Of a DNA stretch of 61,679 bases, positions 1 to 61,679 are shown piece after piece. Source of the DNA: Rhodospirillales bacterium (lineage in GTDB: Bacteria > Pseudomonadota > Alphaproteobacteria > Rhodospirillales > JANQFP01); the NCBI GenBank assembly GCA_028277795.1, contig JANQFP010000227.1, positions 1 through 61,679 on the forward strand, written 5' to 3'. Below the pieces are notes generated by a model. The model worked only from the letters and a program-made list of their open reading frames with translations, did not search any database and had not been told where the DNA came from. The position numbers were made by a program, and so were the translations under genes. The first letter of the stretch is position 1. Each line of letters starts with the position of its first letter.

Positions 1-105
1 GGCCACGCCGTCACCTTCGGCGAGATGGACCCGGACGCCAAGCACGCCATCAGCCACCGGGCCGACGCCTTCCGCAAGCTGGTGGCCGCCTGCTTCGCCT
101 CATGA
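1..105 (+). CDS. rdgB: RdgB/HAM1 non-canonical purine NTP pyrophosphatase, C-terminal fragment
   Basis: Only the last 34 codons are in the window; the gene begins upstream of position 1. The fragment holds the family's C-terminal signature: a TFGEM segment followed by K-x-x-I-S-H-R-A and a hydrophobic tail. The family hydrolyses dITP, XTP and related NTPs to monophosphates so that they are not built into nucleic acid. The stop overlaps the hemW start by 4 bp (ATGA), so the two are probably translationally coupled. The rdgB-hemW order is common in alphaproteobacteria. The assignment rests on a short fragment. Confidence 0.82.
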
Positions 106-1259
106 CCGAGACCGATGGCCTGGGCCTCTACGTCCACTGGCCGTTCTGTGTCGCCAAATGCCCGTACTGCGACTTCAACAGCCACGTGGCCGAGGCCGTG
201 GACCAGGCCCGCTGGCGCGCCGCCCTGGTCCGCGAGCTGGGTCATTACGCAACGGAAACGAAAGGCCGAACGGTCACATCCATCTATTTCGGCGGCGGCA
301 CGCCGTCGCTGATGGACCCGGCCGCCGTGGCCGGCGTCCTCGACGCCGTGGCGGGCCGCTGGGCGCTGGCGGACGACGCCGAGATCACGCTGGAGGCCAA
401 CCCCGGGTCCGCCGATGCCGGCCGATTCGCCGGGTACCGGTCGGCGGGCGTCAACCGGCTGTCATTGGGCGTCCAGTCCCTCGACGACGGAGCCTTGGCC
501 TTCCTCGGCCGCATCCACGGCGCCGCCGAGGCGCGGGCGGCGATTGATCTGGCGACCCGCACCTTTCCGCGGCTTTCGTTCGACCTGATCTATGGCTTGC
601 CCGGACAGACGCCGGCCACTTGGCGGGCCGAGTTGACGGAGGCGGCGGCATTGGCCGGCGACCACCTGTCGTGCTACCAGCTCACCGTCGAGCCCGGCAC
701 GCCGTTCCACGCCCGCGGCGTCGCCGAGGCCGGCGAGGACCGGGGGGCGGCCCTCTACGAAACGACGGCCACCGTCCTCGACGCCGCCGGCCTGACAGCC
801 TACGAAGTGGCCAACCATGCACGGCCGGGCGGCGCCTGCCGCCACAACCTGGCGGTCTGGCGGGGTGGCGACTACGTGGGCGTCGGCCCCGGCGCCCACG
901 GCCGCGTCTCCGGCGCGGACGGCACCGTCGCCACCCGCAACCGACGCCGCCCCGACGCCTGGCTGGCCGCCGTCGAAGCCCAGGGCCACGGCACGGCGGA
1001 CCGCACGCCCCTGAGCGCCGAGGAGCGCCGGGACGAGCTGGTGATGATGGGCCTGCGCCTGACCGAAGGCCTCGAGGCCGAGCGCTTCCAGCGGCGGGCG
1101 GGCATGCCCCTCGAAGAGGCCGTCCGCGCCTCGGCCGTCGACGACCTAGTGGCCGGCGGCTTCCTGGTCCGCGACGGCCGCGGCATCCGGGCGACCGCGG
1201 CCGGCCGGCTGCGCCTCGACGCCGTCACCGGCGCCCTTCTCGTCAGGCCTTGCGGATGA
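102..1259 (+). CDS. hemW: HemW-type radical SAM protein (heme chaperone, formerly HemN-like)
   Basis: This 385-residue protein belongs to the radical SAM family now regarded as heme chaperones rather than coproporphyrinogen oxidases. The radical SAM cysteines C16-x3-C20-x2-C23 are at the extreme N-terminus, as is typical of HemW. A GGGTPS SAM-binding segment lies at residues 64-69, and a GLPGQT motif and a C-terminal HemN domain follow. The length is normal for HemW and shorter than true HemN (about 450 residues). It starts inside the rdgB stop codon. Its last 17 bp overlap the 3' end of the convergent tusA-like gene, leaving no room for a terminator. HemW rather than HemN is inferred from length and the N-terminal cluster. 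Confidence 0.93.
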
Positions 1260-1515
1260 GGAGCCGGTGGATGCCTTCGGGGCCGGCGCCGTCCTCCGGC
1301 TCCAGGGCGATCACCGCATGGCCGTGCTCGCGCACCGAGCGGGGCACGTTGTCCAGGGGTTCCCGCCCTTGCAGCCGGACCTCGGCGGTCTGCCCCGGCG
1401 CCATGCGCTCGATGAGCAGCTTGGTCCTGACGAAGGTGAGGGGGCAGACTTCGCCGGTGATATCCAGGGTGAAGTCAACGTCCGTCTCGCCGTGTACCGC
1501 CGAAGCGTTTTTCAT
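1243..1515 (-). CDS. TusA/SirA-family sulfur carrier protein
   Basis: This 90-residue protein has the TusA fold signature. A Gly-Glu-Val-Cys-Pro motif places the persulfide-carrying cysteine at C24, followed by a helix rich in T/K/L residues and a C-terminal beta segment. TusA-like proteins pass sulfane sulfur between desulfurases and acceptors in tRNA thiolation, molybdopterin synthesis or sulfur oxidation. The gene converges on hemW and diverges from mucR across a 74-bp gap. A DsrE-like protein and a MoeB-like E1 are encoded about 26 kb away, so a sulfur relay is possible but not shown here. The specific partner cannot be told from sequence. Confidence 0.85.
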   Translation of the reverse strand: MKNASAVHGETDVDFTLDITGEVCPLTFVRTKLLIERMAPGQTAEVRLQGREPLDNVPRSVREHGHAVIALEPEDGAGPEGIHRLLIRKA

Positions 1516-1524
1516 GAGAAGTTC

Positions 1525-1553
1525 TTGCCTCGAAATGCAATTCTAATTATATG
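1525..1553 (+). promoter_or_regulatory. candidate mucR promoter
   Basis: TTGCCT (1525-1530), a 17-bp spacer and TATATG (1548-1553) fit a sigma-70 promoter about 37 bp before the mucR start. The whole 74-bp divergent gap is unusually AT-rich for this genome. That suits MucR, which binds AT-rich DNA and often represses its own gene. Confidence 0.5.
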
Positions 1554-1589
1554 TGGACGACTCTTAGAAAACTCGGGGAATAAGTTCGT

Positions 1590-2012
1590 ATGAATGATAG
1601 GCCCAGTTCAAGTGAAATGCTGGAATTGACGACGGAGATCGTCTCGGCACACGTGGGCAACAACACTGTCGCCGTGACCGATCTCCCCCAGTTGATTCTA
1701 GATGTATATAGGGCTTTGGTTTCCGTCGGCGCAACGCCGGAGGCCCCGGAACGTCCAAAGCCCGCGGTCCCCGTCAAGCGGTCGGTGTTTGCCGATTACA
1801 TCGTTTGCCTCGAGGACGGAAAAAAACTGAAGATGCTGAAACGGCATCTCAAGACCGCCTACAATATGACGCCGGAGGAATACCGGGACCGGTGGGGGCT
1901 TCCGGCCGACTATCCCATGGTCGCCCCCAATTACGCCAAGCACAGAAGCAACTTGGCCAAAGAGATCGGCTTGGGCACCAAGCCCCGCAAGCGCCGGCGC
2001 AAGGGAGCCTGA
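1590..2012 (+). CDS. mucR: MucR/Ros-family transcriptional regulator
   Basis: This 140-residue protein is a Ros/MucR regulator, a family of H-NS-like DNA-binding proteins controlling exopolysaccharide, motility and cell-cycle genes in alphaproteobacteria. Residues 1-50 form the helical oligomerisation region. Residues 70-130 hold the zinc-finger-like DNA-binding domain with C73-L-E-D76, a KMLKRHL helix and a conserved MTPEEYR-x-x-WGLP-x-DYPMVAPNYA tail. Compared with Agrobacterium Ros (two Cys and two His), the second cysteine is Asp76 and the distal histidine position is Ala/Tyr (90-91). Only C73, D76 and H86 remain as candidate ligands, a pattern I recall from other MucR-type members. It diverges from the tusA-like gene. 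Confidence 0.93.
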   Translation: MNDRPSSSEMLELTTEIVSAHVGNNTVAVTDLPQLILDVYRALVSVGATPEAPERPKPAVPVKRSVFADYIVCLEDGKKLKMLKRHLKTAYNMTPEEYRDRWGLPADYPMVAPNYAKHRSNLAKEIGLGTKPRKRRRKGA

Positions 2013-2117
2013 CGACCGCGGACGGTCCGATCACCCGGTCCGCCAGGCGGGCACGGCACCGTTGACTTGTGCCCGCCTCCTGCGGTCTCCTTAGCACTGA
2101 TCGGGGGACGAGTAGAG

Positions 2118-2555
2118 TTGACGACGGCACCATCGCGGATCGAGCAGCTGTGCATCGACAAGGGCATGAAGATGACCGGCCAGCGCCGGGTCATCGCGCG
2201 CGTCCTGTCGGAGGCCACCGACCATCCCGACGTGGAGGAGGTGTACCGCCGGGCCAGCAAGCACGACCCGCGCATCAGCATCGCCACCGTCTACCGCACG
2301 GTGCGCCTGTTCGAGGAGGCGAACATCCTCGAGCGTCACGATTTCGGCGACGGCCGCTCCCGCTACGAGGAGGCCACCGAGGAACACCACGACCACCTGA
2401 TCGACATCCAGAGCGGGCGCGTCATCGAGTTCCGCAGCGAGGACATCGAGGCCCTGCAGAGGGCCATCGCCGAGCAGCACGGGTTCCGGCTGGTCGGCCA
2501 TCGGCTGGAGCTCTACGGGGTGCCGCTGGACTCGACCAAGGGCGACAAACCCTAG
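2118..2555 (+). CDS. fur: Fur-family metal-responsive repressor (Fur/Mur type)
   Basis: This is a Fur-family regulator: an N-terminal winged helix (residues about 5-80, with the MTGQRRVIARVL and RISIATVYRTVRLFEE segments) and a C-terminal dimerisation and metal-sensing domain with the EEHHDHLIDI motif. It lacks the C-terminal structural CxxC pair, as do alphaproteobacterial Fur/Mur proteins. No ATG precedes the conserved region, so I chose TTG at 2118 (145 aa). Another in-frame TTG at 2067 would add 17 unconserved residues. In alphaproteobacteria Fur orthologues often respond to manganese (Mur) while Irr takes over iron control; a separate irr gene at 22421 fits that division. Fur versus Mur cannot be settled from sequence. 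Confidence 0.88.
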   Translation: MTTAPSRIEQLCIDKGMKMTGQRRVIARVLSEATDHPDVEEVYRRASKHDPRISIATVYRTVRLFEEANILERHDFGDGRSRYEEATEEHHDHLIDIQSGRVIEFRSEDIEALQRAIAEQHGFRLVGHRLELYGVPLDSTKGDKP

Positions 2556-2569
2556 GCCCCGTCGGTCCC

Positions 2570-2597
2570 TTGACACCCCGTCGGGACTTGCTACCTT
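2570..2597 (+). promoter_or_regulatory. candidate promoter of the miaB-phoH-ybeY-corC operon
   Basis: TTGACA (2570-2575), a 16-bp spacer and TACCTT (2592-2597) lie about 110 bp before miaB. The -35 hexamer is perfect. No other promoter-like sequence is obvious before the tightly packed genes that follow. Confidence 0.5.
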
Positions 2598-2707
2598 TTT
2601 CCTCGGACGCCCCCTCGGAGAGTGGCCCATTGGCAAGGGTTCGCCTGATTTCATGACCCGATGGACCCGCGGACGCGCCGGTCGGCAGGCCCGGTAGAGG
2701 CGCGGTC

Positions 2708-4065
2708 TTGGCGCACAAGCTTCACATCAAGACCTACGGCTGCCAGATGAACGTCTACGACTCCGCCCGCATGGCGGATGTCCTGGCGCCTCTCGGGTTC
2801 GTCCCCGTCGACGAGCCGGACGCGGCCGACATGGTCATCCTCAACACCTGCCATATCCGGGAGAAGGCGGCCGAGAAGGTGTATTCGGAGCTGGGCCGCC
2901 TGAACCGACTGAAGGCCGCCCGGCGCCGCGACGGCGACCGCCTGATCCTCGCCGTGGCCGGCTGCGTGGCCCAGGCCGAGGGCGCCGAGATGGTGCGCCG
3001 GGCGCCCTACGTGGACATGGTCTTCGGCCCCCAGACCTACCATCGGCTGCCGGAGATGGTGGCGCGGGCGGCGCGCGCCGGCGCCGTGGTGCTGGACACC
3101 GATTTCCCCGAGGACTCCAAGTTCGACCGCCTGCCGGCCCCCGCCGCCGCCGGGCCGACCGCCTTCCTCACGGTGCAGGAGGGGTGCGACCGGTTCTGCA
3201 CCTTCTGCGTCGTACCCTACACCCGCGGCGCCGAGGTTTCGCGGCCCGCCGCCGACGTCCTCGACGAGGCGCGGCGCCTGGTGGCCCAGGGGGTGCGCGA
3301 AATCACCCTGCTGGGCCAGAACGTCAACAGCTACCACGGGGCGGCGGCGGACGGCACCGCATGGAGCCTGGCCCGGCTGATCGAGGGTCTGGCCGCGCTT
3401 CCGGGCCTGGAGCGCATCCGCTACACCACCTCCCATCCGGCCGACGTCACCGACGACCTGATCGCGGCCCACCGCCACGTGCCGCACCTGATGCCGTACC
3501 TGCACCTGCCCGTCCAGTCGGGATCGGACCGCGTGCTGACCGCCATGAACCGGCGCCACGGGGCCGACGACTACCGCCGGCTGGTCGAGCGCCTGCGGGC
3601 GGCCCGCCCGGATCTGGCCCTGTCGTCCGACTTCATCGTCGGCTTCCCCGGCGAGACCGACGACGACTTCGCCGACACCCTGGCCCTGGTCGAGGACGTC
3701 GGATTCGCCCAGGCCTACTCGTTCAAGTTCAGCGCCCGCCCGGGGACGCCGGCGGCGGCCATGGACGGCCAAGTCCCCGAGCCCGAGAAGCAGCAGCGCC
3801 TGGCGGTCCTGCAGGACCGGCTGCAGCGCCAGCAGGCGGCCTTCAATCAAACCTGCGTCGGCCGCGTGATGCCGGTTCTGCTCGACGGGCGGGGCCGGCG
3901 CTCCGGGCAACTAGTCGGCCGCAGCCCCTACATGCAGGCGGTCCACGTGGAGGCGCCGGACGACGTGCTGGGGACCGTCGCGCCGTTGCGCATCGTCGCC
4001 GCCCACGCCAACAGCCTGGCCGCCGAGGCCGCCATCGAGGACACCGTCCCGGCGAGGGCCTGCGC

Positions 4066-4069
<4 letters not shown>
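2708..4069 (+). CDS. miaB: MiaB tRNA-2-methylthio-N6-dimethylallyladenosine synthase
   Basis: MiaB is a radical SAM methylthiotransferase that converts i6A37 to ms2i6A37 in tRNAs reading UNN codons. The 453-residue protein has the N-terminal UPF0004 domain with three cluster-binding cysteines (C12 in TYGCQMN, C48 in NTCHIR, C86 in AGCVAQ). The radical SAM motif is C160-x3-C164-x2-C167, and a C-terminal TRAM domain begins near residue 375. The start is TTG; it immediately precedes the conserved HKLHIKTYG segment and no ATG is available. The stop overlaps the GTG start of phoH by 4 bp. The miaB-phoH-ybeY-corC-lnt order is the classic arrangement in proteobacteria. Confidence 0.96.
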
Positions 4070-5130
<1,061 letters not shown>

Positions 5131-5640
5131 CGTGGACATCTCCATCCCCTGCGCCGAGTGGTCGCGGTCCCTGCCCGGGGCCGAGGCAGTGTGCCGGCAG
5201 GCCGCCGCCGCCGCGTTCCACGCAGCCGCGGCGCCATACGAGATAGCCGAGGCCAGCGTGGTCCTCGCCGACGACGATCTGGTGGCCGGCCTCAACCGCG
5301 ACTACCGCGGCCGCGACGGCCCCACCAACGTGCTGACCTTTGCCGTCGCCGGCGACTCCGGGCCGCCGGCCGCGGCGGGGGCGCCGGTGATGCTGGGCGA
5401 CGTGGTGGTGGCCTACGAGACGGTGGCCGCGGAGGCGGCCGCCGATGGCAAGGGCCTGGCCGAGCACTTATGCCATATGGTCGTGCATGGTATGCTTCAC
5501 CTCCTGGGTCACGATCACCGGACCGACGACGACGCGGCGCGGATGGAACGGCTGGAGACACGGATCCTGGCCGGCCTCGGCGTCCCCGACCCCTACGCCA
5601 CCGGGCGCGAGGGGCGACGTCCCGGCGCTGATGGGCACGG

Positions 5641-6564
5641 ATGAGCGACGACCCCTCCCATAATCCCGACACACCGGCGGTCGTGGCCCGCGACTCCCGC
5701 CTGGGCCATTCCGTGCGCACGTGGCTGCGCGGCCTGAGGCGGGCGCGCAACGGCGACGGCTCGGTGCGCGACACCCTCGACGAGCTGATCGAGGAGCGCG
5801 AGGAGGCCGAGGTTCCCATCAACGAGGACGAACGGGTCCTCCTCGCCAACATCCTCGAGCTGCGCGACCGCTCGGTCGACGACGTCATGGTGCCGCGGGC
5901 CGACATCGTCGCCGTCGAGAGCGACGCCTCGCTGTCCCGGGTCATCGAAACCATGACCGAAGAGGGCCACTCGCGGCTGCCGGTCTACCGCGAGACCCTG
6001 GACGATGCCGTCGGCATGGTCCACATCCGCGACGTGCTGGCGTGGCGCGACAAGGACGACGTCTTCTCGCTCGACCAGATCGTCCGCAAGGTGCTGTTCG
6101 TGTCGCCGTCCATGCAGGTTCTGGAGCTGCTGCTGGAGATGCGGGTCAACCGCTGCCACATGGCCCTCGTGGTCGACGAGTTCGGCGGCGTCGACGGCCT
6201 GGTCACCATCGAGGACCTGGTCGAGGAGATCGTCGGCGAGATCGAGGACGAGCATGACACGGCCGACGAGCCGGCGATCACCCGAAGGCCCGACGGCAGC
6301 ATCGATATCGAGGCCCGGGCTCCCATCGAGGTCCTGGAGGAGCTGGTCGGGCCGGTGATCACCGAAGACGAGCGCGAGGACATCGATACCCTCGGCGGAC
6401 TCGTGTTCTCGCTGGCCGGCCGCGTGCCCATCCGCGGCGAGCTGATCGCCCACCCGTCGGGCCTCGAGTTCGAGGTCCTGGACACGGACCCGCGCCGGAT
6501 CAAGCGCCTCCGCGTGCGCGGGATCCGGCAGGCCGACGGCGCCGAAGGGCCGGGCCACGGCTGA
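5641..6564 (+). CDS. CorC/HlyC-family CBS-pair protein
   Basis: This 307-residue cytoplasmic protein carries two CBS domains (residues about 75-195, including VMVPRADIVAVE and CHMALVVDEFGGVDGLVTIED) and a C-terminal CorC_HlyC domain (about 220-300) with the LGGLVFSLAGRVP signature. It lacks the N-terminal CNNM membrane domain found in full transporters, so it matches the YbeX/CorC type linked to magnesium and cobalt efflux and, in recent work on E. coli, to ribosome metabolism with YbeY. It overlaps ybeY by 4 bp (ATGA). The exact biochemical role of this family remains unsettled. Confidence 0.9.
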   Translation: MSDDPSHNPDTPAVVARDSRLGHSVRTWLRGLRRARNGDGSVRDTLDELIEEREEAEVPINEDERVLLANILELRDRSVDDVMVPRADIVAVESDASLSRVIETMTEEGHSRLPVYRETLDDAVGMVHIRDVLAWRDKDDVFSLDQIVRKVLFVSPSMQVLELLLEMRVNRCHMALVVDEFGGVDGLVTIEDLVEEIVGEIEDEHDTADEPAITRRPDGSIDIEARAPIEVLEELVGPVITEDEREDIDTLGGLVFSLAGRVPIRGELIAHPSGLEFEVLDTDPRRIKRLRVRGIRQADGAEGPGHG

Positions 6565-6587
6565 TCGGCAGCCCATGACTTCCGGTC

Positions 6588-6856
6588 CTAGTACCCACTT
6601 TCACGGTTGCGTGCACCACATGACGGCGTACCAAGGTCGCTGGCCAGGAGAGGGTCGCGCCGTGATGCTGGAGCATCACAAGCGACTCTCGACGACGCCA
6701 GCGACCTTGGTACGCCGCCCGAAGGGTCGCTTCTCGCAATCCCCGGGGGCGTCGACGGCGCTTGACGATGCTCCGGCATCGCCGGCGCACCGGCTCCTGC
6801 CCAGGAATTGCGAGAAGCGATCATGTGATGCGCGCAACCGTGAAAGTGGGTACTAG
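6588..6856. repeat. nested palindromic element (MITE-like, three-stem structure)
   Basis: This is a 269-bp non-coding element between corC and lnt. Its ends are a 24-bp perfect inverted repeat (6588-6611 and 6833-6856) that extends to about 36 bp with two non-Watson-Crick positions (6588-6623/6821-6856). Inside are two separate hairpin arms. Arm 1 has a 20-bp perfect stem (6625-6644/6697-6716) and an inner 8-bp stem with a GG loop (6662-6669/6672-6679). Arm 2 has a 14-bp perfect stem (6727-6740/6807-6820) and an inner 6-bp stem (6766-6771/6776-6781). The two arms are diverged inverted copies: loop sequences align but stem sequences differ and still self-pair. No transposase is encoded. The terminal CTAG could be a target duplication but is itself palindromic. 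Confidence 0.85.
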
Positions 6857-6920
6857 CACCGAGCCGGCGTCCGGCGGGGGGCCGACGTCCGCCGACCCAT
6901 GGTCGCGGCTGGGCAACCGC

Positions 6921-8456
6921 GTGGCGGCCCTGGCCGGCTGGCGGCGTCATGCCCTGGCCGCGGCGTTGGGGGCGATCGCGACCGCGGCCCTGCCACCGGC
7001 GCACGCGGTACCGGTGCTGATCCCCGCCTTCGTCGGACTGGTCTGGCTTCTCGGTGGCGCCCGTCGGCCGCGGGGCGCCTTCGCCGCCGGCTGGTGGTTC
7101 GGGTTCGGCTACCATGTGGTCGGCCTGTACTGGGTCTCCTTCGCCCTGCTGACCGACGCCGCGCGCTTCGCCTGGATGATCCCCTTCGCCGTGGCCGGGC
7201 TGTCGGCGGTCATGGCGGTGTTCATCGGCCTGGCGACCCTGCTCACCCGGTTCGCCGGCCGCGGCGGCGTCGGCGGCGTGCTGGTGTTCGCCGCGATGTG
7301 GACGGCGTTCGAATGGGTCAAGAGCTGGGCCCTGACAGGCTTCCCCTGGAACCTCATGGCCACCGCATGGGTGTTTTCCGACGGCATGATCCAGGCCACG
7401 GCCGTGGCCGGCGCCTACGGCCTGGGCCTGCTCACCGTGGCCGCCGCGGCGATGCCGGCCGCGCTGGCCGAGACCGGCGCCGGGGCGCGGCGGCGCGCTG
7501 CCGCCGCCGTTGCCGTGGCTTGGCTGGCCGTCGGGCTGGTCTGGGCCGGCGGCGCGGTGCGCCTGGGCGATGCCGGCGACGACCCGGTTCCCGGCGTGCG
7601 GCTGCGCCTGGTCCAGCCCAACATCCCGCAGGTCCTCAAATGGCAGCCGGAGCTCCGCCAGGCGCACGTGGCGCGGCAACTGGCCCTCAGCACGGCGCCG
7701 CCGGGCGGGGCCGCCCCCGGTCCCACCCACGTCATCTGGGCCGAATCCGCCGTGCCCTTCGTCCTCGCCCTGGACTCCCGGCAACGGGCCCTGATCGGGG
7801 CGGCGACGCCGGCGGGCGGGGTGACCATCACCGGCGCCCCGCGGACGACGCCCCGCGGCGAGGCGCCCTTTCGGGTGTGGAACAGCCTGCATGCCGTCGA
7901 CGAGCGGGGGGACATCGTCGCCACCTACGACAAGGCCCATCTGGTGCCCTTCGGCGAGTACGTCCCGTTCCGCGGCCTCATCGACATGGCCAAGGTGACG
8001 GCGGGGGGCACCGACTTCTCGCGCGGCCCGGGACGGGTGACCCTGAGCCTGCCCGGTCTGCCGCCGGTGAGTCCCCTGATCTGCTACGAGATCATCTTTC
8101 CGGGACGGGTGGCGGACCCGGCAAATCGTCCCAGTTGGCTGCTCAACCTCACCAACGACGGCTGGTACGGCCTCACCGCCGGCCCGTACCAGCATTTCGC
8201 CGCCGCCCGGCTGCGCGCCGTCGAAGAGGGCCTGCCGCTGGTCCGCGTCGCCAACACCGGCATCTCCGCCGTCGTCGACGCCTACGGCCGGGTGGTGGCC
8301 GAGCTCGGCTTGGGTCGCGAGGGGGTGGTCGACAGCGATCTGCCGCGTCCGCGGCCGCGCGCCACGCCCTACGGCCGCCTCGGCGACTGGGTCGTGGTCC
8401 TGCTCGTCCTAGTGGTGGGCGGCGCCGGCCGCCTGTGGCCGCCGACCCGGCGCTGA
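6921..8456 (+). CDS. lnt: apolipoprotein N-acyltransferase Lnt
   Basis: Lnt transfers the third acyl chain to lipoproteins at the inner membrane. Several N-terminal hydrophobic segments (residues about 8-215 as numbered here) precede a nitrilase-type domain. The catalytic triad is visible: Glu near 275 (VIWAESAVPF), Lys near 338 (YDKAHLVPFGEYVPF) and Cys near 388 (PLICYEIIFP), followed by the LTNDGWYG motif. The start is uncertain. GTG 6921 (511 aa) lies just before the first membrane segment. ATG 6828, inside the right end of the palindromic element, would add 31 residues encoded largely by the repeat. Neither has a strong ribosome-binding site. It is probably the last gene of the miaB operon. 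Confidence 0.93.
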   Translation: MAALAGWRRHALAAALGAIATAALPPAHAVPVLIPAFVGLVWLLGGARRPRGAFAAGWWFGFGYHVVGLYWVSFALLTDAARFAWMIPFAVAGLSAVMAVFIGLATLLTRFAGRGGVGGVLVFAAMWTAFEWVKSWALTGFPWNLMATAWVFSDGMIQATAVAGAYGLGLLTVAAAAMPAALAETGAGARRRAAAAVAVAWLAVGLVWAGGAVRLGDAGDDPVPGVRLRLVQPNIPQVLKWQPELRQAHVARQLALSTAPPGGAAPGPTHVIWAESAVPFVLALDSRQRALIGAATPAGGVTITGAPRTTPRGEAPFRVWNSLHAVDERGDIVATYDKAHLVPFGEYVPFRGLIDMAKVTAGGTDFSRGPGRVTLSLPGLPPVSPLICYEIIFPGRVADPANRPSWLLNLTNDGWYGLTAGPYQHFAAARLRAVEEGLPLVRVANTGISAVVDAYGRVVAELGLGREGVVDSDLPRPRPRATPYGRLGDWVVVLLVLVVGGAGRLWPPTRR

Positions 8457-8525
8457 CCGCCCTCTTGCGCCCCGATTCCGCCGCATCGCCAACGGGTCCC
8501 GCGCGGTATTGAGACTCCGTTTCGC

Positions 8526-8553
8526 TTGCATACGATAATATGGACGATATATT
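8526..8553 (+). promoter_or_regulatory. candidate promoter and AT-rich repeat upstream of the XRE regulator
   Basis: TTGCAT (8526-8531), a 16-bp spacer and TATATT (8548-8553) lie about 90 bp before the regulator gene. The region contains two near-identical AT-rich units (CGATAATAT, CGATATATT) 12 bp apart, which could be an operator for the downstream HTH protein. The rest of the 184-bp gap shows nothing else. Confidence 0.4.
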
Positions 8554-8640
8554 GACCTTGTGTCGCGCCTTACCATAAGGTGCGAACGAGCGACATTGTT
8601 GGATCACCGAACAACTCATAGCAGGAAGTACGACACCGAG

Positions 8641-9135
8641 ATGGCACAACCACAAACCAAACGGACCGGCAGGAAGAAGGTCAAATCGCGCAAGCTCAAG
8701 CCGAACCGGTGGCCTCCGGGGACACCCAACCCGGTCGACATCCATGTCGGCGGCCGGGTTCGATTGCGTCGGACGCTGCTCGGTATGTCCCAGGAAAAAC
8801 TGGGCGAGTCGGTCGGGCTCACGTTCCAGCAGATCCAGAAGTACGAGCGCGGCGCCAACCGCGTCGGGGCATCGCGGCTCTACGAGTTGAGCCGGATCCT
8901 CGACGTGCCGGTCTCGTTCTTCTTCGACGACATGCCGGTCGAGCTGACGACTCCCGAAGGGCGGGCGGCCGTCGGGTTGCGGGACCGCTCCCAGGAGCCG
9001 GTGGAGCCGGATCCGCTGACCCGGCGCGAGACCCTGGAGCTGGTGCGCGCCTACTACCGGGTCACCGATCCGCACGTCCGCAAGCGGCTGTTCGAACTGA
9101 CCAAGGCCCTGGCGTCCTCGGCCACCGAAGGCTGA
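8641..9135 (+). CDS. XRE-family helix-turn-helix regulator
   Basis: This 164-residue protein has a basic N-terminal tail rich in Lys/Arg (residues 1-25) and a Cro/C1-type HTH at about 38-95 (GGRVRLRRTLLGMSQEKLGE, then LTFQQIQKYERG). A hydrophobic SFFFDDMP segment and an acidic C-terminal helix follow. Homologous regulators with the V-x-F-F-F-D-D signature are common in alphaproteobacteria, and this position between lnt and metK is conserved in the group as far as I recall. The frame is open to 8560, but ATG 8641 gives the usual N-terminus. The target is unknown; autoregulation or control of metK is plausible from position only. Confidence 0.88.
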   Translation: MAQPQTKRTGRKKVKSRKLKPNRWPPGTPNPVDIHVGGRVRLRRTLLGMSQEKLGESVGLTFQQIQKYERGANRVGASRLYELSRILDVPVSFFFDDMPVELTTPEGRAAVGLRDRSQEPVEPDPLTRRETLELVRAYYRVTDPHVRKRLFELTKALASSATEG

Positions 9136-9316
9136 CCCGCGGAACTGGCGCGGCGCGGCGGTGGACCGGTGCGCGCGGCTATCGGCCGCGGACCCCCGAG
9201 TAACGCCAATTTCCTTGACGCTCGCGGCAAACATTGCAAAAAGGACGGCCTTCGGATAGGCGGGCCCCGGTCCGCCTGACCGCTTGGCATCCGCTTTTTT
9301 TGGAAAGGGATGGACT

Positions 9317-10492
9317 GTGCCACTCAGCGATTACGTGTTCACCAGCGAATCTGTGGCCGAGGGCCATCCCGACAAGGTCTGCGACCGCATCTCCGACGCC
9401 CTGGTCGACGCCTTCCTGGCCGAGGACCCGCACTCCCGGGTGGCGGCGGAAGTGATGTGCACCACCAACTTCATCGTCCTCGCCGGCGAGGTCCGCGGCC
9501 CCGATACCCTGACCCACGAACGTTTCCACGAGATCACCCGGCACGCCGTCCGGGACATCGGCTACGAGCAGCACGGGTTCCATTGGAAGGACGCGGAGGT
9601 CATCTCGCACATCCATTCCCAGTCGCCCGACATCGCCCGCGGCGTCGACGCCAAGGACAACAAGGACGAAGGGGCCGGCGACCAGGGCATGATGTTCGGC
9701 TATGCCGTCGACGAGACCCCGGAGTTGATGCCGGCGCCCATCCACTATGCCCACCGCATTCTCCGCCTGATGGCCGACGCCCGCCACGCGGGCCGGGAAA
9801 CCGCCTTCGGCCCCGACGCCAAGAGCCAGGTCACGTTGCGCTACGTGAACGGCGCGCCCGAGGGGGCCACCAGCATCGTGGTGTCGACCCAGCACGACCC
9901 GGACGTGTCCCATGACGAGGTGCGCGAGCTGGTCCGCCCCTACGTGCTGCAGGCCATCCCGGACGGGTGGATGTGTCCGGAAGAAGAGTTCTACGTGAAC
10001 CCCACCGGCCGTTTCGTCATCGGCGGCCCCGACGGCGACGCCGGCCTCACCGGGCGCAAGATCATCGTCGATACCTACGGCGGAGCGGCGCCCCACGGCG
10101 GCGGCGCCTTCTCGGGCAAGGACCCGACCAAGGTCGACCGCTCGGCCGCCTACGCGGCGCGCTATCTGGCCAAGAACGTGGTCGCCGCCGGCCTGGCCAA
10201 GCGCTGCACCATCCAGCTGTCCTATGCCATCGGCGTCTCCAAGCCGCTGTCGTTCTACGTCAACACCCACGGGACCGGCCGCGTCGAAGAGGCGCGGCTT
10301 GCCGACACCCTCCAGCAGCTGGTCGACCTGACCCCGCGCGGCATCCGCGAGCACCTGCAGCTGAACCGGCCCATCTACGCCCGCACGGCGGCGTATGGCC
10401 ATTTCGGCCGCAAGCCCGACGACGACGGCGGCTTCTCGTGGGAGCGGACCGAGCTGGTCGGCGAGCTCAAGTCGGCCTTCGGCGCCGCTTGA
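9317..10492 (+). CDS. metK: S-adenosylmethionine synthetase
   Basis: MetK makes S-adenosylmethionine from methionine and ATP. The 391-residue protein shows GHPDK (residues 16-20), the [12 protein letters not shown] loop near 120 and the [16 protein letters not shown] signature near 260. The family is usually 380-400 residues. I chose GTG 9317 because a GGAAAGG ribosome-binding site lies 8 bp upstream and the product begins directly with the conserved S-D-Y-V-F-T-S-E-S. The open frame upstream to 9284 is unconserved. The 181-bp leader has a 6-bp hairpin (9258-9277) and a T7 tract (9295-9301) 17 nt later, which is not a convincing terminator. I could not recognise a SAM riboswitch there. Confidence 0.97.
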
Positions 10493-11208
10493 GCGACCCC
10501 GGCGCCGCCCCCGGCGCCGACCGGTCCCGACGCTGGTACGGCCGGCGCCACGGCCGCCGGCTGCGCCCCGGCCGCCGGGGCCTCCTCGAGACCCTCCTGC
10601 CCCGCCTGCGCATCGTCCTCCCTCCTCATGGGGAACGGTTGGAGGCCGCATCCCTCGGCGCGGGCGCGGGGCGGGACCTGTGGCTGGAGGTGGGGTTCGG
10701 GGCCGGCGAGCACCTGGCCGCCCAGGCCCGCGCCCACCCGGACATCGCCTTCATCGGCTGCGAGCCGTTCGTCAACGGCGTCGCCGGCCTGCTGGCGCAC
10801 ATCGAACGGGACGGGCTCGCCAACGTCCGCATCTTCGACGACGACGCGAGACGGCTTCTGGACGCTCTCCCCGACGCCTGCCTGGGGCGGGTGTTCGTCC
10901 TGTTTCCCGACCCCTGGCCCAAGAAGCGGCACCGCCACCGCCGGTTCATCGGGCCGGCCACCCTCGACGGTCTGGCCCGGGTGATGGCGGATGGCGCCGA
11001 GCTGCGGGTGGCCAGCGACAGCATGACCTACATCGTCTGGACTCTCGATCACGTCACCAGGCATCGGGATTTCCGATGGACCGCGCGCACCCGGTCCGAC
11101 TGGACACAGCGCCCGGCAGACGGCTTTCCCACCCGTTACGAACGAAAGGCGCGCACCCAGGGCGCCGCCTGCGTCTACCTGCGCTTCGTCCGCCGGCCCC
11201 GCGGCTGA
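10489..11208 (+). CDS. trmB: TrmB tRNA (guanine-N7)-methyltransferase
   Basis: TrmB methylates G46 in the variable loop of tRNAs using SAM. The 239-residue protein has the SAM-binding segment [15 protein letters not shown] (about 66-80), the family hallmark [10 protein letters not shown] near residue 138 and the C-terminal T-R-Y-E-R-K-A motif. An Arg/Pro-rich N-terminal extension of about 45 residues precedes the domain. I chose TTG 10489, which overlaps the metK stop by 4 bp (TTGA); the frame is open upstream, but that part lies inside metK. Co-expression with metK makes sense because the enzyme consumes SAM. Confidence 0.94.
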
Positions 11209-11222
11209 CCGCGTCCGCCGGC

Positions 11223-11252
11223 TTGTATTTGCGCCGGGATCGGATATATAAA
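11223..11252 (+). promoter_or_regulatory. candidate promoter of the rimP-nusA-infB operon
   Basis: TTGTAT (11223-11228), an 18-bp spacer and TATAAA (11247-11252) lie in the 149-bp gap before rimP. Transcription would start near 11260, placing the hairpin at 11280-11304 in the 5' leader. Confidence 0.5.
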
Positions 11253-11279
11253 TGCCGGGTCATTGATACTGTTGGTGTT

Positions 11280-11304
11280 AATGGTGGGCGATTCGCCCGC
11301 CATT
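11280..11304 (+). terminator. leader hairpin with T-rich tail before rimP (possible attenuator)
   Basis: A 10-bp stem (11280-11289/11295-11304, one T-G pair) with a 5-nt loop is followed by TGTTTT (11305-11310). It sits downstream of the candidate promoter and about 50 nt before the rimP start, so it would be transcribed as part of the leader. A terminator-like hairpin there suggests attenuation, as known for leaders of nusA operons in other bacteria. The assignment rests on structure alone. Confidence 0.45.
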
Positions 11305-11357
11305 TGTTTTCCGGCCTCGTGATCAACGGCGTGACGGGCCGGGGAGGACTCATCGCC

Positions 11358-11849
11358 GTGAACCTGCCGCAACGGGTCGAGGACCTGATCGGCCCCACCG
11401 TCGAGGACCTGGGCTACGCCGTCGTGCGCGTGCAGATCTCGGGCCAGCAGCGCCTGCGGCTGCAGGTGATGGTGGAGCGTCTGGACGGCCGGCCGGTGGT
11501 GGTGGACGACTGCGCCGAGCTGAGCCGGTCCATTTCCGCCGTGCTGGACGTTGAAGACCCCATCGACAGGGCGTATGTCCTCGAAGTGAGCTCGCCGGGA
11601 ATCGACCGTCCCCTGGTCCGGCCCGACGACTACATCCGCTTCGCCGGCTTCGAGGCCAAGGTGGAGCTGGGCCGGCCCCTGGACGGCCGGCGGCGGTTCC
11701 GTGGCCGGCTGCTGGGCCTGGCCGGGGACGCCGTGCGCATGCGCATCGACGATGCCGAGGTGGACTTGCCCTATGCCGATATTGCCAAGGCGAAACTTGT
11801 GCTGACCGACGATCTGTTGGCGGCCGCGGAGGACGTGACCAAGCAATGA
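11358..11849 (+). CDS. rimP: RimP ribosome maturation factor
   Basis: RimP helps assemble the 30S subunit, especially binding of S12. The 163-residue protein matches the family: an N-terminal alpha/beta domain with the DDCAELSRSISAVLDVED region and the YVLEVSSPGIDRPL signature near residues 74-87, then an SH3-like C-terminal domain. GTG 11358 follows a GGGGAGGA ribosome-binding site by 10 nt. The frame is open far upstream, but that stretch lies inside trmB and the leader. The stop overlaps nusA by 4 bp. Confidence 0.95.
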   Translation: MNLPQRVEDLIGPTVEDLGYAVVRVQISGQQRLRLQVMVERLDGRPVVVDDCAELSRSISAVLDVEDPIDRAYVLEVSSPGIDRPLVRPDDYIRFAGFEAKVELGRPLDGRRRFRGRLLGLAGDAVRMRIDDAEVDLPYADIAKAKLVLTDDLLAAAEDVTKQ

Positions 11850-13432
11850 ATGCCGCATTGACCGATACGGGAGCCGTGTACGCGCGCCCCGAACTGCTGC
11901 AGGTGGCGGAGACCGTCGCCCGGGACAAGGGAATCGAGCGCGACGAGGTGCTCGAGGCCATGGAGCAGGCCATCCAGAAGGCCGGACGCTCCAAGTACGG
12001 CCACGAGCACGACATCCGCGCCGTCATCGACCGCACCAGCGGCGAGATTTCGCTGGCGCGCTACCTGGAGGTGGCCGAGGAGGTGGAGAACGAGGCCACC
12101 CAGGTGACCCTGGACGCGGCGCGCCGCAAGAACCCGGACGCCGAGATCGGCGAGTTCCTGGTCGACCCCCTGCCGCCCAACGATTTCGGGCGCATCGCCG
12201 CCCAGACGGCCAAGCAGGTGATCGTCCAGAAGGTCCGCGAGGCCGAACGCAAGCGCCAGTTCGACGAGTTCAAGGACCGCATCGGCGAGGTGGTCAACGG
12301 CCTGGTCAAGCGCATCGAATTCGGCAACGTCATCGTCGACCTGGGCCGTGGCGAGGCCCTGCTGCGCCGCGACGAGTCCATCCCCCGCGAGCACTTCAAC
12401 AACGGCGACCGCGTGCGGGCGCTGATCCTCGACGTGCGCGAGGAGCCCCGCGGGCCGCAGGTGTTCCTGTCGCGCACCCATCCGGTGTTCATGGCCAAGC
12501 TGTTCGCCCAGGAGGTCCCCGAGATCTACGACGGCATCATCGAGATCAAGTCGGTGGCCCGGGACCCCGGCTCGCGGGCCAAGATCGCCGTGCTGTCCCA
12601 CGATTCCGGCATCGACCCGGTGGGACCCTGCATCGGCATGCGCGGCTCGCGGGTGCAGGCGGTGGTCGGCGAATTGCAGGGCGAGAAGATCGACATCATC
12701 CAGTGGTCGCCCGATCCCGCCACCTTCATCGTCAACGCCCTGGCCCCGGCCGAGGTGGCCAAGGTGGTGCTGGACGAAGAAGCGAGCCGCATTGAGGTGG
12801 TGGTCCCCGACGACCAGCTTTCCCTGGCCATCGGCCGGCGCGGCCAGAACGTGCGTCTGGCCTCGCAGCTCTCCGGTTGGGACATCGACATCCTCACCGA
12901 GGCCGAGGAATCGGAGCGCCGCACCGAGGAGTTCCGCGCCCGCTCCCAGATGTTCATCGACGCCCTGGACGTGGACGACGTCATCGCCCATCTGCTGGTG
13001 ACCGAAGGGTTCTCATCGGTCGAGGAGGTGGGCTTCGTGCCCATCGAGGAGCTGGCCGAGATCGAGGGGTTCGACGAGGACGTGGCCGAGGAGCTGCGCG
13101 ACCGGGCCCGCAGCTTCCTCGCCGTGCGCGACGAGGAGTTCCAGGAGCAGCGCCGGGAGCTCGGCGTCAGCGACGACATCGCCACCATCGAGGGCGTCAA
13201 GCCGGCGCTGCTGGTGGCCCTCGGCCAAGCCGGCGTGAAGACCCTCGACGACCTGGCCGACCTGGCCAGCGACGAGCTTCTTGAGATCGCGCCCGAGGGC
13301 ACCATGACCGAGGACCGCGCCAACGCCATCATCATGGCCGCCCGGGCCCATTGGTTCGAGGACGAGCCGGGGGCGGAACCGGAGGCCGCGGCCGAGGCCG
13401 AGCCGGTGGCGGCCGAGGCCGAGGAGACGTGA
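11846..13432 (+). CDS. nusA: NusA transcription elongation/termination factor
   Basis: NusA binds RNA polymerase and nascent RNA and governs pausing, termination and antitermination. The 528-residue protein has the N-terminal polymerase-binding domain (about 1-140), an S1 domain (about 145-215), tandem KH domains (about 225-360, including [15 protein letters not shown] and [15 protein letters not shown]) and two C-terminal acidic helical repeats (about 390-505). An Ala/Glu tail ends the protein. The length and the C-terminal repeats match gram-negative NusA. It overlaps rimP by 4 bp. Confidence 0.97.
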
Positions 13433-13439
13433 CATCGAA

Positions 13440-14099
13440 ATGGGGGCCATGGCGAAGCGACGGGACAGCAGCGGTGCGGGCGGCGGCGTGCGCGGGGCGC
13501 GGCCGACGTCGCGTCGTTGCATCGTCACCGGCGCGGTTCAGCCCAAGGAGGGGCTGCTGCGGTTCGTGGTCGGCCCCGACGGACGCGTGGTGCCGGACGT
13601 GGACGAGAAGCTTCCAGGCCGGGGATTTTGGTTGAGCGCCGACCGTGATGTGGTAAATACAGCCTGCGCCAAGAACCTTTTCGCCAAGGCGGCGCGGGGT
13701 CCGGTGGCCGTTTCCGCGGATGTGGCGGATGTGGTCGAGAGGCTGCTGGTCCGCCGGTGCGTCGAGCTGATCGGCCTCGCCCGGCGGGCGCACGAGGCCG
13801 TCGCCGGGTTCGAGAAGGTTCGCGACTGGCTGCGGGCCGGCCGGGCGCAGGTCCTGGTGGCCGCTTCCGACGGGGCTGCGGACGGACGCATCAAGGTGCG
13901 CGCCTTGGCGCCCCATGTGCCCGTCATGGACCTGTTGAGCCGGGTCGAGCTGGGGACGGCCATGGGGCGCGAGGACGCGGTCCATATGGCCATCGCCCCG
14001 GGACCTTTGGCCGACGGCCTGCGCCGGGAAGGGGCGCGCCTGGCGGGATTCCGCAAGGGCGCGACGGAGGTAAGCGAGGAATGGGGCGCGCAACGCTGA
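13440..14099 (+). CDS. YlxR (DUF448) domain fused to an L7Ae-like domain
   Basis: This 219-residue protein joins a YlxR/DUF448 domain (about 20-100, with the R-R-C-I-V-T-G and [13 protein letters not shown] motifs) to an L7Ae/L30e-like RNA-binding domain (about 110-200). YlxR proteins bind RNA, and one gram-positive member modulates RNase P. In gram-positives YlxR and the L7Ae-like YlxQ are separate neighbouring genes between nusA and infB. The fusion at the same locus is a recurring alphaproteobacterial form. The start could be ATG 13440 or 13449. The function here is unproven. Confidence 0.87.
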
Positions 14100-14120
14100 C
14101 GCGGGGCGCGTGGTGAACGG

Positions 14121-16715
14121 ATGGACATGACCGAGACCGAGACGTCAGAGCAGGACGAAAAGAAGCGCAAACGCATCTCGCGTCCGGGCAAGCTCGAGCT
14201 CAAGAAGACGGTCGAGACCGGCCAGGTCCGCCAGAGCTTCTCCCATGGGCGGTCCAAGATGGTGACCGTCGAGGTGCGCAAGAAGCGCACCTTCGCGCCC
14301 GATTCGGGCGGCCAAATGGCGGAGGTCAAGCACGACCCCGCGGCGGGGCTGGGCCCGGCGCCGGCGGGGGCGGAGGCGGAAAAGGTCGAGGCCGAAGGCG
14401 TCGGCCGCGAAGGCACGGCGGTCAGCCTCACCACCGAGGAGAAGGCGGCCCGCGCCCGCGCCCTTCAGGACGCCATGAAGGTGGACGAGGAGCAGCCGGA
14501 GCTGACGCCCGAGGAGGCGCTCGGTGAGCCCGAGGCCGAGGTCGCAGAGCCCGCGGAGGTGGCCGAACCCGCCGACGAGGCGGCGGCGGAAGACGAGACC
14601 GGCCGTACCCGCGTCGACGAGGAGCAGCGCCTCCGCGATGCCGAGGAGGAACGTATCCGCGAGGAGAAGGCCAAGGCCTCGGCCGCCGCCGCCGCCGCCA
14701 AGCTCAAGGCGCGCGAGGGGGAGGAGACAGAGGACGAGGCCAAGGCCCGCACCCGCCGCAGCCGGGTGGAGCCGCGCCGTCCTGTCCCCACCCTGAGGCG
14801 GGGCGAGCCGCGCCGGCGGGCGACCAAACTGACCATCGTCGACGCACTCGAGGACCGGGGCGAACGGACGCGCAGCCTGGCGTCGGTCATGCGCGCGCGC
14901 CAGAAGGAAAAGCAGAAGCACCGCCAACAGCTTGCCACCGAGGGGACCAAGGTCATTCGCGACGTCATCGTGCCCGAGACCATCACCGTCCAGGAACTGG
15001 CCAACCGCATGGCCGAACGCGGGGCCGACGTCATCAAGACCCTGATGAAGCTGGGCGTCATGGCCACCATCACCCAGACCATCGATGCCGACACGGCGGA
15101 GCTTGTGGTCGCCGAGTTCGGCCACAACCTCAAGCGGGTCAGCGACGCCGACGTGGAGATCGGCCTGACCGGCACCGACGATACGGAGGCGGCCCTGGAA
15201 TCAAGGCCCCCGGTGGTGACGGTGATGGGCCACGTTGATCACGGCAAGACGTCGCTCCTGGACGTCCTGCGCGAGACCGACGTCGCCTCGGGCGAGGCCG
15301 GCGGCATCACCCAGCACATCGGCGCCTATCAGGTCACCGTCGAGAGCGGCGCCAAGATCACCTTCATCGACACGCCGGGCCACGCCGCCTTCACCGAGAT
15401 GCGGGCCCGCGGCGCCCAGGTCACCGACATCGTGATCCTGGTGGTCGCTGCCGACGACGGCGTCATGCCGCAGACCGTGGAGGCCATCCACCACGCCAAG
15501 GCGGCGGAGGTGCCCATCATCGTCGCCATCAACAAGATGGACCGTCCCGACGCCAATCCCGACCGGGTGCGCACCGAGCTCCTGCAGCACGACATCGTGG
15601 TCGAGCAGATGGGCGGCGAGATCCTGTCGGTGGAGGTCTCGGCCAAGGAGAAGACCAACCTCGACAAGCTTGCCGAGGCCATCCTGCTGCAGTCGGAGAT
15701 CCTCGACCTCAAGGCCAACCCGGAGCGCCCCGCCGAAGGCGTGGTCGTGGAAGCCAAGATGGAGCGCGGCCGCGGGTCCGTGGCCACGATTCTGGTCAAG
15801 CGCGGGACCCTGCGGGTGGGCGATATCTTCGTCGCCGGCAGCGAATGGGGCCGGGTGCGGGTGCTGTACGACGCGGCGGGCAACGAAGTCGAGTCGGCCG
15901 GTCCGTCGGTGCCGGTCGAGGTGCTCGGCCTCAACGCCACGCCGGCGGCCGGCGACGACGTGGTGGTGGTGGATAGCGAAGGCCGCGCCCGCGAGGTCTC
16001 CGAGTTCCGGCAGCGGAAGCAACGCGATGCGCAATTCGCGGCGACGGTCAGCGCCCGCGGCACCCTGGAGCAGATGTTCACCCGCATCCAGGAGGGCGAG
16101 GCCGAGGAGCTGCCGATCCTCATCAAGGCCGACGTGCACGGCTCCGTCGAGGCCATCGCCGGCGCCCTGGACAAGCTGGGCACGGAGGAGGTGCGGGTGC
16201 GCGTCCTGCATTCCGGGGTCGGCGGCATCAACGAATCCGACGTCACCCTGGCGCGGGCCTCCGAGGCCCTGATCATCGGCTTCAACGTGCGCGCCAACCC
16301 GCAGGCCCGCGAGATGGCCAAGCGCGACGGCGTCGAGATCCGCTACTACTCCATCATCTACGACGTGACCGACGACGTGAAGACGGCGCTGACGGGCCTG
16401 CTCGCCCCGAAGCTGCGCGAGAACCTGCTCGGCTACGCCCAGATCCGCGAGGTCTTCAACATCTCCAAGGTGGGCAAGGTGGCGGGATGCATGGTGACCG
16501 AGGGCCAGGTGCGGCGCGGCGCCCGCGTGCGGCTGCTGCGCGACGACGTGGTCATCCACGAAGGGGACCTGTCCCAGCTCAAGCGCTTCAAGGACGACGT
16601 CAAGGAGGTCAAGGAAGGCTACGACTGCGGCATGGCCTTCGCCAACTACCAGGACATCCAGGTCGGCGATTCCATCGAGTGCTTCGAGATCGAGGAGGTG
16701 GCGCGGGAACTGTGA
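14121..16715 (+). CDS. infB: translation initiation factor IF-2
   Basis: IF-2 is the GTPase that delivers initiator tRNA and promotes subunit joining. The 864-residue protein has a long charged Ala/Glu/Lys/Arg-rich N-terminal region (about 1-285), an IF2_N domain (about 285-340) and a GTPase domain with G1 GHVDHGKTS (about 370), G3 DTPGH and G4 NKMD. Domains II, III and the C2 domain follow. The G domain and tail are strongly conserved; the N-terminal region varies in length between species. It follows the ylxR-like gene by 21 bp. Confidence 0.97.
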
Positions 16716-16785
16716 CCCCGTCGTCCGCCGACCCTATCGCCTCCTGCTTCTCCCGACCCCGACGCGCTCATTCGAAGGTGGCTCA

Positions 16786-17178
16786 ATGAGCAAGCGCGCG
16801 CCCCGGGAGGCGAGCCAACGACAGCTTCGCGTCGGCGAGGAGATCCGGCACGCCCTGGCCTGGGTGTTGGAACGCGGTGAGTTGCGCGATCCGGGGCTGA
16901 CCGGCGTGTCGGTGACCATCAGCGAGGTGCGGGTGAGCCCCGACCTGCGCAACGCCACCGCCTACGCGGCGCCTCTGGGCGGCGGCGACGCGGAGGCCAC
17001 CATCGCCGCGCTGACCCGGGCCCGGTCCTTCCTGCGCCGTCGGGTGGCCGAATCGGTCCATCTCAAGTACGTCCCCGATCTCACCTTCCGGTCCGACCCG
17101 TCCTTCGACGAGGCGACGCGCATCGACGCCCTGCTGCGCGACGCGGCCGGCGCCGACGAGGACGGCCATGGCTCGTAA
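16786..17178 (+). CDS. rbfA: RbfA 30S ribosome-binding factor
   Basis: RbfA is a KH-like protein that binds the immature 30S subunit and supports 16S 5'-end processing and cold adaptation. The 130-residue product has the R-Q-L-R-V-G-E-E-I-R-H start, the G-V-S-V-T-I-S-E-V-R strand and the R-x-V-A-E-S-V-H-L-K-Y-V-P-D-L-T-F motif typical of the family. It follows infB after 70 bp and overlaps truB by 11 bp. Confidence 0.95.
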   Translation: MSKRAPREASQRQLRVGEEIRHALAWVLERGELRDPGLTGVSVTISEVRVSPDLRNATAYAAPLGGGDAEATIAALTRARSFLRRRVAESVHLKYVPDLTFRSDPSFDEATRIDALLRDAAGADEDGHGS

Positions 17179-18094
17179 ACGCCGCGGCCGCCCGTTGCAC
17201 GGCTGGCTGATCATCGACAAGCCGGCCGGCATCACGTCCAACGCCGTGGTCGGCACCGTGCGCCGCACCTTGGATGCCGCCAAGGTGGGCCACGGCGGCA
17301 CCCTCGACCCCTTGGCGACCGGCATCCTCCCGGTGGCCCTGGGCGAGGCCACCAAGACCGTCTCCTACGTGATGGACGGACTGAAGGTCTATCGCTTCGT
17401 GGTCCGATGGGGCCAGGCGCGGACCACCGACGACGCCGAAGGCGCGGTGACCGCCGAAAGCGCCGTGCGGCCGGGCGAGGCCGAGATCACGGCGGCTCTG
17501 GCGCGGTTCGTCGGCGACGTGGAGCAGGTGCCGCCCACCTTCTCGGCGGTCAAGGTGGACGGGCGCCGGGCCTACGACCTGGCCCGGGCCGACGTGCCGG
17601 TGGACCTGGAGCCGCGGCGGGTGCACATCGAGCGTTTCGACCTGGTGGAGATGCCCGACGCCGACCACGCCGCCTTCGAGGTGGCGGCGGGAAAAGGGGC
17701 CTACATGCGCAGCCTGGCCCGTGACCTGGCGGTACACCTGGGCACGGTGGGCCACATCGCCCAGTTGCGGCGCATCACCGTCGGTCCCTTCACCGAGGCC
17801 CACGCGATTTCCCTGGATATACTGGACACCCTGGGGCATGATGCGGCCCTCGCGGACGCCCTGCTGCCGATCGAGACCGCGCTGGTCGACATCCCGGCGC
17901 TGGCCCTGACGGTCGCGGAGGCGCGGCGCCTGCGGCACGGGCAACCGGTGCCGGTCCTGCCCGTTGCGAGTCGGTCACCCCTCAAACACGTCGCCCAAGG
18001 CGACACGGTTTGCGCCATGGCCGAGGGCAGGCTCGTGGCGCTGGCCAGGATCAAAGGGAGCGAACTGCGCCCCCTGCGTGTACTCAACCTGTGA
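17168..18094 (+). CDS. truB: TruB tRNA pseudouridine-55 synthase
   Basis: TruB makes pseudouridine 55 in the T-loop of tRNAs. The 308-residue enzyme has the catalytic aspartate D47 in [14 protein letters not shown], the KxYxF motif, the [19 protein letters not shown] segment and a C-terminal PUA-like region. It starts within the last codons of rbfA (11-bp overlap). Confidence 0.96.
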
Positions 18095-18110
18095 TGACAG
18101 GAGTGAAACG

Positions 18111-18380
18111 ATGTCGATCACCGCAGAGCGGAAGCTCGAGCTGATCCAGGAATTCGCCACCAACAGCGGCGACACCGGCTCGCCGGAGGTCCAGGTGGCC
18201 ATCCTCAGCGAGCGCATCCGCAACCTCACCGAACACATGAAGATCCACAAGAAGGATTTCCACAGCCGGCGTGGCCTGCTGATGATGGTGGGTCAGCGTC
18301 GCCGCCTGCTCGACTACCTCAAGCGCAACGACCTGTCGCGGTACGAATCCGTGGTCAAGAAGCTGGGACTGCGCAGGTGA
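18111..18380 (+). CDS. rpsO: 30S ribosomal protein S15
   Basis: S15 is a primary 16S rRNA-binding protein that nucleates the central domain of the 30S subunit. The 89-residue product is full length, with the TGSPEVQVA motif, H[10 protein letters not shown] and LDYLKR near the C-terminus. ATG 18111 follows a GACAGGAG ribosome-binding site; the frame is open upstream inside truB. The rpsO-pnp pairing is conserved in proteobacteria. A 173-bp gap to pnp holds a GC-rich imperfect stem-loop (about 18390-18420) that may be a processing site. Confidence 0.97.
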
Positions 18381-18553
18381 CAACCGATCGGCGGCCGCCC
18401 GTTGGAGGGTGGCCGACCGGTACCCGTGGGCGGAGCCCGTCCCACCGGCCGCGCGCGAGCAGCGCCGCTGGCGACGACGGACCGGGCCGCCCGAACACCG
18501 GCCCCTCGACGGGAGGCGGCCGGTTCGTAGGTTCGTAGGAAGGAACAGAAGAC

Positions 18554-20701
<2,148 letters not shown>

Positions 20702-20723
20702 GAAGCGCCGCGGAAGCGGATGG

Positions 20724-20751
20724 AAACGGCCGGGCGACCCGGCCGTTTTTT
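20724..20751 (+). terminator. rho-independent terminator after pnp
   Basis: An 8-bp all-GC stem (20727-20734/20738-20745) with a 3-nt CGA loop is extended by three A-T pairs. It is followed by a T6 run (20746-20751). This is the strongest intrinsic terminator in the window and closes the metK/rimP-pnp block. Confidence 0.88.
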
Positions 20752-20778
20752 CCGTTTCGGCCGGCCATTGTCGTCTTT

Positions 20779-20807
20779 TTGCGCAGCGCTCCATATATAG
20801 GTCTATT
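20779..20807 (+). promoter_or_regulatory. candidate promoter of the flavoprotein gene
   Basis: TTGCGC (20779-20784), a 17-bp spacer and TCTATT (20802-20807) lie about 67 bp before the GTG start. The spacer and -10 area are AT-rich (ATATATAG), which stands out in this GC-rich gap. Confidence 0.35.
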
Positions 20808-20873
20808 GAGCGGGCCCGCGTTGCGCGGGCGCGCCGGCAGCCATTGCCGGGTACGGCAGGGCGGAGAAGGTAC

Positions 20874-22271
20874 GTGAAGGCGATCGAGCCGGTCATCATA
20901 TCGGGTCGAGAGGTCCTGCCGTTGGTCGAAGGCGGCAAGGGGCTGTCGGTGTCCAACGGCCGCAGCGCCGGGGCGTGGGCGGCCGCCGATTGCGTCGGGA
21001 CCTTTTCCGGCGTCAACGCGGATTCCTTCGACGACGACGGGCGCGTCATCCCCCAGACCTACACGTCCAAGACCCGCCGCGGCCGCTACGAGGAGCTGGT
21101 CGCCTACGCCGTCCAGGGCGGCATCACCCAGGCCAAGATGGCCCACGACATCTCCGGCGGCCGCGGCCGCATCCACATGAACGTGCTGTGGGAGGCGGGC
21201 GGCACGGCACGGGTGCTCAACGGCGTGCTCGAAGGGGCCCGCGGGCTCATCCACGGTGTCACCTGCGGCGCCGGGATGCCGTACCGCGTGGCCGAGATCG
21301 CCGCCAACTACGGGGTCTACTACTATCCCATCGTGTCGTCGGCGCGGGCCTTCCGCGCCTTGTGGAAGCGCACCTACCACCGGTTTGCCGAGCTGCTGGG
21401 CGGGGTGGTCTACGAGGACCCGTGGCTGGCCGGCGGCCACAACGGGCTCAGCAATTCGGAGGACCCGGAGGAACCGCAGCCCCCCTACGACCGGGTGCGC
21501 GACCTGCGTGCCGTCATGCGCGAGTACGGCCTCAACGGCACGCCCATCTTCATGGCCGGCGGCGTGTGGTACCTGCGCGAGTGGGCCGACTGGATCGACA
21601 ACCCGGAGCTGGGCCCCATCGCCTTCCAGTTCGGCACCCGTCCCGTGCTGACCCAGGAAAGCCCCATCTGCGACGCCTGGAAGGCGCGGCTGATGGCGCT
21701 CAAGGACGGCGACGTGTACCTCAACCGGTTCAGCCCCACCGGTTTCTATTCCTCGGCGGTCCGCAACCAGTTCATCCGCGAGCTGCAGGGCCGCAACGAC
21801 CGCGAGGTGGCCTATACCCGCCAGCCGGTGGGCGACCACACGGTGCCGTTGCCCATGGGCGCGCGGGGGCGGCCGGTGTACCTCACCGTCGCCGACAAGG
21901 CGCGGGCCGACACCTGGATCGCGCAGGGGTTCGTTGAGCCGATGAAGACCCCCGATTCCACCCTGATCTTCGTGACCCCCGAGAAGTCCGAGGAGATCCG
22001 GGTCGATCAGCAGAGCTGCATGGGCTGCCTGTCCTCGTGCCGGTTCAGCAACTGGTCGGAGAACGGCGACGGCACCACCGGCAAGCTGGCCGACCCGCGC
22101 TCGTTCTGCATCCAGAAGACCCTGCAGTCCATCAGCCACGGTGGCGACGTGGAGACCAACCTCATGTTCGCCGGCCACAACGCCTATCGGTTCGCCACCG
22201 ACCCGTTCTACGAGAACGGCTTCGTGCCCAGCGTGCGCCAGCTTGTGGACCGCATCCTCACCGGGGATTGA
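20874..22271 (+). CDS. nitronate monooxygenase-family NAD(P)H-dependent flavin oxidoreductase
   Basis: This 465-residue protein resembles the 2-nitropropane dioxygenase/FabK-like FMN TIM-barrel family. Visible features are G-V-T-C-G-A-G-M-P-Y near residue 130, a G-G-x-N-G-L-S-N-S-E-D loop, I-F-M-A-G-G-V-W near 225 and Q-F-G-T-R-P-V near 250. Unlike classic nitronate monooxygenases it has a C-terminal extension with S-C-M-G-C-L-S-S-C (cysteines about 381, 384 and 388), which could bind an Fe-S cluster or zinc. GTG 20874 follows a GGAGAAGG ribosome-binding site; the frame is open to 20844. It stands alone between the pnp terminator and irr. The substrate is unknown. Confidence 0.78.
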   Translation: MKAIEPVIISGREVLPLVEGGKGLSVSNGRSAGAWAAADCVGTFSGVNADSFDDDGRVIPQTYTSKTRRGRYEELVAYAVQGGITQAKMAHDISGGRGRIHMNVLWEAGGTARVLNGVLEGARGLIHGVTCGAGMPYRVAEIAANYGVYYYPIVSSARAFRALWKRTYHRFAELLGGVVYEDPWLAGGHNGLSNSEDPEEPQPPYDRVRDLRAVMREYGLNGTPIFMAGGVWYLREWADWIDNPELGPIAFQFGTRPVLTQESPICDAWKARLMALKDGDVYLNRFSPTGFYSSAVRNQFIRELQGRNDREVAYTRQPVGDHTVPLPMGARGRPVYLTVADKARADTWIAQGFVEPMKTPDSTLIFVTPEKSEEIRVDQQSCMGCLSSCRFSNWSENGDGTTGKLADPRSFCIQKTLQSISHGGDVETNLMFAGHNAYRFATDPFYENGFVPSVRQLVDRILTGD

Positions 22272-22338
22272 GGCGGCGCGCCCATGGAGTGGCGTGCGAA
22301 GGCGGTGCGGGGGTGCGCACGGGCGGGGCGTATTTTTC

Positions 22339-22367
22339 TTGTCAATCTAGAAGCTTTCTAATATTGT
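22339..22367 (+). promoter_or_regulatory. irr promoter with overlapping iron-control (ICE) box
   Basis: TTGTCA (22339-22344), a 17-bp spacer and TATTGT (22362-22367) form a good promoter. The spacer is occupied by TCTAGAA-GCT-TTCTAAT (22346-22362), which matches the alphaproteobacterial Irr box TTTAGAA-N3-TTCTAAA at 12 of 14 specified positions. A repressor bound there would block RNA polymerase, so autoregulation by Irr is likely. Confidence 0.65.
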
Positions 22368-22420
22368 CGAGTCCGGCTCGGGATTCATGTTGCGTTTCAA
22401 TCAAATAGAAAGGGTGCGTC

Positions 22421-22834
22421 GTGAGACCCTACAGCCAAGTTCTTGAACGGCTTCGCGCGTCGGGCCTGCGCCCGACCCGCCAGCGGCTTGCCCTGGCCAA
22501 GCTGTTGTTCGACAAGGGCGATCGCCACGTCACCGCGGAAATACTCCATGCCGAGGCGATGAGCGCCAACATCCGCGTGTCCCTGGCCACCGTGTACAAC
22601 ACCCTGCACCAGTTCACCGCGGCCAAGCTGCTGCGGGAGATCGTGGTCGATTCGTCGCGGTCCTACTTCGACACCAACACCGATCCCCACCATCACTTCT
22701 ACTTCGAGGATTCGGGGCGCCTGGCCGACATTCCGGGTGACCAGGTGGTGGTCGCGGAGGTGCCCAGCCCGCCTGCGGGCACGACCATCGAAAGCGTCGA
22801 GGTGGTCATCAGGCTCGCCGAAGAGGCGGCGTGA
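22421..22834 (+). CDS. irr: Irr iron-response regulator (Fur superfamily)
   Basis: Irr is the heme/iron-responsive regulator of Rhizobiales, Rhodospirillales and relatives that controls iron uptake, heme synthesis and iron storage. The 137-residue protein has the Fur-type winged helix (RPTRQRLALAKLLF; I-R-V-S-L-A-T-V-Y-N-T-L) and the Irr-specific D-P-H-H-H-F histidine cluster (H90-H92) implicated in heme binding. It lacks the N-terminal heme-regulatory Gly-Cys-Pro motif of Bradyrhizobium Irr and the C-terminal CxxC of Fur. The start is GTG. The promoter carries an Irr box and the rubrerythrin gene lies directly downstream. Confidence 0.92.
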   Translation: MRPYSQVLERLRASGLRPTRQRLALAKLLFDKGDRHVTAEILHAEAMSANIRVSLATVYNTLHQFTAAKLLREIVVDSSRSYFDTNTDPHHHFYFEDSGRLADIPGDQVVVAEVPSPPAGTTIESVEVVIRLAEEAA

Positions 22835-22849
22835 ATATCAAAGAAAAAC

Positions 22850-22880
22850 AGAATTCTATAGCCTAGATTAGAATTCTTAA
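22850..22880 (+). promoter_or_regulatory. paired AGAATTCT palindromes upstream of the rubrerythrin promoter
   Basis: Two AGAATTCT palindromes (22850-22857 and 22870-22877) are centred 20 bp apart, about two helical turns. Together they form an inverted repeat GAATTCTA/TAGAATTC (22851-22858/22869-22876). They resemble Irr-box half-sites and lie directly upstream of the -35 element at 22889, a position suited to activation or to blocking from upstream. Binding by Irr is inferred. Confidence 0.45.
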
Positions 22881-22888
22881 AAAAATTG

Positions 22889-22917
22889 TTGACTCCCTGA
22901 GCCCCGCCCGCCATAGT
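22889..22917 (+). promoter_or_regulatory. candidate promoter of the rubrerythrin operon
   Basis: TTGACT (22889-22894), a 17-bp spacer and CATAGT (22912-22917) lie about 87 bp before the rubrerythrin ATG. The upstream flank is a run of A/T that could act as an UP element. Confidence 0.55.
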
Positions 22918-23003
22918 GTGTCCGGCAAACGTCCGCCGCAGGAGCGGGACGGGTGCCGGTTCGTTTGGTTTGTTGGAAAACCCAAATTCACGAGAGGGAT
23001 ACC

Positions 23004-23423
23004 ATGGCTGACCTGAAAGGCTCGAAGACCGAAGACAACCTCAAGGACGCATTCGCCGGCGAATCCCAGGCCAATCGCCGCTATCTGTATTTCGCCCAGA
23101 AGGCCGACGTGGAGGGCTACAACGACGTCTCCACCGTGTTCCGGTCCACCGCCGAGGGCGAGACCGGTCACGCCCACGGCCATCTGGAGTTCCTCGAGGA
23201 CGTCGGCGACCCGGCCACCGGCCTGCCCATCGGCAACACCGCCGAGAACCTGAAGGCGGCCATCGCCGGCGAGACCCACGAGTACACCGACATGTACCCG
23301 GGCATGGCCAAGACCGCCCGCGACGAGGGCTTCGACGAGATCGCCGACTGGTTCGAGACCCTGGCCAAGGCCGAGAAGTCCCATGCCGGGCGCTTCCAGA
23401 AGGCCCTCGACACCCTCGACTGA
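23004..23423 (+). CDS. rubrerythrin (ferritin-like diiron protein without rubredoxin domain)
   Basis: Rubrerythrins reduce hydrogen peroxide at a diiron site. This 139-residue form holds only the four-helix ferritin-like domain, with diiron motifs [21 protein letters not shown] and A-G-E-T-H-E-Y near the three metal-binding helices. It ends with [10 protein letters not shown]. The C-terminal rubredoxin domain that normally supplies electrons is missing, so a separate electron donor is needed; the Fe-S protein encoded next is an obvious candidate. ATG 23004 follows GAGAGGG. It is linked to irr by position and by likely Irr sites in its promoter region. Confidence 0.9.
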
Positions 23424-23448
23424 CCGGGTCCTTCCGGGACTTTGATCC

Positions 23449-23478
23449 CGCGGGGGGTCCGGCCGCGGGCCCCCCGCG
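23449..23478 (+). other. strong GC hairpin between rubrerythrin and Fe-S genes
   Basis: A 12-bp stem (23449-23460/23467-23478, one T-G pair) with a 6-nt loop lies in the 124-bp gap. A TTTTT run starts 10 nt downstream, too far for a standard terminator. It may lower expression of the downstream genes relative to rubrerythrin, or protect the rubrerythrin mRNA 3' end. Confidence 0.55.
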
Positions 23479-23547
23479 CTCATATTCGTAACGGTTTTTG
23501 TTGATGCTTTGGCCGCCCCGCCCGCGGGCGGCGAAAGGAGAGCCCCT

Positions 23548-24891
23548 ATGCGTGAAGGCAGCCTGGAAGCGCCGGTTCGCCGCCCGATCCCGTGGCGGGA
23601 CGCCGACTTCTACGACCGCGAGAAACTGGACGCGGAGCTCAGGCGGGTGTTCGACATCTGCCACGGATGCCGCCGGTGCTTCAATCTGTGCGACAGCTTC
23701 CCGCGCCTGTTCGACCTCGTCGACGACTCCGAGACCGGCGAGCTGGATTCGGTCGACAGCGCCGACTTCAAGCCGGTGGTCGATGCCTGCACCCTGTGCG
23801 ACATGTGCTTCCTGACCAAGTGCCCGTACGTGCCGCCGCACGAGTTCGACCTGGACTTCCCCCATCTGATGCTGCGCTACCGGGCGGTGGAGCTGCGCGA
23901 AGGCAAGGTCCCCGCCATGCAGCGCCAGCTCGGCAAGACCGACCGCAACGGGCGCCTGGGCTGCGGCATGTCCGGCCTGACCAACTGGGCCACCCGGCGC
24001 GGCAACGCGCTGACCCGCCCGCTCATGGAATCGGTGGCCGGCGTGCACCGCGATGCCGAGCTGCCCCGCTATCACGCCAAGACCTTGGTCGCCCAGGCCG
24101 GGGCCGAGTCCCCGACGGTGAACCGCGACGCGCCCGCCTTCGGCCGCAAGGCGGTCATCTACGCCACCTGCTTCGCCAACTACAACAACCCGGACATCGG
24201 CGTCGCCCTGCGCGGCGTGCTGGCCCGCAACGGCGTCGAGACCGAGGTCGTCTATCCCGAGTGCTGCGGCATGCCGCAACTGGAGCACGGCGACGTGGGC
24301 GGCGTGGCGGACAAGGCACGCACCGTCGCCGCCGCCATGAAGCCGTGGATCGACAAGGGCTACGACGTGGTCGGGCTGGTGCCCTCATGCAGCCTCATGC
24401 TGAAGTTCGAATGGCCCCTCATCGTGCCCGACGACGAGGACGTCAAGCGCCTCAGCCAGGCCACCTTCGATGCCACCGAGTACGTGGTCGACATCGCCCG
24501 CAAGGAGGGCCTGGCCGACGGCCTCAAGCCCCTGGGCGGCGACGTCACCGTCCATATCGCCTGCCATGCCCGGGCCCAGAACATGGGCCAGAAGGCCACC
24601 GACATGCTGCGCTTGCTGCCGGATACCCAGGTCAAGGTCATCGAGCGCTGCTCCGGCCACGGCGGGTCGTGGGGGGTGATGAAGGACACCTTCGAGGTCG
24701 GCATCAAGGTGGGCAAGCCGGTGGCCCGCGACGCGGTCAAGCAGAAGTCGGCGTTCGTGGTCTCCGAATGCCCGCTGGCCCGCGACCACATCGTGCAGGG
24801 CATGGAGATGCTGGGCGACGGCGCGTCGACGGACTCCGTCGGCACGGCCCAGCACCCGGTTCAACTGATGGCCCTGGCCTACGGCCTCTAG
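23548..24891 (+). CDS. Fe-S oxidoreductase with two 4Fe-4S motifs and CCG domains (GlpC/HdrD-like)
   Basis: The 447-residue protein has two N-terminal 4Fe-4S ferredoxin-type motifs (C38-x2-C41-x2-C44-x3-C48 and C81-x2-C84-x2-C87-x4-C92). Two cysteine-rich CCG-type regions follow (Y-P-E-C-C-G-M-P near 236 and E-R-C-S-G-H-G-G near 366), as in GlpC, HdrD and LutA relatives. Such proteins pass electrons between a quinone or ferredoxin pool and a partner. Here it is flanked by a rubredoxin-less rubrerythrin and a DUF3501 gene, so electron supply to rubrerythrin is a reasonable inference. ATG 23548 follows an AAAGGAGA ribosome-binding site. The actual donor and acceptor are unknown. Confidence 0.85.
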   Translation: MREGSLEAPVRRPIPWRDADFYDREKLDAELRRVFDICHGCRRCFNLCDSFPRLFDLVDDSETGELDSVDSADFKPVVDACTLCDMCFLTKCPYVPPHEFDLDFPHLMLRYRAVELREGKVPAMQRQLGKTDRNGRLGCGMSGLTNWATRRGNALTRPLMESVAGVHRDAELPRYHAKTLVAQAGAESPTVNRDAPAFGRKAVIYATCFANYNNPDIGVALRGVLARNGVETEVVYPECCGMPQLEHGDVGGVADKARTVAAAMKPWIDKGYDVVGLVPSCSLMLKFEWPLIVPDDEDVKRLSQATFDATEYVVDIARKEGLADGLKPLGGDVTVHIACHARAQNMGQKATDMLRLLPDTQVKVIERCSGHGGSWGVMKDTFEVGIKVGKPVARDAVKQKSAFVVSECPLARDHIVQGMEMLGDGASTDSVGTAQHPVQLMALAYGL

Positions 24892-24905
24892 AGGAGCGTG
24901 CCCCC

Positions 24906-25493
24906 ATGTCCCCCCGTACCATCACCCGAGACGACATCATGCCCATGGACGCCTATGCCCGGGTGCGCACCGAGCGCCGCCGGGCGGTGACGGCCATGAA
25001 GAAGGAGCGCCGCCTCGCCGTGGGGCCGGACGCCACGCTCTACTTCGAGAACTACGACACCATGTGGCACCAGATCCACGAGATGCTGCACATCGAGAAG
25101 GGCGGCGACGAGCAGATCGAGGATGAGCTTCGCGCCTACAACCCCTTGATTCCCCAGGGCCGTGAGCTGGTCGCCACCCTGATGTTCGAGATCGACGATC
25201 CGGTGCGGCGGAACAAGGTGCTGGGCAATCTGGGCGGCGTCGAAGGCACGGTGACCCTCGACGTGGACGGCGAGACCGTGCGCGCCGTCCCCGAAGGCGA
25301 CGTGGAGCGGACGACGGAGGACGGCAAGACGTCTTCCGTCCACTTCCTCCATTTCCCGTTCACGGACGACCAGATGGCGCGCTTCCGCCGGTCCGGCGCG
25401 CGGATCGTGGCCGCCATCGGACACGATGGCTACGGCCACATGGCGGTCATGCCCGACACCGTGCGCGCGGCCCTGGCCGACGACTTCGACTGA
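24906..25493 (+). CDS. DUF3501-family protein
   Basis: This 195-residue soluble protein begins after a GAGGAG ribosome-binding site 14 bp past the Fe-S gene. It matches what I know of DUF3501: an I-T-x-D-D-I-M-P-M-D-x-Y start, a conserved Y-F-E-N-Y-D-T-M-W-H-Q-I-H-E-M-L-H-I-E segment (residues about 44-62, with His residues that could bind metal), and H-F-L-H-F-P-F and G-H-D-G-Y-G-H motifs. No enzymatic role is established to my knowledge. The recurring link to rubrerythrin and a GlpC-like protein suggests a part in peroxide or iron metabolism. The gene converges on the SH3b gene, 7 bp away. Confidence 0.82.
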   Translation: MSPRTITRDDIMPMDAYARVRTERRRAVTAMKKERRLAVGPDATLYFENYDTMWHQIHEMLHIEKGGDEQIEDELRAYNPLIPQGRELVATLMFEIDDPVRRNKVLGNLGGVEGTVTLDVDGETVRAVPEGDVERTTEDGKTSSVHFLHFPFTDDQMARFRRSGARIVAAIGHDGYGHMAVMPDTVRAALADDFD

Positions 25494-25500
25494 ACCGGGC

Positions 25501-26004
25501 TTAACGCACCACCTCGCCGCGGTGGGTGCCCCAGAACTCGGCGCGGCGCAGCCAGCCTTCGTGCGGCCCCACCTCGATCCGGCACCAGCCGCTGCCGTCG
25601 GGGCATTCGAGCAGGCGTCCGATCACTCCCGGCTCGGCGATCGCCACCGGCAGGCTGTCGCTGTCGGCCCGCTGGCGCAGGGTGCGCCGCTTGCCCTTGA
25701 CGATCATGGTGCGCCGTCCGTCGATCATGCTGCGGTGGATCCAGCCCTGGGTCCCCTCCCAGTCCCGGACCTTGCGCCAGGTGTTGTATTCGGCGATCAC
25801 CTCCACCGGCAGGTAGCGCCGCTGGTAGACCCAATCCACCGGGTATTGGACTCCCGGTCCGGTGCGCAGGTTGACCTCGTCGGCCCGCAGGCTGACGAAC
25901 CGCGGCAACGGCAGGCCCGAGCCCTCGGGGGCCGCGCCGACGGGCGCCGCCGCCAGCGCCAGCAGGGCGAACAACATCACGGTACGGGGCCAGCCGCCAT
26001 CCAT
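25501..26004 (-). CDS. exported SH3b-domain protein
   Basis: The 167-residue product has a signal peptide (hydrophobic core about 9-20, cleavage near A-x-A at 22-24). Two bacterial SH3-like regions follow: residues about 38-95 (ADEVNLRTGPGVQYPVDWVY and GTQGWIHRSMIDGRR) and a more degenerate one at 105-165 (LLECPDGSGWCRIEVG, GWLRRAEFWG). SH3b proteins in the periplasm usually bind peptidoglycan or modulate wall enzymes. In alphaproteobacteria this family is often next to a hydroxyacid dehydrogenase gene, as here; the two diverge across 128 bp. Specific function is unknown. Confidence 0.85.
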   Translation of the reverse strand: MDGGWPRTVMLFALLALAAAPVGAAPEGSGLPLPRFVSLRADEVNLRTGPGVQYPVDWVYQRRYLPVEVIAEYNTWRKVRDWEGTQGWIHRSMIDGRRTMIVKGKRRTLRQRADSDSLPVAIAEPGVIGRLLECPDGSGWCRIEVGPHEGWLRRAEFWGTHRGEVVR

Positions 26005-26132
26005 CGGATCACCGGTCCACGAGGGTCAAGAAACGGCCACGATCACGCCGGGAACTTGGTATTATAAGCCGCGCCGGAGAGGGTCAAGACGAAGGGGCAA
26101 CCCGGACCGGGCCGGCATCGGGAGGGCCATCC

Positions 26133-27125
26133 ATGTCACGCGACAGACTGCAGGTCACCGTGACCCGCAAGCTGCCGGACGTTATCGAGACGCGGCTGAT
26201 GGAGCGCTTCGACGTCCGCCTCAACGGCGACGACGTTCCCCTGTCCTCGGACCAGCTTGCCGAGGCCATGGCGGGCGCCGACGTTCTGGTGCCCACGGTC
26301 ACCGATCACATCGACGCCGCCGTGCTGGGGGCGGGGGCGCCGAAAGTGCGGCTGATCGCCAACTACGGCACCGGCGTCGACCACATCGACCTGGCTACCG
26401 CCGGCCGGCACGGCATCACCGTCACCAACACGCCGGACGTGCTCACCGAGGACACCGCCGACATCACCATGGCGCTGATCCTCGCCGTCCCCCGCCGCAT
26501 GACCGAAGGCGAGCGCATCGTCCGCCGCGGCGACTGGACGGGGTGGTCGCCGACCTGGATGCTGGGCAACCGCATTCGGGGAAAGCGGCTGGGCATCATC
26601 GGCATGGGACGCATCGGCTCCGCCGTCGCCCGCCGCGCCCGCGGCTTCGGCCTGTCCATCAACTACCACAACCGGCGCCGGGTGGCGCCGGAGCTGGAGG
26701 CCGAGCTGGGGGCCACCTACTGGGAGAGCCTGGACCAGATGCTGGCCCACATGGACATCATCTCGGTCAACTGCCCGCACACGCCGGCCACCTTCCATCT
26801 GCTGTCGCAGCGGCGGCTGCGGCTGCTCCAGCCCCACGCCTACATCGTCAACACCTCGCGCGGCGAGGTCATCGACGAGACCGGCCTGGTCCGCCTGCTG
26901 GTCAGTGGCGACATCGGCGGCGCCGGGCTCGACGTGTTCGAGAACGAGCCGGCGGTCAACCCCAAGCTGCTCAAGCTGGACAACGTGGTCCTGCTGCCCC
27001 ATCTGGGGTCGGCCACCATCGAAGGGCGCATCGACATGGGCGAATCCGTGATCGCCAACATCACGGCCTTCGCCGAGGGGCGGGTGCCGCCCAACCAGGT
27101 GTCGGGCGACGTTGCGGCCGGCTGA
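26133..27125 (+). CDS. D-isomer-specific 2-hydroxyacid dehydrogenase (glyoxylate/hydroxypyruvate reductase-like)
   Basis: The 330-residue NAD(P)-dependent enzyme has the Rossmann motif G-I-I-G-M-G-R-I-G-S (about 153-162) and the catalytic Arg/Glu/His set in N-T-S-R-G-E-V, E-N-E-P-A-V-N and L-P-H-L-G-S-A-T. This fits the GyaR-like group that reduces glyoxylate or hydroxypyruvate. ATG 26133 lies after GGGAGGGCC. A TATTATAAG segment 65 bp upstream could be its -10. The gene ends 2 bp before the convergent CBS gene. Substrate is not certain. Confidence 0.9.
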   Translation: MSRDRLQVTVTRKLPDVIETRLMERFDVRLNGDDVPLSSDQLAEAMAGADVLVPTVTDHIDAAVLGAGAPKVRLIANYGTGVDHIDLATAGRHGITVTNTPDVLTEDTADITMALILAVPRRMTEGERIVRRGDWTGWSPTWMLGNRIRGKRLGIIGMGRIGSAVARRARGFGLSINYHNRRRVAPELEAELGATYWESLDQMLAHMDIISVNCPHTPATFHLLSQRRLRLLQPHAYIVNTSRGEVIDETGLVRLLVSGDIGGAGLDVFENEPAVNPKLLKLDNVVLLPHLGSATIEGRIDMGESVIANITAFAEGRVPPNQVSGDVAAG

Positions 27126-27127
27126 CG

Positions 27128-27559
27128 TCAGCGGCCGGTGATGGCGTAGTCCTTGAGGACGTTGCGTTCCAGCTCGGACTGCTCGAGGCGGAACTCGACC
27201 ACGTCGCGCACGCTGATCATGCCGATGAGCTTGTTGTCCTCGACCACGGGCAGGTGGCGGATGTGGCGCTGGGCCATGATCCGCCACACGTCCTTGAGCG
27301 AGGCGTCGGGCGGAACCACCACGGCGCCCGACGTCATCAGGTCCCTGACGTGCAGCGCCATGACCTTGCCGCGCTCCGACAGGCCGCGCACGATGTCCCG
27401 TTCCGAGATCACGCCAACCAGGCGCCCTTCGGCATCCCGCACCGGCAGGGCGCCGATCTCGTTGGAGGTCAGGATGGTCGCCGCCGACTCCACGGTGTCT
27501 TCCGGTCGGCAGGTCACCAGCCTCGACCCTTTTCGATTGAGGATCTCCCGAACGCTCAT
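27128..27559 (-). CDS. CBS-domain pair protein
   Basis: This 143-residue stand-alone protein consists almost entirely of two CBS motifs (residues about 8-65 and 75-130, with I-G-A-L-P-V-R-D, V-I-S-E-R-D-I-V-R-G-L and R-H-L-P-V-V-E-D-N-K-L-I-G-M-I-S-V-R-D-V-V). CBS pairs sense adenine nucleotides or other ligands and regulate partners. ATG at 27559 is preceded by GGAAGGA; the frame is open to 27607 but the extension is unconserved. It faces the dehydrogenase gene tail to tail. Partner unknown. Confidence 0.88.
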   Translation of the reverse strand: MSVREILNRKGSRLVTCRPEDTVESAATILTSNEIGALPVRDAEGRLVGVISERDIVRGLSERGKVMALHVRDLMTSGAVVVPPDASLKDVWRIMAQRHIRHLPVVEDNKLIGMISVRDVVEFRLEQSELERNVLKDYAITGR

Positions 27560-27739
27560 GCTTTTGTTCCTTCCCGACGACCATCGGCGTCGGGCCCACA
27601 CTCTCACGAATCCCCGCCCCCATGCAACATGGGAGGCGGCAGCAATACCGCCACCCGGCCCCCTACATCCCTCGACATCCTTGGTTTTTCAAGGGATTGG
27701 CCATCCGATCGACGCGCAGGGCCCAGCGGGGGGACGGCG

Positions 27740-28189
27740 TCACACGAACAGCAGGGAGCCGTCCTTGGAGGCGTCGTTGAGGAACGTGACCACGCCCCCC
27801 GGCTCGATGGGGAGATCGGGCCGCAGGCCGCCGGAGTCCAGGCCCATGGCGCGGAGCCCCATCTCGCACACCATGATCCGGACGCCCAGGGTCGGGCAGG
27901 CGGTCAGCAGCTCCTCGAACCCGGCGACGCCGCGGGTCACCAGGCCGTCGTCGGCGATGCCGGCGCCGCCCGGTCCGCTGCCGTCGCCGGCGTCCAGCGC
28001 CCTCCATGCCGGCGCGCCGTCGGCGCCGGCGACGGCCAGGGCGCGGCACGCCCCCATGGTGAAGAACAGGGTCACCGGGACGCCGATGGCGGCGGCCCCG
28101 CCGGCCATGACCAGGGCGTAGTGGATGCGCGCGTAGTCGCCGGAGAACACGACCACGGACAGCTTGTCGAGCGGTCGGTCAGGCGGCAT
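27740..28189 (-). CDS. DsrE/DsrF-like sulfur-transfer family protein
   Basis: The 149-residue protein has the DsrE-like fold pattern: L-S-V-V-V-F-S-G-D-Y start, a hydrophobic Gly/Ala-rich helix, F-F-T-M-G-A-C-R-A and the C-terminal I-M-V-C-E-M-G-L-R-A-M-G-L motif with a conserved cysteine (about 117) in the position used by DsrE/TusD for persulfide. A Gly/Asp-rich insert (about 55-80) interrupts the middle. It overlaps the moeB-like gene by 11 bp and is probably co-expressed with it, with cysK further upstream. That suggests sulfur trafficking, although many DsrE-fold proteins have other roles. The 180-bp gap to the CBS gene shows no clear terminator. Confidence 0.78.
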   Translation of the reverse strand: MPPDRPLDKLSVVVFSGDYARIHYALVMAGGAAAIGVPVTLFFTMGACRALAVAGADGAPAWRALDAGDGSGPGGAGIADDGLVTRGVAGFEELLTACPTLGVRIMVCEMGLRAMGLDSGGLRPDLPIEPGGVVTFLNDASKDGSLLFV

Positions 28190-28985
28190 GGACGGACAGG
28201 TCCGTGATCGCCGGGGCGCGTCCGCACAGGGGGCAGTCCGGGTCCCGCCGCACCTTGACCTTGCGGAACTCGCAGCTCAGCCCGTCGACGATGAGCAGCC
28301 AGCCGGCCAGGCCAGCGCCGATGCCCAGCAGCTCTTTGAGCACCTCGGTGGCCTGCAGGGAGCCCACCATGCCGCACAGGGCGCCGAGGACGCCGGCCTC
28401 GGCGCACGACGGGATCTGCCCGGGCGGCGGCGGCTCGCGGAACAGGCACCGGTAGCAGGGTCCGTGGTCGCCGGCCTCGTCCTCGGCGTAGGCCTTGAAG
28501 GTGTAGATCTGCGCGTCGAACCTGAGAATGGCCGCCGAGACCAGGGGCGTGCGGGCGAAATAACAGGCGTCGTTGACCAGGAAGCGGGTGGCGAAGTTGT
28601 CGCTGCCGTCGGCCACAAGGTCGTAGCCGGCCACCAGGTCGGCGGCGTTGTCCACGCCGAGCCGCCGGTTGTGGGCGACGACCCGGACGTCGGGGTTGAT
28701 GGCGGCCAGGGTCTCGCGGGCGCTGTCCACCTTGGCCCGGCCGACGCTGGCGGTGCCGTGCACCACCTGGCGCTGCAGGTTGCTGAGATCGACCACGTCG
28801 TCGTCGACCACGCCCAGGGTGCCGACGCCGGCGGCGGCCAGATAGAGCAGCAACGGCGAGCCCAGGCCGCCGGCACCCACCACCAGCACTTTCGACTCCA
28901 GCAGCCGCGCCTGCCCCTCGCCGCCCACCTCCCTGAGCAGGATGTGGCGGGCGTAGCGCTTGACCTGGTCTTCGGAGAAATCCAT
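28179..28985 (-). CDS. moeB: MoeB/ThiF-family adenylyltransferase (E1-like)
   Basis: The family adenylates the C-terminal glycine of a ubiquitin-like sulfur carrier (MoaD or ThiS) to activate it for sulfur loading. The 268-residue protein has the nucleotide-binding G-A-G-G-L-G-S (37-43), D-D-D-V-V-D-L-S-N-L-Q-R-Q and catalytic-type cysteine P-S-C-A-E-A-G-V-L-G. Two zinc CxxC pairs (C-Y-R-C and C-P-L-C) are present. There is no C-terminal rhodanese domain. ATG 28985 was chosen as the conserved N-terminus, although the frame is open further inside cysK on the same strand. Whether it serves molybdopterin, thiamine or cysteine/thioamide sulfur delivery is unresolved. Confidence 0.88.
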   Translation of the reverse strand: MDFSEDQVKRYARHILLREVGGEGQARLLESKVLVVGAGGLGSPLLLYLAAAGVGTLGVVDDDVVDLSNLQRQVVHGTASVGRAKVDSARETLAAINPDVRVVAHNRRLGVDNAADLVAGYDLVADGSDNFATRFLVNDACYFARTPLVSAAILRFDAQIYTFKAYAEDEAGDHGPCYRCLFREPPPPGQIPSCAEAGVLGALCGMVGSLQATEVLKELLGIGAGLAGWLLIVDGLSCEFRKVKVRRDPDCPLCGRAPAITDLSVHAA

Positions 28986-29041
28986 GACGACGGTGCCCGT
29001 GCCGCCACCCGGCGGTCCGCGACGCCGGCCGGCCCGCGAGT

Positions 29042-30043
<1,002 letters not shown>

Positions 30044-30125
30044 GGCCTACCTCCCATGGCCGGTTCCGGCCGCCGAGCATAGCGTGGTTGTCCCGCTTTC
30101 ACTACGGTCCAAAACGCCGGATGGA

Positions 30126-30581
30126 TCAGATGGAGAAGTCGAGATTTCTCCGCCCTTCGCTGACAATCCCGGCCTCGTTGGCGCGGGTGCACAGGTCGTC
30201 GATGGTCATGGCGTCGAGCCGGGTCATGATGTCGTCCTGCAGCTCCGACCACAACGGACGCACGACCTTGAGGCCGAGGGGCGAGCCGGCGGCGTTGTCG
30301 TCGGCCTCCTCGGCGGTCTCCATCTTGCGCACCACGCGGACGATGTCGCCGACGGTGATGCGCCGCCGCTCGCGGGCCAGGCGGTAGCCACCGCGCGGGC
30401 CGCGCACCCCCACCAGGATGCCCTGGCGCACCAACTGTTGCAGGGCCTGCTCCAGGTAGCGGCGCGGAATCCCCTGGCGGCGGGTGATCTCGCGGCTCTG
30501 AACGGGCTCGCTGCCCGAGTGGTAGCCGATATCCAATACCGCCTCGATGGCGAACAGGGTCTTCTTGGACAGGCGCAACAT
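30126..30581 (-). CDS. Rrf2-family regulator lacking the IscR cluster cysteines
   Basis: This 151-residue winged-helix protein starts with the Rrf2 signature M-L-R-L-S-K-K-T-L-F-A-I-E-A-V-L-D-I. It has the DNA-recognition helix region I-P-R-R-Y-L-E-Q-A-L-Q-Q-L and wing V-R-G-P-R-G-G-Y-R-L-A. Only one cysteine is present (D-D-L-C, about 129), so it cannot hold the three-Cys cluster of IscR. Position directly upstream of cysK on the same strand recalls CymR-type cysteine regulators, which in gram-positives act with CysK. The ribosome-binding site (GGGGGGAG) overlaps the last codons of dut, 6 bp away. Target genes are inferred from position. Confidence 0.88.
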   Translation of the reverse strand: MLRLSKKTLFAIEAVLDIGYHSGSEPVQSREITRRQGIPRRYLEQALQQLVRQGILVGVRGPRGGYRLARERRRITVGDIVRVVRKMETAEEADDNAAGSPLGLKVVRPLWSELQDDIMTRLDAMTIDDLCTRANEAGIVSEGRRNLDFSI

Positions 30582-30587
30582 CGCCGG

Positions 30588-31049
30588 TTACTCCCCCCGA
30601 GTTGTTCCGGTGGAGCCGAACCCGCCGGCGCCGCGGGCCGTCTCCGGAAGGCGCTCCACCTCGCGCCAGCGCACCGTGTTGACCGGCGCCACCACCATCT
30701 GGGCGACCCGCATGCCGCGCTCGACGGTGAAGGCGGAGCGGCCCAGATTGACCAGGATGACGCCGATCTCGCCCCGGTAGTCGGCGTCGATGGTGCCCGG
30801 GGCGTTGAGGACCGTGACCCCGTCGTCGTGGGCGAGGCCGGACCGTGGGCGCACCTGGGCCTCGTAGCCCGGCGGCAGGGCGATGGCGATCCCCGACGGG
30901 ATGCGGGCGCGGTCCCCCGGCGCCAGGGTCAGCGGCCCGTCGACGGCGGCCATCAGGTCGACGCCTGCCGCATGGGCGGTGGCGTAGGCCGGAAGCGGCA
31001 GGTCGCGGCCATGGTCGAGCCGCCGGATGGCCACCTGGAGGTCGCTCAT
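30588..31049 (-). CDS. dut: dUTP diphosphatase
   Basis: Dut hydrolyses dUTP to dUMP, keeping uracil out of DNA and supplying thymidylate synthesis. The 153-residue trimeric-type enzyme has all five motifs, including [27 protein letters not shown] and the C-terminal arm [13 protein letters not shown] 31049 overlaps the coaBC stop by 4 bp. The frame continues upstream inside coaBC but carries no dUTPase sequence. The coaBC-dut pairing is conserved in bacteria. Confidence 0.96.
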
Positions 31050-32287
31050 GTCCCGTCCTCCAAGGCGTCGGCGATGCGCCCGGCCAGGCGCTCGGCGACC
31101 GCCACCTTGGTCAGCGCCGGCCAATGCTCGACCGTCTCCTCGCCGCCCTGCCCGTCCACCGGCCCCATCACCAGGTGCACCGTATTGCCGTCGCCGCCGA
31201 AGGTGCCGGTGGCCGGCGACACGTCGTTGGCGACGATCCAGTCGCAATCCTTGCGCCGGCGCTTGGCCTTGGCGTTGTCGAGCACCTGCTCGGTCTCGGC
31301 GGCGAAGCCCACCACCAGCCGCGGCCGGGCGTTGCCGGCGGCGCTCAAGGTGGCCAGGATGTCCGGGTTCTCGGTGAGCGCGATGGCCGGGGGGGCGCCG
31401 TTCTTCTTGATCTTGCCGTCCGCCGGGGCGGCCGGCCGCCAGTCGGCCACGGCGGCGGCGCACACGGCCACGGTCACCGGCAGGGCGTCCCGGCAGGCGG
31501 CCAGCATCTCGGTCGCCGATTCCACATGGGTGACGGTGACGCCGGGCGGGTCGGGCTGCACCGTCGGCCCGGTGACCAGCACCGTCTCCGCCCCCAGGCG
31601 CGCCAGGGCGCCGGCGATGGCGTGGCCCTGCTTGCCCGACGACCGGTTGGCGAGAAAGCGCACCGGGTCGATGGCCTCGTGGGTGGGACCACTGGTGACC
31701 AGGGCCCGATGTCCGGCCAGCCGCTTGGGCGCGGCCAGGAACCCGGTCACCGCCGCGACGATGGTCTCGGGCTCGGCCATGCGCCCCATGCCCCATTCGT
31801 GGCACGCCATCTCCCCCTCCTCGGGGCCCACCCGCAGGACGCCGCGCCCTTCCAGGGTCGCCAGGTTGGCGCGGGTGGCGGGATGCTCCCACATGCGCAC
31901 GTTCATGGCCGGCGCCACCATCACCGGCTTGTCGGTGGCCAGCAACAGGGTGGTCGCCAGGTCGTCGGCCAGACCTGCGGCCATCTTGGCCAGGATGTTG
32001 GCGGTCGCCGGGGCGACCAGCAGCAGGTCGGCCTCCCGCGACAGGCGGATGTGCCCCATCTCGCTCTCGTCGGTGAGGGAGAACAGGTCCTCGTAGACCT
32101 TGTCCTCGCTGAGGGCGGCCAGGGACAGGGGCGTCACGAACTGGGCCCCGGCGCGGGTGAGCACGCAGCGCACGGCGGCGCCGGTCTCGCGCAGGCGGCG
32201 GATCACCTCGAGCACCTTATAGGCGGCGATACCACCCGAGACGATTAATAAAACGCGGTTGTCCTTAAGCATCGGCACCGCACACAA
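31046..32287 (-). CDS. coaBC: bifunctional phosphopantothenoylcysteine decarboxylase/synthetase
   Basis: CoaBC carries out two steps of coenzyme A synthesis: CoaB ligates cysteine to phosphopantothenate and CoaC decarboxylates the product. The 413-residue protein has the flavoprotein decarboxylase domain (about 1-195, with A-P-A-M-N-V-R-M-W and the active-site Cys/Met regions) and the CoaB domain (about 200-413, with [19 protein letters not shown] and V-G-F-A-A-E-T-E). TTG at 32287 gives the listed start; an ATG five codons in ([10 protein letters not shown]) is an equally good choice. A 174-bp AT-richer gap separates it from ubiB and probably holds its promoter. Confidence 0.96.
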
Positions 32288-32461
32288 GATTTACGCAAAT
32301 TATGTGTTAATAGCTTAAAGGGAGCCGGTGCCGCGGCGCAAGCGTTATTTTACAGGTCCGAATTGCAAAAAAGACCTGATCGCATTGCGGGTACGACCGG
32401 GCACCGGGGGTTATGAAACGCAGCGGAACCCCCCGTGTCCCCGGCGTTGAATGAGCGATGA

Positions 32462-33994
32462 TCAGGCCAACACCAGCAGGAGGATCAGCACGACCACGAT
32501 GATCCACAAGGCCACCAACGACGACCGCCCGTTGTCGTCGGCCCGCAGGGCCCGGATGGTGTCCGGATGGAGCTTGAGCCGGCCGTCGGCCAGCATGGCG
32601 GTCGCCTGCTCGGCGCCGTCGAGCACCCGCGGCAGCCGCGAAAAGGCCGCCGCCACGTCGCCCACGGTCTCGCGAATGCGGGCCTCGGGCCCCAGGGTGT
32701 CGGCGATCCAGGTCTCGATCAGGGGGCGGGCCAGGAACCACATGTTGGCGTCGGGCGCCAGCTTGCGGCCCGTGCCTTCGGCCACCAGCATGGTCTTCTG
32801 CAGCAGCAGGAGCTGCGGCTGGGTCTCCATCTGGAAGGTCTCGGTCACCTGGAAAAGCTGCCCCAGGAGGCGGGCGATGGAGATCTCGTTCTGCGGCTTG
32901 TCCAGGATGGGCTCGCCGATGGACCGGCAGGCCTGGGTGAACACGTCGACCGAGCGGTCGGCCGGAATCCAGCCCGCCTCGAAATGGACCTCCGCGGCGC
33001 GCCGGTAGTCGCGATTGAGGAACGCCAGCAGCAGCTCGCCCAGGTGCCGCCGGGTATCACGTTCGATGCGGCCCATGATGCCGAAGTCGACGGCGGCGAC
33101 GTTGCCGTCGGCGCGCACGAACAGGTTGCCGGGGTGGAGGTCGCCGTGGAAGAAGCCGTCACGGAACACCTGGTGAAAGAAGGCGCCGGCCGCCTTTTCC
33201 AGCACCGCGTGGGGATCGTGGCCGGCGGCCAGCAGCGCCGTCCGGTCGGAGACCGGAACGCCGGCCACCCGCTCGGTGGTCAGCACCCTCCGGCCGGTGC
33301 GCACCCAGTCCACCTGGGGCAGGTTGAAGGTCGGGTCGTCGGCGAAGTTCTCCCCCATCTCGGCGGCCGCCGCAGCCTCGAAGCGCAGGTCCATCTCCAT
33401 TTCCACGCTTTCGGCCAGGGTGCGGACGGATTCGACGGGGCGCAGGCGCCGCCATTCGGGCTGGGTGCGCTCCACCAGCTCGGCTACCCACAGGAACAGA
33501 TCCAGGTCGCCCTTGAACGCCCCCTCGATGTTCGGACGCAGGACCTTGACCGCCACTTCGCGGCCGTCGGCGGTGACCGCGAAATGCACCTGGGCGATGG
33601 AGGCGGCGGCGACCGCCGTGTCGTCGAAATGGGCGAACAGGGTGTCCATGGACTGGCCGAACTCGGCCTCGATGGCGGCGCGGGCCTCGGCGCCGCTGAA
33701 GGGCGGCAGCCGGTCCTGGAGGTCCGACAGGTCCGCCGTCAGGTCCTCGCCCAGCAGGTCGGACCGGGTGGACAGGGCCTGGCCGAGCTTGATGAAGCTG
33801 GGGCCCGCCTCGTTGAGGGCGCGGGCCAGCCGCTGGCCGGGCCGTCCCGCCTCGCGGCGCCGCGAGACCAGGCGGGCGGCCAGCACCACGGCCGGCGCCA
33901 CCTCGAGGATCTCGAGCGGGAACAGGGCGTCGTGACGCGCCAGGATGACGGCGATCCTGAGCAGGCGCGCGACGTTGCGGGCAATGCGGATCAT
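32462..33994 (-). CDS. ubiB: UbiB ubiquinone biosynthesis protein (ABC1/ADCK kinase-like)
   Basis: UbiB is an atypical kinase-fold ATPase needed for ubiquinone production. The 510-residue protein has the K-L-G-Q-A-L-S-T-R family motif in place of a P-loop (about 71-79), the invariant-lysine region V-A-V-K-V-L-R-P, H-G-D-L-H-P-G-N-L-F and the metal-binding V-D-F-G-I-M-G. Two hydrophobic helices close the C-terminus (L-V-A-L-W-I-I-V-V-V-L-I-L-L-L-V), as in the family. It follows ubiE by 43 bp on the same strand; the ubiE-ubiB-coaBC-dut order is typical of alphaproteobacteria. Confidence 0.95.
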   Translation of the reverse strand: MIRIARNVARLLRIAVILARHDALFPLEILEVAPAVVLAARLVSRRREAGRPGQRLARALNEAGPSFIKLGQALSTRSDLLGEDLTADLSDLQDRLPPFSGAEARAAIEAEFGQSMDTLFAHFDDTAVAAASIAQVHFAVTADGREVAVKVLRPNIEGAFKGDLDLFLWVAELVERTQPEWRRLRPVESVRTLAESVEMEMDLRFEAAAAAEMGENFADDPTFNLPQVDWVRTGRRVLTTERVAGVPVSDRTALLAAGHDPHAVLEKAAGAFFHQVFRDGFFHGDLHPGNLFVRADGNVAAVDFGIMGRIERDTRRHLGELLLAFLNRDYRRAAEVHFEAGWIPADRSVDVFTQACRSIGEPILDKPQNEISIARLLGQLFQVTETFQMETQPQLLLLQKTMLVAEGTGRKLAPDANMWFLARPLIETWIADTLGPEARIRETVGDVAAAFSRLPRVLDGAEQATAMLADGRLKLHPDTIRALRADDNGRSSLVALWIIVVVLILLLVLA

Positions 33995-34037
33995 GGGCCG
34001 GGGCTCAGGATCGGCGGGACGCCCCGGCGGCCGGCCG

Positions 34038-34832
34038 TCAGGTGCGCCATGCCGAGTGAATGGCGGCGATGCCGGCCGACAGGTTGCGCACCCGCACCTG
34101 GTCGAGCCCGGCGGCGGCGATCATGGCGGCGAACGCGTCCTGGGCCGGGAAGCGGCGGATGCTCTCGGCCAGGTACTGGTAGGCCTCCCGGTTGCCGGTC
34201 ACCATCTGGCCCAGCGCCGGCAGCACATGGAAGGAGTAGGCGTCGTACAAGCGGTCGAGCACCGGCACCACCACCTGCGAGAACTCCAGGCACAGGAACC
34301 GGCCGCCCGGCTTCAGCACCCGCCGCGCCTCGGCCAGGGCGTGGTCGATCCGGGTCACGTTGCGGATGCAGAAGGCGATGGTGTAGGCGTCGACGCTGGC
34401 ATCGGCGATGGGCAGCCGCTCGGCGTCCCCGCACACCCAGGTGATGCCCTCCAGGTGGCCGCGGTCGATGGCCCGGTCGCGTCCCGTGGCCAGCATCTCG
34501 GTGTTGATGTCGCACACCCACACGTGGCCGCCGCCGCGCCGGCGGAAGCGGCGCGCGATGTCGCCGGTGCCGCCGCCCACGTCGAGCAGGCTCATGTCGG
34601 GGCGCGGCCCCAGCCAGTCCATGAGGGCGGCCTTCCACAGGCGGTGGATGCCGACGCTCATCAGGTCGTTCATCAGGTCGTAGCGCGAGGCGACGCTGTC
34701 GAACACGTCGCGGACCAGCGACTCCTTGTCGTCCTCCGCCACCTCGCGATACCCGAAATGGGTGGTGGCGCCGTCCGCTCCCGGTCGCTCGCTCGCGTGC
34801 GGGTTGTTGTCCCTCCCCATGGCCGGGACCAT
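34038..34832 (-). CDS. ubiE: UbiE demethylmenaquinone/ubiquinone C-methyltransferase
   Basis: UbiE methylates C2 of the demethoxy-quinol ring during ubiquinone (and menaquinone) synthesis. The 264-residue SAM enzyme has V-F-D-S-V-A-S-R-Y-D-L-M-N-D-L-M-S, motif I L-L-D-V-G-G-G-T-G-D-I-A and the R-N-V-T-R-I-D signature. The C-terminal E-F-S-Q-V segment and N-L-S-A-G-I-A-A-I-H-S-A-W tail are also typical. The start may be at 34832 or the ATG four codons later. It diverges from mutM across only 34 bp, so the two promoters must overlap or lie inside coding sequence. Confidence 0.95.
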   Translation of the reverse strand: MVPAMGRDNNPHASERPGADGATTHFGYREVAEDDKESLVRDVFDSVASRYDLMNDLMSVGIHRLWKAALMDWLGPRPDMSLLDVGGGTGDIARRFRRRGGGHVWVCDINTEMLATGRDRAIDRGHLEGITWVCGDAERLPIADASVDAYTIAFCIRNVTRIDHALAEARRVLKPGGRFLCLEFSQVVVPVLDRLYDAYSFHVLPALGQMVTGNREAYQYLAESIRRFPAQDAFAAMIAAAGLDQVRVRNLSAGIAAIHSAWRT

Positions 34833-34866
34833 AGCGCATGCCTGGCGGGACCGCTAGGGTAAGGCC

Positions 34867-35706
34867 ATGCCCGAACTGCCAGAAGTCGAGACCGTGCGCC
34901 GCGGCCTGGCACCGGTGCTGGAGGGCCGGCGCATCGTCCGCGTGACGGCGCGTCGGGCCGACCTGCGCCGCCCCTTGCCGACGGACCTGGCCCGGCGGCT
35001 CGCCGGCCGCCGCGTGGACCGGCTGGGACGCCGCGGCAAGTACATCCTCGCCCACCTGGACGACGGCATGGTCCTCCTCATGCACCTGGGCATGTCCGGC
35101 CGCGTGCGCATCGAGAGCGCGGGGTCGGCGCCGCAGACCCACGACCATGTGGTCCTGACCACCGATGCCGGCGTTTCGGTCGTGTTCCACGACCCCCGCC
35201 GGTTCGGCCTGATGGACCTCGGACAGGCGGAAACCCTGTCGACTCACCCGCTGCTGGCGGGTTTGGGGCCGGAACCCCTGGATCCCGATTTCGACGGCGC
35301 CGTCCTGGCGGCGCGTCTGGCCGGCCGCCGGGGTCCGGTCAAGGCGGCGCTGCTCGACCAGACCGTGGTCGCCGGATTGGGCAACATCTACGCCTGCGAG
35401 AGCCTGTTCCGGGCGCGCCTGTCGCCGCGTCGGCGGGGCGGCACCATCGTCGGCCGGCGCGCGGGACGGCTCGCCGCCGCCATCGTCGCCGTGCTCACCG
35501 ACGCCATCGCCGCCGGCGGGTCGTCCCTGCGCGATCACCGTCGGCCGGGCGGCGAGTTGGGGACCTTCCAGCACCGGTTCGCCGTCTACGACCGCGAGGG
35601 CCTGGCCTGTCCGGGTTGCACCTGCGACCCGGCGGACGGCGGCGGCATTCGCCGCATCGTTCAAAGCGGTCGCTCCACTTTCTATTGTGCGATGCGGCAA
35701 CGCTGA
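34867..35706 (+). CDS. mutM: MutM formamidopyrimidine-DNA glycosylase with altered zinc finger
   Basis: MutM removes 8-oxoguanine and Fapy lesions and nicks the abasic site. The 279-residue protein has the P-E-L-P-E-V-E-T N-terminus (catalytic Pro2, Glu3), Lys near 58 (R-R-G-K-Y-I-L), the helix-two-turn-helix region ([11 protein letters not shown]) and a C-terminal zinc finger. The finger is unusual: C248-x2-C251-x-C253 is followed by Y-C274-A-M-R277-Q, so the normally invariant fourth Cys is Arg277 and there is an extra Cys at 253. A C3-type or rearranged site is possible. Everything else is full length. Confidence 0.94.
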
Positions 35707-35721
35707 TGTAAGAACGGGCCC

Positions 35722-36120
35722 ATGCCGCGCCCCACCCGGTTCCTCGCCCTTCCCGTCGTTCTTGCCAGCGCCGTCCTGCTGGCGGCGGCGGCGCCGGCGG
35801 CCGACGACAATTTCGTCACCGGCATCGAGGACCTGCCGCTCATGGAGGGTCTTGCCGAGGACGCAGGCGCCGGCATGGTTTTCGACACCCCGGAGGGACG
35901 CATCGTCGAAGCGGTGGCCGGCGGCGAGGTGAGCCGCGACGCGGTGCTGCGCTTCTACGCCGATACCCTGCCCCAGCTCGGCTGGCGGCAGACCGGCCCG
36001 GCGGCGTTCCGGCGCGAGGGCGAGGCCCTGACCCTGGAGTTCCCGGGGTCCGGCGAAGCGTCGGCCGGGTCCGCCGGCACGACGGTCCGCTTCGCCCTGA
36101 CGCCCGCCGGCGGTCAATGA
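35722..36120 (+). CDS. small exported protein of unknown function
   Basis: The 132-residue product begins with a clear signal peptide (hydrophobic residues about 8-24, cleavage after A-x-A near 27). The mature part has a conserved-looking start (I-E-D-L-P-L-M-E-G-L, about 36-45), a V-F-D-T-P-E-G-R-I segment and a Y-A-D-T-L-P-Q-L-G-W core. A V-R-F-A-L-T-P strand ends it. The pattern resembles small periplasmic proteins found between mutM and an enoyl-CoA hydratase gene in Rhodospirillales. I cannot name a function. It ends 22 bp before the next gene and is probably co-transcribed with mutM. Confidence 0.75.
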   Translation: MPRPTRFLALPVVLASAVLLAAAAPAADDNFVTGIEDLPLMEGLAEDAGAGMVFDTPEGRIVEAVAGGEVSRDAVLRFYADTLPQLGWRQTGPAAFRREGEALTLEFPGSGEASAGSAGTTVRFALTPAGGQ

Positions 36121-36142
36121 GTTCAGGAGTTAGGAGAATCCC

Positions 36143-36919
36143 ATGGCTTACGAGAACATCCTTGTCGAGACGCGGGGGCGGGTCGGCCTTATCACGCTGA
36201 ACCGGCCGAAGGCCCTCAACGCCCTGAACACGCCCCTGATGACCGAGCTCGGGGACGCGCTCAGGACCTTCGACGCCGACGACGGGATCGGAGCCATGGT
36301 CCTCACCGGCAGCGAGAAGGCCTTCGCCGCCGGCGCCGACATCAAGGAGATGCAGGACAGCACCTTCGTCGACAACTACCTGGCCAACTTCATCACCGCC
36401 ACCTGGGAAGAGCTGCCCAAGACCCGCAAGCCGGTGATCGCGGCGGTGGCGGGCTTCGCCCTCGGCGGCGGCTGCGAGGTGGCGATGATGTGCGACACCA
36501 TCATCGCCGCGGATAACGCGAAGTTCGGCCAGCCCGAGATCACCATCGCCACCATCCCCGGCGCCGGCGGCACCCAGCGCCTGACCAGGGCCGTGGGCAA
36601 GGCCAAGGCCATGGACCTGATCCTCACCGGCCGCATGATGGATGCCGAGGAGGCCGAGCGCGCCGGGCTGGTGAGCCGCATCGTCCCCGTCGCCGACCTG
36701 GTCGACGAAGCGGTCAAGATGGCGCAAACCATCGCCGGGTTCTCCCGTCCCGCCGTGTTCATGGCCAAGGACGCCATCAACCGCGCCTTCGAGACCACCC
36801 TGGCCGAGGGCGTCAACTACGAGCGCCGCCTGTTCTGGGCCACCTTCGCCACCGCCGACCAGAAGGAGGGCATGGCGGCGTTTTCGGAGAAGCGCAAGCC
36901 GGACTTCAAGAACCAGTAG
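36143..36919 (+). CDS. enoyl-CoA hydratase
   Basis: The 258-residue crotonase-family enzyme hydrates trans-2-enoyl-CoA in beta-oxidation. The oxyanion hole segments are [10 protein letters not shown] (about 60-69) and A-L-G-G-G-C-E (about 105-111). Both catalytic glutamates are present (G-G-C-E near 111 and P-E-I-T-I near 131), followed by P-G-A-G-G-T-Q-R-L. With both Glu residues kept it should be a true hydratase of the EchA/FadB1 type. A GTTAGGAGAA ribosome-binding site precedes the ATG. Confidence 0.93.
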
Positions 36920-36930
36920 CCCGCTTGGGG

Positions 36931-36959
36931 TTGACGGGGCCGGGGGCCGGCCTTATAAG
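36931..36959 (+). promoter_or_regulatory. promoter of rpsT
   Basis: TTGACG (36931-36936), a 17-bp all-GC spacer and TATAAG (36954-36959) form one of the best promoter matches in the window, 43 bp before the rpsT ATG. Confidence 0.7.
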
Positions 36960-37001
36960 CCAGCCTCCGTCGCCCCTGGACAGCCGAGGACACGGTTCCC
37001 G

Positions 37002-37268
37002 ATGGCCCATCACAAGTCGGCCAAGAAACGCATCCGCCAGACGGTGCGCCGCACCGCGGTCAACCGCGCGCGGGTGAGCCGGATCCGCACCTACCTCAAG
37101 AAGGTCGAGCTGGCCATCGAGAGCGGCGACAAGGAGCAGGCCGTGGCCGCCTTCCGCGCCGCCGAACCGGAACTGGCGCGGGGGGTCAACAAGGGTGTCG
37201 TGCATCGCAACACCATGGCCCGCAGGCTGTCGCGCCTGTCCGCCCGCATCAAGGCCATGTCGGCCTGA
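37002..37268 (+). CDS. rpsT: 30S ribosomal protein S20
   Basis: S20 is a small basic three-helix protein that binds the 5' and 3' domains of 16S rRNA. The 88-residue product is full length, with [13 protein letters not shown], the R-V-S-R-I-R-T helix and the [16 protein letters not shown] motif. It is a single gene with its own promoter, followed by a long gene-poor stretch before dnaA. Confidence 0.96.
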
Positions 37269-37912
37269 GGCCGGCGCGCCAACCAACCCACTCCTGAAAC
37301 GCCCTGGTGGTGCGCCGGAACGTCGGCGCGGCCCTGGCGCATCACCGATTTCCGATGATCGGCGGGGCGGAATTCGGCCGGGGCCGAACCCGTCGCCGCC
37401 CGGCCCGCGACCCCATTTTCGGGCACCGGCTCTTTCGTACCAGAGGTTGCCCCAACGGAATCATCGGCTTTCTCCGAGTCAAGGGAATTATTTGATTCGT
37501 ACTCCTTTTGATCTCGTTGAATGCGTCCGGCGCCGTCGGTACATTTCTCACCGGCCCGAACGCGCCAAGGTCCGCGATCAAGTATTCGTTGGTGTTTTGG
37601 GCCCACAAATCCATCGGACTCTCAATCGTTGAAAGCATCGGTGAACGTCGCTGTCTCGCTCGGGTGGGGTGTCTATTTGTCCGTCGGCAGCAGGTAGCCC
37701 AGTTTTATTTGACGGCGGCGCGGGTTTTACGGAAATGATATTAGAAAATTATTTTTGGGGGTCAGGGAGACGAAATCGCCAATCTCGGGGGGTGGTCAGA
37801 ACATACCACGCCGCATTTGGGAAGTCCGGCAGCCCGTCTTGGGGTGGCCGCGTTTCCCGTAATAGGCGTGCTGGCCGACCGCGCCCTGCCAGGACATGGG
37901 GCGGCTGCGAAC
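37269..37912. other. 644-bp gene-free region before dnaA
   Basis: No convincing gene is present. Short open frames on both strands (for example 37508-37738 plus and 37342-37638 minus) show no recognisable domain or codon pattern. Much of the stretch from about 37480 to 37770 is AT-richer than the surroundings (for example TTAGAAAATTATTTTT near 37741-37756). A TTGACG lies at 37709-37714 without a well-spaced -10. I found no DnaA box close to TTATCCACA, so an origin here is not supported. The region probably holds the dnaA promoter and leader. Confidence 0.6.
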
Positions 37913-39331
37913 ATGATGATGACGTCGGGAGGCTCGGAGGGCGGGCTGGATGCCCAGTGGACTCGGGTTGCGGGTCTGTTGCGATCGGAAATCGGAGAGA
38001 CGGCCTATCAAAGCTGGTTGAAGCCCATCACGGTCCGTGAGGCGCGCAACGGTTCCGTCACGCTGGCGGTGCCGACGCGGTTCATGCGTGATTGGTTGAT
38101 GGCCCACTACGTGGATCGCCTGCGCGACCTGTGGGGCAGCGAGGACCCGCGGGTGCAGGCCATCGACGTGGTGGTTCAGCCGGAGCGGTCGACACGGCCA
38201 CCCGCCGGTGGCGGCAATGGTGGCCAACGGCCGGCGCTGGCGGGCAAGGCGGCGGCACGGCCGGCCGCGATACGCGAGCCGGGTGTACCGGACGCCGAGC
38301 GTGACACGCTCAGCGCGCCCCTCGACCCGCGGTTCACCTTCGACCGGTTCGTGGTCGGCAAGCCCAACGAATTCGCCTACGCCGCCGCCCAGAGGGTCGG
38401 CGAGGCGGGCGCGGTGCCGTTCAATCCGCTGTTCCTCTACAGCGGCGTGGGGCTGGGCAAGACCCACTTGATGCACGCCATCGCCTGGAAGGTCCGCGAG
38501 CGCGACCCGTCGCGCACCGTGGTCTACCTGTCGGCCGAGAAGTTCATGTACCGCTTCGTCCGCGCGCTCAGGGAGCAGAACACCGTGGACTTCAAGGATC
38601 AATTCCGCTCGGTGGACGTGCTGATGATCGACGACGTCCAGTTCATCAGCGGCAAGGAATCGACCCAGGAGGAGTTCTTCCATACCTTCAACGCCCTGGT
38701 CGACCAGGGCCGCAGCATCGTCATCTCCGCCGACAAGTCGCCGTCCGACCTGCAGGGCATGGAGGAGCGGCTGAAGTCGCGCCTGAGCTGCGGCCTGGTG
38801 GCCGACATCCATCCCACCACCTACGAGCTCCGCCTCGGCATCCTGCAGTCCAAGGCCGAGCAGCTTCAGGTGGAGGTGCCGCGCAAGGTCATGGAGTTCC
38901 TGGCCCACCGGATCACCGCCAACGTGCGCGAGTTGGAGGGGGCCCTGAACCGGGTGGTCGCCCACGCCCAGTTGGTGGGACGGGACATCACGCTGGAGTC
39001 CACCCAGGAGGTCCTGCACGACCTGCTGCGCTCCAACGACCGGCGGGTGACCATCGAGGACATCCAGAAGCGGGTGGCCCAGCACTTCAACATCCGCCTC
39101 TCGGACATGCACTCGGCCCGGCGCGCCCGGTCGGTGGCCCGGCCGCGTCAGGTGGCCATGTACCTGGCCAAGCAGCTTACCACGCGGTCGCTGCCGGAGA
39201 TCGGCCGCAAGTTCGGCGGCCGCGACCACACCACGGTCATGCACGCCGTGCGCAAGGTGGACGAGTTGCGCGAGCACGACGCCACCTTCGCCGAGGACGT
39301 GGAGCTGCTCAGGCGCATGCTGGAGGGCTGA
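37913..39331 (+). CDS. dnaA: chromosomal replication initiator DnaA
   Basis: DnaA binds and unwinds the origin and is an AAA+ ATPase. From ATG 37913 the protein has 472 residues: domain I (W-x-R-V-A-G-L-L-R-S-E-I-G-E-T-A-Y-Q-S-W), a Pro/Ala-rich linker, the AAA+ core with Walker A S-G-V-G-L-G-K-T-H (about 176), Walker B L-M-I-D-D-V-Q-F and arginine-finger regions, and the C-terminal DNA-binding helix G-G-R-D-H-T-T-V. The frame is open to a TTG at 37817, but the extension is unlike DnaA. Three consecutive ATG codons at 37913-37921 leave the exact start uncertain by two residues. Confidence 0.96.
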   Translation: MMMTSGGSEGGLDAQWTRVAGLLRSEIGETAYQSWLKPITVREARNGSVTLAVPTRFMRDWLMAHYVDRLRDLWGSEDPRVQAIDVVVQPERSTRPPAGGGNGGQRPALAGKAAARPAAIREPGVPDAERDTLSAPLDPRFTFDRFVVGKPNEFAYAAAQRVGEAGAVPFNPLFLYSGVGLGKTHLMHAIAWKVRERDPSRTVVYLSAEKFMYRFVRALREQNTVDFKDQFRSVDVLMIDDVQFISGKESTQEEFFHTFNALVDQGRSIVISADKSPSDLQGMEERLKSRLSCGLVADIHPTTYELRLGILQSKAEQLQVEVPRKVMEFLAHRITANVRELEGALNRVVAHAQLVGRDITLESTQEVLHDLLRSNDRRVTIEDIQKRVAQHFNIRLSDMHSARRARSVARPRQVAMYLAKQLTTRSLPEIGRKFGGRDHTTVMHAVRKVDELREHDATFAEDVELLRRMLEG

Positions 39332-39333
39332 TA

Positions 39334-39350
39334 CCGGCCCCCCGGGCCGG
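39334..39350 (+). terminator. GC hairpin after dnaA
   Basis: A 7-bp perfect stem (39334-39340/39344-39350) with a CCC loop begins 3 bp past the dnaA stop. The downstream GCCTTTC is only weakly T-rich. It could be a partial terminator, consistent with the separate promoter before dnaN. Confidence 0.4.
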
Positions 39351-39426
39351 GCCTTTCACCACCCCGCCACAGGGGGTGCCGGACGCCGCGGACGCGGCGG
39401 AAAAAGCTTCGGCTGCCTTGGCCTTC

Positions 39427-39435
39427 TGCTATAAT
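39427..39435 (+). promoter_or_regulatory. extended -10 element upstream of dnaN
   Basis: A perfect TATAAT (39430-39435) preceded by TGC (39427-39429) forms an extended -10. No good -35 is present 17 bp upstream. It lies 112 bp before the dnaN start in a 216-bp gap that otherwise shows nothing besides the hairpin after dnaA. Confidence 0.5.
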
Positions 39436-39547
39436 GCCGACGTCCCCGCGAGGCCGTTCTCAGCGGCCCCAACCGCCACCGCCTTCGGGGGGAAGGCCGG
39501 GCGGCAGATGACCCTGGGGGACCCACGCCAAGGATACCCGCAGACCT

Positions 39548-40663
39548 ATGAAACTGACCATCGAACGTGCCGAATTGTTGAGGTCGTTGAGCCACGTTCA
39601 GAGCGTCGTCGAGCGCCGCAACACCATTCCCATCCTGTCCAACGTCAAGCTGCAGGCGGCCGACGGCCGGCTGAGCCTGAACGCCACCGACATGGACCTG
39701 GATATCGTCGATGCGGTGGACGCCGACGTCGCCACCCCGGGCGCCACTACGGTGCCCGCCCACACGCTCTACGAGATCGTCCGCAAGCTCGCCGAGGGGG
39801 CGCAGGTGGAGCTGGACAGCGACGGCAGCGGCCAGCTGGCCCTGACCTCGGGCCGCTCACGGTTCACGCTGGCCTGCCTGCCGACCGAGGATTTCCCGGT
39901 CATGGCCGGCGGCGATCTGCCGCACGCCTTCAGCCTCGCCGCCGGGGACCTGCGCGGCCTGGTCGACCGCACCCGGTTCGCCATCTCCACCGAGGAGACC
40001 CGCTACTATCTCAACGGCATCTACCTGCACAAGGCGCAGCGCGACGGGGTCGACGTCCTGCGCGCGGTGGCCACCGACGGGCACCGCCTGGCCAGTGTCG
40101 ACGTGCCGCTGCCCGACGGCGCCGCCGCCATGCCCGGCATCATCGTGCCCCGCAAGACCGTCGCCGAGCTGCGCAAGCTCATCGACGAGACCGTGGACGA
40201 GGTCGCGGTGGCCCTGTCGGAGACCAAGATCCGTTTCTCCTTCGACGACGCCGTGCTCACCTCGAAGCTGATCGACGGCACCTTCCCCGATTACGAGCGC
40301 GTGATCCCGGTCAACAACGACAAGCGCATGGAGGTCGACCGGCGGCTGTTCGCGGCGGCGGTGGACCGGGTCTCCGCCATCTCCAGCGAGAAGTCCCGGG
40401 CGGTGAAGCTCAGCCTCAACAACGGCACCCTGGAGCTGTCCGCCACCAGCCCCGACGCCGGCAGCGCCAAGGAGGAGCTGGAGGTCTCCTACCAGGGCGA
40501 GCCTCTGGAGATCGGCTTCAACTCCCGCTACCTCCTCGACATCACCCAGCAGATCGCGGGCGACAACGCGGACTTCGCCATGGCGGACGCCGCCTCCCCG
40601 ACCGTCCTGCGCGAGATGGGCGACGACAGCGCGATCTACGTGCTCATGCCCATGCGCGTGTGA
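39548..40663 (+). CDS. dnaN: DNA polymerase III beta sliding clamp
   Basis: The beta clamp tethers polymerase III to DNA. The 371-residue protein has the three-domain clamp pattern: M-K-L-T-I-E-R-A-E-L-L-R start, R-R-N-T-I-P-I-L-S-N-V, T-D-G-H-R-L-A in domain II, and the C-terminal V-L-M-P-M-R-V that forms part of the partner-binding pocket. The length is standard. It is followed by recF after 31 bp, giving the dnaA-dnaN-recF-gyrB order. Confidence 0.97.
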   Translation: MKLTIERAELLRSLSHVQSVVERRNTIPILSNVKLQAADGRLSLNATDMDLDIVDAVDADVATPGATTVPAHTLYEIVRKLAEGAQVELDSDGSGQLALTSGRSRFTLACLPTEDFPVMAGGDLPHAFSLAAGDLRGLVDRTRFAISTEETRYYLNGIYLHKAQRDGVDVLRAVATDGHRLASVDVPLPDGAAAMPGIIVPRKTVAELRKLIDETVDEVAVALSETKIRFSFDDAVLTSKLIDGTFPDYERVIPVNNDKRMEVDRRLFAAAVDRVSAISSEKSRAVKLSLNNGTLELSATSPDAGSAKEELEVSYQGEPLEIGFNSRYLLDITQQIAGDNADFAMADAASPTVLREMGDDSAIYVLMPMRV

Positions 40664-40694
40664 TCCGAGGCGGGAACGGGAAGGCGCGGCCCCC

Positions 40695-44569
<3,875 letters not shown>

Positions 44570-44588
44570 CCGGCCCATAAACGGGCCC

Positions 44589-46526
44589 ATGGCCAGGAAG
44601 ACCCGCCGCCGCGCCGGCCCCCGCAAGAAGGCCGCGCCTCCACGGCGCGCCCCCAAGACGCGGAAGGCCCGCCGCGGTCCCATCGCCGCCACCCTCAAGT
44701 GGGTGGCGACGGCCGCCGTGTGGCTGGTCATCGCCGCGACGGCGCTGGTCACCTGGTACGCCACCGACCTGCCGGACGTGGACGCCGCCCTGGCCGCCAC
44801 CCGCCGCCCCACGGTGACCCTGCTCGCCGCCGACGGCTCGGTGCTCGCCACCCGCGGCGACCTGTACGGCATGCCGGTGCGGGTCCGGGACCTGCCGGCG
44901 TCCCTGCCGGCGGCGGTGCTGGCCACCGAGGACCGCCGCTTCTACGACCATTTCGGGCTCGACGTGTTCGGCCTCGCCCGTGCCGCCATCGCCAACCTGC
45001 GGGCGGGGCGCATCGTCCAGGGCGGCAGCACCATCACCCAGCAGGTGGCCAAGAACCTGTTCCTGTCGCCGGAGCGCACCCTCAAGCGCAAGGTGCAAGA
45101 GGTGCTGCTGGCGTTGTGGCTGGAGCGCCGCCTGACCAAGGACCAGATCCTCACCGTCTATCTCAACCGGGTCTACCTGGGCGCCGGCACCTACGGTGTG
45201 GACGCGGCGGCGCGGCGCTACTTCGGCCGCCCCGCCACCGAGGTCTCGTTGTACGAATCGGCAATGCTCGCCGGGCTGCTCAAGGCCCCGTCCCGCTACA
45301 ACCCGGCCCGCGACCCCGACCGCGCGGCGCGGCGGACCGAACGGGTGCTGGCCGGCATGGTCGAGGCCGGCGTCCTGTCCGAGGCCGAAGCCAAGGCCGC
45401 CCGGAGCACCCGCGGGGCCGCCGTCGTCCGACACCGTCGCAGCGGACGCCACTTCACCGACTGGGTGCTCGAGCAGGTCACCGCGTACATCTCCCCCGGC
45501 GACGCGGACACGGTGGTCACCACCACCCTGGACCCGGCCCTCCAGCGGATGGCCGAGGCGACGGTGCGCGAGACGCTGGCCGGCCCCGGCCGCAAAGCGG
45601 GCGCCTCGGAGGCGGCCCTGGTCGCCCTGTCCCCGGACGGGGCCGTGCGCGCCATGGTCGGTGGCCGCGACTACGGCACCAGCCAGTTCAATCGCGCGGT
45701 CCAGGCCCTGCGCCAGCCCGGGTCCGCCTTCAAGCCGGTGGTCTATCTGGCCGGTCTCGAATCGGGCCTGGCGCCGGGCACCCGCCTGACCGACGCCCCG
45801 CTGACCATCGACGACTGGAGTCCCCGCAACTTCTCCGGCCGCCACGAGGGACCGACCACGGTCCGCGACGCCCTGGCCCGGTCGGTCAACACGGTGGCGG
45901 TGCGGGTGAGCGAACGCGCCGGGCGCCGGCAGGTCATCGACACCGCCCGGCGGCTGGGCCTGACCAGTCCGTTGACGGCGCGGCCCAGCCTCGCCCTTGG
46001 CGCCAGCGAGGTCGCTCTCATCGAATTGACCGGGGTCTACGCCGTGTTCGCCAACGGTGGCTACGGCGTCTGGCCCTACGGCATCGAGGCCATCCATGGC
46101 GCCGACGGTCGGCTGCTGTACCGGCGCACCGGCGCCGGCCCGGGCCGGGTGGTCGCGCCCCGCTACGTGGCCGCCATGAACGACATGCTGGCCGGGGTCT
46201 TGAGCGCCGGCACGGGGCGGGCGGCGGCGCTGACCCGTCCCGCGGCTGGCAAGACGGGCACCAGCCAGAACTTCCGCGACGCCTGGTTCCTCGGCTACAG
46301 CGCCGACCTGGTGTGCGGCGTGTGGGTGGGCAACGACGACGGCCGGCCCATGCGCGACGTCACCGGGGGCGGCCTGCCGGCCCGCATGTGGCGGAACTTC
46401 ATGGCCGCCGCCCACGACGGCCTGCCGGCGCGGCCCCTGCCCGACGGCGGATCGATCCCGGTGCCGGCCGACCAGGAAGGCTTCTGGGACCGGCTCGTCG
46501 GCTGGCTCGGCGGCGACGAAGGGTAG
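44589..46526 (+). CDS. class A penicillin-binding protein (PBP1A/1C-like)
   Basis: The 645-residue protein is a bifunctional peptidoglycan synthase. It has a very basic cytoplasmic N-terminus (residues 1-35), one membrane anchor (about 37-58) and a glycosyltransferase GT51 domain (about 80-255, with A-T-E-D-R-R-F-Y-D-H-F-G and Q-G-G-S-T-I-T-Q-Q-V-A-K-N). The transpeptidase domain (about 290-610) has the active-site S379-A-F-K382, S-V-N (about 433) and K-T-G-T (about 555). It is shorter than PBP1A, which carries an OB-fold insertion. It follows gyrB across the duplicated palindrome region. Which PBP subclass it represents is uncertain. Confidence 0.93.
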   Translation: MARKTRRRAGPRKKAAPPRRAPKTRKARRGPIAATLKWVATAAVWLVIAATALVTWYATDLPDVDAALAATRRPTVTLLAADGSVLATRGDLYGMPVRVRDLPASLPAAVLATEDRRFYDHFGLDVFGLARAAIANLRAGRIVQGGSTITQQVAKNLFLSPERTLKRKVQEVLLALWLERRLTKDQILTVYLNRVYLGAGTYGVDAAARRYFGRPATEVSLYESAMLAGLLKAPSRYNPARDPDRAARRTERVLAGMVEAGVLSEAEAKAARSTRGAAVVRHRRSGRHFTDWVLEQVTAYISPGDADTVVTTTLDPALQRMAEATVRETLAGPGRKAGASEAALVALSPDGAVRAMVGGRDYGTSQFNRAVQALRQPGSAFKPVVYLAGLESGLAPGTRLTDAPLTIDDWSPRNFSGRHEGPTTVRDALARSVNTVAVRVSERAGRRQVIDTARRLGLTSPLTARPSLALGASEVALIELTGVYAVFANGGYGVWPYGIEAIHGADGRLLYRRTGAGPGRVVAPRYVAAMNDMLAGVLSAGTGRAAALTRPAAGKTGTSQNFRDAWFLGYSADLVCGVWVGNDDGRPMRDVTGGGLPARMWRNFMAAAHDGLPARPLPDGGSIPVPADQEGFWDRLVGWLGGDEG

Positions 46527-46532
46527 CCGCGG

Positions 46533-46625
46533 CTCATCCTTCGACAAGCTCAGGATGAGGAAATTTCTTGTATTTCAATTAGATATCTTATGCTGAGCAG
46601 GCGCGCCAGCGCCGTGTCGAAGCAT
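46533..46625. repeat. pair of REP-like palindromes
   Basis: Two hairpins lie in opposite orientation in the 106-bp gap between convergent genes. The first has an 8-bp stem (46533-46540/46552-46559). The second has an outer ATGCT/AGCAT pairing (46590-46594/46621-46625) and an inner GGCGC/GCGCC stem (46600-46604/46609-46613). Read on opposite strands both share the core C-T-G-A-G-C ... T-G-T-C-G-A-A-G, with a short loop in the first and a long one in the second. They resemble dispersed REP elements seen in many alphaproteobacteria. They could also end transcription from both sides. Confidence 0.75.
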
Positions 46626-46632
46626 CCGGGTA

Positions 46633-47268
46633 TCAAGGCAGGGCACGGCCGCGCCACGGCACCACGGCCGGCACCCGCCGACGGTACTCGGCGTACTCCT
46701 CGCCGTAGAGCCGCAGCAGCCGGCGTTCCTCGAACAGGGTGCCGACGAAGAAGTACAGCGACGCCCACGCGGCCGTCGCCAGGTCGAAGTCGTCGGCGAT
46801 GCGCCCCCACAGCACCAGCACCGCCCCGGCGTACAGGGGGTGGCGGATGAACCGGTGGATCCCGTCCATGCGCAGCGGTTCGTGCTCGCACGCCTGCAAG
46901 CCGATCAGGTGATGGCGGATCTGGGTGGTGCCGGCGAACCGTCCGAGGTCGTAGCCGGTCAGCCCCACCGCCAGCACCACCAGGCCGGCGATGGCCCCCC
47001 CGGTCATGGCGGCGGCCAGCAGCGGCGGCCGGTCGTAGGCCGGCGCGCCGGCGAACAGCCAGGCGCCGACCAGCCACACCAGCGCCAGGTGGGCGGCCGC
47101 GAACAGGTTGTAGGTCAGGCGATAGAAGGCCCCCAGCCGGGACCGCAGTCCGGCGGTCAGCCCCTCGCTGGCCAGCAGCGAGTGCCCGAGGCCGAAGGTC
47201 AGCCAGGCCAGTGCGTAGATCAGGTGGGCGGCGACGCCGCTGATGACGGAGGGGTCATCGCCGGTCAC
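46633..47268 (-). CDS. membrane methyltransferase-family protein (isoprenylcysteine methyltransferase/NnrU-like)
   Basis: The 211-residue protein has about five hydrophobic segments. Its C-terminal motif is R-F-I-R-H-P-L-Y-A-G near residues 135-145 followed by F-E-E-R-R-L-L-R-L-Y-G-E-E-Y-A-E-Y, the signature of membrane-bound methyltransferases related to ICMT, PEMT and NnrU/MddA. GTG 47268 overlaps the hldE stop by 4 bp, so it is the last gene of a heptose/sugar operon. Substrate cannot be deduced: a lipid, a thiol or a small molecule are all possible. Confidence 0.8.
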   Translation of the reverse strand: MTGDDPSVISGVAAHLIYALAWLTFGLGHSLLASEGLTAGLRSRLGAFYRLTYNLFAAAHLALVWLVGAWLFAGAPAYDRPPLLAAAMTGGAIAGLVVLAVGLTGYDLGRFAGTTQIRHHLIGLQACEHEPLRMDGIHRFIRHPLYAGAVLVLWGRIADDFDLATAAWASLYFFVGTLFEERRLLRLYGEEYAEYRRRVPAVVPWRGRALP

Positions 47269-48728
47269 GCCGGCTCCTCGGCGATGCGGGAGATGGTGGC
47301 GCTGGTGCTGTGCCCGGGCTCCAGCTCGGCGAGCAGCACCCGCCCGCCGTAGCCCTGCACCAGGTCGGCGCCGACCACCGTGTCGATGCGGTAGTCGGCC
47401 CCCTTGACCAGCACGTCGGGGCGCAGCGATTCGATCACGGTCAGCGGCGTGTCCTCGGAGAAGATCACCACCGTGTCGACGGTGGCGAGCGATGCCAGCA
47501 CCGTGGCCCGCGCCGCCTCGTTCTGGATGGGCCGGTCGGGCCCCTTGAGGCGCGTCACCGAGGCGTCGCTGTTGAGGCCGACGACAAGACGGTCGCAGGC
47601 GTCCCGGGCCTGGCGGAACAGGGAGACGTGGCCGGGGTGCAGGAGGTCGAAACAGCCGTTGGTGAAGCCGATGCGCAAGCCCCGGCGGCGCCACCGTTCC
47701 ACTTGGTCGCGGGCCTCCTCCAGGGTGGCGATCTTGCCTTCGGCGGTGGCGATGTCGTGGTGATGGATGGCCGCCACCACCTCGGCGGCGTAGGCCACGG
47801 CGGTCCCCACCTTGCCGACCACGATGCCGGCCGCCAGGTTGGCCAGGGCGGCGGCCTCGGCCAGCGAGGCGCCGGCCCCCAGGGCGGCGGCCACGGTGGC
47901 CACCACCGTGTCGCCGGCGCCCGACACGTCGAAGACCTCCCGCGCCTCGGCGGCGAGATGGGTCACCGTGCCGTCCGCCATCACCAACGTCATGCCCTCG
48001 TGGCTGCGGGTGACCAGAACGGCGGCCACGCCACAGTCGTCGATGATCCGGCGGGCGGCGGCGGTGATCTCGTCGTCGGTGCCGGTGGGCATGCGGGTGG
48101 CCTCGGCCAGCTCCCGGCGGTTGGGGGTAATCACGTCGGCGCCCCGGTAGCGGCCGTAGTCGGTGCCCTTGGGATCGACGATCACCGGCTTGCCGGCGGC
48201 GCGGGCCGCGGTGATCAGGTCCGCCGTGGTGTCGGCCCCGAGCACGCCCTTGCCGTAGTCGGACAGCGCCACGGCCGCGCACTGGGGCAGCAGGGCGCCG
48301 ACGCCGTCCACCACCTCGTCGCGGACCATGGGCCGGAGCGGTCCCGCGGTCTCCCGGTCGGCGCGCAGGAGCTGCTGGGCGCCGGCCAGATAGCGGGTCT
48401 TGGTGGTGGTCGACCGGCTGTCATCGACCACCATGACGGACTGGCAGCCGGCCTGGTCGTCGACCAGTCCGCGCACCGTGCGCCCGGCCGTGTCGTCGCC
48501 GACCACCGAGACGAAGTACACGGGCGCGCCGAGGGCCACCAGGTTGCGCACCACGTTGCCGGCGCCGCCCAGCATGGTGTCCTCGCGGGCCAGGCGCAGC
48601 ACCGGCACCGGGGCCTCCGGCGACACCCGGTCCACGGTGCCGTATTGATAGTGGTCCAGCATCACGTCGCCCACGCACAGCACCGGCGCCTCGGCCAGGG
48701 CGGCGATCAGGCCGGCGGGCCCGTCCAT
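47265..48728 (-). CDS. hldE: HldE bifunctional heptose-7-phosphate kinase/heptose-1-phosphate adenylyltransferase
   Basis: HldE makes ADP-heptose for the LPS inner core. The 487-residue protein has the PfkB-type kinase domain (about 1-325, with G-D-V-M-L-D-H-Y, G-G-A-G-N-V and D-V-S-G-A-G-D-T-V) and a nucleotidyltransferase domain (about 345-487, with F-T-N-G-C-F-D-L-L-H-P-G-H). Both halves are complete. ATG 48728 gives the family's usual N-terminus; a GTG three codons earlier (48737) overlaps the gmhA stop and is an alternative. With gmhA it provides the first steps of heptose synthesis. Confidence 0.95.
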   Translation of the reverse strand: MDGPAGLIAALAEAPVLCVGDVMLDHYQYGTVDRVSPEAPVPVLRLAREDTMLGGAGNVVRNLVALGAPVYFVSVVGDDTAGRTVRGLVDDQAGCQSVMVVDDSRSTTTKTRYLAGAQQLLRADRETAGPLRPMVRDEVVDGVGALLPQCAAVALSDYGKGVLGADTTADLITAARAAGKPVIVDPKGTDYGRYRGADVITPNRRELAEATRMPTGTDDEITAAARRIIDDCGVAAVLVTRSHEGMTLVMADGTVTHLAAEAREVFDVSGAGDTVVATVAAALGAGASLAEAAALANLAAGIVVGKVGTAVAYAAEVVAAIHHHDIATAEGKIATLEEARDQVERWRRRGLRIGFTNGCFDLLHPGHVSLFRQARDACDRLVVGLNSDASVTRLKGPDRPIQNEAARATVLASLATVDTVVIFSEDTPLTVIESLRPDVLVKGADYRIDTVVGADLVQGYGGRVLLAELEPGHSTSATISRIAEEPA

Positions 48729-48733
48729 GGCGG

Positions 48734-49312
48734 TCACAGCAGCCCCAGCTCCTTCTCCAGCGCCCCGCACAGCATGTGGCCGAGGGTGATGTGCATCTCC
48801 TGGATGCGCGCCGTGTCGTCCGACGGCACCACCAGGAAGGGATCGGCCACCTCGCGCATGCGGCCACCGTCGCGGCCGCCGAAGCCGGCGGCGGTGGCGC
48901 CCGCCGCGGCGGCGGCCCGCAGGCCGCGGATGACGTTCTCGCTGTTGCCCGAGGTGGAGATGCCGACGGCCACGTCGCCGGGGCGGCACAGGGCCTCGAC
49001 CTGTCGGGCGAACAGGGCCTCGAACCCGAAGTCGTTGCCGATGGCGGTGAGCGACGACGTGTCGGTGGTCAGGGCGATGGCGGTGATGGGGGCGCGGTCC
49101 TCCTTGTAGCGGACCGCCAGTTCCGTCGCCAGGTGCTGGGCGTCCGAGGCGCTGCCGCCGTTGCCGAAGAAGACGATCTTGTTGCCCGCCCGCGCCGCCG
49201 CCGCGCACAGGGCGACCAGCCGGGCGAAGGGCTCGCGCATCACCTCGCGGGTGGCGGCGAGCACCGCTGCGTGCTGGTCCAGTTCGGCGGCATAGAAGGC
49301 ATCCAGGTCCAT
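48734..49312 (-). CDS. gmhA: GmhA sedoheptulose-7-phosphate isomerase
   Basis: GmhA converts sedoheptulose 7-phosphate to heptose 7-phosphate, the first step to ADP-heptose. The 192-residue SIS-domain protein has the G-N-G-G-S-A-S-D-A-Q-H-L-A-T-E phosphate-binding loop (about 49-63), T-T-D-T-S-S-L-T-A-I-G-N-D, I-S-T-S-G-N-S-E-N-V and a metal-binding H-I-T-L-G-H near the C-terminus. The gene follows the two-domain dehydrogenase gene by 20 bp and overlaps or abuts hldE. Confidence 0.94.
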   Translation of the reverse strand: MDLDAFYAAELDQHAAVLAATREVMREPFARLVALCAAAARAGNKIVFFGNGGSASDAQHLATELAVRYKEDRAPITAIALTTDTSSLTAIGNDFGFEALFARQVEALCRPGDVAVGISTSGNSENVIRGLRAAAAAGATAAGFGGRDGGRMREVADPFLVVPSDDTARIQEMHITLGHMLCGALEKELGLL

Positions 49313-49332
49313 GGTCGTCTCCGCGTCGGCCC

Positions 49333-51483
49333 CTACAGGTCGACCCGCCCGCCGGTCTGCAGGGACTCCATGACGGCGACGGTGGCCAGCGACGTCTCGA
49401 TCAGTTCCGCCTCGTCGATGGGTGCCGGCCCGCCGGCGGCGACGGCCTCGGCGAAAGCCCGGAGCTCGGCACCGATTCCCTTGTCCGGGGTGCGCGCCGA
49501 CTGTGTCGTGGCGGTGCCGCCGGCGGCCACCGTCAGGCTGGTGTAGTTGTCGAGGGTGATCACCCGGCCGCCCGCGTAGGCTTCGAAACGTTCCTTGCCG
49601 ACGGATTGGTCGCCGAGGGCGGTGTAGGCCACGGTGGCCAGGCTGCCGTCGGCGAAGCGGAGCGTGGCAGTCACGTCGTCGCAGGCACCCGACGTCACCT
49701 GGGCCGCTGCCGCCTGCACCGAGACGATCGGCGCGCCCACCAGGAAACGGGCCAGGTCGACGAAATGGCAGACCTCGCCGAGGATGCGCCCGCCGCCCTG
49801 GTCGGCGGCGTGTATCCAGCTCTCGGCGTCGATGGCGCCGGCGTTGACGCGCAGGACCATGAACCGGGGTCCCTGGGTCTCGGCCAGGCGGTCGCGCGCC
49901 TCCATCACCAGGGGCGCGAAACGGCGGTTGAAACCCACCTGGAAGAATGCGTTCGCGCCGTCGCGCGCCACCGCGACCCGGTCGATTTCGTCGCGGCTCA
50001 GGCCGAGGGGCTTCTCCACCAGCACCGACTTGCCGGCCGCCAGCGCGCGGGCGGCCAGGTCGGCATGGGTGTCGTGGCGGGTGGCGATGAGCACCGCGTT
50101 GATCTCGGGGTTGTCGAGGACCGCGGCCTCGTCGGCCGCCGCCGCCTCGAAGCCGAAGGACCGCTGCGTGTTCTCGGCCGACGATCCGCGTTGCGTGACC
50201 ACCGTATGGCGCCGCACGGCGTTCAGCTTGGCGAGCTCGGGCAGCAGCACCGATTTGGCGAACCCCCCGGCGCCGATGACCCCGAGGACACAGGCGCCGG
50301 AAGGCGCCGGCCTGGCGGCGGCGAAGGCCGGCCTCGCCGGCTCGGCGGCCTGCTCCGGGTAGGTGAGAACGACCCCCAGATGGGGCTCGGCCCCGTCGGT
50401 CACCAGCCCGTACGCCTCTTCCGCCTTGCCCAGGGGGAATCGATGGGTGATCAAGGCGCCCACGTCGAGGCGCGGTCCCGGCGCCGCCATCAGGCGCAGG
50501 CATTCCGCCATGTTGTCGGTCTCGGTCCAGCGCACCCAGCCTTCAGGGTACTTCATGCCCCGGTCCTCGAAGTCGGGGTCGTAGCGCCCCGGCCCGTAGG
50601 ACCGCGAGACCACCAGGTTCAGCTCCTTCTTCATGAAGCCCTGGTACGGGAACGTGGTGCCGGTCAGGCCGACGAGACACACCCGCGCCCGGTCGCGGGC
50701 GATGGCGGCGGCCACCTCGAAGGGCTCGCTGGACGACGTGGCGGCGGCGATCAGCACGCCGTCGCAGCCGCGGCCTCCGCTGAGCACCGACACCGCGGCC
50801 TCCAGGCCGTCGTCCCGCGGATCCAGGGCCGCCTCGGCCCCGAGCCGCCGGGCCAGGTCGAGCCGATCCTCGCTGTAATCCAACGCAACGACCCGCACCC
50901 CGGACAGGCGCAGGAACTGGATGGCCAACTGGCCGACGAGGCCGGCGCCGATCACCGCCGCCACCTCGCCCAGGCGGGCGTCCAGGTTGCGCACCGCATG
51001 GAGCGCGATGGACCCGACGGTGGTGAAACACGCCTCGTCGAAGGACACGCCGTCGGGAACGGCGGCGGCCAGGTTGCGCGGCACCACGTTGAGCTCGGCG
51101 TGATTGGCGAGGCCGGCTCCGGCCATGGCCACGGGCTGGCCGGGATGGAACACCCCCTCCAGTCCGGCGCCCACGGCCGCCACGACGCCCGCGGCCGAAT
51201 ACCCGAGGGGCAGGGGCTCGTCGAGACGGGCCTGCACGGCCCGCACGGTGGCGCCGATGCCGTCGCGGCGGGCCTTGTCCAGGACCTTCTTGACCAGGTC
51301 GGGACGGGACTTGGCCTTGCCGGCCAGGCTCTTGCGGGCGAACTCGACGACCATCCGCTCGGTGCCGGCCGAGATCAGCGACGCCCGGGTGCGCACCAGC
51401 AGGTGTCCGGGCCGGGCGCGCGGCGCCGGAACCTCGCGCACAGCCAGCTTGCCCGTCCGCGTGCTCTGGATGACCTGCTTCAT
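49333..51483 (-). CDS. two-domain dehydrogenase: zinc-type alcohol dehydrogenase plus Gfo/Idh/MocA oxidoreductase
   Basis: The 716-residue protein fuses an MDR/alcohol dehydrogenase-like domain (about 1-365, with A-V-I-G-A-G-L-V-G-Q-L-A and G-H-L-L-V-R-T-R-A-S-L-I-S-A-G-T-E) to a Gfo/Idh/MocA NAD-binding domain (about 375-716, with V-L-G-V-I-G-A-G-G-F-A-K, A-G-K-S-V-L-V-E-K-P-L and G-G-G-R-I-L-G-E-V-C-H-F-V-D). Such fusions occur in surface polysaccharide clusters, often near asparagine synthase-like genes, as here. The reaction is unknown; oxidation or epimerisation of a sugar nucleotide is plausible. The start is ATG 51483; upstream codons are unconserved. It diverges from asnB across 97 bp. 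Confidence 0.85.
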   Translation of the reverse strand: MKQVIQSTRTGKLAVREVPAPRARPGHLLVRTRASLISAGTERMVVEFARKSLAGKAKSRPDLVKKVLDKARRDGIGATVRAVQARLDEPLPLGYSAAGVVAAVGAGLEGVFHPGQPVAMAGAGLANHAELNVVPRNLAAAVPDGVSFDEACFTTVGSIALHAVRNLDARLGEVAAVIGAGLVGQLAIQFLRLSGVRVVALDYSEDRLDLARRLGAEAALDPRDDGLEAAVSVLSGGRGCDGVLIAAATSSSEPFEVAAAIARDRARVCLVGLTGTTFPYQGFMKKELNLVVSRSYGPGRYDPDFEDRGMKYPEGWVRWTETDNMAECLRLMAAPGPRLDVGALITHRFPLGKAEEAYGLVTDGAEPHLGVVLTYPEQAAEPARPAFAAARPAPSGACVLGVIGAGGFAKSVLLPELAKLNAVRRHTVVTQRGSSAENTQRSFGFEAAAADEAAVLDNPEINAVLIATRHDTHADLAARALAAGKSVLVEKPLGLSRDEIDRVAVARDGANAFFQVGFNRRFAPLVMEARDRLAETQGPRFMVLRVNAGAIDAESWIHAADQGGGRILGEVCHFVDLARFLVGAPIVSVQAAAAQVTSGACDDVTATLRFADGSLATVAYTALGDQSVGKERFEAYAGGRVITLDNYTSLTVAAGGTATTQSARTPDKGIGAELRAFAEAVAAGGPAPIDEAELIETSLATVAVMESLQTGGRVDL

Positions 51484-51580
51484 GGGTGCCTTATTACTCC
51501 GAAAACCGGGGCGCGTGCAAAAAGCCGCGCCGTCGCGCGCGGTTGCGCCCCGGCCCACGGGCCGTAAAGTGTCGCCCACC

Positions 51581-53362
51581 ATGTGTGGTCTCGCCGCCGT
51601 CTACGCCTACGGAGCCCAATCGCCGCCGGTCCGGCGCGCAGAAATCATCGCCATGGGCGAGTCCATGGCGGCACGGGGCCCCGACGGCGCCGGCGAGTGG
51701 CTGGCCGACGACGGCCGAATCGGATTCGCCCACCGGCGGCTGGCCATCATCGACCTCAGTGCCGCCGCCGCCCAGCCCATGACGCACGGCGAAGGCCGCT
51801 ACCGCATCACCTACAACGGCGAGATCTACAACTTCCGGGCCCTGCGCAAGGACCTGGAGGACGACGGGGCGGTCTTCCGCACCGAATCGGACACCGAGGT
51901 CATCCTGCACCTTTACGAACGCCACGGCGCCGGCCTGGTCGAGCGCCTGCGCGGCATGTACGCGTTCGCGCTGTGGGACGAAGAGCGGCGCGGCCTGCTG
52001 CTGGCCCGCGACCCCTTCGGCATCAAGCCGCTCTACTATGCCGACGACGGGCGGACGATCCGCGCCGCCTCCCAGGTCAAGGCGCTGGTGGCCGGCGGCG
52101 GGGCCGGCACCGGCGTCGACCCGGCCGGTCACGCCGGCTTCTTCCTGTTCGGCTACGTGCCCGAGCCGCACACGTTGTATGAGGACATCCGCGCCCTGCC
52201 CGCCGGCTCGACCCTGTGGGTGGACGGCGGCGGGCCCCAGGCGGTGCGGCGGTTCTTCGACGCGTCGCAAGTCCTCGCGGACACGGAGGCGTCGGCGCAG
52301 CGGCCGCCGTTGGGCGACCTGCTGCGCGACAGCGTGGACCACCACCTGGTGGCCGACGTGCGGGTCGGGGTCTTTCTCTCCGCTGGCCTGGACTCGGCGA
52401 CCCTGACCGGGCTGGCCGCCGAGCACCGGGGCGGCGACCTGGACACCTTCACCCTGGGGTTCGACGAGTTCGCCGGCACCGACCGGGACGAGGTCTCCCT
52501 GGCCGAGGCGGTGGCGCAGACCTACGGGACCCGGCACGTGACCCGCCGGGTGGCCGGCGGCGACTTCGCCAGCCGCCTGGACGGCCTGCTGGCGGCCATG
52601 GACCAGCCCAGCATCGACGGCGTCAACACCTACTTCGTCGCCGATGCGGCCGCCCGGTCGGGGCTCAAGGTGGCGCTCTCCGGCCTCGGCGGTGACGAGC
52701 TGTTCGGCGGCTACGACAGCTTCCGGCAGATCCCGGCCCTGGTCGGGGCGCTCGGGCGGGTGCCGGGCGCCGCCGCCGCGGGCCGGGTCTTGCGCCCCGT
52801 TTCCGCCCCGTGGCTGGCGCACATGACGTCGCCCAAGTACGCCGGCCTGCTGGAATACGGCGCCGATTACGGCGGCGCCTACATGCTGCGGAGGGGCCTG
52901 TTCATGCCGTGGGAGCTGCCGGGCCTGCTGGGCCCGGACCTGGCGCGGGCGGGCTGGGAGGCGCTGGCCCCGACGGTGCGGCTGGACGCCACCCACCGGG
53001 CCATCGGCGAGCCACGGCGCAAGGTCGCGGCCCTGGAGACGGTGTGGTACATGGCCAACCAGTTGCTGCGCGACGCCGACTGGGCGGGCATGGCGCACTC
53101 TCTGGAAATCCGGGTGCCGCTGGTGGATGCGGCTCTGTTCCGGGGGCTGGCCCCGTGGATCGGCCGCCCGGGCGGGCCCGACAAGCAGGCCATGGCGCGC
53201 ACGCCGGACACCCCGCTTCCCGACGCCGTCCTCGACCGGCCCAAGACCGGTTTCTTCGTGCCCGTGCGGGAGTGGCTGCAGGGCGACGGTAACAGTGAAC
53301 GGGGTTTGCGCGGCTGGGCCCGCCGCGTCTACCGCGGCGCCACCGGCTCGGCGGTCGGATAG
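51581..53362 (+). CDS. asnB: asparagine synthase (glutamine-hydrolysing) family protein
   Basis: The 593-residue protein starts with M-C-G-L, placing the glutaminase nucleophile at Cys2, and has R-G-P-D-G-A-G, A-H-R-R-L-A-I-I-D-L and the G-E-I-Y-N segment. The ATP-pyrophosphatase domain has F-L-S-A-G-L-D-S-A (about 265, with Ala where SGGLDS has Gly) and L-S-G-L-G-G-D-E-L-F-G-G-Y-D. Members near polysaccharide genes often amidate sugars or lipids rather than aspartate, so true asparagine synthesis is not certain. The divergent dehydrogenase gene and nearby UDP-glucuronate decarboxylase support a surface-glycan role. The frame is open upstream on this strand but not conserved. Confidence 0.88.
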   Translation: MCGLAAVYAYGAQSPPVRRAEIIAMGESMAARGPDGAGEWLADDGRIGFAHRRLAIIDLSAAAAQPMTHGEGRYRITYNGEIYNFRALRKDLEDDGAVFRTESDTEVILHLYERHGAGLVERLRGMYAFALWDEERRGLLLARDPFGIKPLYYADDGRTIRAASQVKALVAGGGAGTGVDPAGHAGFFLFGYVPEPHTLYEDIRALPAGSTLWVDGGGPQAVRRFFDASQVLADTEASAQRPPLGDLLRDSVDHHLVADVRVGVFLSAGLDSATLTGLAAEHRGGDLDTFTLGFDEFAGTDRDEVSLAEAVAQTYGTRHVTRRVAGGDFASRLDGLLAAMDQPSIDGVNTYFVADAAARSGLKVALSGLGGDELFGGYDSFRQIPALVGALGRVPGAAAAGRVLRPVSAPWLAHMTSPKYAGLLEYGADYGGAYMLRRGLFMPWELPGLLGPDLARAGWEALAPTVRLDATHRAIGEPRRKVAALETVWYMANQLLRDADWAGMAHSLEIRVPLVDAALFRGLAPWIGRPGGPDKQAMARTPDTPLPDAVLDRPKTGFFVPVREWLQGDGNSERGLRGWARRVYRGATGSAVG

Positions 53363-53365
53363 GGG

Positions 53366-53758
53366 TCAGGCCTCGATGTCGACGATGGCCCCGCGGCCGA
53401 TCTCGCGCAGCTCGTCGCGGTCGAGCTGTTGCTGCAGTTGCCGGACGCGTTCGTCGATTTGATCCTGGAACAGCTCGTCGTTGAAGCGGTCGTTCTGGAG
53501 GCGCCGCACGAACTCCCGATCCTGGGCGACCTCGTCGCGCCGATCCGCCACCCGGTCCTCGCGCAGGTCCGCGGCCCGGTCGTCGCGGGCCCGCGCGATG
53601 CGGTCCAATCTGTCGTCGGGCTGGACCCGATCGGAGCGCTCGGCGTCCCGCGTCGGCAGGGACTGGTCGAGCGGAAGCGGCCGCGGCCGGCGCAGTTCCG
53701 CCGTCTGGCGCGCGATGATCGTATCGATAACGGAGCCCAGTGGGAGCAGCTCGGCCAT
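53366..53758 (-). CDS. highly charged hypothetical protein
   Basis: The 130-residue product is dominated by Arg, Asp, Glu and Gln (about residues 25-115) and lacks a signal peptide, membrane segment or cysteine. It starts M-A-E-L-L-P-L-G-S-V-I-D-T-I-I and ends R-G-A-I-V-D-I-E-A. The Arg/Asp-rich middle looks like a long charged helix or coiled coil. A GAGGAAG ribosome-binding site 7 nt before ATG 53758 supports a real gene. It converges on asnB with only 3 bp between. I recognise no family. A frame on the other strand (53429-53884) is considered its shadow. Confidence 0.6.
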   Translation of the reverse strand: MAELLPLGSVIDTIIARQTAELRRPRPLPLDQSLPTRDAERSDRVQPDDRLDRIARARDDRAADLREDRVADRRDEVAQDREFVRRLQNDRFNDELFQDQIDERVRQLQQQLDRDELREIGRGAIVDIEA

Positions 53759-53935
53759 GGACACACTTCCTCGCCGCCCGGACCGCCCCGGTCCGAGTCA
53801 TACCCATCAATTGTGCCACGGGCGCGCCATCGCCTCAATGGGAAGTCCGTCACAGGGCCGCAGCGCCCACCGGCGGCCACTTAATTGCCGCCGCGCGGCC
53901 CTACCGGCGCGCCAGGATGGCGGGTCGTTAGCCGA

Positions 53936-54877
53936 CTACACGATGCTCCGGAAGTAGGCCACCGTCCGGGCCAGACCCTCGTCCAGGGACACCTTGGGCG
54001 CCCACCCCAGGACCGAGTCCGCCAACGTGATGTCGGGGCATCGCTGGATGGGGTCGTCGGCGGGCAACGGCTGTTGGGTCAGGGTCGATTTCGACTCCGT
54101 CATGGCCAGAACCTTCTCCGCCAGCTCGCGGATGGAGGTCTCGTGGGGATTGCCCAGGTTGATGGGGCCGGTGACGTCGTCCGGGGCCTCCATCAGGCGC
54201 ACCAGGCCGTCCACCAGATCGTCGACGTAGCAGAACGAACGGGTCTGGCTGCCGTCGCCGTAGAGGGTGAGCGCCTGCCCGGTCAGGGACTGGACGATGA
54301 AGTTGGACACCACGCGGCCGTCGTTGGGGTGCATCCGGGGGCCGTAGGTGTTGAAGATGCGGGCCACCCGGATGGTGGTCTGGAACTGGCGGTAGTAGTC
54401 GAAGAACAGGGTCTCGGCGCAGCGTTTGCCCTCGTCGTAGCAGCCCCGCGGCCCGATGGGATTGACGTTGCCGCGGTAGTCCTCGCGCTGCGGATGGGTC
54501 TCCGGATCGCCATAGACCTCGCTGGTCGAGGCCTGGAGGATCTTGGCCTTGGTCCGCTTGGCCAGTCCCAGCATGTTGATGGCGCCGTGCACCGACGTCT
54601 TGGTGGTCTGCACCGGGTCGAACTGGTAGTGGACGGGCGAGGCCGGGCAGGCGAGGTTGTAGATCTCGTCCACCTCCACATAGAGGGGGAAGGTGACGTC
54701 GTGGCGGAGCAGCTCGAAGTGGGGCTCGCCGGCCAGGTGGACGATGTTGTCCTTGGTGCCGGTGAAGAAGTTGTCCACGCACAGGACGTCGTGGCCCTCG
54801 CTCACCAGCCGCTCGCAGAGGTGCGACCCGACGAACCCGGCGCCGCCGGTCACCAGCACCCGTTTACGCGACAGCAT
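53936..54877 (-). CDS. UDP-glucuronate decarboxylase (UDP-xylose synthase), SDR family
   Basis: The 313-residue extended SDR enzyme has the NAD-binding G-G-A-G-F-V-G-S (about 10-17), a [11 protein letters not shown] motif, the decarboxylase-type P-A-S-P-V-H-Y-Q segment, catalytic T-S-E and Y-D-E-G-K, and G-D-G-S-Q-T-R-S-F. These match the UXS group, which converts UDP-glucuronate to UDP-xylose; related epimerases lack the A-S-P-V-H-Y-Q pattern. ATG 54877 is chosen because the 38-residue upstream extension is unlike the family. It probably feeds a surface glycan with the neighbouring genes. Confidence 0.9.
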
Positions 54878-55043
54878 GGACGTGCGACCCCCCCGCAATG
54901 GCGGCGCGACCCTACCATCGGGTGGCGGCTGCCACAAAGGCTTTCGGGGAAGGTATTTGCCGGCGCGCCTTTGATCCGATTCGCGAAGCACCGGAATGGC
55001 GCGCCGGAAAGCCCGCGCGGCGCGTGAGCGTCACCGCCTGCGC

Positions 55044-55070
55044 ATGAAATGGCCCGGCGGGTCATTTCAT
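55044..55070. repeat. 12-bp hairpin downstream of the phosphatase gene
   Basis: An 8-bp perfect stem (55044-55051/55063-55070) continues inward with a G-T pair and three G-C pairs, leaving a 3-nt loop. It begins 14 bp past the stop of the leftward phosphatase gene. No T-tract follows in either direction, so termination is uncertain. The rest of the 206-bp gap (54878-55083) shows nothing else and probably holds the promoter for the decarboxylase gene. Confidence 0.5.
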
Positions 55071-55083
55071 TGGCGGGGCGGTA

Positions 55084-55839
55084 TCACGTTTGCAGGATGC
55101 GCCGGTCAGCGCCCTCCAGCACTAGGCAGGTCAGCCGGTTGGTGGCGTAGGCCCCGGTGTCGATGCCGATTCGGTTGTCCTTGAGCTCGGGCGCCATGCT
55201 GATGGTGTGGCCATGGACCACCACCTTGCCGAAATCGTCGGTGGCGTCGAGGAACGGCCCCCGAATCCAGATCAGGTCCTTCTCGCGCTGGTCGTCCAGC
55301 GGGACGCCGGGCCGCACCCCGGCGTGGACGAACAGGTAGTCGCCGACCGTGTGGCGGATGGTCAGCCGGCGCAGGAACGCCAGGTGCTCGGCCGGCAATT
55401 CCGCGAGCAGGCGGCGGCGCAGACGCTCCAGCTCGGACCCGCGCAGGTAGGGGTCGAAGACCGACACGTCGTAGCTGTCCAGGGTGGCATCGCCGCCGTT
55501 GAACAGCCAGATGCGGCCGTCGCCGCCGTCCAGGTAGTCGAGCATCAGGTCCTCGTGATTGCCCTTGATGTGCACCGACTCGAACCCGCCCAGGGGCATG
55601 TGGACCAGCATGTTGATGACCTCGCGCGACTGGTAGCCCCGGTCGACGTAGTCCCCCAGGTAGACGAGGACCTTGCGCCGCACGCGGGCCGATTCGGCGT
55701 CGGCGCGGATGAATCGGTGCAGGCGGGCCAGCAGGTCGGCCCGGCCGTGGATGTCGCCGACGGCATAGACCCGGCAATCCTCCGGGACCCGCGGCGGTGC
55801 GGGGGTTGCGGCGCCGGCCGTCTGTTGAGTCGAAGCCAT
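55084..55839 (-). CDS. PPP-family metallophosphoesterase
   Basis: The 251-residue protein has the full PPP phosphatase motif set: G-D-I-H-G-R (about 29-34), G-D-Y-V-D-R-G (about 61-67), G-N-H-E (about 92-95), H-A-G (about 176) and H-G-H (about 210). Members of this bacterial group act as serine/threonine protein phosphatases or diadenosine tetraphosphate hydrolases. ATG 55839 is chosen over an upstream start at 55878, whose extension is basic and unconserved. It diverges from the EAL-like pair across 86 bp; a functional link is possible but unproven. Confidence 0.88.
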   Translation of the reverse strand: MASTQQTAGAATPAPPRVPEDCRVYAVGDIHGRADLLARLHRFIRADAESARVRRKVLVYLGDYVDRGYQSREVINMLVHMPLGGFESVHIKGNHEDLMLDYLDGGDGRIWLFNGGDATLDSYDVSVFDPYLRGSELERLRRRLLAELPAEHLAFLRRLTIRHTVGDYLFVHAGVRPGVPLDDQREKDLIWIRGPFLDATDDFGKVVVHGHTISMAPELKDNRIGIDTGAYATNRLTCLVLEGADRRILQT

Positions 55840-55925
55840 GTCTGGGAATATGATGATGCCGCTGCGCCGCCGCTTCAAGACGGCGGCCGGGAGGGTCGTC
55901 GAAGCAGGGAGAACGCGCCCCGGAC

Positions 55926-57182
55926 ATGGCCGAATCAGCCCTATCCGCCACCGGCCCCGGTCAGGACGGCACCAGCGAGGAGGTCCTGCTGCGGGACTAC
56001 CTCCACCGCGTCGGCGACAACCGGGCCGGGCTCTACGCGGTCCACGTGCATCTGTCCGATCTGCGGCCGGGCAACCGCCAGCCCAACTTCATCCGTATCG
56101 CCGCCCGCTCCTTCGAGTACCTGGTCAACAACTTCGAAGCCACGCTGTACCCCATGTCCAACGCGGACCTGATCCTGGTGTGCCGCGACGTGCCGGTGGA
56201 CGAGGTCGATTCGGTCATTCTCAAGGCCCGCGCCCTGTTTCACGAGGACCCCCTGACCGCCGGCGAGGACGGCGCCTTCGGCGACCGCTTCACCACCTGG
56301 TACGACCTGTCGCAGCCCGACGACTATGTGGCCCTGATCGGCATTGCCGACCAGCTCCTGGCGGAGACCCTGCAACGCCAGCGCCGGGAGGCCGAGGCGG
56401 TGGCCGCCGCCGGCGCCCGGGCGATGACCGGCCGCCCGCTCGATCCGCCGACCCTGGCCGCCATCCGCCAGCAGCTCCAGGGGGCGCGGCTGTTCGACCT
56501 GATCCACCAGCAGACGGCGGTCCAGGTCCGCCACGGCGGCAAGGGGCGGGTGCTGTTCCGCGAGCATTTCGTGTCCATGTTCGAGCTGCAGAAGCGGGTG
56601 GCGCCGGGCGTCAACCTGTTCGGCAACATGTGGCTGTTCCAGTACATGACCGAGTTCCTCGACCGGCGGCTGCTGGCCATCCTCTCCCGGCGCGGCCTGG
56701 ACGAGGGCAAGGACTCCATCAGCCTCAACCTCAACGTCCCCACCGTCCTGTCCCGCGACTTCCAGGAGTTCCACCAGGGCCTGGGCACCCTGGCCAACAG
56801 GGTCATCATCGAGGTGCAGTTGATCGACGCCCTGGCCGACATGGGCGCCTTCGCGTATGCCCGCGATTCCCTGCGCGAGCGGGGCTACCGGGTGCTGATC
56901 GACGGGCTCAACCCGTTCGCCCTGCAATTCTTCGATGCCCAGCCCCTGGAAGCGGACTTCATCAAGATCAACTGGAGCCGGGAGTTCCTGGGCGACGACG
57001 CGAACCGGCGGCCGGCCGCCCTGAGCGAGTCCGTCGCCCGCGCCGGCCCGGAGCGGATCGTGCTCGCCCGGGTGGAGACCGAGGAGGCGGTCAAGTGGGG
57101 CACCGGCCTCGGCATCACCGGGTTCCAGGGCCAACTGGTCGACGAGATCGTGGAGACGATGTCCGACCGGGGCATGATCTGA
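55926..57182 (+). CDS. degenerate EAL-like domain protein, first of a tandem pair
   Basis: The 418-residue soluble protein has an N-terminal region (about 20-145: L-L-R-D-Y-L-H-R, A-V-H-V-H-L-S-D-L, A-A-R-S-F-E-Y-L-V, F-T-T-W-Y-D-L) shared with the next gene. A C-terminal part (about 170-410) has the pattern of an EAL phosphodiesterase barrel: S-L-N-L-N-V-P-T-V-L-S, R-V-I-I-E-V-Q-L, A-D-F-I-K-I-N-W and G-I-T-G-F-Q-G. Key catalytic residues are missing: no E-A-L motif, and D-D-F-G is replaced by I-D-G-L-N. It is probably not a c-di-GMP phosphodiesterase; a binding or scaffold role is likely. The second copy starts 41 bp downstream. Confidence 0.75.
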   Translation: MAESALSATGPGQDGTSEEVLLRDYLHRVGDNRAGLYAVHVHLSDLRPGNRQPNFIRIAARSFEYLVNNFEATLYPMSNADLILVCRDVPVDEVDSVILKARALFHEDPLTAGEDGAFGDRFTTWYDLSQPDDYVALIGIADQLLAETLQRQRREAEAVAAAGARAMTGRPLDPPTLAAIRQQLQGARLFDLIHQQTAVQVRHGGKGRVLFREHFVSMFELQKRVAPGVNLFGNMWLFQYMTEFLDRRLLAILSRRGLDEGKDSISLNLNVPTVLSRDFQEFHQGLGTLANRVIIEVQLIDALADMGAFAYARDSLRERGYRVLIDGLNPFALQFFDAQPLEADFIKINWSREFLGDDANRRPAALSESVARAGPERIVLARVETEEAVKWGTGLGITGFQGQLVDEIVETMSDRGMI

Positions 57183-57223
57183 CGCGGCACGCCGCCGCCG
57201 ACAAGGGAGCGCAAGGCCCGACC

Positions 57224-58498
57224 ATGGCGCGTTCGCCCGAATCCCAGAGGCTGGTCCCCAGCCAGGAGCACCTGCTCCTCGACTACGTCCACCGTCTGGA
57301 GAAGCACAAGCAGGACCGCCGCGCGGTCCACATCCACCTGTCCCAGCTCAAGGCGTTCCACCGCCGCGAGCAGCACGTGCGGGCGGCGGCCAACAGCTTC
57401 GAGCCCCTGGTCAAGGCGCTGCAGGGCCAGCTCTTCGTCCTCCAGAACTCGGACCTGGTCTTCATCTACAAGGCGGAGGTGCATCCGCAGACCGAGACCA
57501 TCGTGCAGCGGGTCCGCTTCCTGTTCAGCGACGACCCCCTGCTGGCCGACGAGGGCGACGAGGGCGGGGGCTTCGCCACCTGGTACGACGTGGAGAAGGA
57601 GTTCGACCGCATCCTGCAACTGGTTCAGGGACTGGTCCGCGTCGACCGCCGCCAGATCGCGCGCGAGGGCGCCCGCATGGACACCCGGGCGGCGCTGAAG
57701 GCGCGCCAGGAAAAGGGCGAGCCCCTGACGCCGGAGGTGCTGGGGAGGGTCGAGGCGGCCCTCGAACGGGCCGACCTGTCGAACCTGGTGCGCCGCCAGT
57801 TCGTGTGCAGCCTGTCGGCCAACATGGTCCCGGAGCCGGTGTTCAGCGAGCTGTTCATCTCGGTCGGCGACCTGCGCGAGACCCTGCTGCCCGGGGTCAA
57901 CCTGATGTCCAACCGCTGGCTGTTCCAGCATCTCACCCGGACCCTGGACCTGCGCATGCTGGCCATGTTGTCGAAGACCGACCACATCACCATCTCCGGG
58001 GATATCAGCTTCAACCTCAACGTCTCCACCCTGCTGTCCCAGGAGTTCCTGACCTTCGACGACAACATCACGGCGCGGCGGCGCGGCTCCATGATCATCG
58101 AGCTGCAGCACGTGGACATCTTCGCCGACCTGGGCGCCTATCTGTTCGCCCGCGAGTTCGTTCAGGAGAAGGGCTATCGGGTCTGCCTCGACGGGGTCAC
58201 CCACCACACCCTGGCCATGTTCGACCGCGAGGAGCTGGGGGCCGACCTGATAAAGCTGCTGTGGCATCCCGAGTTCGCGCACCTGTCCGAGGAGGCGCCG
58301 GAAACCATTCGCACCATCGTGCGGCGGGCCGGCGAGGGTCGCGTCGTCCTGTGCCGGGTGGACAACCGCCAGGCGGTGGACTTCGGCCGCGCCATGGGCA
58401 TCGGGCTGTTCCAGGGGCGCCACGTGGAGAACCTGATCGCCGAGGACAACCGCAGGCGGGAGCTGCTGCGCCTGAAGCGGCGCATCGAGCGGGGCTGA
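57224..58498 (+). CDS. degenerate EAL-like domain protein, second of a tandem pair
   Basis: The 424-residue protein is a clear paralogue of the preceding gene. The N-terminal region aligns (L-L-L-D-Y-V-H-R-L, A-V-H-I-H-L-S-Q-L, A-A-N-S-F-E-P-L-V, F-A-T-W-Y-D-V), as do the core segments V-A/L-P-G-V-N-L, W-L-F-Q, S-F-N-L-N-V-S-T-L-L-S, M-I-I-E-L-Q-H and M-G-I-G-L-F-Q-G. Again the E-A-L motif and the D-D pair are absent (L-D-G-V). It carries a longer charged linker (about 140-185). ATG 57224 follows AAGGGAGCG; the open frame further upstream is a shadow of the first copy. Two diverged inactive copies side by side suggest a heteromeric complex. Confidence 0.75.
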   Translation: MARSPESQRLVPSQEHLLLDYVHRLEKHKQDRRAVHIHLSQLKAFHRREQHVRAAANSFEPLVKALQGQLFVLQNSDLVFIYKAEVHPQTETIVQRVRFLFSDDPLLADEGDEGGGFATWYDVEKEFDRILQLVQGLVRVDRRQIAREGARMDTRAALKARQEKGEPLTPEVLGRVEAALERADLSNLVRRQFVCSLSANMVPEPVFSELFISVGDLRETLLPGVNLMSNRWLFQHLTRTLDLRMLAMLSKTDHITISGDISFNLNVSTLLSQEFLTFDDNITARRRGSMIIELQHVDIFADLGAYLFAREFVQEKGYRVCLDGVTHHTLAMFDREELGADLIKLLWHPEFAHLSEEAPETIRTIVRRAGEGRVVLCRVDNRQAVDFGRAMGIGLFQGRHVENLIAEDNRRRELLRLKRRIERG

Positions 58499-58523
58499 CC
58501 GGCCGCGCCTCGGAACACCATCC

Positions 58524-59294
58524 ATGGACCCACCGGACGCCGTCGTCGCCGTCGACACCCTGGTCAAGCGGTTCGCCGCCGTGACCGCCGTCGATGCGGT
58601 GTCGTTCACCGTCGCCGCCGGCTCGACCACGGCCCTGCTCGGCGGCAACGGTGCCGGCAAGACGACCACACTGGCCATCCTCCTCGGCCTGCTGCTGCCC
58701 ACCTCGGGCGCGGTCCGCGTGTTCGGCGAGGACATGCTGCGCCACCGCCACCGTGTGCTCGGCCGGATGAACTTCTCCTCGCCCTACGTGGACCTGCCCC
58801 GCCGCCTCAGCGTGGCCGAGAACCTGTCGGTCTACGGCCATCTCTACGGACTCGAGTCGGTCAAGGACCGGGTGCGGGCGGTGGCCCGGGACCTGGACAT
58901 CGAACCCTTCCTCGACCGCCCCACCGGCGAGCTGTCGGCCGGCCAGAAGACCCGGGTGGCGTTGGCCAAGGCCCTGCTCAACGAGCCCGACCTGCTGCTC
59001 CTGGACGAGCCCACGGCGTCGCTGGATCCGGACACCGGGGACTGGGTGCGCAGCTACCTGGAGACCTACCGGCATCGCACCGGGGCCACCATCCTGCTGG
59101 CGTCCCACAACATGGGCGAGGTGGAGCGCCTTTGCGACCACGTGCTGATGATGCGCACCGGACGCATCGTCGACCGGGGATCGCCGGACGACCTGATCGC
59201 CCGCTACGGGCGGCGCACCCTGGAGGAGGTGTTCCTCGACATCGCCCGCGACCGCCGCCGCGGCGACACCGACCGGGACACGGCGGCCCAATGA
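58524..59294 (+). CDS. ABC transporter ATP-binding protein
   Basis: The 256-residue ATPase has Walker A G-G-N-G-A-G-K-T-T (about 36-44), signature L-S-A-G-Q-K-T-R-V-A (Ala in place of the usual second Gly), Walker B L-L-L-L-D-E-P-T and the switch histidine in L-A-S-H-N-M. It belongs to the drug/polysaccharide-type exporter group (CcmA/NodI-like). It overlaps the permease gene by 4 bp (ATGA). It follows the second EAL-like gene by 25 bp, so the four genes may be co-transcribed. Confidence 0.93.
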   Translation: MDPPDAVVAVDTLVKRFAAVTAVDAVSFTVAAGSTTALLGGNGAGKTTTLAILLGLLLPTSGAVRVFGEDMLRHRHRVLGRMNFSSPYVDLPRRLSVAENLSVYGHLYGLESVKDRVRAVARDLDIEPFLDRPTGELSAGQKTRVALAKALLNEPDLLLLDEPTASLDPDTGDWVRSYLETYRHRTGATILLASHNMGEVERLCDHVLMMRTGRIVDRGSPDDLIARYGRRTLEEVFLDIARDRRRGDTDRDTAAQ

Positions 59295-60118
59295 GCGCCC
59301 ACGCCGGGGCCCGGGGTGGCGCCCTGTTCTCTTGGCGGCGCATCGGCGCCGTCATCCTGCGCCACACCTACGTGCTGCGCAGCTCGTGGCCGCGGCTCCT
59401 GGAGCTGGCTTACTGGCCGACCGTGCAGATGATCCTGTGGGGGTTCATCACCACCTTCTTCCTCGGTCACAGCTCGTGGGTGGCGCAGGCGGCCGGCGTG
59501 CTGATCAGTGCCGTCCTGCTGTGGGACGTGCTGTTCCGCGCCAACCTGGGGGTGTCGCTCACCTTCATGGAGGAGATGTGGGCGCGCAACCTGGGCCAGA
59601 TGTTCGTCAGCCCGCTCCGGCCCTACGAGATGGTCGCCGCGCTCACCCTGATGAGCCTGATCCGCACGGCCATCAGCGTCAGCCCGGCGGCGCTGCTCGC
59701 CCTGCCGCTGTACGACGTGTGGGTGTTCTCCCTGGGGCCGCCGCTGGTGGCGTTCTTCGCCAACCTGCTGGTGTTCGGCTGGAGCATCGGTCTCGTCGTC
59801 TCGGCGCTGGTCCTGCGCTTCGGGCTGGGCGCCGAGAGCCTGGCCTGGGTCGCCATCTTCGCCGTGGCGCCGCTGTCGGGCATCTACTATCCCATCGACA
59901 CCCTGCCCGGCTGGCTGCAGCCGGTGGCATGGTCGCTGCCCTCGGCCCACGTCTTCGAAGGCATGCGGTCGGTCCTGTTCGACGACGTGTTCCGCCTCGA
60001 TCTGCTGGCCGGCGCGGTGGCCCTCAACGCCGCCTATCTGGCCCTGGCGTCGGGGTTCTTCCTCTACACCTTCCACGTCGCCCGCCGGCGTGGCCTGTTG
60101 CTGCAGCAAGGCGAGTGA
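59291..60118 (+). CDS. ABC-2 type transporter permease
   Basis: The 275-residue membrane protein has about six hydrophobic segments with the ABC-2 signature near the end (A-V-A-P-L-S-G-I-Y-Y-P-I-D-T-L-P-G-W-L-Q, about 196-215), as in NodJ-like exporters. The C-terminus R-R-R-G-L-L-L-Q-Q-G-E is encoded inside the 37-bp direct repeat that recurs at 61544-61580. The codons CGT and CAA in this copy are less GC-rich than the CGC and CAG of the distal copy. The cargo is unknown. Confidence 0.9.
   Translation: MSAHAGARGGALFSWRRIGAVILRHTYVLRSSWPRLLELAYWPTVQMILWGFITTFFLGHSSWVAQAAGVLISAVLLWDVLFRANLGVSLTFMEEMWARNLGQMFVSPLRPYEMVAALTLMSLIRTAISVSPAALLALPLYDVWVFSLGPPLVAFFANLLVFGWSIGLVVSALVLRFGLGAESLAWVAIFAVAPLSGIYYPIDTLPGWLQPVAWSLPSAHVFEGMRSVLFDDVFRLDLLAGAVALNAAYLALASGFFLYTFHVARRRGLLLQQGE
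60082..60118 (+). repeat. 37-bp direct repeat, left copy (att-like)
   Basis: This copy is the 3' end of the permease gene, ending exactly at its TGA stop. It matches 61544-61580 at 34 of 37 positions; all three differences are synonymous or swap one stop codon for another. Similarity stops sharply at both ends. Confidence 0.85.
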
Positions 60119-60210
60119 AGGGGTGCCGGGAAGGTCCGAGCCGCCTTCCGAGGGGCCGCATGGGGCCCCGTCATGGGAGAGTGCGCAAGAGACGCCCGAG
60201 GCCGGACGTC

Positions 60211-61407
60211 TTATGACGGGCTTGTTCCATCCATGCTAGGCATCACGCGGCGCATGTACTGGTCGAACAACGGCACCGTGAAAGCCGTGTCACCGTGCGC
60301 GGGCGAGTAGATCATGCCCTTTCGGATCAAGGCGTTTCGCGTTGGGGCAACCGATGTCACCTTGACGCCGAGTTTTTCAGCGATGTCGCCCGATCGGTGT
60401 TTGCCGGCCCCAAACTCCGCCAATGCCCGCATGTATTTCTTTTCGGACGGTCTGCAACGATCGAAGCGAACCTTGAAGAAGCTCTTGTCTAGTTCCGCTA
60501 TTGCGAGTTCGGTCGCACGCTTCACGACATCGAATGTTATGGTCGGTGACTCGGAGGCATTCCAGGACTCGTACGCCCATTGTTGAAGGAAATACGGATA
60601 CCGGTGTGTTGCTCTCAGTATTTCGTCGACGGCGCGCTTCTCATAAGTCACGCCTTCGCGTTGTGCAGGGTTTGTGATGGCTGTGACCGCGTCCTCAGGG
60701 TCCAGAGCGCCGATTTCGGGAAAAAGAAATAAGCGCTCCGAGTATGATTTGGAGTTTCCGGCCAATCCGTGGATCTGCGGCAGGCCAGCGCCGATAAGGA
60801 TTACTGGAAGCGCCCTTTGATTCGTTTTGTGAATTGACATGATTAGGGCGCTGAATTCATGTGGGGATAGATACTGCAATTCGTCTACGAATATGGAGAC
60901 AGGGGTTTTCGCGCTTTTTGCGGCTTCTGCGACAATTGAAATGAGTTCTGGCAGGTCTGTTTCTATGTCTCCGCTATCGGCTGTTCCTTTCTCTGCATCA
61001 ATGCTGAGCCCCATATCTATATTTTCTATATTTATTTTTATGCTGCTCAAGAAGCTCTTAAGTACGCGGAGTCCCATCCGGGCTTTTTCTTTTGCGTTTT
61101 CTATCGTGCTGAGGGCGTAAAGGATGTTGCGCAGGCCAGGAACGAGCAATTCAGGGAGCGTCTTGCCCTCATGGGCTTCGACCATTGTGCTTCGGAATTT
61201 TAGATCATTGGCAACGTCATTGAGTTTGTTCAACAGAACCGTTTTGCCGACGCCCCGAAGGCCGACGAGTATGATGCTCTGGGCGGGCCGTTCAGCTGCG
61301 ATGCGTCGAAGCGCGATGGTCCCGGACACGATCACATCCGATCGACCGGCCAATTCCGGTGGTGGAGTTCCGGCACCGGGCGCGTATGGATTGCGAACGG
61401 GGTCCAT
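60211..61407 (-). CDS. AAA/STAND-like ATPase with C-terminal winged helix (probably acquired)
   Basis: The 398-residue protein has an N-terminal N-P-Y-A-P-G-A-G-T-P-P-P-E-L-A-G-R motif and Walker A G-L-R-G-V-G-K-T (about 49-56). Walker B I-F-V-D-E-L-Q lies near 172, followed by sensor-like segments (I-G-A-G-L-P). The C-terminal third looks like a winged-helix domain (S-G-D-I-A-E-K-L-G-V, G-M-I-Y-S-P). It resembles archaeal-type Orc1/Cdc6-like or STAND ATPases carried as single genes in many bacteria. Base composition is clearly lower in GC than the neighbours, with frequent A/T third positions. It lies between the two copies of a 37-bp direct repeat. No integrase or partner gene is visible. 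Function is unknown; defence is possible. Confidence 0.85.
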   Translation of the reverse strand: MDPVRNPYAPGAGTPPPELAGRSDVIVSGTIALRRIAAERPAQSIILVGLRGVGKTVLLNKLNDVANDLKFRSTMVEAHEGKTLPELLVPGLRNILYALSTIENAKEKARMGLRVLKSFLSSIKINIENIDMGLSIDAEKGTADSGDIETDLPELISIVAEAAKSAKTPVSIFVDELQYLSPHEFSALIMSIHKTNQRALPVILIGAGLPQIHGLAGNSKSYSERLFLFPEIGALDPEDAVTAITNPAQREGVTYEKRAVDEILRATHRYPYFLQQWAYESWNASESPTITFDVVKRATELAIAELDKSFFKVRFDRCRPSEKKYMRALAEFGAGKHRSGDIAEKLGVKVTSVAPTRNALIRKGMIYSPAHGDTAFTVPLFDQYMRRVMPSMDGTSPS

Positions 61408-61439
61408 AGCGAGATTATCTAATTATAGGCGATTTAAGA

Positions 61440-61469
61440 TATAAATAGATAAATTCGCTCAATTGTCAA
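61440..61469 (-). promoter_or_regulatory. candidate promoter of the AAA ATPase gene
   Basis: On the minus strand TTGACA (61469-61464), an 18-bp spacer and TTTATA (61445-61440) lie about 33 bp before the start. The flank is strongly AT-rich, unlike the rest of the window. Confidence 0.6.
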
Positions 61470-61543
61470 GTCGGCGTAATTGGCCGCCTATATCCTTTCC
61501 GCTCCTATGAGACGGCAAGCGGTCGGATTGCCGCTGACGACAT

Positions 61544-61580
61544 CCGCCGGCGCGGCCTGTTGCTGCAGCAGGGCGAGTAA
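61544..61580 (+). repeat. 37-bp direct repeat, right copy (att-like)
   Basis: This copy would encode the same permease C-terminus R-R-R-G-L-L-L-Q-Q-G-E followed by TAA, but no permease sequence precedes it. It begins 137 bp beyond the ATPase start codon. The distance between the two copies is 1462 bp. The last 99 bp of the window (61581-61679) show no gene I can recognise. Confidence 0.85.
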
Positions 61581-61679
61581 CTAGCCCGCATTTCTCACAT
61601 CCGCCATGGTCTGCGCGGTGCCGTCCCGCCGACAGGGCAGGAGAGCCGCGCCGCGCGATGCGGGGCCATCGGGCAAGCG

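Follow-up and report, generated by a model that had tools for sequence, protein, structure and literature searches.

What is the near-perfect palindrome that separates two plus-strand genes in the window (the whole stretch of 61,679 nucleotides analyzed here, from the Rhodospirillales genome G000), and why do its two arms, which differ in their letters, each keep the ability to pair with themselves? The neighboring genes serve as context only. Upstream lies a CorC/HlyC-type CBS-domain gene (5641–6564, +; Pfam CBS, CorC_HlyC), whose end is 23 bp before the element, and downstream lies lnt (6840–8456, +; Pfam LNT_N, CN_hydrolase), encoding apolipoprotein N-acyltransferase. The open frame of lnt (6762–8456) reaches back into the element from its right edge. 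Translation of lnt may therefore begin inside the element, which is a possible source of its start codon or leader. The palindrome itself belongs to a real and widespread family, and is a MITE with an unusual conserved cargo of putative function. It is probably a non-autonomous MITE of the IS630 type, and its conserved module consists of two 94-nt hairpin arms in inverted orientation.

The element occupies 6588–6856 (269 bp), exactly where an earlier note on this sequence had placed it, opening with CTAGTACCCACTTTCACGG and closing with CCGTGAAAGTGGGTACTAG. It consists of a 36-bp outer stem, two self-complementary arms of 94 nt and a CCCGAAGGG centre. The left half of the outer stem (6588–6623) pairs with the right half (6821–6856) over the 24 perfect base pairs and roughly 36 in all that the note had reported; the exact total is 36, in which a single G-T and a single A-C are mismatched. 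CTAG stands at each edge and contains the TA target site; the terminal inverted repeat begins with GTACCCACTTTCACGG at 6591 and ends at 6853, between a left TA (6589–6590) and a right TA (6854–6855). Both TAs are assigned as target duplications from the sequence, from the TA flanks of GT-type copies elsewhere and from the comparison of filled and empty sites. Arm 1 (6624–6717, +) is of class I, and is composed of a 21-bp stem I, a CAGGA internal loop, a 9-bp stem II, a GCC/AA internal loop, a 7-bp stem III with a TGGA loop, and GACGAC. Arm 2 (6727–6820, −) is of class II, with a 21-bp stem I, CAGGA, an 8-bp stem II, GCC/AA, an 8-bp stem III, a CGGA loop and GACGCC. They match the arm covariance model at 96.5 and 93.7 bits, respectively, scores that are high by construction, both arms being part of the model's own alignment.

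Between the arms, at the centre of the palindrome, folding and the alignment of half-elements reveal a mini-hairpin, CCC-GAA-GGG (6718–6726). The plan of three stems proposed in the note thus stands for the outer stem and the two arms, and gains this fourth small stem, which makes it a four-way junction; in the window element this junction has zero unpaired bases. Folded as RNA, the element reaches a minimum free energy of −203 kcal/mol, whereas 200 dinucleotide-shuffled sequences give −108 ± 4.7 (z = −20).

The two arms are homologous. On the minus strand, arm 2 gives a gapless 94-nt alignment with arm 1, the shared parts being CAGGAG, GATGC..GGAGCATC, AAGCG and CGACG, and an end-to-end alignment of the half-elements was obtained. 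Divergence with pairing kept, as the note had described it, is therefore borne out by this alignment and by compensated changes. The further proposal that the element began as an inverted duplication concerns an event that is undatable here: every classifiable two-arm copy already combines class I with class II, so that any such duplication would predate the whole sampled family.

The genome of the window contains about 46 full or partial copies, detected by BLAST-type and pattern searches, with three types of terminal repeat. A-type ends are found in the window copy and in one other, on contig C115 (G000:C115:10657-10925), which is 95% identical to it; ends beginning with CTAGTGGTC occur at about 27 places, and ends beginning with AGAGCCC at about 17. 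Whole copies are fewer than 46, many being cut at contig ends. Thirteen are complete, and all 13 share the plan, the ends and the letters of stem I varying by type. Whether the palindrome has other copies, on which the earlier note had made its reading depend, is thereby answered, for this genome and, as described below, for many others. An exact 17-mer of the window end, matched against genome contigs, returns 12 records, which is about the chance level; six of these are contigs of one Rhodospirillales MAG, and two of the six hold partial arm matches.

Copies with other architectures are also present. A single-arm derivative (L079, G000:C36:8903-9069) retains both terminal repeats and only one arm, and single-arm copies of 156–171 bp occur in other genomes as well (L186, L147, L149, L234, L253). 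Another copy (L082, G000:C160:35773-36087) carries an extra hairpin of about 40 nt (CCTTCGCCGAAGCGAAGCTCCGGCTTCGCG) in an apical loop, a repeat within a repeat. In the draft assembly of G000, contigs C3, C52, C128, C133, C136, C147, C165, C178, C180, C195, C216, C222, C228, C231, C248, C252 and others start or stop inside copies, which makes the element a main cause of the fragmentation of this genome.

How the element moves can be read from its ends. IS630-type MITEs are short, non-coding and multi-copy and have terminal inverted repeats, and the element is 269 bp long, has no conserved open frame, is found at about 46 places and is bounded by outer repeats of 34–36 bp. The TA target duplication typical of these MITEs is represented in the window by CTAG at both ends. 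Among 69 GT-type copies elsewhere, TA flanks both junctions in 39, the left junction in 53 and the right in 50, often as CTAG; many right junctions read TG, TT or TC in place of TA. Empty sites, which the earlier note had proposed to look for, exist in sister species, where flanks joined by script match uninterrupted sequence. The clearest case sets locus L265 of one species (...GGGCGTTA[element]TCGAGAG...) against loci L285 and L286 of two others (...GGACGCTAGAGGG...); several of the other empty sites have diverged at the junction and their alignment is rough. At the site of one filled copy (L209), a sister species (L301, G005:C121) has what appears to be an armless outer stem, whose ends read GTGTCC instead of GTGGCC.

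Related genomes also contain IS630 transposase genes (NF033545, PF13358) bordered by TA and by repeats that resemble the MITE ends. The two ends of the IS630 element L182 match MITE ends at 20 and 21 of 24 positions, those of L170 at 19 and 23, L170 sharing its genome with a matching MITE (L251), and those of L179 at 15 and 17. At L170 (G003:C99) the IS630 element directly abuts the CTAG edge of a palindrome copy. Of the relative with a transposase that the note had suggested seeking, examples with matching ends are found for three end types in related genomes, and none for the A-type ends of the window. A search of G000 gave no DDE_3 match, and its AGAGCCC-type copies L080, L082, L084, L089 and L090 are flanked by TNA (TTA, TCA, TGA) and not by TA, flanks which are unlike those of IS630 and recall insertion of IS5/IS1031 type; taken together, more than one type of transposase may be involved.

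Rather than as RNA, could the arms act as single-stranded DNA hairpins or as a cruciform, recognized in replication or transposition in the way of REPINs, IS200/IS605 elements or attC sites? The extreme folding potential of the element (z = −20) agrees with such a role, and the single-arm and arm-less derivatives suggest that hairpins take part in deletion. IS630 DDE elements, however, move as double-stranded DNA, and it is to this type that the terminal repeats, the TA sites and the partner elements belong. The hairpin-driven, single-stranded transposition considered in the note therefore does not fit ends that behave as double-stranded IS630/Tc1-type ends in their TA junctions, IS630-matching repeats and filled and empty sites. 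We regard a role of the arms as single-stranded or cruciform DNA as unlikely; the strand bias described below bears on it further.

Arms of this kind are restricted to one bacterial class in the genomes sampled across the phylum. Of 317 genomes of the order, 103 match the covariance model, representing 55 of 115 genera; in an even draw of 385 genomes across the class 35 match, and in a draw of 398 from the phylum 6 do, all six of them Alphaproteobacteria, the same class. One complete genome has 39 matches. Nine queries, representing different copies or types, gave zero matches in a plasmid collection, and the core pattern is absent from viral contigs. Across genomes the length of the element stays mostly at 263–274 bp in spite of widely differing ends. 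In the 48 two-arm loci from other genomes the arms are always convergent, with a 9-nt spacer in 41, and all 37 pairs that could be classified (11 could not) join class I to class II.

The position of the copies relative to genes bears on another reading, that of a palindromic coding element as in Rickettsia, which would encode a peptide on in-frame insertion and have its letters fixed by codon constraint. Open frames on both strands do span much of the window element, and the apical stem can be read as ATG CNG GAG CAT. However, none of 59 copies lies within a predicted gene, 35 of 56 complete copies lack a frame open through the element, and codons leave the compensatory changes in the stems unexplained. 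This reading is rejected on the first two counts and is highly improbable. Gene orientation around the same 59 copies, from a home-made gene call, is tandem in 39, convergent in 11 and divergent in 9; this shows no clear bias, so a role in 3′ untranslated regions is neither favored nor disfavored.

Structural constraint on the arms is evident from comparisons among copies. In the motif direction the arm reads stem I (21 bp), CAGGA, stem II (8 or 9 bp), three bases, stem III (8 or 7 bp), a four-base loop, stem III′, AA, stem II′, GACGCC and stem I′. The lengths of stems II and III, taken directly from the sequences, define the classes, class I being the 9+7 form and class II the 8+8 form. In 16 arms of G000, 96% of the cells of the 36 proposed pairs are paired, vs. 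34–45% when the partners are slid, and 29 of the 36 pairs show compensatory changes on both sides. At least two Watson-Crick types occur at 31 of the 36 pairs in 71 non-redundant arms (<90% alike) drawn from many genomes, a set that was collected with a model built on the 16 arms and in which paired cells are somewhat favored. Stem changes are thus compensated, the outcome on which the earlier note had staked its claim of selection on folding. AGGA, GACGCC and AA are fixed unpaired motifs of the arm; the unpaired AGGA and GACGCC positions hold about 1.5 bits each vs. 0.64–0.86 in stems I and II, and the letters of stem III are likewise conserved (1.4–1.55 bits).

Compensated changes can also arise without selection. 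Quasi-palindrome correction is a known mutational process that yields them, and the arms might be passive MITE filler of a DNA-only palindrome, in which template switching or gene conversion at replication corrects one side to match the other. A strand test discriminates here: a change of one base in a G-C pair leaves either G·T or A·C, and a process blind to the strand gives the two in equal numbers. The counts for the outer stem, 47 G·T and 55 A·C, are those expected of a structure with no defined direction and resemble the outcome of such correction. In the arms, read in the motif direction, G·T outnumbers A·C at 225 to 28 (50 to 7 under a stricter redundancy limit), an excess of which part possibly comes from the collection, the covariance model ranking G·U over A·C and favoring paired cells. 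Correction that is blind to the strand does not predict this excess, nor the conserved unpaired AGGA, GACGCC and AA above stems I and II, nor an arm of constant 94 nt across a class, and passive filler is accordingly quite unlikely.

The difference between arms and outer stem argues for selection on each arm to fold single-stranded when read in the sense direction, and RNA accounts for this most simply. The same G·T excess is predicted if that strand folds as single-stranded DNA, and to this extent strand-specific folding speaks for DNA as much as for RNA. When both strands are single, however, sense and antisense are exposed equally, and a bias for the sense strand only would need an additional factor that reads the strand. 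The selection on folding put forward in the note is in any case sustained by the many copies, the covariation and the strand-specific G·T excess.

No match to a curated RNA family emerged for the element. Three end types searched against the curated covariance models of Rfam give a best E-value of 1.3, far under the gathering scores, and a known Rfam family is rejected. Comparison by hand excludes a kink-turn in the CAGGA/GACGCC loop, which does not fit the register, and both a CsrA site and a ribosome-binding site at AGGAG, where the spacing does not fit. The note had known of no named family with this plan, and none is found in Rfam or in the literature searched; an earlier description is likewise not found in the literature and libraries searched, a coverage that mostly leaves out subscription journals and preprints.

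Several known repeats share part of the plan. The repeat unit of pneumococcus (RUP), paired with IS630-Spn1, is a small non-coding repeat with IS630-matching terminal repeats, TA insertion and many intergenic copies (PMC2229807). The present element agrees with it in TA insertion and many intergenic copies and, for three end types in related genomes, in terminal repeats that match an IS630 element, and most of the IS630-MITE features tested are present. RUP, by contrast, is 107 bp long and confined to one bacterial species, has no reported signature of structure or function, and shows neither paired arms of 94 nt nor conserved internal loops. The Caulobacter and Brucella CIR elements are also alphaproteobacterial and intergenic, and their RNA is drawn as two arms with a linker (PMC2229807). 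They differ in their length of about 110 bp, in the lack of a 5′–3′ terminal stem and in being defined by an exposed GANTC, which occurs here in 2 of the 13 complete G000 copies and in 23 of 56 elsewhere; on this test the element is not a CIR. REPs and REPINs form inverted hairpin pairs that, as here, are often heterodimers, CGTC types predominating in Alphaproteobacteria (PMC3733652). However, their hairpins measure 20–40 bp, bear an unpaired GTAG or CGTC tag and have no terminal repeats, those with GTAG being associated with RAYT tyrosine transposases, whereas the present arm is 94 nt long, has a basal stem of 21 bp and lies inside IS630-type ends; an assignment as a CGTC-tagged REP was rejected, since neither the tag nor the AT-start stems fit. 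ERIC and Correia/NEMIS are MITEs with TA ends, whose transcripts form stable stem-loops that affect the neighboring mRNA (PMC2229807). The effect of ERIC depends on orientation and that of Correia/NEMIS proceeds via RNase III, and neither is described with a pair of inverted homologous arms or with the present set of motifs. A further paper was used for comparison (PMC5082802).

The mechanism that best accommodates these observations keeps mobility and arm function apart. An IS630-type DDE transposase would recognize the terminal repeats of about 24 nt and insert the element at TA, usually within an intergenic CTAG, and movement would take place in trans through IS630 transposases. Each arm would be under selection for single-strand folding in one direction, the simplest case being RNA transcribed by read-through from a neighboring gene. 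Because the arms converge, the sequence itself dictates that any transcript, of whichever strand, has its 5′ arm in the sense orientation; a cis-acting RNA function would then survive both orientations of insertion, which may be what makes the arrangement useful. The likeliest role of the arm would be as a hairpin bound by protein, through which an insertion in or between operons becomes tolerable, whether by protection of the mRNA end, by processing, or by the handling of polymerase or ribosome.

Long perfect palindromes are unstable in cells. A homodimer of two identical arms would be such a palindrome and would probably be deleted, and the arms would thus remain different; persistence of the heterodimer fits common descent together with the loss of long perfect palindromes.

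A broader view, to which we give somewhat less than an even chance, is that of a mobile structured RNA at the level of the class. A single two-arm module would have moved through Alphaproteobacteria under many unrelated terminal repeats, its palindromic design placing a correctly oriented arm first on either strand. MITEs are usually viewed as filler between transposon ends, and here the shape of the interior is far better conserved than the ends. The element also explains many of the breaks in draft assemblies of these genomes, where contigs end inside copies. With covariation resembling that of RNA across a bacterial class, the idea that an RNA device carried by a selfish element aids its life in operons becomes testable, and natural variants are at hand for finding the partner of this putative RNA.
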